Part shown: positions 1-40,176 of the stretch, in pieces
Position numbering within the stretch: the stretch's first letter is position 1
How the letters are laid out: each line of letters starts with the position of its first letter
Source of the DNA: Streptosporangiales bacterium
GTDB lineage: Bacteria > Actinomycetota > Actinomycetes > Streptosporangiales > WHST01
NCBI GenBank assembly: GCA_009379955.1
Contig: WHST01000054.1
Coordinates: forward strand, 1-40,176
Length of the DNA stretch: 40,176 nt
Reading direction: 5' to 3'
Made by a program: the position numbers and the translations under genes
The notes under the pieces: model-generated
The model's input: the letters and a program-made list of their open reading frames with translations, nothing else
Databases searched by the model: none
What the model was told of the DNA's origin: nothing

Positions 1-852
1 CCCGACCTACCCGTCGGACAGTTCCGCGGCCGCATCAACCACGCCATCGCCAAGTTCGACCCCACCGGCGCGGAAGAACACAAGGACCGCGCCTTCGAGG
101 ACCGGACCCTGTGGCACCGGCCCGACCCCGGCGAGACCGGGGTCCTCGTCCTACGTGGACCCGCGGAACAGACCACCAAGGTATTCAACCTGGTCGACGA
201 CCTCGCCCACCAGCAGATCCCCGGCGATGACCGGACCCTGGACCAGCGCAGGTTCGACGCCTTCGTCGACCTCGTCCTCGACGACCACGTCCGGCGGAAC
301 GTCACCACTCTTGTGGAGGTGACCGTCCCGGTCGACACCCTGCAGGGTGGTTCGAACCCGGCCGAGCTGCGCGGCTACGGACCCGTCTCCGCGTCCACCG
401 CCCGAGCGCTCATCACTGGCGAGCGGGTCTCGTGGCGGCGGCTCGCGTACGACCGGGACACCGGGGTGCTCGCCGCCGTCGGGGACAAGACCTACCGCGC
501 CGGAGACCTCGCCGGGCTCCTGGCCGCGCCGGTCGAGGCACCGCTGCCCGCCGAACCGCGATACACGCCCAGTGCCCGGCTCGCCAGGTTCATCAAGGCG
601 CGGGACGTGACCTGCCGGTTCCCCGGCTGCACCCGCAAGGCCCGTCGGACCGAGCTCGACCACACTGTCCCCTGGGCCAAGGATGGGCCCACCGCCGCCG
701 CGAACCTGCACTGCCTCTGCAAACGGCACCACCGGATGAAAGACGAGAACACCGGCTGGTCCCTGAAGGCCCACCCCGACGGATCCGTCACCTGGACCTC
801 ACCCACCCGACGGACCTACACCCAACATCCCCATGATTACGGCGACACCTGA
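1..852 (+). CDS. HNH endonuclease, DUF222/13E12 family (5' end outside window)
   Basis: The frame is open from base 1 to the TGA at 850-852, so 283 C-terminal residues are present and the start lies to the left. The end carries an HNH nuclease fold: TCRFPGC, then the LDHTVPW core with its catalytic His, then NLHCLCKRHHRMK, giving the paired Cys and His residues expected for zinc/HNH binding. The preceding part resembles the DUF222 region found in the actinobacterial 13E12-repeat family, which is usually multicopy and mobile-like. Its role is a presumed DNA endonuclease of unknown biological target. An ATG at 313 is internal and is not the start. The next gene converges on it with a 48-bp gap. 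Confidence 0.85.
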   Translation, partial: PDLPVGQFRGRINHAIAKFDPTGAEEHKDRAFEDRTLWHRPDPGETGVLVLRGPAEQTTKVFNLVDDLAHQQIPGDDRTLDQRRFDAFVDLVLDDHVRRNVTTLVEVTVPVDTLQGGSNPAELRGYGPVSASTARALITGERVSWRRLAYDRDTGVLAAVGDKTYRAGDLAGLLAAPVEAPLPAEPRYTPSARLARFIKARDVTCRFPGCTRKARRTELDHTVPWAKDGPTAAANLHCLCKRHHRMKDENTGWSLKAHPDGSVTWTSPTRRTYTQHPHDYGDT

Positions 853-900
853 CTAGCGAAGGTCAGTTGTCCTACGAGCGGGCTCACATCGCCGGAGAGG

Positions 901-2025
901 TCACGTCGGGGAGAGCAGGGTGCGCAGGCGCTCCGCCACGGTGTCCCAGCGCCACTCGCGCTCGATCCAGGCGCGGCCGCGCCTGCCCATCTCCGCGGCC
1001 GCGACCGGGTCGCGGAGCAGCTCGACGATCCGCTCGGTGACTCCGGCCGGCGAGTGGCCGTCGACGAGGTAGCCGGTGTCGCCGTGGCGCACCGCGTCGG
1101 CGGAGCCGCCGGAGTCGCCCGCGACGACGGGGAGCGCGCAGGCGGCCGCCTCGAGGAACACGATGCCGAGCGCCTCGACGTCCATGCCGGCGAGGCGGGT
1201 ACGGCACGGCATCGCGAAGACGTCGCCCGCGTCGAAGTGCGCGGGCAGCTCCGCCCACGGCACCGAACCGGTGAACGTGACCGCGTCGTCGACGCCGAGT
1301 TCTCGCGCGAGCCGGGTGAGGCGCGCGCGCAGCGGGCCGCCGCCGACGAGCAGCAGCGCGGCGTCCGGCACGGCCCTGCGGATCTCCGGCCAGGCGCGGA
1401 CCAGGGTGTCCTGGCCCTTGCGCGGCACCAGTCGCGACACGCAGACGACCACGGGCCGGTCGGTCAGGCCCCACCGCGCGCGGACCTCGACCCCTCCCGC
1501 GCCCGGACGGAACAGGGTGTCGTCGACGCCGGGTGCGAGCCGCACGAGCCGCGCCGCGGCGGCACGCGACAGGGCAGGGGCGATGCGTCGCCTGGTGTAC
1601 TCGCCGACGTACGTGACGACGTCGACGTCGTCGCCGATCCTGCGCAGCAGGCTGCGCGCTCCCGGCAGCGACGCCCAGCCGGCCTCGTGCCCGTGGGTCA
1701 GCGCCACGGCGCGCCGCACTCCCGCGGCCCGCAGGCCGCGGGTGAGCAGCCCGAGCGGGGCGGCGGCGCCGTACAGCACCGAGTCGGCGCCGTGGGCGCG
1801 GACGAGCTCGCGTGCGCGCCCGGCGACCGCGGGGACGGGGAGCATCAGCGACGTGGGATGCCTGACGACCTCGAACCCCTGGTCCCGGTCGAACGCCTCC
1901 GCACCGCGCCACGCCGGCGCGTAGACGACCGGATCGTCGAGCCTGCCGCACAAGGCGTGCACGAACGCCTGGATCCCGCCGGGGCGGGGTGGGAAGTCGT
2001 TGGTGACGACGAGCGTCCTGGCCAT
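901..2025 (-). CDS. pimB: GT4 glycosyltransferase, PimB'-like phosphatidylinositol mannosyltransferase
   Basis: This 374-residue GT-B protein starts with TNDFPPRPGGIQ, the nucleotide-sugar transferase N-terminus typical of PimB'. It carries LPGARSLLRRIG, SRLVPRKGQDTL and the retaining-GT4 EX7E motif (EALGIVFLE). In mycobacteria and corynebacteria PimB' transfers the second mannose from GDP-mannose to PIM1 at the cytoplasmic face of the membrane. The function here follows from family resemblance and not from context. The ATG at 2025 has only a weak Shine-Dalgarno (TGAG), but the Rossmann start immediately after it fixes the N-terminus. It lies 30 bp after the upstream lipoprotein gene and may be co-transcribed. 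A related GT4 specificity (another GDP-mannose enzyme) is possible. Confidence 0.82.
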   Translation of the reverse strand: MARTLVVTNDFPPRPGGIQAFVHALCGRLDDPVVYAPAWRGAEAFDRDQGFEVVRHPTSLMLPVPAVAGRARELVRAHGADSVLYGAAAPLGLLTRGLRAAGVRRAVALTHGHEAGWASLPGARSLLRRIGDDVDVVTYVGEYTRRRIAPALSRAAAARLVRLAPGVDDTLFRPGAGGVEVRARWGLTDRPVVVCVSRLVPRKGQDTLVRAWPEIRRAVPDAALLLVGGGPLRARLTRLARELGVDDAVTFTGSVPWAELPAHFDAGDVFAMPCRTRLAGMDVEALGIVFLEAAACALPVVAGDSGGSADAVRHGDTGYLVDGHSPAGVTERIVELLRDPVAAAEMGRRGRAWIEREWRWDTVAERLRTLLSPT

Positions 2026-2055
2026 CGGCTCAGCATGCCAGCCGCGGCATGCGGG

Positions 2056-3405
2056 TCAGTGGAGCCGGGCCTGGAGGTACGACCGCCAGCCGTGCAGGAA
2101 CGCCGAGCGCGACACCTTCAGCGTCGACCTGAGCACCCGATCCTGGTCGGCCTTGCTCGTGCTCGGCTGGTCGGCCATCCCCCGGTAGACCGCCAGCAGC
2201 TTGTCCTCGCCGTAGCGGAACGCGATGTACCTCGCGGCGAGCCACGCGGCCTCGTACGCCTGGTCGACCCACTCGCCGCGGAAGTCCGCCTCCACCGGCA
2301 GGTCGTCCGGCAGGTCGCCGCGCCTCACCTCCGCCCCGAGCTCCTGGGCGATGCGGCGCGTCGACAGGCCGCTGTCCTTCCAGCCGACGTAGTCGGCCAT
2401 GCCCTCGGAGACCCAGATCGGCACGGCGCCGAGCGAGCCGGTGGCGACGTGGGTGAGCTCGTGGGCCAGCACGACCTCGCGGCCCGTCGAGTCCATCTTC
2501 TGCCACGCCGTGGGGTTGACGACGACCCGCTCCCACCGCTGCATCGCGCCGGAGGCGTCGACGGCCGAGCCGCCGGTCGCGACGGCGGCGAGCGAGGCGA
2601 TGTTCTCGGTGCCGGTCAGCTCGCCGGCGCCCGAGGTGTCGGGCGGGACGACGACGACCACGCCCCGCGCCCAGTCGCCGCGCCAGACGTCGTCGACGCG
2701 GGGGATGGCCGCGGCCGCCTGGTCGCGGATCTTCGCCAGCTCCTCGCGCGACCGGTCGACGCCGACGACGACCACGCGTCCGCTTCGCACGGAGAGAGTC
2801 CTGCCCAGATCCCACGGCTCGGTGTGCGTGTCCTTCGGGGTGATCGCGGTGATGCGCCAGCCGTTCGTCCGCTCGGCGACCTGGACCTGGTGGCTCACGA
2901 CGGCGCGCTGGCCGGGCAGACCCGCGAACGTGTACGTCGTGTACACGACGTAGTCCCAGCTCTCCGCGCCCTTGGTGTCGTGTCGGTGCGCGCTCTTCGG
3001 GTCGATCGTGTACGTCCAGCTCGCGAGCGACGCGCCGCGGACGTTGTCGTAGAAGGTCCGCTGGTCGGCGAGCAGGGCCGTGGCGCTCTTGTCGATCGCG
3101 CCGACGAAGCCGGGCCGGTCGGCCCGCATCAGCGCCTTCGAGCGCGCGGCCAGCAGTTTCCGGACGTCGGACGCGGGACCGTGCGTGGACGACGCGCTCG
3201 AGCTGAGCGTGGCCGTCGCGCTCGGCAGCGTCGCGCGGTGACTCGGTGACGAGGCGTCCGCGGGGCCCCCGTTGCCGCCGCCGCAGGCCACCAACCCGGC
3301 CATCGAGACGGTGACGGCGACAGCGCGCACGGCCGCGCCACCGAGGCGCACCGGGTGCGCGAGGGTGGGAGCAGAACGTGAGCCCTCGCGGCGCCGGCAC
3401 CTCAT
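2056..3405 (-). CDS. Secreted lipoprotein, peptidase-MA-like zinc metalloprotease
   Basis: The 449-residue product has a basic N-terminus, a short hydrophobic stretch and a lipobox (LVAC near residue 40), so it is probably a membrane-anchored extracellular lipoprotein. The middle part resembles a tandem cystatin-like/NTF2-like secreted region. Near residues 315-350 there is VVLAHELTHVATG followed by WVSEGMADYVGW. This gives the HExxH zinc site and the downstream Glu of the gluzincin/peptidase-MA type. The substrate is unknown. It sits 76 bp downstream of the NlpC/P60 hydrolase gene with a hairpin between them, so read-through from that envelope gene may be limited. An internal ATG just before the lipobox (MAGLVAC) is too short to act as a signal peptide start. 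Confidence 0.78.
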   Translation of the reverse strand: MRCRRREGSRSAPTLAHPVRLGGAAVRAVAVTVSMAGLVACGGGNGGPADASSPSHRATLPSATATLSSSASSTHGPASDVRKLLAARSKALMRADRPGFVGAIDKSATALLADQRTFYDNVRGASLASWTYTIDPKSAHRHDTKGAESWDYVVYTTYTFAGLPGQRAVVSHQVQVAERTNGWRITAITPKDTHTEPWDLGRTLSVRSGRVVVVGVDRSREELAKIRDQAAAAIPRVDDVWRGDWARGVVVVVPPDTSGAGELTGTENIASLAAVATGGSAVDASGAMQRWERVVVNPTAWQKMDSTGREVVLAHELTHVATGSLGAVPIWVSEGMADYVGWKDSGLSTRRIAQELGAEVRRGDLPDDLPVEADFRGEWVDQAYEAAWLAARYIAFRYGEDKLLAVYRGMADQPSTSKADQDRVLRSTLKVSRSAFLHGWRSYLQARLH

Positions 3406-3424
3406 CGCGACGATGGTACGAGCA

Positions 3425-3461
3425 AGCCCCGGTCAGGCGTACCTCTCACCCGACCGGGGCT
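3425..3461 (-). terminator. Hairpin after the NlpC/P60 gene
   Basis: Arms AGCCCCGGTC (3425-3434) and GACCGGGGCT (3452-3461) are perfect complements of 10 bp with a 17-nt loop. The hairpin lies 21 bp past the stop of the leftward NlpC/P60 gene. There is no U-run, which is common for actinobacterial terminators. Confidence 0.6.
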
Positions 3462-3481
3462 CGTTGTCGTCGCTCTCCGTG

Positions 3482-4585
3482 TCAGCCGGGTCGTACGGCG
3501 CCGGCGTAGTTGCTGCTGTAGTAGCTGTTGTTGATGCTCGCGTACGAGACGACCTTGCCGCTGCTCGGCGCGGCGATCATCTGGCCACTCCCCACGTAGA
3601 GGCCCACGTGGTGGATCGGGTTGCCGAAGAACACCAGGTCACCCGGTGCAAGCTGCGACTTGCTCACCTGCGGGCCGCTGCTGAACTGCGACCGCGAGGA
3701 GTGGGGCAGGGACACGCCGCCCCTGCGCCACGACGCCATGGTCAGCCCCGAGCAGTCGTACGAGCCGGGGCCCTCTGCGCCCCACTGGTACGGCTTGCCC
3801 AGCTGCTGCTCCGCGAACGCGATCGCGGCACCCGCCCGGCCGCTCGCCGGCGGCAGGTCGACGTCGGACCGGTCGCCGCGCGAGGCACTGTCATCGTTGC
3901 GACCCGCCGCTTCGAGGCGCTCGAGGAGCGTCTTCTGCTTCGCCAGCGTCGCGACGACCGTGGACCGCTTGTCCTTGATCCGCTTCGCGATCTTCTGCTG
4001 GTCCCTCAGCGCGGAGTCCGCCGCGGTGCGCTGGGCCGTGAGTATGCGGTTGGCCTGGCCGAACTTGGCGATCTGCCGGTGGTCCTGCGTCGAGAGCTGC
4101 TCGAGGCTGGCGGCCTTGTCGACGAAGTCCTGCGGGGTCTTCGCCGTGGCGAGCGCAGCGAGGTCGGAGGCGCCGCCCATGTACGCGGACGCGGCGAGCA
4201 GCGAGACGTTCCTGCGCAGCCGTTCGACCTCAGCCTGCTTCGTGGTCGCCTTCTTCTTCAGCGAGGCGACCTTGCGCTTGGCGTCGGCGAGGTGGACGCG
4301 GGCCTCGTCGTAGTCCTCGGTGACCTTGGAGACCGTCTCGCTCAGCGAGTCGACCTTCTTCTGCACCGTGTCGAGGTCTTCCTTCGGCTCCGCCATCGCG
4401 GCGCCCGGGGCGGCCACGGCGAGCGCCATCGCCGCGGCGATGGCGAGCAGGCGCACGGCGCCGGTTGTCCTGCGGGGGTCGGTCGCTGGTGATGCACGGT
4501 GGAGCAGGGCACGCACGATCCGTGCCGGTGAGTACCAGTGGTCGCGATCAGCCCAGACCCGGGGCGGTCCATGCCGTGTCGCCAC
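3482..4585 (-). CDS. NlpC/P60 peptidoglycan endopeptidase with coiled-coil N-terminus
   Basis: This 367-residue protein has an N-terminal hydrophobic signal segment (about residues 44-65, ending AMA), a long Lys/Glu/Asp-rich coiled coil (about 66-230) and a C-terminal NlpC/P60 domain. The domain shows the catalytic Cys in YDCSGL and the catalytic His in HHVGLYVG. It is likely a secreted D,L-endopeptidase of the RipA/CwlO type that cleaves peptidoglycan stem peptides. The coiled coil probably mediates autoinhibition or FtsEX-like partner binding (family knowledge). The GTG at 4585 is preceded by GAGGAAGGCGG. Upstream lies a c-di-AMP riboswitch, which fits cell-wall hydrolase control in actinobacteria. 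The long pre-signal region (about 43 residues) could mean a later start, but no better RBS was seen. Confidence 0.9.
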   Translation of the reverse strand: MATRHGPPRVWADRDHWYSPARIVRALLHRASPATDPRRTTGAVRLLAIAAAMALAVAAPGAAMAEPKEDLDTVQKKVDSLSETVSKVTEDYDEARVHLADAKRKVASLKKKATTKQAEVERLRRNVSLLAASAYMGGASDLAALATAKTPQDFVDKAASLEQLSTQDHRQIAKFGQANRILTAQRTAADSALRDQQKIAKRIKDKRSTVVATLAKQKTLLERLEAAGRNDDSASRGDRSDVDLPPASGRAGAAIAFAEQQLGKPYQWGAEGPGSYDCSGLTMASWRRGGVSLPHSSRSQFSSGPQVSKSQLAPGDLVFFGNPIHHVGLYVGSGQMIAAPSSGKVVSYASINNSYYSSNYAGAVRPG

Positions 4586-4603
4586 AGGCGACTCCGCCTT
4601 CCT

Positions 4604-4746
4604 CTACGAGCCGCCTACCGGGTGAGCTGACGGGTTCGGGCTGGGAAGACGCCCGCGACGCGCGGACGCGTCGTTAACCCCATGGGGGAGGGTGGTTCCC
4701 CGGCTCCATCGTCGACCTCTGTTGGGGGCGTCGACGACGAACTCGG
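4604..4746 (-). ncRNA. ydaO-type cyclic di-AMP riboswitch
   Basis: Read leftward, the leader of the NlpC/P60 gene carries the hallmark blocks of the ydaO/yuaA class in order: GCCGAGTC, then GGAGCCGGGGAACCAC, then GGGTTAA, then CAGCCCGAACCCGTCAGCTC followed by ACCCGGTAGGC. The outer stem can close between CGAGT near the 5' edge and GCTCG near the 3' edge. It ends about 20 nt before the start codon, so ligand binding could act through the RBS or by early termination. In actinobacteria this class is usually an off switch for cell-wall hydrolase genes when c-di-AMP is high (established knowledge). The boundaries are approximate. Confidence 0.88.
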
Positions 4747-4805
4747 CGGGAGCGGGTCGCGCCGCCCGGGGCAGGCGGTCGGGGTACGACCTTGCTCGGA
4801 TCCGC

Positions 4806-4835
4806 ACTGTAGTAACCGTTCCGTGATGAAGTCAA
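4806..4835 (-). promoter_or_regulatory. Candidate promoter for the riboswitch-NlpC/P60 transcript
   Basis: On the minus strand, TTGACT (4835-4830) and TACAGT (4811-4806) are separated by 18 bp. This places a start near 4799, about 50 nt before the riboswitch. It is a sequence match only. Confidence 0.45.
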
Positions 4836-4996
4836 AGAGACCCACCGGCCGCCGCGCACCTCACCCGAATTTCACCGTAAGTAACACCAACGGCCCCGAC
4901 CTGGGATTATCTCCCGACCAATCGATCACAGATCGTGATGTGGGCCGCACGGGCGGTGAGTCGACGGGGTGCCGGTGTCGCTTCGTGGCGGCGGTC
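4836..4996. other. Upstream intergenic stretch without a recognised gene
   Basis: The whole non-coding interval is 4586-4996. Its lower part holds the riboswitch and promoter. The rest (4836-4996) is locally AT-richer around 4865-4935 than the flanks, which is consistent with further promoter or regulatory sequence. No convincing reading frame or RNA gene was found in it. Confidence 0.5.
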
Positions 4997-5287
4997 TCAC
5001 GCGGTGCCGGCGGCGCGGCTCCCGCCGGGTGACCCGCCGGCCCGCGCGTCGCCGACGACGAGCCGCAGCGGCGGCACGAGCCCCGACTCGGCCAGCACCC
5101 CGAGCGCCGCCCGCTCTCCCTCGTCGATGTGGACGCTCCCGGGAGTCGAGCCGAGCAGGGCGGTCACCACGCAGTCGTCGCACCCGATGTCACGCATCTC
5201 GCAGCGGTCACAGTCGATCAACACGCGGGCCTCCTCCGGCAGTTCGTGGTCGTGTGAGCTGTCGGCAAGGACGCTAACGACCCCCAC
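4997..5287 (-). CDS. Conserved small Cys-rich actinobacterial protein
   Basis: The 96-residue product contains four closely spaced cysteines (DCDRC, then IGCDDCVV) near residues 25-40, which suggests a small metal site. A short hydrophobic stretch and a Gly/Ala-rich tail follow. The GTG at 5287 is used because the frame fits. An internal Met before RDIGC would remove the first Cys pair and is less likely. I recall similar short proteins near cta genes of other actinobacteria, but no function is known to me. It lies 32 bp after the NYN-domain gene in the same direction, so the two may be co-transcribed. Confidence 0.65.
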   Translation of the reverse strand: MGVVSVLADSSHDHELPEEARVLIDCDRCEMRDIGCDDCVVTALLGSTPGSVHIDEGERAALGVLAESGLVPPLRLVVGDARAGGSPGGSRAAGTA

Positions 5288-5319
5288 TGACAGAACCCCA
5301 GGTCGGCGCGTGGCCCGGC

Positions 5320-6582
5320 TCAGGGCAGGTGCTGCCCGAGGGTGTCCGCGGAGACCGGGACGGCGCCCGCCTGCCTGGCCGACGCGGCGACCTCGGCGTC
5401 GGAGGAGACCACGACGACGCGGCGGCCCCGCGGCTCGGCGCCGACCAGCTCGGCGATGACGTCGTCCGCGGTCACGCCGGCCGGGCTGAAGACCACGCGC
5501 ACCCCGCGTGGCGCCTGGGTCGGCACCCGGCCGCCGAGGTCGGCGCCGTCGAAGACGCAGGTGACCTCGGCACGGGTCTGGGCGGCGACGATGCCGAGGC
5601 CGCCGAGCAGCCGGGCGCGCTGGTCGGCCAGGGCGAGGTCGGGCCAGTACGTCTTGGTCACGTTGTAGCCGTCGACGACGAGGTGCGCCTGCGGGGCGGC
5701 GAGGAGCCGGTCGAGGCGCCCCGGCTCGCCGGTCCGCTCGACCTCGACCCGTTCCGCGGCGGCGTACCTCGCCGCCACCGCGTCGGCCGGCCGGTCGCTG
5801 ACCGACGGCAGGGCGAGCTCCCTGCGCAGCCCCTGCGCGGCGTCGACGAGCGCGTCGACGAGGACGGCGAGCCGGACGGTGTCGTCGGTACGCTCCGCCC
5901 GTCCCGCGCGCCGCGCGGACTCCAACTGCCCCTCGAGCTCGGTCGCCCGGGCGCGGAGCCGGCGCGTCTCGGCGTCGGCGGCCGCCACCGACGCGCGCGC
6001 CCCCTCCCGGTCCTTGTCGGCGCCGGCGCGCGCCTCCTCTGCGGTCCGCTCGGCGTCTCGCGTACGGGTGCGTTCCTCGTGGATGCGGGTGCGGAGCCGG
6101 CGCACCTCGGCCCGCAGGGCGTCGACCTGCGCGGTCAGCTGGACGATCTCGCGGTCCTTCTCCTCCTCGACCGCCGCCAGCCGCGCACGCAGGCGCTCGA
6201 CCTCACCGTCGTCGTGACGTCGCCGCGCGTCGCGCTCCATCAGGTCGCCGGCGCCCGCCACGAGGTCCTCCCAGCCGGACGGGCGCAGCAGGTACGCGGC
6301 CGCGGCGACGTCGGCGGGGTCGACGGCGACCGGCGTCTCCCCCGCCTCGACCGCGGCCGCCAGGTCGGGGTCCGCGGCGCGCAGGGCGTCGGCCACGAGC
6401 GCGCGGAACGCCTCGTCGCGCTCCAGCGCCGCGGCGATCTGCGCGCCGGCGAGGCGTGCCCGGCGGCGCGGCTCGAACCGCGCGATCCGCCGCAGCGAGG
6501 CCGGCACGTCGTCGGGCGCGAGCGCGCCGAGCCGGTCCGCCGCGCGTTCGACCAGGCGGCGCCGTACCGGCTCGGGGAGCAC
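5320..6582 (-). CDS. NYN (YacP-like) domain protein with central coiled coil
   Basis: The protein has 420 residues. The first 135 or so are Ala/Arg-rich and helical. Residues about 135-235 form a charged coiled coil. The C-terminal 140 residues form a PIN-like NYN domain with the acidic pattern LVVDGYNVT, CVFDGAD, TADDVIAEL and VVSSDAEV. NYN domains are predicted metal-dependent ribonucleases and YacP/Rae1 relatives cut mRNA at ribosomes. The exact target here is not known. The GTG at 6582 starts the MLPEPVRRR N-terminus. It follows the zinc-ribbon gene by 18 bp, which suggests one leftward operon of three genes (6915 to 4997). Confidence 0.8.
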   Translation of the reverse strand: MLPEPVRRRLVERAADRLGALAPDDVPASLRRIARFEPRRRARLAGAQIAAALERDEAFRALVADALRAADPDLAAAVEAGETPVAVDPADVAAAAYLLRPSGWEDLVAGAGDLMERDARRRHDDGEVERLRARLAAVEEEKDREIVQLTAQVDALRAEVRRLRTRIHEERTRTRDAERTAEEARAGADKDREGARASVAAADAETRRLRARATELEGQLESARRAGRAERTDDTVRLAVLVDALVDAAQGLRRELALPSVSDRPADAVAARYAAAERVEVERTGEPGRLDRLLAAPQAHLVVDGYNVTKTYWPDLALADQRARLLGGLGIVAAQTRAEVTCVFDGADLGGRVPTQAPRGVRVVFSPAGVTADDVIAELVGAEPRGRRVVVVSSDAEVAASARQAGAVPVSADTLGQHLP

Positions 6583-6600
6583 CTCAGCCCGTCGCAGCCG

Positions 6601-6915
6601 TCATCGCGCGCCCTCCCCGGCGTCGGGTGCACGGACGGGCGTGTCGGTCGCCTCGGGACGCGGGACGAGCTCGATCTGGTCGGCCGAGCCGCACCAGCGG
6701 CACGCCACCCGCTCGATCGTGTCGGTGAGCACCCGGCGCTCCTCGACCCGCGCCTCGCCGGACAGGTCGGCGTGCAGGAACTCCTCGGTGCGGGACGTGC
6801 GCGTGACGTCGAACCTGGTCAGGTTGCCGCACTGCGCGCAACGCCACCGGGTGTCCGCCGTCGGCCAGCTGATCACCGCGCCACACTCCCTCTCCTCGTT
6901 CCATCCGGGCACCAC
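6601..6915 (-). CDS. Small zinc-ribbon-like conserved protein
   Basis: The 104-residue product has two CxxC knuckles, RCAQCGN near residue 27 and ACRWCGS near residue 72, separated by a polar segment (RFDVTRTSRTEEFLHADLSGE). This looks like a zinc ribbon of unknown role, conserved in actinobacteria as far as I recall. Two GTG codons in tandem (6915 and 6912) are possible starts, and related proteins may begin closer to the first CxxC. It is the first gene of the leftward NYN operon and is divergent from the exonuclease gene at 7027 with a 111-bp gap that must hold both promoters. Confidence 0.65.
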   Translation of the reverse strand: MVPGWNEERECGAVISWPTADTRWRCAQCGNLTRFDVTRTSRTEEFLHADLSGEARVEERRVLTDTIERVACRWCGSADQIELVPRPEATDTPVRAPDAGEGAR

Positions 6916-7026
6916 GAGCCTACGGCGCGGCGATCGCGGGCACGCGGCGTGTTGTCACGGGTCCTGTCGGTGGCGCGACCTAACGTCCCACTCGTACCCC
7001 GAGATCGAACGCGCGTGAGGTGGACG

Positions 7027-8820
7027 ATGCCGGCCGAGCGGCGAGGATCGGTGGCCACGCAGACCACCTTCGACGAGCTCGGCACGCCCCTGCGCGAGGT
7101 CACGTTCGTCATCGTCGACCTCGAGACCACCGGTGGCGCGCCGGCCGACGCCGGCATCACCGAGATCGGTGCGGTCAAGGTGCGCGGCGGTGAGGTGCTC
7201 GGCGAGTTCGCCTCCCTCGTCGACCCCGGCGAGGGCGTGCCGCCGTTCATCCAGGTGCTCACCGGCATCACCGACGCCATGGTCGCGGGCGCGCCCAGGC
7301 TCGCCGGTGTGCTGCCCGCGTTCCTGGAGTTCGCGCGGGGCGCCGTGCTCGTCGCCCACAACGCGCCGTACGACGTCGGGTTCCTGAAGGCCGCCTGCCA
7401 CCTCAACGGTCGCGCGTGGCCGGGCTTCGCCACCGTCGACACCGCGCGGCTGGCGCACGGCCTCGTCACCCGCGACGAGGTGCCCAACTGCAAGCTGGCG
7501 ACCCTCGCCCGCCACTTCAGGTCCGGCACCGTGCCCTGCCACCGCGCGCTGGCCGACGCGCGCGCCACCGTCGACGTCCTCCACGCCCTGCTCGAACGCC
7601 TCGGCCCGCTCGGCGTGCAGTCGCTCGAGGAGCTCACCACGTTCTCCTCGCGGGTGACCCAGGACCAGCGGCGCAAGCGGCACCTCGCCGAGCCGCTGCC
7701 GTCGGCGCCCGGCGTCTACGTGTTCACCGACGCCAGGGGCCGCACCCTCTACGTCGGCAAGAGCCGCGACGTCCGCACCCGCGTCCGCCAGTACTTCACC
7801 GCCGGCGAGATGCGCAAGCGCATGCGTGAGATGGTCGCGCTGGCCGAGGGTGTGACGGCGATCGAGTGCGCCACCCCGCTCGAGGCCGAGGTCCGCGAGC
7901 TGCGCCTCATCGCCGAGCGCAAGCCGCCGTACAACAGGCGGTCGAGGTTCCCCGAGCGGGCGTCGTGGCTGAAGCTCACGGTCGAGCCCTTCCCGCGGCT
8001 CTCGATCGCCAGGACCGTGCAGGACGACGACGCCACCTATCTCGGCCCCTACGGCTCCCGCCGCACCGCCGAGCACGTCATGTCCGCGCTGTACGAGGCG
8101 TTCCCGCTCCGGCAGTGCACGGCCAGGCTCAGCCCCCTGCGTCCGAGCCCGGCGTGCGTGCTGGCGGAGATGCACCGCTGTGGCGCGCCGTGCGACGGCC
8201 GGCAGTCGGTCGACGACTACGCGGTGGTGGCCGCCGCGGTCGGCGACGCGATGCGCGCCGACGTCCGTACGGTCGAGCACACCATCCGCGCCCGCATCGA
8301 CGCCCTCTCCGCCCAGCAGCGCTACGAGGACGCCGCCGTGCACCGCGATCGGCTCGCGGCGTACGTCCGCTCCGCCGCGCGCACCCAGCGCCTCGTCGCG
8401 CTCACCGGCTGCCCGCAGATCGTCGCGGCGCAGCCCACGGGGCACGGCGGCTGGGAGCTGGCCGTCGTCAGGCACGGCCGGTTCGCCGGGGCGGCACGCG
8501 TACCGCCCCGGGCGCATCCCCGGCCGTACATCGACGCGCTCGTGACGTCCGCCGAGGTGGTGGTACCCGCGGTCGGGCCGACTCCCGCCGCGTCGGCGGA
8601 GGAGTCCGAGTGCGTGCTCCGCTGGCTCGAGACCACCGGCACCAGGCTCGTCGACGTCCAGGGCACCTGGGCGCTACCGGCGCAGAGCGCGATCGCGGCC
8701 AGGGTGCGCCTCGACCGCGCCGCCGCCGACGGCTCGGCCACCCTGCACGCCGTCGACGACACCCGCCCGCTCGCGACCCGCCACCAGCCGACGGCCACAC
8801 TGGGTTCCTCTCAGCGCTGA
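7027..8820 (+). CDS. DEDDh exonuclease fused to UvrC-like GIY-YIG nuclease
   Basis: The 597-residue product joins two nuclease modules. Residues about 20-200 form a DnaQ-like 3'-5' exonuclease with VDLETTGG, HNAPYDVGFL and CHRALADARATVD (D, E, D, H, D). Residues about 225-310 form a GIY-YIG domain (PGVYVF, LYVGKS, then Arg and a late Glu as in UvrC). A UvrC-like Cys region and a UVR-type helix (YEDAAVHRDRLAAY) follow, but the UvrC RNase H-like and HhH parts are not recognisable. This architecture is known in actinobacteria as a predicted repair nuclease. ATG 7027 has GAGG six bases upstream. GTG 7051 is a less likely start. The frame is open further left only because of GC bias. Confidence 0.88.
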   Translation: MPAERRGSVATQTTFDELGTPLREVTFVIVDLETTGGAPADAGITEIGAVKVRGGEVLGEFASLVDPGEGVPPFIQVLTGITDAMVAGAPRLAGVLPAFLEFARGAVLVAHNAPYDVGFLKAACHLNGRAWPGFATVDTARLAHGLVTRDEVPNCKLATLARHFRSGTVPCHRALADARATVDVLHALLERLGPLGVQSLEELTTFSSRVTQDQRRKRHLAEPLPSAPGVYVFTDARGRTLYVGKSRDVRTRVRQYFTAGEMRKRMREMVALAEGVTAIECATPLEAEVRELRLIAERKPPYNRRSRFPERASWLKLTVEPFPRLSIARTVQDDDATYLGPYGSRRTAEHVMSALYEAFPLRQCTARLSPLRPSPACVLAEMHRCGAPCDGRQSVDDYAVVAAAVGDAMRADVRTVEHTIRARIDALSAQQRYEDAAVHRDRLAAYVRSAARTQRLVALTGCPQIVAAQPTGHGGWELAVVRHGRFAGAARVPPRAHPRPYIDALVTSAEVVVPAVGPTPAASAEESECVLRWLETTGTRLVDVQGTWALPAQSAIAARVRLDRAAADGSATLHAVDDTRPLATRHQPTATLGSSQR

Positions 8821-8833
8821 AGGAGGTCCCGGC

Positions 8834-9121
8834 GTGATCACCGCGATCGTGCTCGTCCGCGCCGACGTCGCCCGCATCCCCGAGGTCGCCGAGCGGCTCG
8901 CCGAGCTGCCCCAGGTGAGCGAGGTCTACTCGGTCACCGGCGAGTTCGACCTCGTCGCCATGGTCCGGGTGCGCCACCACGACGACCTCGCCGACGCGAT
9001 CCCCGGCGGGCTCAACAAGGTCGACGGCGTCATCCACACCGAGACCCACGTGGCGTTCCGCACGTACTCCAGGCACGACCTCGACGCCGCCTTCGCCCTC
9101 GGCTTCGACACCCCGGGCTGA
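8834..9121 (+). CDS. Stand-alone Lrp/AsnC ligand-binding (RAM) domain protein
   Basis: The 95-residue product is a single alpha-beta RAM domain (MITAIVLVRADVARIPEV, then VYSVTGEFDLVAMVRV and HTETHVAF). It has no N-terminal helix-turn-helix, so it cannot bind DNA by itself. Such stand-alone proteins assemble into rings and bind amino acids or partner regulators. The GTG at 8834 is preceded by AAGGAGG, which begins inside the stop codon of the upstream exonuclease gene. The two genes are thus 13 bp apart and probably co-transcribed. The ligand is not apparent. Confidence 0.88.
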   Translation: MITAIVLVRADVARIPEVAERLAELPQVSEVYSVTGEFDLVAMVRVRHHDDLADAIPGGLNKVDGVIHTETHVAFRTYSRHDLDAAFALGFDTPG

Positions 9122-9137
9122 GCCGGACCGACCAGGC

Positions 9138-10187
9138 TCAGGACACCGCGCGGCGCGTGGCCTCGGCCCAGCGCTCGAGGAGGTCGGTGGTGGCGCCCGA
9201 GTCGATCGCCTCGGCGGCAGTCGACACACCGGCCCGCAGCCGTCCCTCGAGGGGATCTGCCGACGGCTCGGCGACGGCCAGGGCCGCGGCGGCGTTGAGC
9301 AGCACGGTGTCGCGCACCGGGCCGCCCTTGCCGGCGAACACGTCGCGGGCGACGCCGGCGTTGAACGGCGGATCGCCGCCGGTCAGGTCGGCCGGCTCCG
9401 ACCGGGGGAAGCCGATGTCGGCGGGATCGAACGTCGTGCGGTCGACCACACCCTCGTGCACGACGTAGACCGTCGACGTCGTGGTGGTGGTCAGCTCGTC
9501 GAGGCCGTCGTCGCCGCGGAACACCAGCGCCTCGCACCCGCGGTCGGCGAGCACGCCGGCCAGGATCGGGGCCATGCGCGCGTCGGAGACGCCGACGGCG
9601 TTGGCCGTGGCGTGCGCGGGGTTGGTGATCGGGCCGAGGAAGTTGAAGACGGTCGGGATGCCGAGCTCGCGTCGCGTCGTCGCGGCGTGCCGGAACCCCG
9701 GGTGGTAGAGCGGCGCGAAGCAGAAGCCGAGGCCGAGCTCCGCGATGATCGCGGCGTTGGCCTCCGGCGGCGGGTCGATGACGACGCCGAGCTGCTCCAG
9801 CAGGTCGGCCGCGCCGCACGCCGACGACGCCGCCCTGTTGCCGTGCTTGACGACCCTCGCCCCCGCGGACGCCGCCACGAGAGCACCCATGGTGGAGAGG
9901 TTGACGGTGTTCCTGCGGTCGCCGCCGGTGCCCACGAGGTCGACGACGTCGGCAGGCGCATCGAGCGGCGTGGCGTGGTCGAGCATCGCCGCGGCGAAGC
10001 CGGCGACCTCCTCGACCGTCTCGCCCTTGGTACGCAGGGCGACCACGAGCCCCGCGATCTGCGCCGGCGTGGCCCCGCCCGTCATCACCTCGTTCATCGC
10101 CCAGCGCGTGTCGGCGGCGCTGAGGGACTCCGCGGCGAGCAATCGGTTGAGCAGCGCGGGCCAGCTCGGCGCACCCGGCGACGTCAT
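9138..10187 (-). CDS. trpD: Anthranilate phosphoribosyltransferase
   Basis: TrpD joins anthranilate to PRPP in tryptophan synthesis. The 349-residue length matches the family. The PRPP-binding motifs are intact: [37 protein letters not shown] and FLGPITNPA. The reading frame is open 23 codons further upstream, but ATG 10187 gives MTSPGAPSW and sits 1 bp after the stop of the receiver-domain gene, so this start is chosen. No other trp genes are adjacent, as in many actinobacteria where trpD is scattered. Expression probably depends on the upstream receiver-protein gene. Confidence 0.93.
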
Positions 10188-10188
10188 G

Positions 10189-10692
10189 TCAGTGGCCGGA
10201 CGCGGGGAGCGGCGCGGGCGACGAGCCCTCGGTGAGCGTGGCGCCCAGCGCCCCACGCAGCAGGCGTGCCGCCTCGGCGGCGAGGCCCACCGGCTCGAGC
10301 GGGTAGGAGACGACCCCGTCGGCCTGCGACCAGTTGGCCAGCCAGGCGTCCTGGGCGCGGCCGATGAGGACGAGGATCGGCGGGCAGCGGAAGACCTCGT
10401 TCTTCGCGGCCCGGCACACGCCGAGACCGCCGGCGGGCGTCGCCTCGCCGTCGAGGACGGCGAGATCGATGCCGCCCGCGTCGAGCATCTTGCGGACGGC
10501 GGGCTCGGTCGCGGTCTCGAGGTACTCGACGCGCGGCAGGTCGGCCGCGGGACGCCGGCCGAGCGCGAGCTTGACCCGTTCCCTGATACTGGAGTCGTCG
10601 CTGTAGAGGAGCACGGTGCAACCGCCGGAGGCAGCCGGTACGGTCACCGTCGGCTCGGGTGCCGCCTCGGGCGTCGGGTCGTCGTCGCTCAT
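10189..10692 (-). CDS. Degenerate receiver-domain protein upstream of trpD
   Basis: The 167-residue protein has a low-complexity N-terminus and a CheY-like fold from about residue 25. It keeps the acidic pair (D32, D33) and a candidate phosphoacceptor (D81 in VLDGE). The Thr/Ser switch position reads LVLIGR, and the conserved Lys before Pro is Tyr130 (SYPLEP), so normal phosphorylation signalling is doubtful. It has no output domain. It ends 1 bp before trpD, which suggests translational coupling. The role is not known. A pseudo-receiver that binds a partner protein is one possibility. Confidence 0.78.
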
Positions 10693-10824
10693 GCCGCAGT
10701 CCTCGGGTGTCGATTCGGCGCGGACGGGTGTATGTACACCCCGCCTCGGATGCTACCGGGAGGCGTGCCGCCGTCACGTCGTGGTCTATCGGGGGGTCGC
10801 GCCGCCGAAGTCGGCAGCGAGCGC

Positions 10825-10830
10825 AATAAT
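10825..10830 (+). promoter_or_regulatory. Candidate -10 element for a leaderless ctaE transcript
   Basis: AATAAT (one mismatch to TATAAT) ends 6 bp before the GTG at 10837, the spacing expected when transcription begins at the start codon. No clear -35 or Shine-Dalgarno was seen. This is an inference from spacing only. Confidence 0.4.
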
Positions 10831-10836
10831 GCGTTC

Positions 10837-11469
10837 GTGGCCACCACCTCCGCACCGCGCAGGGCTCCTGCGCACTCGTCCCACCGACCCAACACGGTCA
10901 GCGTGGGCACCATCGTCTGGCTCGCGTCGGAGCTGATGTTCTTCGCGGCACTGTTCGCGATGTACTTCACGATCCGCTCGGTCAACCTCAGCCAGGGCAA
11001 CGAGTGGCCGCCGATCCATCTCGACCTCCCCTACGCAGCCGTCAACACGCTGATCCTGGTGCTCTCCTCGGTGACCTGCCAGGCGGGCGTCTTCGCCGCG
11101 GAGAAGGGCAACGTCCGCGGCCTGCGGTTCTGGTTCCTCGTCACTCTCGCCATGGGGTTCGTGTTCGACGCCGGTCAGGCATACGAGTACACCAACCTCA
11201 TCCTCGAGCAGGGCCTCACGTTCGGTGCGAGCGACCCGGCGGTGGGTGCGTACGCCTCGGTCTTCTACCTCACCACCGGCTTCCACGGGCTGCACGTCTT
11301 CGGCGGTCTCGTCGCCTTCGTGTTCATGCTGGGCCGCACCTACGCGGCCAAACGCTTCACGCACGAGCAGGCCGTGAGCGCGATCGTCGTGTCCTACTAC
11401 TGGCACTTCGTCGACGTCGTGTGGATCGGGCTGTTCGCCACCATCTACCTGCTCCCCCTCATCCAGTGA
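10837..11469 (+). CDS. ctaE: Cytochrome c oxidase subunit III
   Basis: The 210-residue product is the integral-membrane subunit III of the aa3 oxidase. It contains five hydrophobic segments and the family sequence [17 protein letters not shown] at its start, [10 protein letters not shown], and a C-terminal [14 protein letters not shown]. Subunit III stabilises the catalytic subunit I and lines the oxygen path. The open frame extends far upstream, but GTG 10837 gives the expected N-terminus and length. It heads the rightward ctaE-qcrCAB cluster and is divergent from the receiver-protein/trpD pair. Confidence 0.93.
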
Positions 11470-11475
11470 CACCCC

Positions 11476-11637
11476 AGGAGGCTGGTGTGAAACGTTGCTC
11501 TGCTACGCGGCGCCCAGGACGGCCATTGGCGGCGTTGTCGGAGCTCGCAAGTACGCCCAGTACGAGCTCGTCCTCCGCCACCGCAACTGACCGCCCTGAG
11601 CGCCGCTCGCGACGAGCACGCTTCACACCAACCTCCT
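11476..11637. repeat. 162-bp imperfect palindrome (giant hairpin or MITE-like element)
   Basis: The ends AGGAGGCTGGTGTGAA (11476-11491) and TTCACACCAACCTCCT (11622-11637) are complementary at 15 of 16 positions. Pairing continues inward with few mismatches and single-base bulges: CGTTGCTC with GAGCACG, GCGGCGCCCAGGACGG with CCGCCCTGAGCGCCGC, and GGCGG with CCGCC. It closes on GAGCTC (11541-11546 with 11564-11569) around a short loop. Nearly the whole ctaE-qcrC intergenic space is used. It may be a mobile miniature element or an RNA-processing or attenuation hairpin. Confidence 0.75.
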
Positions 11638-11678
11638 AGCGCGTGAGGACGGCACCCGTGACGACGAGGAAGCGAGCG

Positions 11679-12479
11679 GTGACCACTCGCACCGGATGGC
11701 GGCGGCGGCCACTGTCGCGCTACGTGCTGCTGCTGATCGCGCTCGTGGCGGTGGGCGGCTTCTACGCGAGCGTCGACGAGACGCCGGCGAAGCAGGCCGC
11801 GGCCGCGGAGACCCCGAGCAAGGAGCAGATCGCGCAGGGCAAGGCGCTCTTCCAGACCAGCTGCGCCACCTGCCACGGCCTCAGCGGTCAGGGCACGGAG
11901 ACCGGCCCGAACCTCACCGGCGTCGGCGCGGCGGCCGTCGACTTCCAGGTCGGCACCGGCCGCATGCCGCTCGCCGCCCCCGGCCCGCAGGCGCCCCGCA
12001 AGGAGCCCCGCTTCACCCAGGCGCAGATCGACGCGATGGCGGCGTACGTCCAGTCGCTGTCCCCCGGCCCGGAGATCCCCGAGGGCGTCGACGAACGCTA
12101 CGACGAGGCCGACCTCGCCCTCGGCGGCGAGCTGTTCCGCGCCAACTGCGCGCAGTGCCACAACTTCGCCGGCTCGGGCGGGGCGCTGACCAACGGCAAG
12201 TCCGCGCCGTCGCTCATGGGAGTGCAGCCCAAGCACATCTACGAGGCGATGGAGACCGGCCCGGAGAACATGCCGGTCTTCGGGGAGCGCACCCTCACCC
12301 CCGACGAGAAGCTCGCGGTCATCAAGTACATCAAGGCGATCGAGGAGGAGCCCAACCCAGGCGGGGCCGGGCTCGGCCGGATCGGGCCGGTCAGCGAGGG
12401 CCTGATCATCTGGCTGCTCGGGATCGGGCTGTGCATCGCCGGCGCGATGTGGATCACAGCCAAGAAGAAGACGGACTGA
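11679..12479 (+). CDS. qcrC: Dihaem cytochrome c subunit of the bcc complex
   Basis: QcrC carries electrons from the Rieske protein to the CuA site of the oxidase and replaces a soluble cytochrome c. The 266-residue protein has an N-terminal membrane anchor (about residues 15-31), two class I haem sites (C62-x2-C65-H66 in SCATCHG, and C157-x2-C160-H161 in NCAQCHN) and a C-terminal membrane helix (GLIIWLLGIGLCIAGAMW). Upstream GTGs at 11643 and 11658 are possible starts. GTG 11679 is chosen because GAGGAAG lies 7-8 bp before it, while 11643 follows the hairpin without an RBS. qcrA follows after 1 bp. Confidence 0.94.
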   Translation: MTTRTGWRRRPLSRYVLLLIALVAVGGFYASVDETPAKQAAAAETPSKEQIAQGKALFQTSCATCHGLSGQGTETGPNLTGVGAAAVDFQVGTGRMPLAAPGPQAPRKEPRFTQAQIDAMAAYVQSLSPGPEIPEGVDERYDEADLALGGELFRANCAQCHNFAGSGGALTNGKSAPSLMGVQPKHIYEAMETGPENMPVFGERTLTPDEKLAVIKYIKAIEEEPNPGGAGLGRIGPVSEGLIIWLLGIGLCIAGAMWITAKKKTD

Positions 12480-12480
12480 G

Positions 12481-13599
12481 ATGGCTGACAACGACAACGG
12501 GCAGGCCGACCCCTTCGATTCGCCGGCCGGGTCGAAGCGCCGCTTCGGCGGCACCCCGACGTCGGCCGAGGTGGCCGAGTCGCTCGCCGCGCGCCGCAGG
12601 GCCGAGCGCGGCGACCGCGCCCGCTCGGCCGAGGCTCCGCCCGAGCGCGAGATGACCGAGGAGGAGGCCAGGCGCGGTGAGCGCCTGGTCGCCACCTGGT
12701 TCGTGGTCGCGTTCCTGGCCGGCGTCGCCTTCCTCGTCTTCTACTGGCTCGTCCCGACCCACGACGCCGTGTCCGCCAGCCTCTCCAACAAGCTGCTCGG
12801 CACGTGCCTGACGATCGCCCTGTTCGGCCTCGCCATCGGCATCGTGCTGTGGGTGCGCAAGCTCATGCCGAACAAGGAGATGACCGACGAGCGGCACGAG
12901 CTGCGGTCGAGCGACGAGGACCGCGAGCAGTTCGCCGACTACTTCGTCGACACCGCCGAGTCGACCCAGATCACCAAGCGGCCGCTGCTGCGCCGCACCC
13001 TGCTGCTCGCGGCCGCGCCGCTCGGCCTGGCTCCGCTGTGGCTGCTGCGCGACCTGGGCCCGCTGCCGGACAAGGACCTGTTCACCCAGCCCTGGCGCAA
13101 GGGCATGCGCATGGTGGTCGCGGGCACCGAGGAGTCCGAGGAGCCCCGGCTGCTGAAGCTCGCCGACGTCACCGACTTCGGCATCGCGCTGAGCACCCTG
13201 CCCGAGGGCGTCCACGAGTTCAACGAGACGGCCAAGGCCGCCCTGCTGATCATCCGGCTGCACCCCGACGAGATCCAGGACAACAAGCGTGGCCGGGTGC
13301 AGGCCGAGCACGGCGTCGACGGCATCTGCGCGTTCTCGAAGATCTGCACCCACGCGGGCTGCCCGATCAGCCTGTACGAGCGTGAGACCCATCACCTCTT
13401 CTGCCCGTGCCACCAGTCGACCTTCGACATGATCGACGGCGCCAACGTCGTCTTCGGCCCGGCCGCCAGGCCGCTGCCGCAGCTGGCGATCACCGTCGAC
13501 GACGAGGGCTACCTGGTCGCCGACGCCGACTACTTCATCAACGGCCCCATCGGCCCCAGCTTCTGGGAGCGCGGGCCCAACAGGAACACCGACGGATGA
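12481..13599 (+). CDS. qcrA: Rieske iron-sulfur subunit of the bcc complex
   Basis: The 372-residue protein has a charged N-terminal region of about 70 residues, three predicted membrane helices (about 72-190, actinobacterial QcrA topology) and a C-terminal Rieske domain. The 2Fe-2S ligands are visible in CTHAGC and CPCHQSTFD (two Cys, two His, plus the disulfide Cys pair). It takes electrons from menaquinol and passes them to QcrC. ATG 12481 lies 1 bp after the qcrC stop, so the genes are translationally coupled. Length and topology match actinobacterial QcrA, which is longer than the mitochondrial protein. Confidence 0.95.
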   Translation: MADNDNGQADPFDSPAGSKRRFGGTPTSAEVAESLAARRRAERGDRARSAEAPPEREMTEEEARRGERLVATWFVVAFLAGVAFLVFYWLVPTHDAVSASLSNKLLGTCLTIALFGLAIGIVLWVRKLMPNKEMTDERHELRSSDEDREQFADYFVDTAESTQITKRPLLRRTLLLAAAPLGLAPLWLLRDLGPLPDKDLFTQPWRKGMRMVVAGTEESEEPRLLKLADVTDFGIALSTLPEGVHEFNETAKAALLIIRLHPDEIQDNKRGRVQAEHGVDGICAFSKICTHAGCPISLYERETHHLFCPCHQSTFDMIDGANVVFGPAARPLPQLAITVDDEGYLVADADYFINGPIGPSFWERGPNRNTDG

Positions 13600-13681
13600 T
13601 CACCGCACAGGCGTCAGGCACCGGGCAGCGACCAGGCGTACGCTGGAATCGCTGGGCACGGCGAACGGATGGGGAGACCTC

Positions 13682-15349
13682 ATGAAGGACTCCACGAAGA
13701 AGGTCCTCGCGGGCACGGGCAAGACCCTCGACGACCGATTCGGCGGGGCGTCGACGCTGCGCAAGCAGATGAAGAAGCTGTTCCCCGACCACTGGTCCTT
13801 CATGCTCGGCGAGATCGCCCTCTACTCCTTCGTGATCCTGCTGCTCACCGGCATCTTCCTCACGTTCTTCTACAAGCCCAGCATCGAGCACGTCATCTAC
13901 AACGGCTCGTACCTCAAGCTCGAGGGCATCCCGATGAGCGAGGCGTACAAGTCGACGATCGACCTGTCGCTCGAGGTGCGCGGCGGCCTGCTGATGAGGC
14001 AGATCCACCACTGGGCGGCGCTGCTGTTCGTCGCGTCGATCATGGTGCACATGTTCCGGATCTTCTTCACCGGAGCGTTCCGCAAGCCGCGCGAGGTCAA
14101 CTGGCTGATCGGCATCACCCTGTTCATCCTCGCCATGCTCGAGGGCTTCGCCGGCTACACCCTGCCCGACGACCTGCTCTCCGGCGTGGGCCTGCGGATC
14201 TTCGTGTCCGTGACCTTCATGGCGATCCCGATCGTCGGCACGTACCTGATGTACTTCGCGTTCGGTGGTGGGTTCCCCGACGGGCTGGCCGGTGAGTTCA
14301 TCCCCCGGCTCTACATCGTGCACGTGCTGCTGGTGCCTGGCATCCTGCTGGCGCTGATCGGCGCGCACATGATGATCATGTGGCACCAGAAGCACACCAC
14401 CTGGGCGAGCGCCAAGCAGACCAACAAGAACACCGTCGGCGTGCCGTTCTTCCCGCACTTCATGGCCAAGACCGGCGCGTTCTTCATGTTCGTCTTCGGC
14501 GTGCTCGCGCTGTTCGGCACGTTCGTGCAGATCAACCCGATCTGGATGTACGGCCCCTACAACCCCGCCCACGTCACGGCCGGCGCGCAGCCCGACTGGT
14601 ACATCGGCATCCTCGAGGGCGGGCTGCGCATCATGCCCGGCGTCGAGACGAACCTGTTCGGCCACACGATCGCGTGGACCACACTGGTGCCCGCCCTCGT
14701 CGTGCCCGGCATCCTCTTCACGTTCATCGGCGCGTACCCGTTCCTGGAGAAGTGGATCACCAAGGACAAGAACGAGCACCACGTGCTCGACCGGCCGCGC
14801 AACGTGCCCACCCGCACGGGCATCGGCGTCGCCTGGATCACCGTCTACCTGGTCCTGTGGATCGCGGGCGGCAACGACATCATCGCCGACGTGTTCAGCC
14901 TGTCGGTCAACTCGCTGACCTGGTTCTTCCGCTTCGCCATCTTCCTGCTGCCCGTGGCGGCGTTCGTGGTCACCAAGCGCATCTGCATCGGGATGCAGCG
15001 CAGGGAGCAGAACCTGCTGCACCACGGCGTGGAGACCGGCGTGATCAAGCGCACACCGTCGGGTGGCTACGTCGAGATCCACCGCGAGCTGTCGCCCGAG
15101 GCACGCGGCACGATCGAGGCCACCGCCCCGGCCGCGCCCGAGGAGCTGACCCAGCTCACCGACGAGCACGGCGTCGAGTCCAAGCACCGGCTGCTCGGCC
15201 GGCTCCGGGTCTCCGCGCAGCGCTGGTACTCCCAGGACAACGTCGTGCGCGACGGCAACGGCCACGGCAACGGTCACGGGCCCGCCGAGGGCGACGGTCA
15301 CGCGGTCGAGGGCGAGGAACGCAAGGAGCTCACTGGCAGCCCCGACTAG
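13682..15349 (+). CDS. qcrB: Cytochrome b subunit of the bcc complex
   Basis: The 555-residue protein is the menaquinol-oxidising cytochrome b. Haem-ligand helices carry RQIHHWAALLF with MVHMFRIFF, and RLYIVHVLL with AHMMIMWHQ. The Qo-site motif appears as PDWY, the actinobacterial form of PEWY. About nine membrane segments are seen. The last 120 residues are soluble, and the tail is unusually Gly/His-rich (GNGHGNGHGPAEGDGH). ATG 13682 has GGGGAG upstream. It follows qcrA after an 82-bp gap, larger than the other junctions, so it may have its own promoter. QcrB is the known target of Q203-type inhibitors in mycobacteria. Confidence 0.95.
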   Translation: MKDSTKKVLAGTGKTLDDRFGGASTLRKQMKKLFPDHWSFMLGEIALYSFVILLLTGIFLTFFYKPSIEHVIYNGSYLKLEGIPMSEAYKSTIDLSLEVRGGLLMRQIHHWAALLFVASIMVHMFRIFFTGAFRKPREVNWLIGITLFILAMLEGFAGYTLPDDLLSGVGLRIFVSVTFMAIPIVGTYLMYFAFGGGFPDGLAGEFIPRLYIVHVLLVPGILLALIGAHMMIMWHQKHTTWASAKQTNKNTVGVPFFPHFMAKTGAFFMFVFGVLALFGTFVQINPIWMYGPYNPAHVTAGAQPDWYIGILEGGLRIMPGVETNLFGHTIAWTTLVPALVVPGILFTFIGAYPFLEKWITKDKNEHHVLDRPRNVPTRTGIGVAWITVYLVLWIAGGNDIIADVFSLSVNSLTWFFRFAIFLLPVAAFVVTKRICIGMQRREQNLLHHGVETGVIKRTPSGGYVEIHRELSPEARGTIEATAPAAPEELTQLTDEHGVESKHRLLGRLRVSAQRWYSQDNVVRDGNGHGNGHGPAEGDGHAVEGEERKELTGSPD

Positions 15350-15513
15350 GTCACCGTAATCCGGACTGACCGGTCGGTCGATGCGGAGCGCGATACTACT
15401 GCAGAAATCGGTACGGAACGTCGTCCTCTGCGCCGTATTGGTCGAATGGACCGGTGCGCCGTCGCAGACTAGACGGGTCTCTCTCACCCCCCATGAGGAC
15501 GACCAGAGGACCG

Positions 15514-16872
15514 ATGCTGGACGCTGCACTCCGTACCGAACTGGATTCCGTACCCGAGTTCGCGATGTTCGCGACCGTCGACGAGCTGTCGGCCGAGTTC
15601 GAACGCCTCGCGCGGACCTACCGGTCGACGTGCCAGCTCAGATACATCGGGGTGTCACGCCTCGGCGAGCCGCTCACCTGTCTCACGGTCGGTGACGGCG
15701 ACCGGCACGCGATCGTGTTCGCCATGCCGCACCCGCACGAGCCGGTCGGCGGCCTCACCGCCGTCCACCTCGCCCGGCGCCTGTGTGCCGACCCGCGCCT
15801 GCGCAACCGCCTCGGCATGACCTGGCACATCCTGCCCTGCGTCGACCCCGACGGCACCAGGCTCAACGAGGGCTGGTTGCACGGCCCGTTCACGCGCACG
15901 CACTACGCGAACAACTTCTACCGCCCGTCACCCGACGAGCAGGTCGACTGGACCTTCCCGTTCGCGTACAAGCAGGCGTACTTCGACGGCGTCCTGCCCG
16001 AGACCGCGGCCCTGATGCGCCTCATCGACGGCCTCCGGCCGGCGTTCATGTGCTCGCTGCACAACGCCGAGGTCGGCGGCGTCTACTACTACCTGTCCAG
16101 GCACGAGCCCGGCCTCTACCCGGCCCTGCAGGAGATCCCCCAGCACCTCGGCATCCCCCTCGACCTCGGGGAGCCCGAGCAGCCGCACATCGAGCTGCTG
16201 AGCAAGGCCGTCTTCCGCACCGCCAACCCCCGGTCGGCGTACGACGCGGCGGAGCAGTACGGCCTCGACCCGCTGCACGGCGGCTCCGGCGAGTCCAGCG
16301 CGGGCTACGCGCTGCGCTACGGCACGCTCAGCCTGATCACCGAGGTCCCCTACTGGACCCACCCCAACGTCAACGACCGGTCGCCGAGCGACACCCGGTA
16401 CGCCGACGCCCTGCGCGAGCAGGGCAAGGCGCTCGGGCAGTTCGCCGACCAGCTGTGCGACGTGCTCCGCCTCGTCGGGGCCGAACTCGCGACGAACTCG
16501 CCGTTCCTGCGCGCCACCCGCACCTTCACCGCGCACAGCTCCGGCCGGATGCGCGACATCGAGCTGCGCGCCGAGCGTCCCGACGCCGACCGCCCCGCCA
16601 CCTCGGCGGAGCTCCACTCGCTGCGCGACACCGTCCACACGTTCCGGCTGCGCTACTCCGGCATGCTGCTGCGCGCGCTCGACGGCGAGCTCGCCATCGG
16701 CAACGGCACGCCCACGATCAGGGCACAGCGTGCCGTCGTGGCCGAGGCGCACGCCCAGTGGTGCGAGACCGCCGAGCAGGAGAGCGCGGCCGAGCAGATC
16801 CCGATCCGCAACCAGGTCGCGACCCAGTACGGCGCCATCCTCGCGTCCGCGGAGCGCGTCACCCGGCGCTGA
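15514..16872 (+). CDS. M14-family zinc carboxypeptidase-like protein
   Basis: The 452-residue product shows an M14 metallocarboxypeptidase pattern: the zinc pair in HPHEPVGG (HxxE), the third ligand in SLHNAEVGG, and the general-base Glu in ITEVPYW. No signal peptide is seen, so the enzyme is likely cytoplasmic. Its substrate is unknown. ATG 15514 is chosen because AGAGG lies 4-5 bp upstream. ATG 15493 and ATG 15454 are in frame but lack an RBS. It sits between the convergent halves of the respiratory gene set, an unexpected neighbour, and is probably transcribed from its own promoter in the 164-bp gap after qcrB. Confidence 0.82.
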   Translation: MLDAALRTELDSVPEFAMFATVDELSAEFERLARTYRSTCQLRYIGVSRLGEPLTCLTVGDGDRHAIVFAMPHPHEPVGGLTAVHLARRLCADPRLRNRLGMTWHILPCVDPDGTRLNEGWLHGPFTRTHYANNFYRPSPDEQVDWTFPFAYKQAYFDGVLPETAALMRLIDGLRPAFMCSLHNAEVGGVYYYLSRHEPGLYPALQEIPQHLGIPLDLGEPEQPHIELLSKAVFRTANPRSAYDAAEQYGLDPLHGGSGESSAGYALRYGTLSLITEVPYWTHPNVNDRSPSDTRYADALREQGKALGQFADQLCDVLRLVGAELATNSPFLRATRTFTAHSSGRMRDIELRAERPDADRPATSAELHSLRDTVHTFRLRYSGMLLRALDGELAIGNGTPTIRAQRAVVAEAHAQWCETAEQESAAEQIPIRNQVATQYGAILASAERVTRR

Positions 16873-16902
16873 GGGCCCGAGCCTCTGGGGCCGCCGAGCG
16901 AG

Positions 16903-17304
16903 CTAGTGGCGGAACTCGCCGCGGTAGTACTCGAAGACCCAGCCGACCACGGAGATCATCGCGAACAGGCCACCGATGATCACCAGCCACCAGCCGATCG
17001 GCAGGCCGACGAACGTGACCGCGCACGAGGCGGCCAGGGCGAGCGGCCACCAGCTGTGCGGGCTGTAGAAGCCGAGCTCGCCGGCGCCGTCGGAGATCTC
17101 GGCGTCGCGGTCGTCCTCGTACAGGTCCTCCTTGGGCACCCTGCGCTGGGTGTACGTCAGGTAGTAGCCGATGAGCAGCGCCATGCCGATGGCCAGGGCC
17201 AGGGCCGTGGTGCCGGTGGGGTCCTTGGAGAAGATCCAGTAGATGACGTCGGCGATGGCGAAGAAGATCGCCACGCCGAGGAACAAGATGCCCTGGACCT
17301 TCAC
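16903..17304 (-). CDS. ctaF: Cytochrome c oxidase subunit IV, actinobacterial type
   Basis: The 133-residue membrane protein matches actinobacterial Cta[15 protein letters not shown] at the start, [19 protein letters not shown], the soluble stretch ending in [14 protein letters not shown], and the C-terminal [13 protein letters not shown]. It is a structural subunit of the aa3 oxidase, not the mitochondrial subunit IV. GTG 17304 overlaps the ctaD stop by 4 bp (GTGA), which decides the start and indicates translational coupling. Its 3' end meets the rightward M14 gene with a 30-bp gap. Confidence 0.93.
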
Positions 17305-18974
17305 GACGTGCGTCCTTCCACCTGGGTCGCGTCGGATGGCCGCCTGGGCGCGTGATGCAGGTCGAACGCGGGACGGTCGGACCTGATGCGCGGCAATGAG
17401 GTGAAGTTGTGGCGTGGCGGCGGACAGGACGTCGCCCACTCCAGGCCCCCGCCGTAGCCCCAGGGATCGTCGATCTCGACCTTGGCCCCGCGCTTGGCCG
17501 TGCGCCACACGTTGTAGAAGAACGGCAGCATCGAGATGCCGAGCAGCAGTGCGCCGGCGCTGGAGATCTGATTGATCCCGGTAAAGCCGGCGTCGGCGTC
17601 GTAGTCGGCGATGCGGCGCGGCATGCCGATCACGCCGAGGTAGTGCTGGATGAGGAAGGTGAGGTGGAAGCCGAAGAACAGCAGCCAGAAGTGCAGCTTG
17701 CCCAGCCGCTCGTCGAGCATCTTGCCGGTCCACTTCGGCCACCAGAAGTAGAACCCGGAGAACATCGAGAACACCACGGTACCGAACACCACGTAGTGGA
17801 AGTGGGCGACGACGAAGTACGAGTCGGAGACCTGGAAGTCCAACGGCGGCGAGGCGAGGATGACACCGGTGAGGCCGCCGAACAGGAAGGTGGTGAGGAA
17901 CCCGACCGCGAACATCATCGGGGTGTCGAACGACAGGTGGCCCCGCCACATCGTGCCGACCCAGTTGAAGAACTTCACCCCGGTGGGAATCGCGATGAGG
18001 AAGGACATGAACGAGAAGAACGGCAGCAGGACCGCGCCGGTGACGAACATGTGGTGCGCCCAGACCGTCATGGACAGCCCGGTGATCGCGATGGTGGCGC
18101 CGACCATGCCGGTGTAGCCGAACAGCGGCTTGCGGCTGAACACCGGGATGACCTCGGTGATGATGCCGAAGAACGGCAGCGCGATGATGTAGACCTCGGG
18201 GTGGCCGAAGAACCAGAACAGGTGCTGCCACAAGAGGGCGCCGCCGTTGACCGGGTCGAAGATCTGCGCGCCGAGCAGGCGGTCGGCGGCCAGCGCGAGC
18301 AGCGCGGCCGCCAGCACCGGGAAGGCCAGCAGGACGAGCACGCTGGTCAGCAGGATGTTCCAGGTGAAGATCGGCATCCGGAACATGGTCAGGCCGGGGG
18401 CCCGCATGGTCAGGATCGTGGTGACGAAGTTGACCGCGCCGAGGATCGTGCCGAAGCCCGCGAGCGTGAGGCCCATGATCCACAGGTCGCCGCCGAGGCC
18501 CGGCGAGTACTGGGCGTCCGACAGCGGGGTGTAGGCGGTCCAGCCGAAGCCGGCCGCGCCGCCCGGGGTGAGGAAACCGGCGATGACGATGGTGCCGCCG
18601 AACGCGAACAGCCAGTAGCTCAGCATGTTGAGCCGGGGGAACGCGACGTCGGGCGAGCCGATCTGCAGCGGCATGATCTCGTTGGCGAAGCCGGCGAACA
18701 ACGGCGTCGCGAACAGCAGCAGCATGATCGTGCCGTGCATCGTGAACGTCTGGTTGAACTGCTCGTTCGAGACCATCTGGAGCCCCGGCTGCGCGAGCTC
18801 GGCGCGCATCACCAGGGCGAGCACCCCGCCGACGAGGAAGAACGTGAACGAGGTGATCAGGTACAGGTGCCCGATCTTCTTGTGGTCGGTCGTCGTCAGC
18901 CAGTCGACCACGACCGTGCCGAGCGGACGGCGCACCTCGGCGCCGCTCGGCGTCTCCGTCACCGTGGCGGTCAT
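17301..18974 (-). CDS. ctaD: Cytochrome c oxidase subunit I
   Basis: The 557-residue protein is the catalytic subunit that reduces oxygen at the haem a3-CuB centre and pumps protons. It has about twelve membrane helices and the signature [14 protein letters not shown] (CuB ligand His and cross-linked Tyr), the CuB pair in WAHHMF and the haem a/a3 ligands in HFHYVV. ATG 18974 overlaps the ctaC stop by 4 bp (ATGA) and gives [10 protein letters not shown]. The start of a much longer open frame upstream belongs to ctaC in another frame. The order ctaC-ctaD-ctaF with 4-bp overlaps at both junctions is a tight operon. Confidence 0.97.
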
Positions 18975-19837
18975 GAGCCCGCACCTCCCGCGTCCGTCTG
19001 TGCGGCCTTGGTGTCCTCGATGAACTGCTGGTACTCGGTCCAGCTGACCACCTTGACCGTGAAGAGCATGCGGGAATGATCGGTGCCGCACAGCTCGGCG
19101 CAGCGCCCGGCGAAGGTGCCCTGCCGGTTCGGGACGACCTGGAACTTGTTGTCCCAGATCGGCTGCTTGTTCTCCGGCAGCTGCCAGAGCTCCTGGTCGC
19201 CCGGCGGCTGCGTGTAGGGGATCACGTCGCGCTTGAACATGAAGGCGGGTATCCAGAACGAGTGGGCCACGTCCTGGCTGTACAGGTTGAACTGCACCCG
19301 CCGGCCCTCGGGGATCACCAGGGTGGGCCGCTTGGCCGGGTCGCCGACGACGTAGACGCCGTCCTCGAGCTGGCGGCCGTTGATGCCGTCGTTCTCGTAG
19401 TAGAACTTCCAGCTCCACTGGTAGCCCACGACGTCGACGACCACGTCGGGCTTCTTGCTGGTGTCGATCAGCACGGCCTCGTCGCGGGCGGTGAAGAAGA
19501 AGAAGACCGAGACCATGATGAGCGGGACGATCGTGTAGATGGCCTCGATCGGGCCGTTCTCGCGTACCTGCGGCGGCAGCTTGTCGCTCTTCTTCTTGCG
19601 GTGGAAGATCGCGGCCCAGACGATCATGCCCCAGACGACGACGCCGACGGCCAGGGCGGCGATCCAGGAGCCCTGCCACAGCGAGAGGATCCGCTTCGCC
19701 TCCTCGGAGGCCGGGAGCGGCATGCCGAACCTGACGATCTCGTCCCTGGTGCAGGCCGTCACCACGAGCAGCACGAGGACCGCGACGGCGGCGTGCGTGC
19801 TTCGCCTGCGGAGCGGTGAGCGACGCAGTGGGGTCAC
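18971..19837 (-). CDS. ctaC: Cytochrome c oxidase subunit II, lipoprotein form
   Basis: The 288-residue protein accepts electrons from QcrC at a CuA centre, whose ligands appear in [14 protein letters not shown]. It has a lipoprotein signal ([10 protein letters not shown]), two membrane helices ([18 protein letters not shown] and [17 protein letters not shown]) and the aromatic QWSWKF electron-entry motif. GTG 19837 is chosen because GGAAGGCGA precedes it by 6 bp. ATG 19864 and ATG 19903 are in-frame alternatives that would lengthen the basic pre-signal region. It heads the ctaC-ctaD-ctaF operon. The 153 bp to aat should carry the promoter. Confidence 0.94.
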
Positions 19838-19990
19838 GTCTCGCCTTCCACGCTGGTTACTCATGCCTACTCGACTCATGCCGAACATGTCCGGGCTGCG
19901 CAAGGGCAGCCAGAATCAAGGCCACATTACTGGTCGAACGCCGTCACCTCCGCAGGGGTAGGCAGGTTCGCCGGGCGTGTCTCACCGGTC

Positions 19991-20659
19991 TCAGGCGAAC
20001 GCGGGCGGCAGCGGGAGCTCGAGCGCGACGGAGAGTCGTTCGAGGTACTCGGCCCGCGGTATCTCGACGCATCCGAGCGACGCCAGGTGCGGGGTCAGCC
20101 ACTGGGTGTCGAGCACCCGCTCGGTGGCGCCGGCATCATCCGCCGCCAGCAGGTGGACGAGCGCCACCAGGGCGACCTTCGACGCGTCGGTCTCCCGATG
20201 GAACATCGACTCGCCCGCGAAGAGCCCGCCGATCGCCACCCCGTAGAGGCCGCCGGCGAGCTCGCCGTCGTCCGACCACGTCTCGACGCTGTGCGCCCAG
20301 CCGAGGTCGTGCAGCTCGCGGTAGGCGGCGTGGATGTCGGGCGTGATCCAGGTCTCCTCGTCGCGCACGGCGCATGCCGCCACGACCTCGTCGAACACGG
20401 TGTCGACCCGGATCTCGAACCTGTGCAGCGACCGGCGCAGCGAGCGCGGGACCCGGAGCCCGTCGAGCGGGATGACGCCACGCCGCACCGGCGACCACCA
20501 GCCGATGCGGCGGCGCAACGGCATGGGGAACAGGCCGGTGCGGTACGCCGCGAGGAGCGTGCCGGGCGTCAGGTCCGCGCCGACGCCGACGAGCGCCTGG
20601 TCGGCGGCGGCGGCCGGGTCGGGGAGCCGCCAGCTCGTCACCGGCGGTTCGATCGGCAC
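19991..20659 (-). CDS. aat: Leucyl/phenylalanyl-tRNA-protein transferase
   Basis: Aat attaches Leu or Phe to proteins with N-terminal Arg or Lys and so feeds the N-end rule pathway to ClpS/ClpAP-type proteolysis. The 222-residue length is standard. The motifs are intact: GTLLAAYRTGLFPMP, GWWSPVRRGVIPLD, WITPDIHAAYRELHDLGWAHSVE and GGLYGVAIGGLFAGESMFH. GTG 20659 is preceded by GAGGGGAG. It lies 27 bp downstream of the broken alcohol dehydrogenase gene at the end of the catabolic island in the same direction. It is likely a housekeeping neighbour, not part of the sugar pathway. Confidence 0.95.
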   Translation of the reverse strand: MPIEPPVTSWRLPDPAAAADQALVGVGADLTPGTLLAAYRTGLFPMPLRRRIGWWSPVRRGVIPLDGLRVPRSLRRSLHRFEIRVDTVFDEVVAACAVRDEETWITPDIHAAYRELHDLGWAHSVETWSDDGELAGGLYGVAIGGLFAGESMFHRETDASKVALVALVHLLAADDAGATERVLDTQWLTPHLASLGCVEIPRAEYLERLSVALELPLPPAFA

Positions 20660-20686
20660 CCGGCCGCTCCCCTCTGTCCCCGAGTC

Positions 20687-21678
20687 TCAGGGCTCGACGA
20701 CCACCTTCAGCGCCCGCCCGGACCGCGCGGCGGCGAACGCGGCGCCCACCTCGGCGAGAGGGTACCGTCCGCCGACGAGCGCGGCCGCGTCGATCCGTCC
20801 CGTGACGACGAGGTCGAGCGCCTCGGCGCAGTCCGCGACGGTGTTGCCGCTGGTCCCGGTGAGGAGCAGCTCCTTGTAGTGGACCAGGTTGGTGTCGAGC
20901 TCGACCGTCGACGCCTGCCGCGGCAGGCCCGCGAAGAGGCTGACGCGACCGCCGGGAGCGGCCACCTCGACCGCTCGCGCTGGGCCGCCGCGACGGGGAC
21001 GGCGACGACCACGACGTCGGCGCCGCGCCCGCCGGCCGAGTGCGCCGCGGCCACCTCCGCCAGGTCGTCCGCGGCCGGGTCGACGACGACGTCGGCGCCT
21101 CGCGCGGACGCCTCCCGGCGCCGGTGCGGCGACCGCGCGCTCACGATCACGCACGCGGGCACGTGGGCGCGCGCCGCCGCGAGGTGCACGAGACCGATCG
21201 GCCCGGCGCCCATGATGACGACGACGTCGTCCGGCCCGATGGCGAGCGGGCGCTGGCCGCGCAGGACGCAGGCGAGCGGCTCGACGAGGGTCAGGGCGGC
21301 CGCGTCGGCACCGGGCGGCACGGCGAGCAGGTTCCCCGCCTCGACGCCGCGCGCGGGGACGAGGACGTGCTCGGCGAGACCGCCGTCGCGCGTGACGCCC
21401 AGCGCCTCCGGCGTGCCACACGCCGTCACCCGGCCGGCCAGGCACTCCGGGCAGGCGCCGCAGCCGATGTTCGGCGCGACGAAGAACCGGTCGCCCTCGG
21501 TCACGCCGCTCCCCTCGCCGGCGGCCGCCACCACGCCGACCATCTCGTGCCCGGGGACCCGACGCGGGTCACCGGCGTACGCACGGTGGTGGCCGTCGAC
21601 GATGCGCAGGTCGGTGCCGCAGATGCCGCACGCCTCCACCCGCAGGTCGCCGGGCCCGCGGTAGACGGCCGCTCTCAC
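20687..21678 (-). pseudogene. Zinc-dependent alcohol/polyol dehydrogenase, frameshifted and internally deleted
   Basis: The gene begins at GTG 21678, overlapping the oxidoreductase stop by 4 bp (GTGA). The first frame encodes a medium-chain dehydrogenase: CGICGTDL, GHEMVG, the structural zinc run CGACPECLAGRVTAC and the nucleotide motif GAGPIGLVHLA. Near 20973/20974 the frame is lost. Adding one G after the GAG at 20976-20974 restores EAVEVAAPGGRVSLFAGLP, after which the second frame runs to a normal C-terminus (LKVVVEP). A second fault lies at the N-terminus: GPGDLRVE runs straight into ACGICG, lacking about 16-17 residues normal for the family. The gene is probably dead. A sequencing error could explain the frameshift but not the deletion. 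Confidence 0.82.
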
Positions 21679-22712
21679 GGCGCGTCCGCAAGGGAGACGG
21701 GTCGCTCCTCCCGCCAGGACCGGTTCGCCGCGACGACCGCGCGGACGGCGGCCCGGCCGTCCGCGCCGGTGACGGCAGGCGGCGTGCCCTCGAGCACGGC
21801 CCCGGTGAACGCCCGCATCTCGGCCAGGTACCCCGCCTCGAACCGGTCCGGCCAGGTGCGGTGGACGGGTACGCGGGCGCCCTCGTCGCGGTCGCGGACC
21901 TCGAGCAGGGCCTGGCCGCGGACGTCGCCGATCACGAGCAGGCCCTCGCTGCCCAGCACCTCCACCCGGGCGTCGTAGCCGTAGTCCGCCGGGCAGGTGC
22001 CGTCGATCGTGCCGATCGCGTCGCACGCGAACCGCAGCGCGACGACGGCGTTGTCGTAGAAGTCGGGGTTCGTGACACCGCGCAGGCGTCCCTTGCGGTT
22101 GCTCACCTCGGCGTAGACCCGCACGATGTCGGAGCCGACGAGCCAGCGCACGCAGTCGAAGTCGTGGCTCGTCACCTCGGCGAGCATGCCGTTGGACCTG
22201 TCGATGTCCCATGCCCACGGCGGCGGCAGGCCGGGCCCCCTGGTGAGCGACTTCACGACCATCGGCTCGCCGATCTCACCCGCCTCGATCCGCCTGCGTG
22301 CCTCGGCGAACTCGGGCTGGAAGCGGCGCATGAAGCCGATCTGGAGCACGACGCCCGCCTGCTCCGCGGCCGCGGTCATCTCGTCGCACTCGTCGACGGA
22401 CAGCGCCATCGGCTTCTCGCAGAACACGTGCCTGCCCGCCCGCGCGGCCGTGACCGCGAGGTCGCGGTGCAGGAACGTCGGCGTCGTGACGACGACCGCG
22501 TCGAAGGCCAGCCGGTCGATCGCCTCCTCGAGCGACGCGGCGACGCCGGCCGCCCCGACCCGGTCGGCGAGTGCGCGGGCCGCCGCAGCGTCGGCGTCGA
22601 CCACGCCGACCACCCGTGCCCTCGCCACGCTCTCGGTCAGGTTGACCGCGTGCACCGCACCGGCACGCCCCGCGCCGACGACGACCACGTCGAGCTCCTG
22701 CACCGTGGTCAC
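21675..22712 (-). CDS. Gfo/Idh/MocA-family oxidoreductase (inositol/sugar 2-dehydrogenase-like)
   Basis: The 345-residue protein has an N-terminal Rossmann fold (VVVVGAGRAGAVHA), the catalytic-site EKP triad (VFCEKPMALS, near residue 97) and a C-terminal alpha-beta domain with SHDFDCVRWLVG, as in myo-inositol dehydrogenase IolG. It probably oxidises a cyclic polyol or sugar hydroxyl with NAD(P). The exact substrate cannot be read from sequence. The GTG at 22712 overlaps the kinase stop by 4 bp, and its own stop overlaps the next gene by 4 bp. It is the second-to-last gene of the leftward operon. Confidence 0.88.
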   Translation of the reverse strand: MTTVQELDVVVVGAGRAGAVHAVNLTESVARARVVGVVDADAAAARALADRVGAAGVAASLEEAIDRLAFDAVVVTTPTFLHRDLAVTAARAGRHVFCEKPMALSVDECDEMTAAAEQAGVVLQIGFMRRFQPEFAEARRRIEAGEIGEPMVVKSLTRGPGLPPPWAWDIDRSNGMLAEVTSHDFDCVRWLVGSDIVRVYAEVSNRKGRLRGVTNPDFYDNAVVALRFACDAIGTIDGTCPADYGYDARVEVLGSEGLLVIGDVRGQALLEVRDRDEGARVPVHRTWPDRFEAGYLAEMRAFTGAVLEGTPPAVTGADGRAAVRAVVAANRSWREERPVSLADAP

Positions 22713-24262
22713 TCCCTCACCTCACCCTCCGCAGCAAGTGCCGAGAGCCGCCCGCTCACCGACGCGGCCGCGGACACGGCGTCCCGGTAGACCGACTCGT
22801 ACTCCCGGTAGGTCGCGTGCTCCAACGGCACCGGCTCGTACCGGCGCGCGACGACCGTACCCGCGGTCGCAGCCGCCGCGAGGTCATCCACGAGTCCCAC
22901 GGCAGCGCCGGCGACGAGCGCCGCGCCCCAGCAGGTCAGCTCCTCCCGCACCAGCCCGTGCAGGGGGACGCCGAGGACGGACGCCTTGATCGCGTTCCAG
23001 ACCGCGCTGCGCGCCCCGCCGCCAACGACGTGTCCCGCGGTGGCGGCGTACGACGGGTCGAGCGCCGTGACAGCGCGCAGGTAGCCGGCGTACTCGTACG
23101 CGACGCTCTCCAGGACGGCGCGGACGAGGTGCGGCCTGCGGTGGTCACGGTGCAGGCCGAGCCAGGCACCGCGCAGTGCGGCGTCGCTCGGCAGCAGGCG
23201 CCCGTCGAGGTGCGGGACGAAGACGAGCCCGGCGGAGCCGACCGGCGCCCCGGCGGCCTCGGCGGTGAGCGACGCGAAGCCCTCGCCGTCCGCGCCGGCC
23301 CCGCCGGCCCCGCCGGCGAGGACCTCCGACAGCCACGGCAGCAGCGATCCGCCGGACAGGAACGACAGCCAGATCCACTGCCCCGCGACGGCGCCGCGCA
23401 TGGCGATGAGTGTGCGCGACCGCTCGTCGGGCACGAAGCGGTCGGTCGACACGGCGAGGACCGCCGCGGTGCCCGCGACGTCGAGCAGCTGCCCGGGACG
23501 CACGATGCCGGCGCCCAGCGCGGAGGCCGCGGTGTCGCCGAGACCCGCGGCGATCGGCGTGCCCCGGCTCAGCCCGGAGGCGTCGGCGGCCTCGGCGGTG
23601 AGCGCCCCGACGACGGTCGCCGGCTCAACGATCCGCGGTAGCCGCGCCATCGGCACCTCGAGCGCTGCGCACAGCTCCTCGGACCACGCGCCGGCCCTGG
23701 CGTCGGCGAGGCCGGTGAAGTGCAGGTAGGTGACGTCGATGAACGCCTCGTCGGGACGGAGCCCGGCCAGGCGGCTGGCGACGTACCCGGCGGGCATCAC
23801 CCACCTCACGGTGGCGTCGAACGCCTCGCGCCGGTGCCGTCGCCACCAGCGCAGCTTGGGCGCGTGGTTGACCATCGGCGGGCAGCCGCCCACCCGGACG
23901 AGCGCGTCGCCGTGGGCACGGTCGAGCTCGGCGAGCTCGCCGGCGCACCGGATGTCGAGCCAGGAGTCGTATGGCGTCGACGCCGTCCCGTCCGCGCCCA
24001 TGCCGAGGATGCCTGCCATCTGGCCGCTCACGCCGATCGCCGCGACATCGCCCGGCGGCACCTCCGCCCGCCGGACGCAGTCCGCGATCGCCTCGAGCGC
24101 CGCGGCGACGAAGTCGTCGGGGTCCTGGTCGACCCGGCCGGGGCCCTGCCACCGCAGCGGGGTGTCGCGCGACGCCTCGGCCACGGGCGTGCCGTCGACC
24201 CGGTACAGCACGGCACGCGTGCCCGTCGTGCCCAGGTCGACACCGCAGAGCAGCTCGGCCAT
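22709..24262 (-). CDS. FGGY-family carbohydrate kinase
   Basis: The 517-residue protein starts with the ATPase-fold phosphate motif CGVDLGTTGTRAVLY and includes ISGQM-like VSGQMAGILG, DVAGTAAVLAVS and the adenosine motif GHVVGGGARSAVWNAIKAS. It should phosphorylate a sugar or polyol with ATP after uptake. The closest subgroup by feel is xylulokinase-like, but the specificity is not decidable by eye. ATG 24262 shares one base with the permease stop (TGATG). The reading frame is open far upstream, but the extra part is in the antisense shadow of the permease. Confidence 0.9.
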   Translation of the reverse strand: MAELLCGVDLGTTGTRAVLYRVDGTPVAEASRDTPLRWQGPGRVDQDPDDFVAAALEAIADCVRRAEVPPGDVAAIGVSGQMAGILGMGADGTASTPYDSWLDIRCAGELAELDRAHGDALVRVGGCPPMVNHAPKLRWWRRHRREAFDATVRWVMPAGYVASRLAGLRPDEAFIDVTYLHFTGLADARAGAWSEELCAALEVPMARLPRIVEPATVVGALTAEAADASGLSRGTPIAAGLGDTAASALGAGIVRPGQLLDVAGTAAVLAVSTDRFVPDERSRTLIAMRGAVAGQWIWLSFLSGGSLLPWLSEVLAGGAGGAGADGEGFASLTAEAAGAPVGSAGLVFVPHLDGRLLPSDAALRGAWLGLHRDHRRPHLVRAVLESVAYEYAGYLRAVTALDPSYAATAGHVVGGGARSAVWNAIKASVLGVPLHGLVREELTCWGAALVAGAAVGLVDDLAAAATAGTVVARRYEPVPLEHATYREYESVYRDAVSAAASVSGRLSALAAEGEVRE

Positions 24263-25323
24263 CACCCCACCGCCCTGGCGGCGCGCCTGCGCCACTGGTC
24301 GAGCGCGACGACCACGACGATCACGAGGCCGTTGACCACCCGCTGCCAGAAGTCCGACACCCCGATGATGGCCAGGCCGTTGGAGAGCACGCCGATCACC
24401 AGCATGCCGATGACGGTGCCACTCACCCGGCCCTCGCCGCCGAAGAGGTTCGTGCCGCCGACGACGACGGCGGCGATGGCCTGCAGCTCCATCTGGTCGG
24501 CGCTGAGCGCGTTGGCGCTGCCCTGGCGGCCGGTGAGCATGAAGCCGGCGATCGCGGCGAGAACGCCGGAGAACACGTACACCGAGATCTTCGTGCGCGC
24601 CACCTTGATGCCCGACATCAGCGCGGCGTCCGGGTTGCCGCCGACCGCGTACGCCGAGCGCCCGAGCGTCGTGCGGCCGAGCACGAACGCCCCGACGAGC
24701 ACGCAGACGAGCGCCACGAGCGCGATCAACGGGATCGGGCCGAGCGTGCCGCCGCCGAGCGTCAGGACCGAGTCGGGCAGGGTGCGTCCCTCGACGGCGG
24801 CCTGCGCGTCCGGCACGGGGAGCCCGTCGGTCACGAGCAGCGCGATGCCGCGGACGGCCGTCAGGGTGCCGAGGGTGGCCACGAAGTCGGGCACGTGCCA
24901 GCGCGTGATGACGAACCCGTTGAACGCACCCACCGCCGCGCCCGACGCGAGACCGAGGAGCAACGCGAGCGGCGCCGGCCACCCCCAGCTGGAGAACGCG
25001 ACACCCATGACGCTGCCGGACAGCGCGGCCGTCGCGGCCACCGAGAGGTCGATGCCGCGCGCGACGATGACCAGCGTCATGCCCACGGCGAGGATCATCG
25101 GCACCGAGTACTGCCGGAGGATGTTGAGCAGGTTGTTGCCGGTGCGGAAGTCGGGCGACACGATCGAGAAGACGACGAGCAGGCCGACGAGGATGATCAG
25201 CGCCCCGCCGCGCCCACCGGCGAGCGACGCGACGCGTCCGACACCGCGCTGGAAGCCGCTCGCGCCCGACCGGTCGGTCTCCTCGTCCGTCTCGTCCGGC
25301 GCCCGGCTCTCGTCAACCGACAT
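24262..25323 (-). CDS. Sugar ABC transporter permease, RbsC type
   Basis: The 353-residue integral-membrane protein has about eight to ten hydrophobic segments and the family motifs VIVARGIDLSVAAT and AVVVGGTNLFGGEGRVSGT. It belongs to the single-permease (homodimeric) branch of carbohydrate importers and acts with the ATPase and binding protein upstream. ATG 25323 is chosen and overlaps the ATPase gene by 11 bp. GTG 25332 in the same frame would add three residues and also has AAGG upstream. The N-terminus before the first helix is acidic and about 45 residues long. Confidence 0.9.
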   Translation of the reverse strand: MSVDESRAPDETDEETDRSGASGFQRGVGRVASLAGGRGGALIILVGLLVVFSIVSPDFRTGNNLLNILRQYSVPMILAVGMTLVIVARGIDLSVAATAALSGSVMGVAFSSWGWPAPLALLLGLASGAAVGAFNGFVITRWHVPDFVATLGTLTAVRGIALLVTDGLPVPDAQAAVEGRTLPDSVLTLGGGTLGPIPLIALVALVCVLVGAFVLGRTTLGRSAYAVGGNPDAALMSGIKVARTKISVYVFSGVLAAIAGFMLTGRQGSANALSADQMELQAIAAVVVGGTNLFGGEGRVSGTVIGMLVIGVLSNGLAIIGVSDFWQRVVNGLVIVVVVALDQWRRRAARAVG

Positions 25324-26812
25324 GCGCGCCACCCGCCTTCGCCATGATGTCCTCCTCCGTCGCCGACGGCTCGACCTCCGCGACCACGCGGCCGCCCGCC
25401 ATCACGAGCACCCGGTCGGCGAGCGCCCTCGCCTCCCGCACCTCGGAGGTGAGGTACAGCACCGCGACCCCGTCCGCGGCCAGCCGCCGGACGAGTGCGA
25501 AGACCTCCTCCTTCGCGGCGACGTCGATGCCCCTCGTCGGGTCGTCGAGGACGAGCACCCGCGAACCCGAGCACGACCACCGCGCGAGCACGACCTTCTG
25601 CTGGTTCCCGCCCGAGAGCGTCTCGACGTCGACCGCGGGAGACGCCACCTTGATGCGCAGCTCGTCGACGTAGCGGCGCGCCTCGCGGCGTTCGGCGTCG
25701 AAGCGCAACAGGCCGGACCGCGTCACGCTCGGCAGCGACGCCAGCGTGATGTTCGACGCGACGCTCATCTTCGGCACGAGGCTCTGCCCGCGGCTCTCCG
25801 ACACGAACCCGATTCCCGCCGCGATCGCGTCGGCGGGTGACGCCACGCGACGAGGTGTGCCTGCGACCTCGATCGTCCCCGCCGTCGCGGGCTCCAGGCC
25901 GAAGAGCGCGGACGCCAGCCGCGTACGTCCCGCGCCGACGAGACCGAACACGCCGACGATCTCGCCCTCGCGGAGGTCGAGGTCGACCGGTGCGAGCCGC
26001 GGCGGACGGGCGAGCCCGCGTACGCGCAGGGCGACCGGGCGGTCGTCCCCGGGTCGGGACGGTCTGCCGCCCGGCGCCGCCACGAGGCTCGTCGCGCGAC
26101 CGACCATCATCGCGGCGAGGCCGTCCTCGTCGATCTCCCCCGTCGGCACGGTGCCGACGACACGCCCGTCGCGCAGGACGGTGACGCGCCGCGAGATCCT
26201 GACGATCTCGGCGAGCCGGTGCGACACGTAGATCACCGCCACGCCCTGCTCGGTGAGCTGCCCGACGAGGTCGAACAGCCGGGTCGCCTCACGGTCCGAC
26301 AGTGCCGACGTCGGCTCGTCGAGGAGCAGCACCCGGACCTCGCTCGACAGTGCCTTGGCGATCTCGACGAGCTGCCGCTCCGCCATCCCCAGCTCCGCGA
26401 CCGGACGCCTCGGGTCGACACGGAACCCGATCCGTTCGAGCGGACCCTCGGCGTCCGCACGCAACCGCTTCCAGTCGACGAGGCCGGCGAATCTCGTCGG
26501 CCAGCGTCCGAGCATGACGTTCTCCGCGATCGAGCGCTGCGGGACGAGGCTGAGCTCCTGGTACACGATGCCGATGCCCGCCGACCGCGCCGCCTCGGGC
26601 GACCCGAACGGCACGGCGCGGCCGCCGACCGTCATGGACCCGGCGTCGGGCACCACCGAGCCGGCGATCGCCTTCATCAGCGTCGACTTGCCGGCACCGT
26701 TCTCGCCGAGCAACGCGTGCACCTCACCGGCGTCGACGGTGAGGTCGACGCCGGCCAGCGCCAGGACGCCCGGGTACGCCTTGCGGACACCGGCGACCTC
26801 CAGGAGTGTCAT
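25313..26812 (-). CDS. Sugar ABC transporter ATP-binding protein with two ATPase domains
   Basis: The 499-residue protein is a duplicated ATPase of the RbsA/XylG/MglA type. Domain 1 has GENGAGKST (Walker A), AERQLVEIAKAL (signature region) and VLLLDEPTSALS (Walker B). Domain 2 has a degenerate P-loop (FGLVGAGRTRL), LSGGNQQKV and VLVLDDPTRGID. This pairing of one normal and one degenerate site is usual in the family. ATG 26812 is preceded by GGGGAAGG, which begins directly after the stop of the binding-protein gene. It energises uptake through the permease encoded next. Confidence 0.93.
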   Translation of the reverse strand: MTLLEVAGVRKAYPGVLALAGVDLTVDAGEVHALLGENGAGKSTLMKAIAGSVVPDAGSMTVGGRAVPFGSPEAARSAGIGIVYQELSLVPQRSIAENVMLGRWPTRFAGLVDWKRLRADAEGPLERIGFRVDPRRPVAELGMAERQLVEIAKALSSEVRVLLLDEPTSALSDREATRLFDLVGQLTEQGVAVIYVSHRLAEIVRISRRVTVLRDGRVVGTVPTGEIDEDGLAAMMVGRATSLVAAPGGRPSRPGDDRPVALRVRGLARPPRLAPVDLDLREGEIVGVFGLVGAGRTRLASALFGLEPATAGTIEVAGTPRRVASPADAIAAGIGFVSESRGQSLVPKMSVASNITLASLPSVTRSGLLRFDAERREARRYVDELRIKVASPAVDVETLSGGNQQKVVLARWSCSGSRVLVLDDPTRGIDVAAKEEVFALVRRLAADGVAVLYLTSEVREARALADRVLVMAGGRVVAEVEPSATEEDIMAKAGGAHVG

Positions 26813-26826
26813 CAACGACCTTCCCC

Positions 26827-27993
26827 TCAGCAGTCCGTCCTGATCTTCTTCCAGTCGATCGGCTCGAGCTTCGGGTCGGGGTAGAACCGGTCGGCGTTGT
26901 CCTTCCATACCGTCCGCGGGCGGATGTCGAACGTCGCGGGCACCTTCTGGTCGCAGGCCAGCTGCACCGCGAACTGCGCGCCGAACCATCCCCACTCCGG
27001 GAAGCCGTGCGTGGTCTCCGCGATGATCTTGCCGTCGCGGATCGCGTCGGTCGACTCCGGCGTGTTGTCGTTGGTGAAGATCGACACCTTGTCCTTCGGC
27101 GCCGCGACGGTCGGGCCCGCCGTGTTCAGCATGTCGCGCCGCTGCAGTGCCTGGATCGCGCCGAGTGCCATCTCGTTCGAGGATCCCCAGATGAAGTTCA
27201 TCTCCGAGGCGTCGTAGCGCGAGGCGAAGTTCTCCGCGGCCTTCACTCCCTTCTCCCGGTTCCAGTCGGCGGCGAGCGGCTTGCCGAGCGTCTTGACGTT
27301 CGGGTAGTCGCGCAGCACGTCGGTGAAGCCCTTGTTGCGCTCGTCGGAGAAGAACGTGCCGGCGATGCCCTCGATCACCGCGCCGTTCGCCTTGGGCGCC
27401 TGCTTGTCGGCGTCGGCATACAGCTTCCGCCACCACTTCAGGTCGAGGTAGGTGTCCTCCTCGACGTCGACCTTCTCGCCGGTGCCGAGGAACCCGGGGC
27501 CGCCGTAGTAGTCGAGGACGGAGTACGCGGTGACCTGCGCGGCGTCGGAGTTGTCGAAGCCGATGTACGACGCGACCTCGATGTCGGACTGCTTCTCCAG
27601 CAGGTTCACCACGATCACCGGGATGTTCGACTGGTTCGCCCGCTTGATCGCCGGCTTCGCGGCCTGCACGTCCGACGGCGAGATGACGATGACGTCGACG
27701 TTCTTGGAGACGAAGTCCTCCACGATCGTCAGCTGGTCGGCGAAGTCGGTGTGCGTCGCAGGCGACCGCGTCAGCACCTCCACGTCGAAGCCGTTCTTGT
27801 TGGCCTGCTTGGCAGCCGCGTTGAAGTAGTTGGTGGCGGTCTTGAACACGCCGGTGTTGTCGGGCGGCGTCCACCCGATCGTGACCTTCTTGGCCTCGTT
27901 CGACGCCTCTCCCCCGCCGCCGTCGCACCCGGCACCGCCGAGCATGACCGTGCCCGCCATCGCGAGCACGGTGATCTTGATGGCCAGCCTCAT
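26827..27993 (-). CDS. Sugar ABC transporter substrate-binding lipoprotein
   Basis: The 388-residue protein has a lipoprotein signal (MRLAIKITVLAM, lipobox GGAGC) and a Gly-rich linker, then a type-1 periplasmic-binding fold of the ribose/galactose group (VDVIVISPSDVQAAKPAIKRA, SNIPVIVVN, FFSDERNKGFTDVL). Family members bind pyranose or furanose sugars, polyols or autoinducer-2-like compounds outside the membrane. ATG 27993 has GGGAG five bases upstream. ATG 28005 is in frame but lacks an RBS. The ligand is the main clue still missing for the whole operon. Confidence 0.92.
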   Translation of the reverse strand: MRLAIKITVLAMAGTVMLGGAGCDGGGGEASNEAKKVTIGWTPPDNTGVFKTATNYFNAAAKQANKNGFDVEVLTRSPATHTDFADQLTIVEDFVSKNVDVIVISPSDVQAAKPAIKRANQSNIPVIVVNLLEKQSDIEVASYIGFDNSDAAQVTAYSVLDYYGGPGFLGTGEKVDVEEDTYLDLKWWRKLYADADKQAPKANGAVIEGIAGTFFSDERNKGFTDVLRDYPNVKTLGKPLAADWNREKGVKAAENFASRYDASEMNFIWGSSNEMALGAIQALQRRDMLNTAGPTVAAPKDKVSIFTNDNTPESTDAIRDGKIIAETTHGFPEWGWFGAQFAVQLACDQKVPATFDIRPRTVWKDNADRFYPDPKLEPIDWKKIRTDC

Positions 27994-28007
27994 TGCTACT
28001 CCCATCG

Positions 28008-28736
28008 TCAGGCGGCGGAGAAGCCGCCGTCGAGAACGAGCTCGGTCCCCGTCATGTACGCCGCCTCCGGTGAGGTGGCGAAGACGATCGCCGCGGCGAT
28101 CTCGTCGACCCGGCCGAGACGTCCCGCCGGACGCATCAGGGCCAACGTGCGTTCGTGTGCCTCCGGGTCGTCGGCGGCGGCGATCGCGCCGTCCACGAGT
28201 GCCGTGCGCGTGGTGCCGGGACAGACCGAGACGGCGCGGATCCCGTCGGCCGCGTGGTCGACGGCGATGCACCTGGTGAGCATGACCATGCCGGCCTTCG
28301 CGACGTTGTAGGCCACCTGGCTCGGCACCACCCGCAGGCCCGCCTCGCTCGCGACGTTGACGACCACGCCACCGCCGTCCTCCCGCATGGCGCGTACCGC
28401 GGCGCCGGCGAGCAGGACGGCTGCGCGCAGGTCGCAGTCGAGGATCGCGTCGAGATGCTCCGCCGTGAGGTCGGCGACCGTCGCCCGGTCGTGGACGCCC
28501 GCGCTGTTGACGAGCGCGTCGAGCCCGCCGCGTCGCGCCACGACGTCGGCGACGAGGCGTTCCGGTGCGCCGCCGTCGGTCAGGTCGGCCGGCAGGAACT
28601 CCCCGCGGCCGTCGAGCCGGTGCACCAGCGACGCGTCGCGACCACCGGCCGCGACCCACCAGCCGTGCTCGGCGAGCGCCAGCGCCGCCGCCTCCCCGAT
28701 GCCGCTGGTGGCACCGGTCACCAGGACGGTCCTCAC
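28008..28736 (-). CDS. Short-chain dehydrogenase/reductase
   Basis: This 242-residue classical SDR has the cofactor motif GATSGIGEAAA, the NSAG motif, the catalytic Ser in NVASEAG, YNVAK (Tyr-x3-Lys) and a C-terminal MTGTELVLDGGFS. It probably oxidises or reduces a hydroxyl of the sugar or an intermediate with NAD(P). GTG 28736 overlaps the phosphotriesterase stop by 4 bp (GTGA) and gives the short N-terminus normal for the family, although the frame is open upstream. The binding-protein gene starts 14 bp after its stop. Confidence 0.92.
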   Translation of the reverse strand: MRTVLVTGATSGIGEAAALALAEHGWWVAAGGRDASLVHRLDGRGEFLPADLTDGGAPERLVADVVARRGGLDALVNSAGVHDRATVADLTAEHLDAILDCDLRAAVLLAGAAVRAMREDGGGVVVNVASEAGLRVVPSQVAYNVAKAGMVMLTRCIAVDHAADGIRAVSVCPGTTRTALVDGAIAAADDPEAHERTLALMRPAGRLGRVDEIAAAIVFATSPEAAYMTGTELVLDGGFSAA

Positions 28737-29701
28737 GTGCGTCCACCTCCACTCTGCAGGACCGGGGACCACGTCAGCCACCGGCGCGGGTTGTCGACGA
28801 GCACCGTACGGACGAGGTCCGCGCCCGCCGCCAGCTCCAGCCGTGGCACGAACCGGCGCGGCAGGTAGTCGAGGCCCGGCATCCCGCCGTACGCCCGGTA
28901 GCGCCGCCGGCGTGCGACGTCGCCGCCGAGCAGGATCCGCGCCGCCGCACCGGACTCCGCCGCCCGCACCAGGCAGTCGAGGACGACGCTGTCCGGCCAC
29001 GACCGGTGGCGCGCCATGCCGTCGTACCCGAGGTACGCGCCGGCGGCCGCGATCTCGGCGTGCAGGCCGGGATCGGGGTTGCGGTCGACGTGCGCGAGCA
29101 CGACGCGGTCGGCAGGGACGCCGAGCTCGGCGAGCTCGCCGAGCACCTCGAACGCCGCGCTGCCGTGCTCCAGGTGCACCATCACCGGCGCGCCCGTCTC
29201 GCCGTGCGTCGCCGCCACCGCACCGAGCACCCGCCGCTCGAACGCGGAGATCGACCAGTAGCCGACGCCGGCCTTGAGCACCCCGGCCCGTACGGGCGTG
29301 GCCGGGTCCGCACCGCCGCGGTCGTCGTACGCCCGGTCGGTCAGGTCACCGGCGAACAGCTCCGCGAGCCCCCGCTCGTCCATGCCGAGCAGCGGATGTC
29401 CCTCGCGGTAGTGCGGCTCGCGGTGCGCGCCCGTGGTCAGGACCACGTGCAGTCCCGTCGCGGCCGCGACGCGCGCGACCGCCGCCGGCTCGCGACCGAG
29501 CCCGACGGGCGTGGCGTCGACCATCGCGTCGACGCCGGCCGTCCGCAGCGACGCGGCCTCCGCTCGGCCGGCGTCCTCGTCGTCGAGCTCGTCGCCCGGC
29601 AGCAGCGGGGACACCTGGAACAGGTGCTCGTGGTAGTCGGTACGACCGAGCGCCTCGGGAACGACATCCCCGAGCACCGTGCGTACGATCCCCACGCTCA
29701 C
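28733..29701 (-). CDS. Phosphotriesterase-family metal-dependent hydrolase (lactonase-like)
   Basis: The 322-residue amidohydrolase-fold protein has the full binuclear ligand set: H24 and H26 (DYHEHLF), a Lys that would be carboxylated at K143 (GVLKAG), H176 (MVHLEHG), H204 (VLAHVDRN) and D261 (LLGGDVAR). In sugar pathways such proteins are usually lactonases or phosphosugar-lactone hydrolases (family knowledge). A true phosphotriesterase role is less likely in this context. GTG 29701 has GGAGG five bases upstream and overlaps the upstream stop by 4 bp. GTG 29695 is a second possible start. Confidence 0.87.
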   Translation of the reverse strand: MSVGIVRTVLGDVVPEALGRTDYHEHLFQVSPLLPGDELDDEDAGRAEAASLRTAGVDAMVDATPVGLGREPAAVARVAAATGLHVVLTTGAHREPHYREGHPLLGMDERGLAELFAGDLTDRAYDDRGGADPATPVRAGVLKAGVGYWSISAFERRVLGAVAATHGETGAPVMVHLEHGSAAFEVLGELAELGVPADRVVLAHVDRNPDPGLHAEIAAAGAYLGYDGMARHRSWPDSVVLDCLVRAAESGAAARILLGGDVARRRRYRAYGGMPGLDYLPRRFVPRLELAAGADLVRTVLVDNPRRWLTWSPVLQSGGGRT

Positions 29702-30612
29702 CGGACCTCCTCGGCCGCCACCGCGAGATCCTCCACCTGCGCCGGCGTGAGGGACAGGTCGAACACCTCGGCGATCACCTGCGACCAGCCGTGCACGAAG
29801 TAGCGCCAGCCGTCCACCACGGTGAGCGAACGCTCGACCTGCTGCGCCCGCGCCTGGTGGAGGAACTCCAGGCTGCCGCGGTAGTTGAAGTCCCACGCGA
29901 TGCCGCGCTCGGGGAAGGCGGCCCCGTCACCCAGCGGCGACCCCGGCCGGTCCTTGCCCAGCCCGGTGGCGTTGACCACGAGGCTGTGCGGCGGCAGGCC
30001 CTTCAGCAGCCGGTCCGCGGGACCGTCGACCAGCTCCGGGCAGATCCGGCCGGCATCGAGGCCGCCGCGGCGCATCACCCCCCTGAGGTCGTCGAGCCGC
30101 TTCGTCCGCCGCGCGGTGCAGACGATCCGCTCGGGCCGGTCGGCGCGCTGCGCCAGGTACCAGGCGAGCGCGATGCCCGCGCCTCCGGTGCCGAGGCAGA
30201 GCACGTGACCGCCGGTCCCGGCGAAATGGTTCTGCGGGACGATCTCCTCCAGCGACAGGCCGACCGTCAACGGGTCCTTGGCGTGGCCGACGAGCCTGCC
30301 GTCGCGCTTGGACACCGACGAGATCTCGCCGCATAGCGACGCGAACGTGTCGAGGTCGTCGAAGAGGTCCGCGGCAGCCTGGTACACGCCGACCTTGTGT
30401 GTGGTGACGAGCGCACCGGCGCACGTCTCGTCGTCGCGCAGCCATTTCACCAGCTCGCGGTACTCCTCGTCCCGCGCACCCAACGGCACGTCGTGTCCCA
30501 CCAGCCGCTCGGTCGGCAGGCCGAGGATCCGCGCCCACGCCGGGTACACCCGCCTGATCGAGGACTGCCCGGTGCTGACGCCGACGAACGCCATCGCGAG
30601 GTCACCGCTCAT
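29698..30612 (-). CDS. Shikimate dehydrogenase-like NAD(P) oxidoreductase
   Basis: The 304-residue protein has the shikimate/quinate dehydrogenase layout: an N-terminal substrate domain with GVSTGQSSIRRVYPAW, a catalytic Lys at K73 (VTTHKVG), a paired Asp at D113 (HAKDPLTVG) and a Rossmann motif LGTGGAGIALAWYL. The usual NxTxPxK context around the Lys is altered to VTTHKVG, so the substrate is probably not shikimate but another polyhydroxylated acid or polyol. No other aromatic-pathway genes are near. ATG 30612 overlaps the hydroxyacid dehydrogenase stop by 4 bp (ATGA). Confidence 0.8.
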   Translation of the reverse strand: MSGDLAMAFVGVSTGQSSIRRVYPAWARILGLPTERLVGHDVPLGARDEEYRELVKWLRDDETCAGALVTTHKVGVYQAAADLFDDLDTFASLCGEISSVSKRDGRLVGHAKDPLTVGLSLEEIVPQNHFAGTGGHVLCLGTGGAGIALAWYLAQRADRPERIVCTARRTKRLDDLRGVMRRGGLDAGRICPELVDGPADRLLKGLPPHSLVVNATGLGKDRPGSPLGDGAAFPERGIAWDFNYRGSLEFLHQARAQQVERSLTVVDGWRYFVHGWSQVIAEVFDLSLTPAQVEDLAVAAEEVR

Positions 30613-31601
30613 CGCACTGCTCCCGTCGACACGACGGCCGACTCGGGCGTACGCCCGGCCAGCACGTCGACGACGGCACGCACGGCACCGGCGCCCATCC
30701 GGTCCACCGCGTCGACCGTCTGCGCGCCGAGGTGCGGGGTGACGACGACGCGATCGGCGAGGTCGGGGGCGAGCACCGGACTGTCGGACCCGGCCTCGCC
30801 GGCCACCATGTCGGCGCCGTAGCCGCCGAGCCGCCCGTCGCGGAGCGCCCGGGCGACGGCGGTCTCGTCCACGAGGTCGGCGCGTGCGGTGTTGACGAGC
30901 ACCGCGCCGGGCCGAACGCGGGCGAGCGCGCCGTCGTCGATCCGCACGGTGCCGCCGGGACAGTGCAGGCTCACCAGATCCGCGGTCATGAGCAGGTCGC
31001 GCAGCGCCACCGGCTCCACACCCACCGTCCTGCCGACGTCCGCGTCGGCGTACGGATCGTGTCCGACCACGGTGCAGCCGAACCCGCGCAGCCGCGCGGC
31101 CACCGCCAGCCCGATCCGCCCGAGCCCGACGAGACCGACGGTCAGCGCGCCGAGCTCGCGCCCGCGACGCACCGACCAGTCCCCCGCGCGCACCGCACCC
31201 GACGCCTCGACCACGTTGCGCAGCACCGCCAGCGCGAGCGCAAGGGTGAGGTCGGCGACCGCCGTGGTGTTCGCCGCCGGCGTGTTGGTCACGACGACGC
31301 CCCGCCGCGACGCCGCCGCGACGTCCACCGCGTCGACGCCCACGCCGTAGCGGGCCACCACGCGCAGCCGCGGGGCCGCGTCCAGGTGCTCGCCGGTCAC
31401 CGCCGCGGTGCCCGCGATCCAGCCGACGGCGTCGGCCAGCAGCGGCCGCAACTCCGCCAGATCGTGCACGACCGAGCCGCGGACCGGCCGCAGCCCGGCG
31501 GCGTCGAGGTGTCCCGCCACGTCCACCCGTCCGGTGCCGAACGAGCGCGACGTGACGAGCACGGTGCCGGCGGTACCGGCGGTCTCGGCGGGATCGGTCA
31601 C
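30609..31601 (-). CDS. D-isomer-specific 2-hydroxyacid dehydrogenase
   Basis: The 330-residue protein has a central Rossmann fold (TVGLVGLGRIG) and the catalytic residues R240 (VNTARADLVDE), E269 region (VAGEAG) and H290 (VVTPHLGAQT). It interconverts 2-hydroxy and 2-keto acids with NAD(P), as in phosphoglycerate dehydrogenase or hydroxypyruvate reductase. There is no ACT domain, so serine synthesis is unlikely. GTG 31601 lies 12 bp after the cupin stop, with GAGGAG between them. It is the second gene of the operon. Confidence 0.9.
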   Translation of the reverse strand: MTDPAETAGTAGTVLVTSRSFGTGRVDVAGHLDAAGLRPVRGSVVHDLAELRPLLADAVGWIAGTAAVTGEHLDAAPRLRVVARYGVGVDAVDVAAASRRGVVVTNTPAANTTAVADLTLALALAVLRNVVEASGAVRAGDWSVRRGRELGALTVGLVGLGRIGLAVAARLRGFGCTVVGHDPYADADVGRTVGVEPVALRDLLMTADLVSLHCPGGTVRIDDGALARVRPGAVLVNTARADLVDETAVARALRDGRLGGYGADMVAGEAGSDSPVLAPDLADRVVVTPHLGAQTVDAVDRMGAGAVRAVVDVLAGRTPESAVVSTGAVR

Positions 31602-31613
31602 GGTCCGCGCTCC

Positions 31614-32195
31614 TCAGGACGTCGGCGCGAACGGCACGAGGTCGACGCCGGACCCGCCGCGGACGACGCGGCGACCCATCCCGTGGTCGAGGACCCACTG
31701 GTAGTCGTGACCGGAGTCGCCCGGGTACACCGCGAGGAACCGGTACGGCTCGTCGCCGACGTTCACACTGCGGTGCGCCCAGCGCGGCGGGATGTACCCG
31801 ATCTCGCCGACCGCCAGCTCGATCCACTCGGTCCGCTCGCCGTCGAAGAGCAGCAGACCGCCGCGGCCGGCGAGCGCCAGGTAGATCTCGCCGCGGGGGT
31901 TGGGGTGCTGGTGCCCCTTCGTCAGGTACAGCTCGCCCGCGACGTCACCCGGCTGGATCGTCGTGATCGACTGCGCCACCTCGCCCGCCTCCTCGGGCAC
32001 CGGCGACGAGGCGACCTCGTAGACCACCGGGTCGCCGTCGGCCACCGCACGCTCCCACGCCCCCCGGTCGGCGAACAGCCCGGCGAGGTCCGACATCCGC
32101 CGCGTGGCCACGGGCCCGGCCGGCGTGACGAGCCCGCGGTCGGCGTCGAGGGTGATCCGGAACGGGTCGACCGGGACGGTGGCGAAGGCGGGCAC
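31614..32195 (-). CDS. Cupin, phosphoglucose-isomerase-like (PF06560 type)
   Basis: The 193-residue single cupin has metal ligands H95 and H97 (TKGHQHP), E103 (GEIYLALAG) and H141 (PPRWAHRSVN), followed by LAVYPGDSGHDY. This matches the archaeal-type glucose-6-phosphate isomerase family. The likely step is aldose-ketose isomerisation of the transported sugar or its phosphate, though some relatives act on other sugars. GTG 32195 has an excellent RBS (GAGGAGG, 4 bp spacing). It is the first gene of the leftward operon, about 30 bp downstream of a regulator-binding palindrome. Confidence 0.87.
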   Translation of the reverse strand: MPAFATVPVDPFRITLDADRGLVTPAGPVATRRMSDLAGLFADRGAWERAVADGDPVVYEVASSPVPEEAGEVAQSITTIQPGDVAGELYLTKGHQHPNPRGEIYLALAGRGGLLLFDGERTEWIELAVGEIGYIPPRWAHRSVNVGDEPYRFLAVYPGDSGHDYQWVLDHGMGRRVVRGGSGVDLVPFAPTS

Positions 32196-32225
32196 GGGAC
32201 CTCCTCGAAGGCGATCAGGACAGTA

Positions 32226-32253
32226 CTGTCATCCTGTAATGACAGGTTGTCAA
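32226..32253. promoter_or_regulatory. Operator 1 for the GntR regulator, upstream of the catabolic operon
   Basis: Compared with operator 2 (33125-33152), 24 of 28 positions agree, including CATCCTGTA and GACAGG and the terminal TGTCAA. Read leftward it begins with TTGACA (32253-32248), a consensus -35. The RNA start of the operon therefore probably lies just left of it, and a bound repressor would block polymerase. A separate palindrome GACAGTACTGTC (32219-32230) adjoins and overlaps it. Confidence 0.75.
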
Positions 32254-32288
32254 GGGCCGGCTGTCGAGGCAGCCATCGAGGCCTGGAC

Positions 32289-33086
32289 CTAGGAGCCGCC
32301 GTTCTCCGTCAGCAGCATCCCCGGCACCTTGTCCGGCGCCGGGCGGGAGCGGCGCCGCAGGTGCACCTGGAACCTGCTGCGGTCGCCGCGGTGGTAGGCG
32401 AGGAAGTACTCGACCGGCCGGCCGGACGCGTCCCACGACGTGCTGTGCAACAGCAGGACGGGGTCGTGCTCCTGCAGGCCGAGCGCCTCGGCGACCGCGA
32501 CACTCGCGGGGACGGCCTCGACGAGCCGCCGGCCGTGGTCGAGCCGGACGCCGTACCTGTCCTCGAGCACGGCGTACAGCGACTGCCGGGTGAAGTCCTC
32601 CTCGAGCAGCCCGGGGGCGAGGTCGTGCGGGAGGTATGTGCGGGTCAGCACCCACGGCTCGCCGTTCGCGTGGCGCAACCGTTCCAGGTAGACCACCGGG
32701 CTGCCGTCGGCGATCTCGAGCTCGGCGGCGATCTCGCTCGTGGCCGGCGTGAACTCGAAGCGCAGCACCTCGCTGACCAGCGTGCCGCCCCGCGCGGTGA
32801 CGTCCTCGTGCAGGCCGGTCAGCGACTGGAAGAGCGTCTCGTCGACCTTGCCCCCGGACGCGAACGTGCCCTGACCCTTCCGCTTGACGATCCGTCCCTC
32901 CGCCTGCAGCTCGTCGAGGGCCTGCCGGACCACCGTGCGCGAGACGCCATAGCGCTCGCACAGCGTGACCTCGCCCGGCAGCCGCTCACCGGCCTTCCAG
33001 GTGTGCTCGAGCTGGTCGACGAGCAGCTGCTTCAACTGCGCGTAGAACGGCAGCCGCGAGTCTCTGTCGATGCGTTCGGCGGTCAC
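32289..33086 (-). CDS. GntR-family transcriptional regulator, HutC type with UTRA domain
   Basis: The 265-residue protein has an N-terminal winged helix (residues about 10-75: RLPFYAQLKQLLVDQLE, GERLPGEVTLCERYGVSRTVVRQALDELQ, VKRKGQGTF) and a C-terminal UTRA ligand-binding domain (RLRHANGEPWVL, then VPASVAVAEALGL and PVLLLHSTSWDASGRPVEYFLAYHRGDRSRFQ). HutC members usually repress and are released by a sugar, sugar phosphate or amino-acid-derived ligand. It starts at GTG 33086, 38 bp from one palindrome. Operators at both sides suggest control of the operon, the epimerase and itself. Confidence 0.93.
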   Translation of the reverse strand: MTAERIDRDSRLPFYAQLKQLLVDQLEHTWKAGERLPGEVTLCERYGVSRTVVRQALDELQAEGRIVKRKGQGTFASGGKVDETLFQSLTGLHEDVTARGGTLVSEVLRFEFTPATSEIAAELEIADGSPVVYLERLRHANGEPWVLTRTYLPHDLAPGLLEEDFTRQSLYAVLEDRYGVRLDHGRRLVEAVPASVAVAEALGLQEHDPVLLLHSTSWDASGRPVEYFLAYHRGDRSRFQVHLRRRSRPAPDKVPGMLLTENGGS

Positions 33087-33124
33087 GGGTCGAGGCTACT
33101 CCCGGCGAGACGAGGGGAACTCTA

Positions 33125-33152
33125 TTGACATCCTGTACGGACAGGATGTCAA
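33125..33152. promoter_or_regulatory. Operator 2, perfect palindrome between regulator and epimerase genes
   Basis: The arms TTGACATCCTGT (33125-33136) and ACAGGATGTCAA (33141-33152) are perfect 12-bp complements around ACGG. TTGACA occurs on both strands, so the site can supply -35 elements for two divergent promoters. Rightward, TCAAAT (33149-33154) is a plausible -10 with an 18-bp spacer. Leftward, TCAATA (33128-33123) plays the same role. Confidence 0.8.
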
Positions 33153-33160
33153 ATCGGCCC

Positions 33161-34030
33161 GTGAATCCGATCGGCGTCCACGCCGCGGTCTGGGTCGGCG
33201 GCTGGTCCCCCGAACAGACCCGCGTCGCCGTCGAGAGCAGCCGGCGCGCCGGCTACGACCTGATCGAGCTGACCGCGACCACCCCGGACAACGTCGACGT
33301 CGACCTCACCCGCCGGCTGCTCGCCGAGCACGGCCTCGCGGCGACGGCGTCGCTCGGGCTCACGTTCACGAACGACATCTCCAGCGACGACACCGCGGTC
33401 GTCGACGCGGGACGCGACACGCTGCACCGGGCGCTCGCCGTCGTCACGGCCGTCGGCGCCACCCATCTCACCGGCGTCGTGCACTCGGCGATGGCCAAGC
33501 ACCCGCGACCGGCCACCGCGACGGGACGTGCCAACGCCGTCGCCGTCCTGCGCGAGCTGGCCGCCGCGGCCGCGCCGTCGGGCGTGCGGATCGGGCTGGA
33601 GGTCGTCAACAGGTACGAGAGCAACCTCGTCAACACCACCCGCGACGCGCTGGCGCTCGCCGACGACATCGGCGCCGACAACGTCGTGCTGCACCTCGAC
33701 ACGTACCACATGAACATCGAGGAGGGCGACCTCGCGAGACCGGTCGCCGAGGCCGGCGACCGGCTCGGCTACGTGCACGTCGGCGAGAGCCACCGTGGCT
33801 ACCTCGGCTCGGGCACCGTCGACTTCCCCCGGTTCTTCCGCGCGCTCGCGGCGTCGGGGTACGGCGGGCCGATCACGTTCGAGAGCTTCTCCTCGGCCGT
33901 CGTCGACCCGGACCTGTCGAACACGCTCGGCGTCTGGCGCAACCTGTGGGACGACGGCGCCGACCTCGCGGCGCACGCCAGGCGGTTCGTCGACGATGGC
34001 ATGCGGGCCGCCAGGGCGAGCCTGCGCTGA
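33161..34030 (+). CDS. Ketose 3-epimerase-like TIM-barrel enzyme (D-tagatose/D-psicose epimerase family)
   Basis: The 289-residue TIM barrel has the metal ligands of the ketose 3-epimerase family: E147 (LEVVNRYE), D180 (LDTYHMNIEE), H206 (VHVGESHRGY) and E241 (TFESFSS). These enzymes invert C3 of free ketoses. This is the best clue that the operon substrate passes through a ketose. ATG 33146 and TTG 33125 are in-frame starts that fall inside the operator. GTG 33161 is preferred, as a leaderless start 6 bp after a -10-like TCAAAT. The PfkB gene converges 10 bp downstream. Its divergent position across the operator ties it to the regulon. Confidence 0.85.
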   Translation: MNPIGVHAAVWVGGWSPEQTRVAVESSRRAGYDLIELTATTPDNVDVDLTRRLLAEHGLAATASLGLTFTNDISSDDTAVVDAGRDTLHRALAVVTAVGATHLTGVVHSAMAKHPRPATATGRANAVAVLRELAAAAAPSGVRIGLEVVNRYESNLVNTTRDALALADDIGADNVVLHLDTYHMNIEEGDLARPVAEAGDRLGYVHVGESHRGYLGSGTVDFPRFFRALAASGYGGPITFESFSSAVVDPDLSNTLGVWRNLWDDGADLAAHARRFVDDGMRAARASLR

Positions 34031-34040
34031 CCGTCGGGCC

Positions 34041-35027
34041 CTACGCGCCCGCGCCGAGCAGGTGCGGCTCGACGTCCGCGGCTGCGTCGGCGCCGAAGAC
34101 ATCGGTGAAGCGCTGCAGGAACGCCTTCTTCTCGAACCCGTACTCCTGTGGGCCGTCGACCTCGAGGACGTACGCGGCGAGCACGGAGCCGAGCTGCGCG
34201 CAGCGCACGTGGTCGAGCTCCCAGGCCAGGCCGGCGAGGAACCCGGCGCGGAAGCCGTCGCCGGCACCCGTCGGCTCCGAGATCTCGCGCACCGGCACGG
34301 CCTTGACGTGGACCGTGGGGGCGTCCTTGGACTCGATGCGCGCGCCGTCGGCGCCGAGCGTGGTGACCCGGGTGCCGACGCGGTCGAGGATCTCGGCGGC
34401 GCTCCACTCGGTCTTCTGCTCGGTGAGCCCGGCCTCGTACTCGTTGGTGAACAGGTAGCGCGCGCCGTCGATGAGGGCGCGGATGCCGTCGCGCTCCATG
34501 AACGCGAGCTGCTGGCTGCAGTCGGCGAGGAACGGGTAGCCGTGGTCACGGCACTCGGCGGTATGCCTGAGCATGCCGTCGGGGTCGTTGGCCCCGATGA
34601 CGACGAGGTCGAGCCCGCCCTGCCGCCCGGCGAGCGGCGCTAGCTCGATCTCCCTGGCCTCGCTCATCGCGCCGGAGTAGAAGGTGGCGATCTGCGCGGT
34701 GTCACGGTCGGTGGTGCACACGAACCGCGCGGTGTGCCGGGTCTCGGAGACGCGGACGGCGCTGGTGTCGACGCCGTGCTCGTCGAGCCACGCGCGGTAC
34801 TCGCCGAAGTCCTGTCCCACCGCGCCGACGAGGAGGGGGCGCAGGCCCAGGCTGCCCATGCCGAACGCGATGTTGCCCGCCACGCCGCCGCGGCGTACCT
34901 CGAGATCGTCGACGAGGAAGGACAACGAGATCTTGTCCAGCTGGTCGACGACGAGCGAGTCGGCGAAGCGACCCGAGAACTGCATCAGGTGGTCGGTGGC
35001 GATCGAACCGGTGACAGCGATCTGCAC
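34041..35027 (-). CDS. PfkB-family carbohydrate (adenosine/ribokinase-like) kinase
   Basis: The 328-residue protein has the two PfkB signatures: GGVAGNIAFGMGSLG near residue 45 and PTGAGDGFRAGFLAG near residue 250, with the catalytic Asp in GAGDG. It should phosphorylate a sugar or nucleoside with ATP. In other actinobacteria a kinase of this type lies near ctaC and the HesB gene (recollection), so it probably belongs to the old chromosomal backbone and not to the sugar island. GTG 35027 has GAGGAG seven bases upstream. The frame is open another 24 codons without an RBS. It is divergent from the DoxX-like gene. Confidence 0.9.
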   Translation of the reverse strand: MQIAVTGSIATDHLMQFSGRFADSLVVDQLDKISLSFLVDDLEVRRGGVAGNIAFGMGSLGLRPLLVGAVGQDFGEYRAWLDEHGVDTSAVRVSETRHTARFVCTTDRDTAQIATFYSGAMSEAREIELAPLAGRQGGLDLVVIGANDPDGMLRHTAECRDHGYPFLADCSQQLAFMERDGIRALIDGARYLFTNEYEAGLTEQKTEWSAAEILDRVGTRVTTLGADGARIESKDAPTVHVKAVPVREISEPTGAGDGFRAGFLAGLAWELDHVRCAQLGSVLAAYVLEVDGPQEYGFEKKAFLQRFTDVFGADAAADVEPHLLGAGA

Positions 35028-35202
35028 GAATGCTCCTCGACAGGGATCAGGGACGTCCCGAGTCTTCCAGGTTCCGGCCGGGAGCCCAAGTGCACCCACC
35101 GCACGACACTGCCGACACGTCCCGACCGGAATACATTCGTCCGGCCGGGCGCTCCACCCATCACCTCGGACACCCCGTCCGGGCGATCATGGGGGTTCGC
35201 GT

Positions 35203-35577
35203 ATGAACGTCGTCCTCTGGGTGCTGCAGGGCCTGCTCGCACTCGCCTTCCTCCTGTCGGGAGGGATGAAGCTCCTCCGCCCCAAGGAGAGCCTCGAGTC
35301 GGTCATGTCCTGGGTCGAGGACTTCTCGCCCGGCATGATCAAGCTGATCGGCACCGTCGAGATCCTCGCCGCACTCGGCCTGATCCTGCCGGCCGTCACC
35401 GGTATCGCGACCGTGCTGACGCCCCTCGCGGCGGTGGGTCTCGTGCTCGTGATGGTCGGGGCGGCGGTCACGCACGGTCGGCGTCACGAGTTCCCGGTGG
35501 TCGGCATCAACGCCGTGCTCCTGGTCCTGGCGGCGGTGGTCGTCTGGGGACGGTTCGGGCCCTACCCGTTGGGCTGA
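35203..35577 (+). CDS. DoxX-like small membrane protein
   Basis: The 124-residue protein has four predicted membrane helices (VLWVLQGLLALAFLLSGGMK, LIGTVEILAALGLILP, a central pair of helices, and NAVLLVLAAVVVWG), with the FLLSGGMKLL start typical of the DoxX family. Some members associate with redox or thiol-stress enzymes, but the function is generally unknown. ATG 35203 has a run of G's (GGGGG) about seven bases upstream. It is a short stand-alone gene that ends at a hairpin shared with the convergent erpA-like gene. Confidence 0.85.
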   Translation: MNVVLWVLQGLLALAFLLSGGMKLLRPKESLESVMSWVEDFSPGMIKLIGTVEILAALGLILPAVTGIATVLTPLAAVGLVLVMVGAAVTHGRRHEFPVVGINAVLLVLAAVVVWGRFGPYPLG

Positions 35578-35617
35578 GGAGAGCCGCCACGCCACCGGTC
35601 GAGCGCCGACAGCGGAA

Positions 35618-35648
35618 CGGGCCCACGGTGCGTGGCACCGCGGGCCCG
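35618..35648. terminator. Bidirectional terminator between doxX-like and erpA-like genes
   Basis: The arms CGGGCCCACGGTGC (35618-35631) and GCACCGCGGGCCCG (35635-35648) pair over 14 positions with one mismatch around the 3-nt loop GTG. They sit between two convergent genes, 40 bp after one stop and 14 bp after the other. Confidence 0.85.
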
Positions 35649-35662
35649 CCTGGACGCCGAGA

Positions 35663-36040
35663 TCAGTGGAAGGAGTCGCCGCAGGCGCAGGAGCCCGTGG
35701 CGTTGGGGTTCTCGATCGTGAACCCCTGCTTCTGGATGGTGTCGGTGAAGTCGATCACCGCACCCTTGATGAACGGCACGCTCTTACGGTCGACCACCAC
35801 GCTGACGTCGCCGAAGTAGGTCGTGTCGTCGCCGTCGCGCTGCTCGTCGTCGAAGTAGAGCTGGTACCGCAGCCCGGAGCATCCACCAGGATGGACCTCG
35901 ACCCGCAGGGCGAGGTCGAGGCGGCCTTCCTGTTCCAGCAGGTTCTTGACCTTGCTCGCGGCGACCTCGGTGAGGACTACGGGACCGTCCGGTGTCGCCT
36001 CGGCGACAACCTCGGTCTGGCCGTCGTGCTGGACCGTCAT
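35663..36040 (-). CDS. erpA: Iron-sulfur cluster insertion protein, ErpA/HesB-IscA type
   Basis: The 125-residue A-type carrier has the three cluster-binding cysteines in PGGCSGLRY and at the C-terminus GSCACGDSF. It delivers Fe-S clusters to apo-proteins and could serve the Rieske protein encoded in this window, although that is inference. ATG 36040 (MTVQHD) is chosen because the GGGAG lies 9 bp before it. ATG 36046 would leave only 3 bp. The acidic N-terminal extension before the core is normal for actinobacterial forms. Confidence 0.9.
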   Translation of the reverse strand: MTVQHDGQTEVVAEATPDGPVVLTEVAASKVKNLLEQEGRLDLALRVEVHPGGCSGLRYQLYFDDEQRDGDDTTYFGDVSVVVDRKSVPFIKGAVIDFTDTIQKQGFTIENPNATGSCACGDSFH

Positions 36041-36162
36041 GATCATGCGCTCCCGGAGATCGGGTTGTCGGTACGTTCAGGGCAACGAGGTCGCATCTCG
36101 TTGCATTCCCCATGGTCGCACAGTGATGCGCCCGGTGTGCGGGACCGCCCCGGGGCCGGCTC

Positions 36163-36381
36163 TCATGCCTGCCCCGGCTGCAGCACCATCGTCACCGCCA
36201 CGACGGCCAGCACGGGCACGGTGAGGGCGGCGACACCCAGCCGCGTACGCCGGCACCGGCGGCGGATCTCCTCCGGCGACAGGCCCTCGCTCGGCCCGGT
36301 GCGGCGAAGGGACGCCTCGATGAAGTAGTCGGCGGCGACGGCCACGATCACGCTGAGAACGGCGACGAGGATGGGGAACAT
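36163..36381 (-). CDS. Small membrane protein, two predicted helices
   Basis: The 72-residue product has an N-terminal helix (MFPILVAVLSVIVAVAADYF), a basic loop (EEIRRRCRRTRLG) and a second helix (VAALTVPVLAVVAVTMV). No family is recognised. ATG 36381 is preceded by a GTG in the same frame at 36384. The nearest GGGAG is about 17 bp away, so the RBS is weak. The gene is plausible because codon positions look actinobacterial and membrane helices are clear. It is placed between the Fe-S gene and the psp operon, 32 bp left of PspAB in the same direction. Confidence 0.5.
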   Translation of the reverse strand: MFPILVAVLSVIVAVAADYFIEASLRRTGPSEGLSPEEIRRRCRRTRLGVAALTVPVLAVVAVTMVLQPGQA

Positions 36382-36413
36382 CACGAAGACGTTCTACACT
36401 CCCGGCTCGTCGC

Positions 36414-36983
36414 TCAGAGTCCCGGGGCTCCCCACACGGGGAACCACCTGCTCGTGTCCTGCTCGACCTTGAGGTCGTTGGTCACCTGCGTCTTGACCTG
36501 CAGCTCGAGCACGTTGTCGCGCTGCTGCTTGCCCTTCGGCGCGAACGGGTAGAACGAGCCCTGCTTGTAGAGGTACACGAGGCCGAGCATGCGTCCGTCG
36601 GGGTGCCGGAACCCGACGAGCGAGCAGAGCAGCGACGGGCCGAACCCATTGGCCTCGAGCGTGGAGTTGACCGCGTGCAGGTCGGTGACGAGCCCGGTGA
36701 CGTCCAGCGGGTCGTGGCGGCAGACCAGCCAGGTGTAGCCGTAGTCGTCCTTGCTCTTCTCGACCTTCGGACCCTGGTCGGCGTCGAGCAGCTCGGTGAC
36801 GTCGGCCTGGGTCTGGTAGAAGGCCTGGCCCTCCATCTCGCGGTAGCAGACCGACCCCACGCCCGTGGGCTCGAAGCCCATCGCGGCCTGCAGGGTGAGG
36901 CCGGCGCCGGTCAGGCCGAACAGCTGGTCGAGGTTCGGCTTGGCCGGCTTGGTCCTGCCCAGGAGTACGTCGAGGAACCCCAT
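36414..36983 (-). CDS. PspA-associated protein PspAB
   Basis: The 189-residue product opens with MGFLDVLLGRTKPAKP and contains LDQLFGLTGAGLTLQAAMGF, then GYTWLVCRHDPLDVTGLVTDLHAVN and a conserved LKVEQDTSRWFPVWGAPGL tail. It matches what I recall as PspAB, a partner in actinobacterial PspA envelope-stress operons. The mechanism is unknown. The ATG at 36983 follows the htpX stop by 2 bp (TGAGC then ATG), so the two are translationally linked. It is the last gene of the psp operon. Confidence 0.8.
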   Translation of the reverse strand: MGFLDVLLGRTKPAKPNLDQLFGLTGAGLTLQAAMGFEPTGVGSVCYREMEGQAFYQTQADVTELLDADQGPKVEKSKDDYGYTWLVCRHDPLDVTGLVTDLHAVNSTLEANGFGPSLLCSLVGFRHPDGRMLGLVYLYKQGSFYPFAPKGKQQRDNVLELQVKTQVTNDLKVEQDTSRWFPVWGAPGL

Positions 36984-36985
36984 GC

Positions 36986-38104
36986 TCAGCGGGCTCCGCG
37001 GGGCGGGTATCCCTCGCCGGAGTGCGGCTGGTGCCAGGGCTGCTGCGCCGGCGGCTGGTTCCACGTGGTCGGCGCCTGCCGCGGAGCGGACTCGACCGGA
37101 CGGGGTGCGTCGGAGTCGACCGCGGTCTGGTCGATGCCGGGGATCACGTCGTACGCCGGACCCGGTGTGCGCTGCTGGCCGGGCGCGACCTCGCCGAGCT
37201 GGGTCGAGATCTGCGCGAGCTGGGCGAGCCGCTTCTCCAGTGAGGGGTGCGTGGAGAACAGGCTCGAGAAGCTGAAGCCCTTGCTCTTCAGCGGGGCGAA
37301 GAAGAACGCGTTGTACGCCTCCGCCTTGCGCAGGTCCTTGTTCGGGATGGACGCCATCTGACCCGAGACCTTCTGCAGGGCACTGGCCAGGACACTCGGG
37401 CGCCCGGTCAGGTGCGCACCCGCACGGTCGGCGGCCAGCTCGCGGTACCGCGACAGGGCCTGGATCAGCAGGAAGCTGATGCCGTAGACGACGGCGCTCA
37501 CGGCGACGACGCCCAGCATCACCAGCGCGGCCGCCGCGCCGTTCTGGTCGCGGCTGCCGCCACCGAACGCCATCGCGTACAGCCCCATGCGCGCCATCAT
37601 GCCGGCGAGCACGCCGAGGAAGGACGCGATCGTCATCACCGCGACGTCGCGGTGGGCGACGTGGGAGAGCTCGTGCGCCAGAACGGCCTCGAGCTCCTCC
37701 GTGGTGAGCTGCCGCATCATGCCGGTGCTGGCGCACACGACGGCGCTCTTCGGGCTGCGCCCGATCGCGAAGGCGTTGGGGATGTCGCTGTTGGAGATCG
37801 CGACCTTCGGCTTCGGCATGTTCGCCATCGCGGTGAGCCGGTCGATCATGGCGTGCAGCTCGGGCGCCTGCTCCGGCGTGACCACGTGACCACGCATCGC
37901 GGCCAACGCGATCTTGTCGGAGAACAGGAACTGGACCGCCAGGAAACCGGCGGCGATGAGAACTACCCAGACCCAACCGCCGCCACGCCAGAACATCGCG
38001 ATGAGGCCCGCGATGAACGCCGTGTAGACGAGCCCCAGGAGGAACATCGTGAGGCCCATGCGGGCGGTGAGGCCCTTGTCCGGTGCAAAACGGGTCTTAG
38101 TCAT
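36986..38104 (-). CDS. htpX: M48-family membrane zinc metalloprotease HtpX
   Basis: The 372-residue protein has two N-terminal membrane helices, the catalytic HELSH motif (about residue 144), a further membrane segment and the downstream third-ligand Glu in RYRELAADRAG. HtpX degrades misfolded membrane proteins and works alongside envelope stress responses. The C-terminal 70 residues form a Pro/Gln-rich tail (TTWNQPPAQQPWHQPHSGE) beyond the usual catalytic core, with no known function. ATG 38104 lies 12 bp after the PspAA stop. It forms an operon with pspA, pspAA and pspAB. Confidence 0.94.
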   Translation of the reverse strand: MTKTRFAPDKGLTARMGLTMFLLGLVYTAFIAGLIAMFWRGGGWVWVVLIAAGFLAVQFLFSDKIALAAMRGHVVTPEQAPELHAMIDRLTAMANMPKPKVAISNSDIPNAFAIGRSPKSAVVCASTGMMRQLTTEELEAVLAHELSHVAHRDVAVMTIASFLGVLAGMMARMGLYAMAFGGGSRDQNGAAAALVMLGVVAVSAVVYGISFLLIQALSRYRELAADRAGAHLTGRPSVLASALQKVSGQMASIPNKDLRKAEAYNAFFFAPLKSKGFSFSSLFSTHPSLEKRLAQLAQISTQLGEVAPGQQRTPGPAYDVIPGIDQTAVDSDAPRPVESAPRQAPTTWNQPPAQQPWHQPHSGEGYPPRGAR

Positions 38105-38116
38105 GTGTGTCCCCGA

Positions 38117-38395
38117 TCACCCGGGTATCAACCCTTCTTCGTGCAGCGTCTCCGCGACCTCGGTCAACGTGGCGTCGTCTTGCGGCAACATCACGTCTGA
38201 AGTGGTCAACGTGTCGGCCGGGAGTTTGGTGCCCACCTCACGCACCCGGGCGAGCAGCGCCGCCAGGGAGGCTCGGAAGGCGTCCTCGTCGCCCGCGTCG
38301 ACGGCGCGCTGCAGGTCGGCGTCGAGCACGTTGAGACCATCGGACTCGGTGTCGGCGACGTCGTACTGATCGTCACCGAGGATCCGGACGATCAT
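38117..38395 (-). CDS. PspA-associated protein PspAA
   Basis: The 92-residue acidic protein begins MIVRILGDDQYDV and ends ATLTEVAETLHEEGLIPG, matching what I recall of the PspAA family. It is a small soluble partner of PspA in actinobacteria and is thought to tune the stress response. ATG 38395 overlaps the pspA stop by 4 bp (ATGA), which gives direct translational coupling and supports stoichiometric synthesis with PspA. Confidence 0.85.
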   Translation of the reverse strand: MIVRILGDDQYDVADTESDGLNVLDADLQRAVDAGDEDAFRASLAALLARVREVGTKLPADTLTTSDVMLPQDDATLTEVAETLHEEGLIPG

Positions 38396-39219
38396 GCTCC
38401 GTCACCGGGCCTGGCCTGCTGCGGCGCCTCGCTCGGCTGCGCCTGACCGGCCGCGGGCTGCGCCTCGGCGGCGGGCTGGCCCTCGACCTGCGCGGCGCCG
38501 AGCTCCTTCGGGGCCTCGCCGGCGTCGAGCTCCTTGCGCAGCTGCTGCAGCTCCTGCTCCACCTGGGAGTCGCTGCCCAGCTGGTCGAGCTCCGTCTGGA
38601 TGTCGTCCTTCTGGGTGCCCGTGACGTCGTCGAGCGCGCCGGAGGCGATGAGCTCGTCGAGCGCACCGGCCCTGGCCTGCATCTCGCTCGTCTTGTCCTC
38701 GGCGCGCTGGATCGCCATGCCGACGTCGCCCATCTCCTCGGAGATGCCGGAGAACGCCTCGTTGATCTTCGTCTGCGCCTCGGCCGCACTGTAGGTGGCC
38801 TTGACGGTCTCCTTGCGGGTGCGGAAGGAGTCGACCTTGGCCTGCAGTCGCTGGGACGCGAGGGTGAGCTTCTCCTCCTCGCCCTGCAGCTGGGAGTGCT
38901 GGGCCTGCAGGTCGGTGAGCTGCTGCTGGACGCCCGAGCGCCTGGTCAGGGCCTCGCGCGCGAGGTCTTCCCTGCCCTGGCCCATCGCGGCCTTGGCCTG
39001 GTTGGCCAGCTTCGTCGAGGACTGCTGGATCTGGTTCATCTGGAGCTCGAGCCGCTTGCGCGACGTGGCGACGTCGGCGACTCCCCGGCGCACCTTCTGC
39101 AGCAGCTCGAGCTGCTTCTGGTACGAGTAGTCGAGGGTCTCGCGGGGGTCCTCCGCCTTGTCCAGGGCCTTGTTGGCCTTGGCGCGGAAGATCATCGTGA
39201 ACCGCTTCATCACGCTCAT
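38392..39219 (-). CDS. pspA: Phage shock protein A (PspA/IM30/Vipp1 family)
   Basis: The 275-residue protein starts MSVMKRFTMIFRAKANKAL, the PspA amphipathic helix, and continues as a long coiled coil (about 25-220). It ends in an Ala/Gln/Pro-rich tail. PspA-type proteins form membrane-bound scaffolds of ESCRT-III-like structure that protect the envelope and the proton-motive force. ATG 39219 is chosen over ATG 39210 because the GAGGGGG is about 11 bp before it. The frame is open a further 49 codons, but those residues lack the family pattern. It is the first gene of pspA-pspAA-htpX-pspAB. Confidence 0.94.
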   Translation of the reverse strand: MSVMKRFTMIFRAKANKALDKAEDPRETLDYSYQKQLELLQKVRRGVADVATSRKRLELQMNQIQQSSTKLANQAKAAMGQGREDLAREALTRRSGVQQQLTDLQAQHSQLQGEEEKLTLASQRLQAKVDSFRTRKETVKATYSAAEAQTKINEAFSGISEEMGDVGMAIQRAEDKTSEMQARAGALDELIASGALDDVTGTQKDDIQTELDQLGSDSQVEQELQQLRKELDAGEAPKELGAAQVEGQPAAEAQPAAGQAQPSEAPQQARPGDGA

Positions 39220-39255
39220 ATGCCGTGTAGCCCCCTCATGTCTGGCGCCGGCACC

Positions 39256-39261
39256 ATTATC
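39256..39261 (-). promoter_or_regulatory. Candidate -10 element of the psp operon
   Basis: On the minus strand, GATAAT (39261-39256) is one mismatch from the consensus and lies 37 bp upstream of the pspA start. No good -35 was seen, so an alternative sigma factor or an activator may be involved. The divergent DUF3043 gene starts at 39395. Confidence 0.35.
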
Positions 39262-39394
39262 GGATCCGAATGTGGCCCCCAGCCTAGGCCAGTAGGCGCC
39301 CGAGCGGCGAGGCCAGGGCCTTCCCGTCGTGCGCGAAGTCCCAGGCAGGATGCCCTTGGTATTCAAGGAGCCCGCACACTACTACCCTGAGGGC

Positions 39395-40042
39395 GTGTTC
39401 CGACGCCGCGCCACTGCCGAGAAGGCAGCGAACCCAGAGCCCGCCGAGCCTCCCCCCGCACTGGCGGGCAAGGGGCGTCCCACCCCCAAACGCAGGGAGG
39501 CCGAGCGCCGACGCCGCACGTACATCCAGGCGCCCAAGGACCGCAAAGAGGCCTCCCGCATGCTGCGCGAGCGGCAGAAGAGCGGTCGGGCACCCGACAC
39601 CCGGCAGGAGCAGGCGCGAGCGCTGCGCACCGGCGACGAGAGCAACCTCCCCCCGCGTGACGCCGGGCCGGTCCGCCGGTTGGTCCGCGACGTCGTCGAC
39701 TCCCGGCGCGGCTTCGGCGGCTACTTCCTGTTCACCACCCTCGGCGTCCTGCTGTTCCAGATCCTGCTGTCCGTCGCGACGAGCCAGCAGATCCTCACGA
39801 CCGCCGCGTCCGCTCAGATCCAGGTGTTCCTCATGTACGCCTGGTACGCCCTGATCCTGCTCGTCGCGTTCGACTCGGTGTTCCTCGTCCGCCGCATGCG
39901 CAAGCTCGTCCGCGAGCGCCACCCCGACAGCACGGAGCGCGGGCTCGCGATGTACTCGGTGATGCGGTCGCTCCAGATCCGCCGGCTCCGGCTCCCGCCG
40001 CCGAAGGTCAAGCCGGGCGAGGGTGTCCGGGACGCTCCCTAG
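39395..40042 (+). CDS. DUF3043 membrane protein
   Basis: The 215-residue product starts MFRRRATAEKA and has a basic, charged N-terminal third with GRPTPKRREAERRRR, then PPRDAGPVRRLVRDVVDSRR and two membrane segments (FLFTTLGVLLFQILLSV and FLMYAWYALILLVAFDSVF). This is the layout of the uncharacterised DUF3043 family of actinobacteria. GTG 39395 is preferred because it gives the family N-terminus. The frame extends upstream to 39329 with different sequence. No RBS is clear, but TACCCT (39383-39388) fits a -10 six bases before the GTG, so a leaderless transcript is possible. Confidence 0.85.
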   Translation: MFRRRATAEKAANPEPAEPPPALAGKGRPTPKRREAERRRRTYIQAPKDRKEASRMLRERQKSGRAPDTRQEQARALRTGDESNLPPRDAGPVRRLVRDVVDSRRGFGGYFLFTTLGVLLFQILLSVATSQQILTTAASAQIQVFLMYAWYALILLVAFDSVFLVRRMRKLVRERHPDSTERGLAMYSVMRSLQIRRLRLPPPKVKPGEGVRDAP

Positions 40043-40052
40043 TAGTACTTTG

Positions 40053-40176
40053 TTATGTCGAGTCTGCGGGGGTGGGTGGGCGTGGCAGGACGGGTTGCAG
40101 GCAGAGACGGCAAGCGCCGGTCCAGACGCCGAGTAGGGCCTGGAGTTCGCGGAGGACGGCGTAAAGAGTCAGGCCG
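40053..40176 (-). CDS. C-terminal fragment of an unidentified protein, possibly a transposase
   Basis: A leftward frame enters from the right edge and ends with TAA at 40055-40053, giving 40 residues. It includes YAVLRELQALLG and a pair of cysteines (GACRLC), followed by a Pro-rich tail. The Cys pair near a Trp and the position just after the DUF3043 stop recall C-termini of some actinobacterial transposases, but I cannot name the family. The codon third positions are less GC-biased than those of neighbouring genes. No terminal inverted repeat or target duplication can be shown. Confidence 0.35.
   Translation of the reverse strand, partial: GLTLYAVLRELQALLGVWTGACRLCLQPVLPRPPTPADST

Follow-up and report, generated by a model that had tools for sequence, protein, structure and literature searches.

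Between ctaE and qcrC, a stretch of 40,176 nucleotides from a Streptosporangiales bacterium (GCA_009379955.1, contig WHST01000054.1, positions 1 to 40,176; here, the window) carries a giant hairpin, and the question is whether this hairpin is a mobile element or an RNA structure that serves the operon. Very probably it is a MITE of a superfamily widespread in its bacterial class, in which the members have a structured core of some 110 bp in common and differ in the transposase family to which their terminal inverted repeats belong. We describe here the element, its core and ends, the site in which it lies, and its relation to known systems.

The element and its copies

A sequence-only reading of the window had reported inverted repeats at the two ends of 11476 to 11637 (162 bp), and the end match of 15 of 16 positions was recovered (AGGAGGCTGGTGTGAA, 11476 to 11491, against the reverse complement of AGGAGGTTGGTGTGAA, 11637 to 11622). 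The repeat stands as reported; the element proper was refined to 11477 to 11636 (160 bp), because other copies have TA on both flanks. A repeat search placed the arms at 11469 to 11495 and 11618 to 11644, with 81% complementarity over 27 nt. RNA folding of 11470 to 11680 reproduced the reported near-complete self-pairing as one near-continuous stem spanning the element, at −101 kcal/mol compared to a mean of −84.3 kcal/mol (standard deviation, 4.7; z, −3.56) for dinucleotide shuffles, none of 200 of which folded as low. As reported, GAGCTC pairs at the apex and an AGGAGG lies inside the left arm. The reported spacing holds too: the ctaE stop (11469) precedes the element by 6 nt, and the qcrC start, GTG 11679, follows it after about 41 nt. 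The upstream flank is the conserved part and stop of ctaE (10936 to 11469, forward strand), encoding cytochrome c oxidase subunit III, and downstream lies qcrC (11679 to 12479, forward strand), encoding the diheme cytochrome c subunit of the bcc complex, with a start that aligns with those of relatives and a second in-frame GTG at 11643.

The element contains no gene of its own, and the open reading frame list holds only frames that read through it, e.g., 11004 to 11639. Its terminal inverted repeats are of the IS1182 type and lie at 11477 to 11494 (GGAGGCTGGTGTGAAACG, forward strand) and 11619 to 11636 (GGAGGTTGGTGTGAAGCG on the reverse strand). Between them, at 11502 to 11610 (forward strand), is a core of about 109 bp that recurs elsewhere flanked by ends of the IS5 type, the IS630 type, or other types. 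The target-site duplication is imperfect, with CA on the left (11475 to 11476), where most copies have TA, and TA on the right (11637 to 11638), followed by the G of a CTAG target; one flank has probably changed since insertion. The hairpin has no match in Rfam above the gathering score. The only Rfam match in the window is a c-di-AMP (ydaO/yuaA) riboswitch (RF00379, 64 bits) at 4597 to 4740 on the reverse strand.

The source assembly is 6.6 Mb long, in 225 contigs that break at repeats. With the window copy as the query, 23 matches were found in this genome, and a probe for a second family (family B; the window copy belongs to family A) gave 28; about 20 related copies lie at unrelated sites. 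Near-full-length matches to the window copy are on contigs C168 (95%), C160 (89%), and C167 (71%, a longer copy), and many other copies match query positions 33 to 141 only, at 90 to 94%. The flanks differ between copies, and nearly every complete copy reads cTA, element, TAg, i.e., a TA duplication within CTAG. The earlier suggestion of a MITE-like element is thus borne out by the multiple copies, terminal inverted repeats, TA duplication, and lack of a gene, and further by an empty site in relatives and ends resembling those of a known insertion sequence family.

Several copies show features of their own. Mini elements reduced nearly to the ends, with no core, are present in family A (L017, C64:36798-36859), in family B (L061, C20:133-192), and on plasmids (L105 and L109); they are deletion products or possible core acceptors. 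Five copies (L002, at 1666 to 1796, and L017, L018, L020, and L022) adjoin a repeated TAGTAGTACTTTGTTATGTCGAG exactly at the CTAG end, and the contigs stop shortly past this repeat, which may be a further mobile element with MITE ends as its target. In three copies (L012, C167:5516-5732, and L013 and L014), short inserts with CTGCCTCCGGCGG in them break the sequence; they look like members of a second small repeat family nested within the hairpin family. The flanks of L004, L005, and L007 indicate insertion at a CTAG overlapping an apparent TAG stop codon; because the element begins with G, the stop is re-created by the TA duplication, which may explain why copies right behind genes are tolerated.

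One core between different ends

A covariance model built from 19 cores and run on 297 genomes of the class detected the core in 71 of them, representing at least 21 of 115 genera, with often at least 12 matches per core-positive genome. The queries used found no copies in phage records or viral contigs, and there is thus no sign of phage carriage.

In an alignment of 38 diverse cores, 89.6% of cells pair, compared to 73.9% when shuffled, and 20 of 30 pairs have changed on both sides. The covariation score is 0.362, compared to 0.117 (standard deviation, 0.009) for shuffled and at most 0.083 for slid versions, with a structure derived from the same alignment that was scored, which favors it. 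Palindrome correction by template switching during replication is an established process, and covariation is alike in the core and the arms; the complementarity of the arms could therefore reflect correction of quasi-palindromes around a core with no function of its own. This account is compatible with a MITE, and we regard it as a serious possibility, somewhat short of an even chance. Correction alone, however, would erase mismatches, whereas the section between the outer and apical stems, GCGTTGTCG opposite TCCTCCGCC, stays mismatched and is nearly invariant in the 38 cores. We read the mismatched center as a part probably under selection, since quasi-palindrome correction would remove its mismatches. 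More tentatively, and with rather less confidence, the core may be a functional structured module that persists across genera by moving between transposase systems (IS1182, IS5, and IS630 ends), with selection on the folded single-stranded RNA or DNA and with action independent of any one transposase.

Which strand would be folded was approached in two ways. Among co-directional copies, the core is oriented with transcription in 18 and against it in 6 (P = 0.02, with crude gene calls). G-U outnumbers A-C among mismatches by 39 to 15 in the arms and 49 to 12 in the core, which points to folding of the complementary strand. The two counts favor opposite strands; both are exploratory, the sequences are not independent, and no conclusion is drawn.

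The ends around this core are of distinct types: GGAGGYTGGTGTGARRCG in family A, which includes the window copy, GGGYGTGTCTCCWWAYG in family B, and GTGTCCTGCGYC in family C. An A copy and a B copy from the same genome are identical at 104 of 109 core positions, and their arms match at 6 of 26 and 10 of 27 positions, i.e., at the level of chance, with sharp junctions at symmetric places on both arms. Among 30 loci of the class-wide set, at least 6 different-looking end types surround one core, and Streptomyces plasmids carry the core with further end types. On sequence comparison, the interior is a widely shared core with exchanged ends, which goes beyond what the earlier reader could see.

Three of the end types resemble those of insertion sequences, with best matches of 15/18 (A to IS1182), 16/18 (B to IS5), and 16/18 (C to IS630); cross-matches between end types and other families reach at most 9/18, no different from shuffles. 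The family C ends match IS630-family elements of the class (L138, L136, and L135) at 15 to 16 of 18 positions and at all of the first 12. The family B match is to an IS5-family element of Arthrobacter plasmid pDCT5, the one element on which the IS5 assignment rests, which is TA flanked and has two ends identical to each other over 18 nt. For family A, the match is to the ends of IS1182-family elements on Rhodococcus plasmids (TA followed by GATGGCTGGTGT or by GGTGGCTGGTGT), at 14 to 15 of 18 positions, and more distant IS1182 elements from Streptomyces, Gordonia, and Arthrobacter plasmids start with CTAGAAG or CTAGGAG. In the matched insertion sequences, a transposase is enclosed by repeats on both sides, at TA/CTAG. 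Because the IS5 and IS1182 elements were located by end sequence, their end similarity comes partly from selection; the same does not hold for the finding that the matches delimit genuine elements with a transposase and a repeat on each side.

All of the matching autonomous elements (IS1182, IS5, and IS630) come from other genomes. In the fragmented source assembly, profile searches found no intact partner transposase. For an IS5-type partner, PF01609 gave two matches, neither with matching ends, and PF13359 gave none. As an IS630-type candidate, PF13358 gave a single interrupted gene near a contig end (L113, C143:14879-15268), the sole IS630-type transposase found in this genome, and its ends do not match. 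Plasmid searches with Streptomyces-type ends alone yielded further MITEs and no autonomous element. The only match to the family A end in a scan of the genome collection was another MITE that has these ends, in Myxococcales MAG YF1.bin66 (L145 to L148), which belongs to another phylum; that MITE has IS1182-type ends (TAGGAGGCTGGTGTGAAACG) and an unrelated interior, and family A ends are therefore not confined to elements with the core.

Alternatively, the hairpins could form one ordinary MITE family in which the ends have merely drifted and the transposase family is unchanged, and within the IS5-like group the ends do grade into each other (GGGYGTGTCTCC, GGGCCTGTCTTTCGG, and GGGTCTTTCGTTTGG), with both arms changing together. 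Drift is nevertheless very unlikely to account for cores that are 95% identical between A and B next to arms at chance and a sharp, symmetric junction, or for three end types that match three transposase families at 15 to 16 of 18 positions and do not match one another. We favor a superfamily with IS1182 ends (as in the window copy), IS5 ends, IS630 ends, and several unassigned ends, with the transposase that fits each end type presumably acting on it in trans. Ends would have been exchanged repeatedly in this lineage while the core stayed, most simply when hairpins recombine, or a template switch occurs between them, at symmetric positions along the stem; the conserved core would be kept by selection.

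The site between ctaE and qcrC

In the 29 relatives compared, including both other genomes of the same genus, the hairpin does not occur in the gap between ctaE and qcrC. From the ctaE stop to the qcrC start, the distance is 14 to 17 nt in 23 of these and 43 nt in one; in the remaining five, the script did not resolve qcrC, and the sequence itself does not differ from that of neighbors with a gap of 17 nt. In the window, the aligned qcrC start lies 209 nt after the ctaE stop and the first in-frame GTG lies at 173 nt. Without the element, the flanks amount to about 46 nt, longer than the gap in relatives, and the join at the empty site is therefore not base exact.

The sequence-only reading had alternatively proposed an RNA that governs the proportion of oxidase subunit III to bcc complex, and a cis-acting attenuator, processing, or stability hairpin of this kind could draw on the strong transcript stem 6 nt behind the ctaE stop, the covarying pairs, and the orientation bias of co-directional copies; it is scarcely credible given a site that is empty in all 29 relatives, where no conserved operon position of the hairpin was found, and the occurrence of the same sequence at some 20 unrelated places in the genome. 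The MITE reading instead has a gene-free, nonautonomous element that would have inserted at a CTAG/TA site. The insertion splits genes that are 14 to 17 nt apart in relatives and puts a strong hairpin into the transcript, and a side effect on ctaE-qcrC expression, through uncoupling of translation or altered stability, is possible.

Comparison with known systems

REP and BIME sequences are extragenic palindromes present in many copies. The hairpin family shares these properties but differs in its length of 160 bp, its defined terminal repeats, and its TA duplications. IS1182, IS5 (DUF4096 plus DDE_Tnp_1), and IS630/Tc1-mariner elements share with it the terminal repeats and the CTAG/TA target; they are autonomous, whereas the hairpin element has no transposase and only the ends in common. 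For the IS630 family, insertion at TA and duplication of the TA are documented (PMC2170065), and the same paper cites a preference of IS630 for CTAG. TIMEs, miniature elements derived from Tn3 that make mosaic transposons, are likewise nonautonomous and modular, with ends and interior that assort (PMC4133298); they keep one Tn3-type end and vary the interior, whereas in the hairpin family it is the ends that vary around a constant interior.

The closest likeness is to bacterial MITEs, which are short, gene free, multicopy, and hairpin forming, have terminal inverted repeats and a target duplication, and are moved in trans; the text of a review of them makes no mention of actinobacteria (PMC10969869). 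Bacterial MITEs usually pair one family with one transposase family, whereas here one core has the ends of at least three. Neither the letters of the core nor end-switching MITEs were found in the open-access literature, and a prior description elsewhere, e.g., in subscription literature or ISfinder, is possible. MITEs are a known kind of element; what is new is that ends of different transposase families are exchanged around a conserved core. The usual view of a MITE is of a dead end, derived from and bound to a single insertion sequence; a core that occurs with ends from three transposase families unrelated to each other, all using the same kind of target (CTAG/TA), suggests that miniature elements can outlive their partners by switching between them. 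The core with its varied ends is a natural experiment on end exchange, and its conserved mismatched center makes a possible hidden function directly testable. Present in multiple copies in many genera, including Streptomyces, such intergenic hairpins could be mistaken for terminators or regulatory RNAs.
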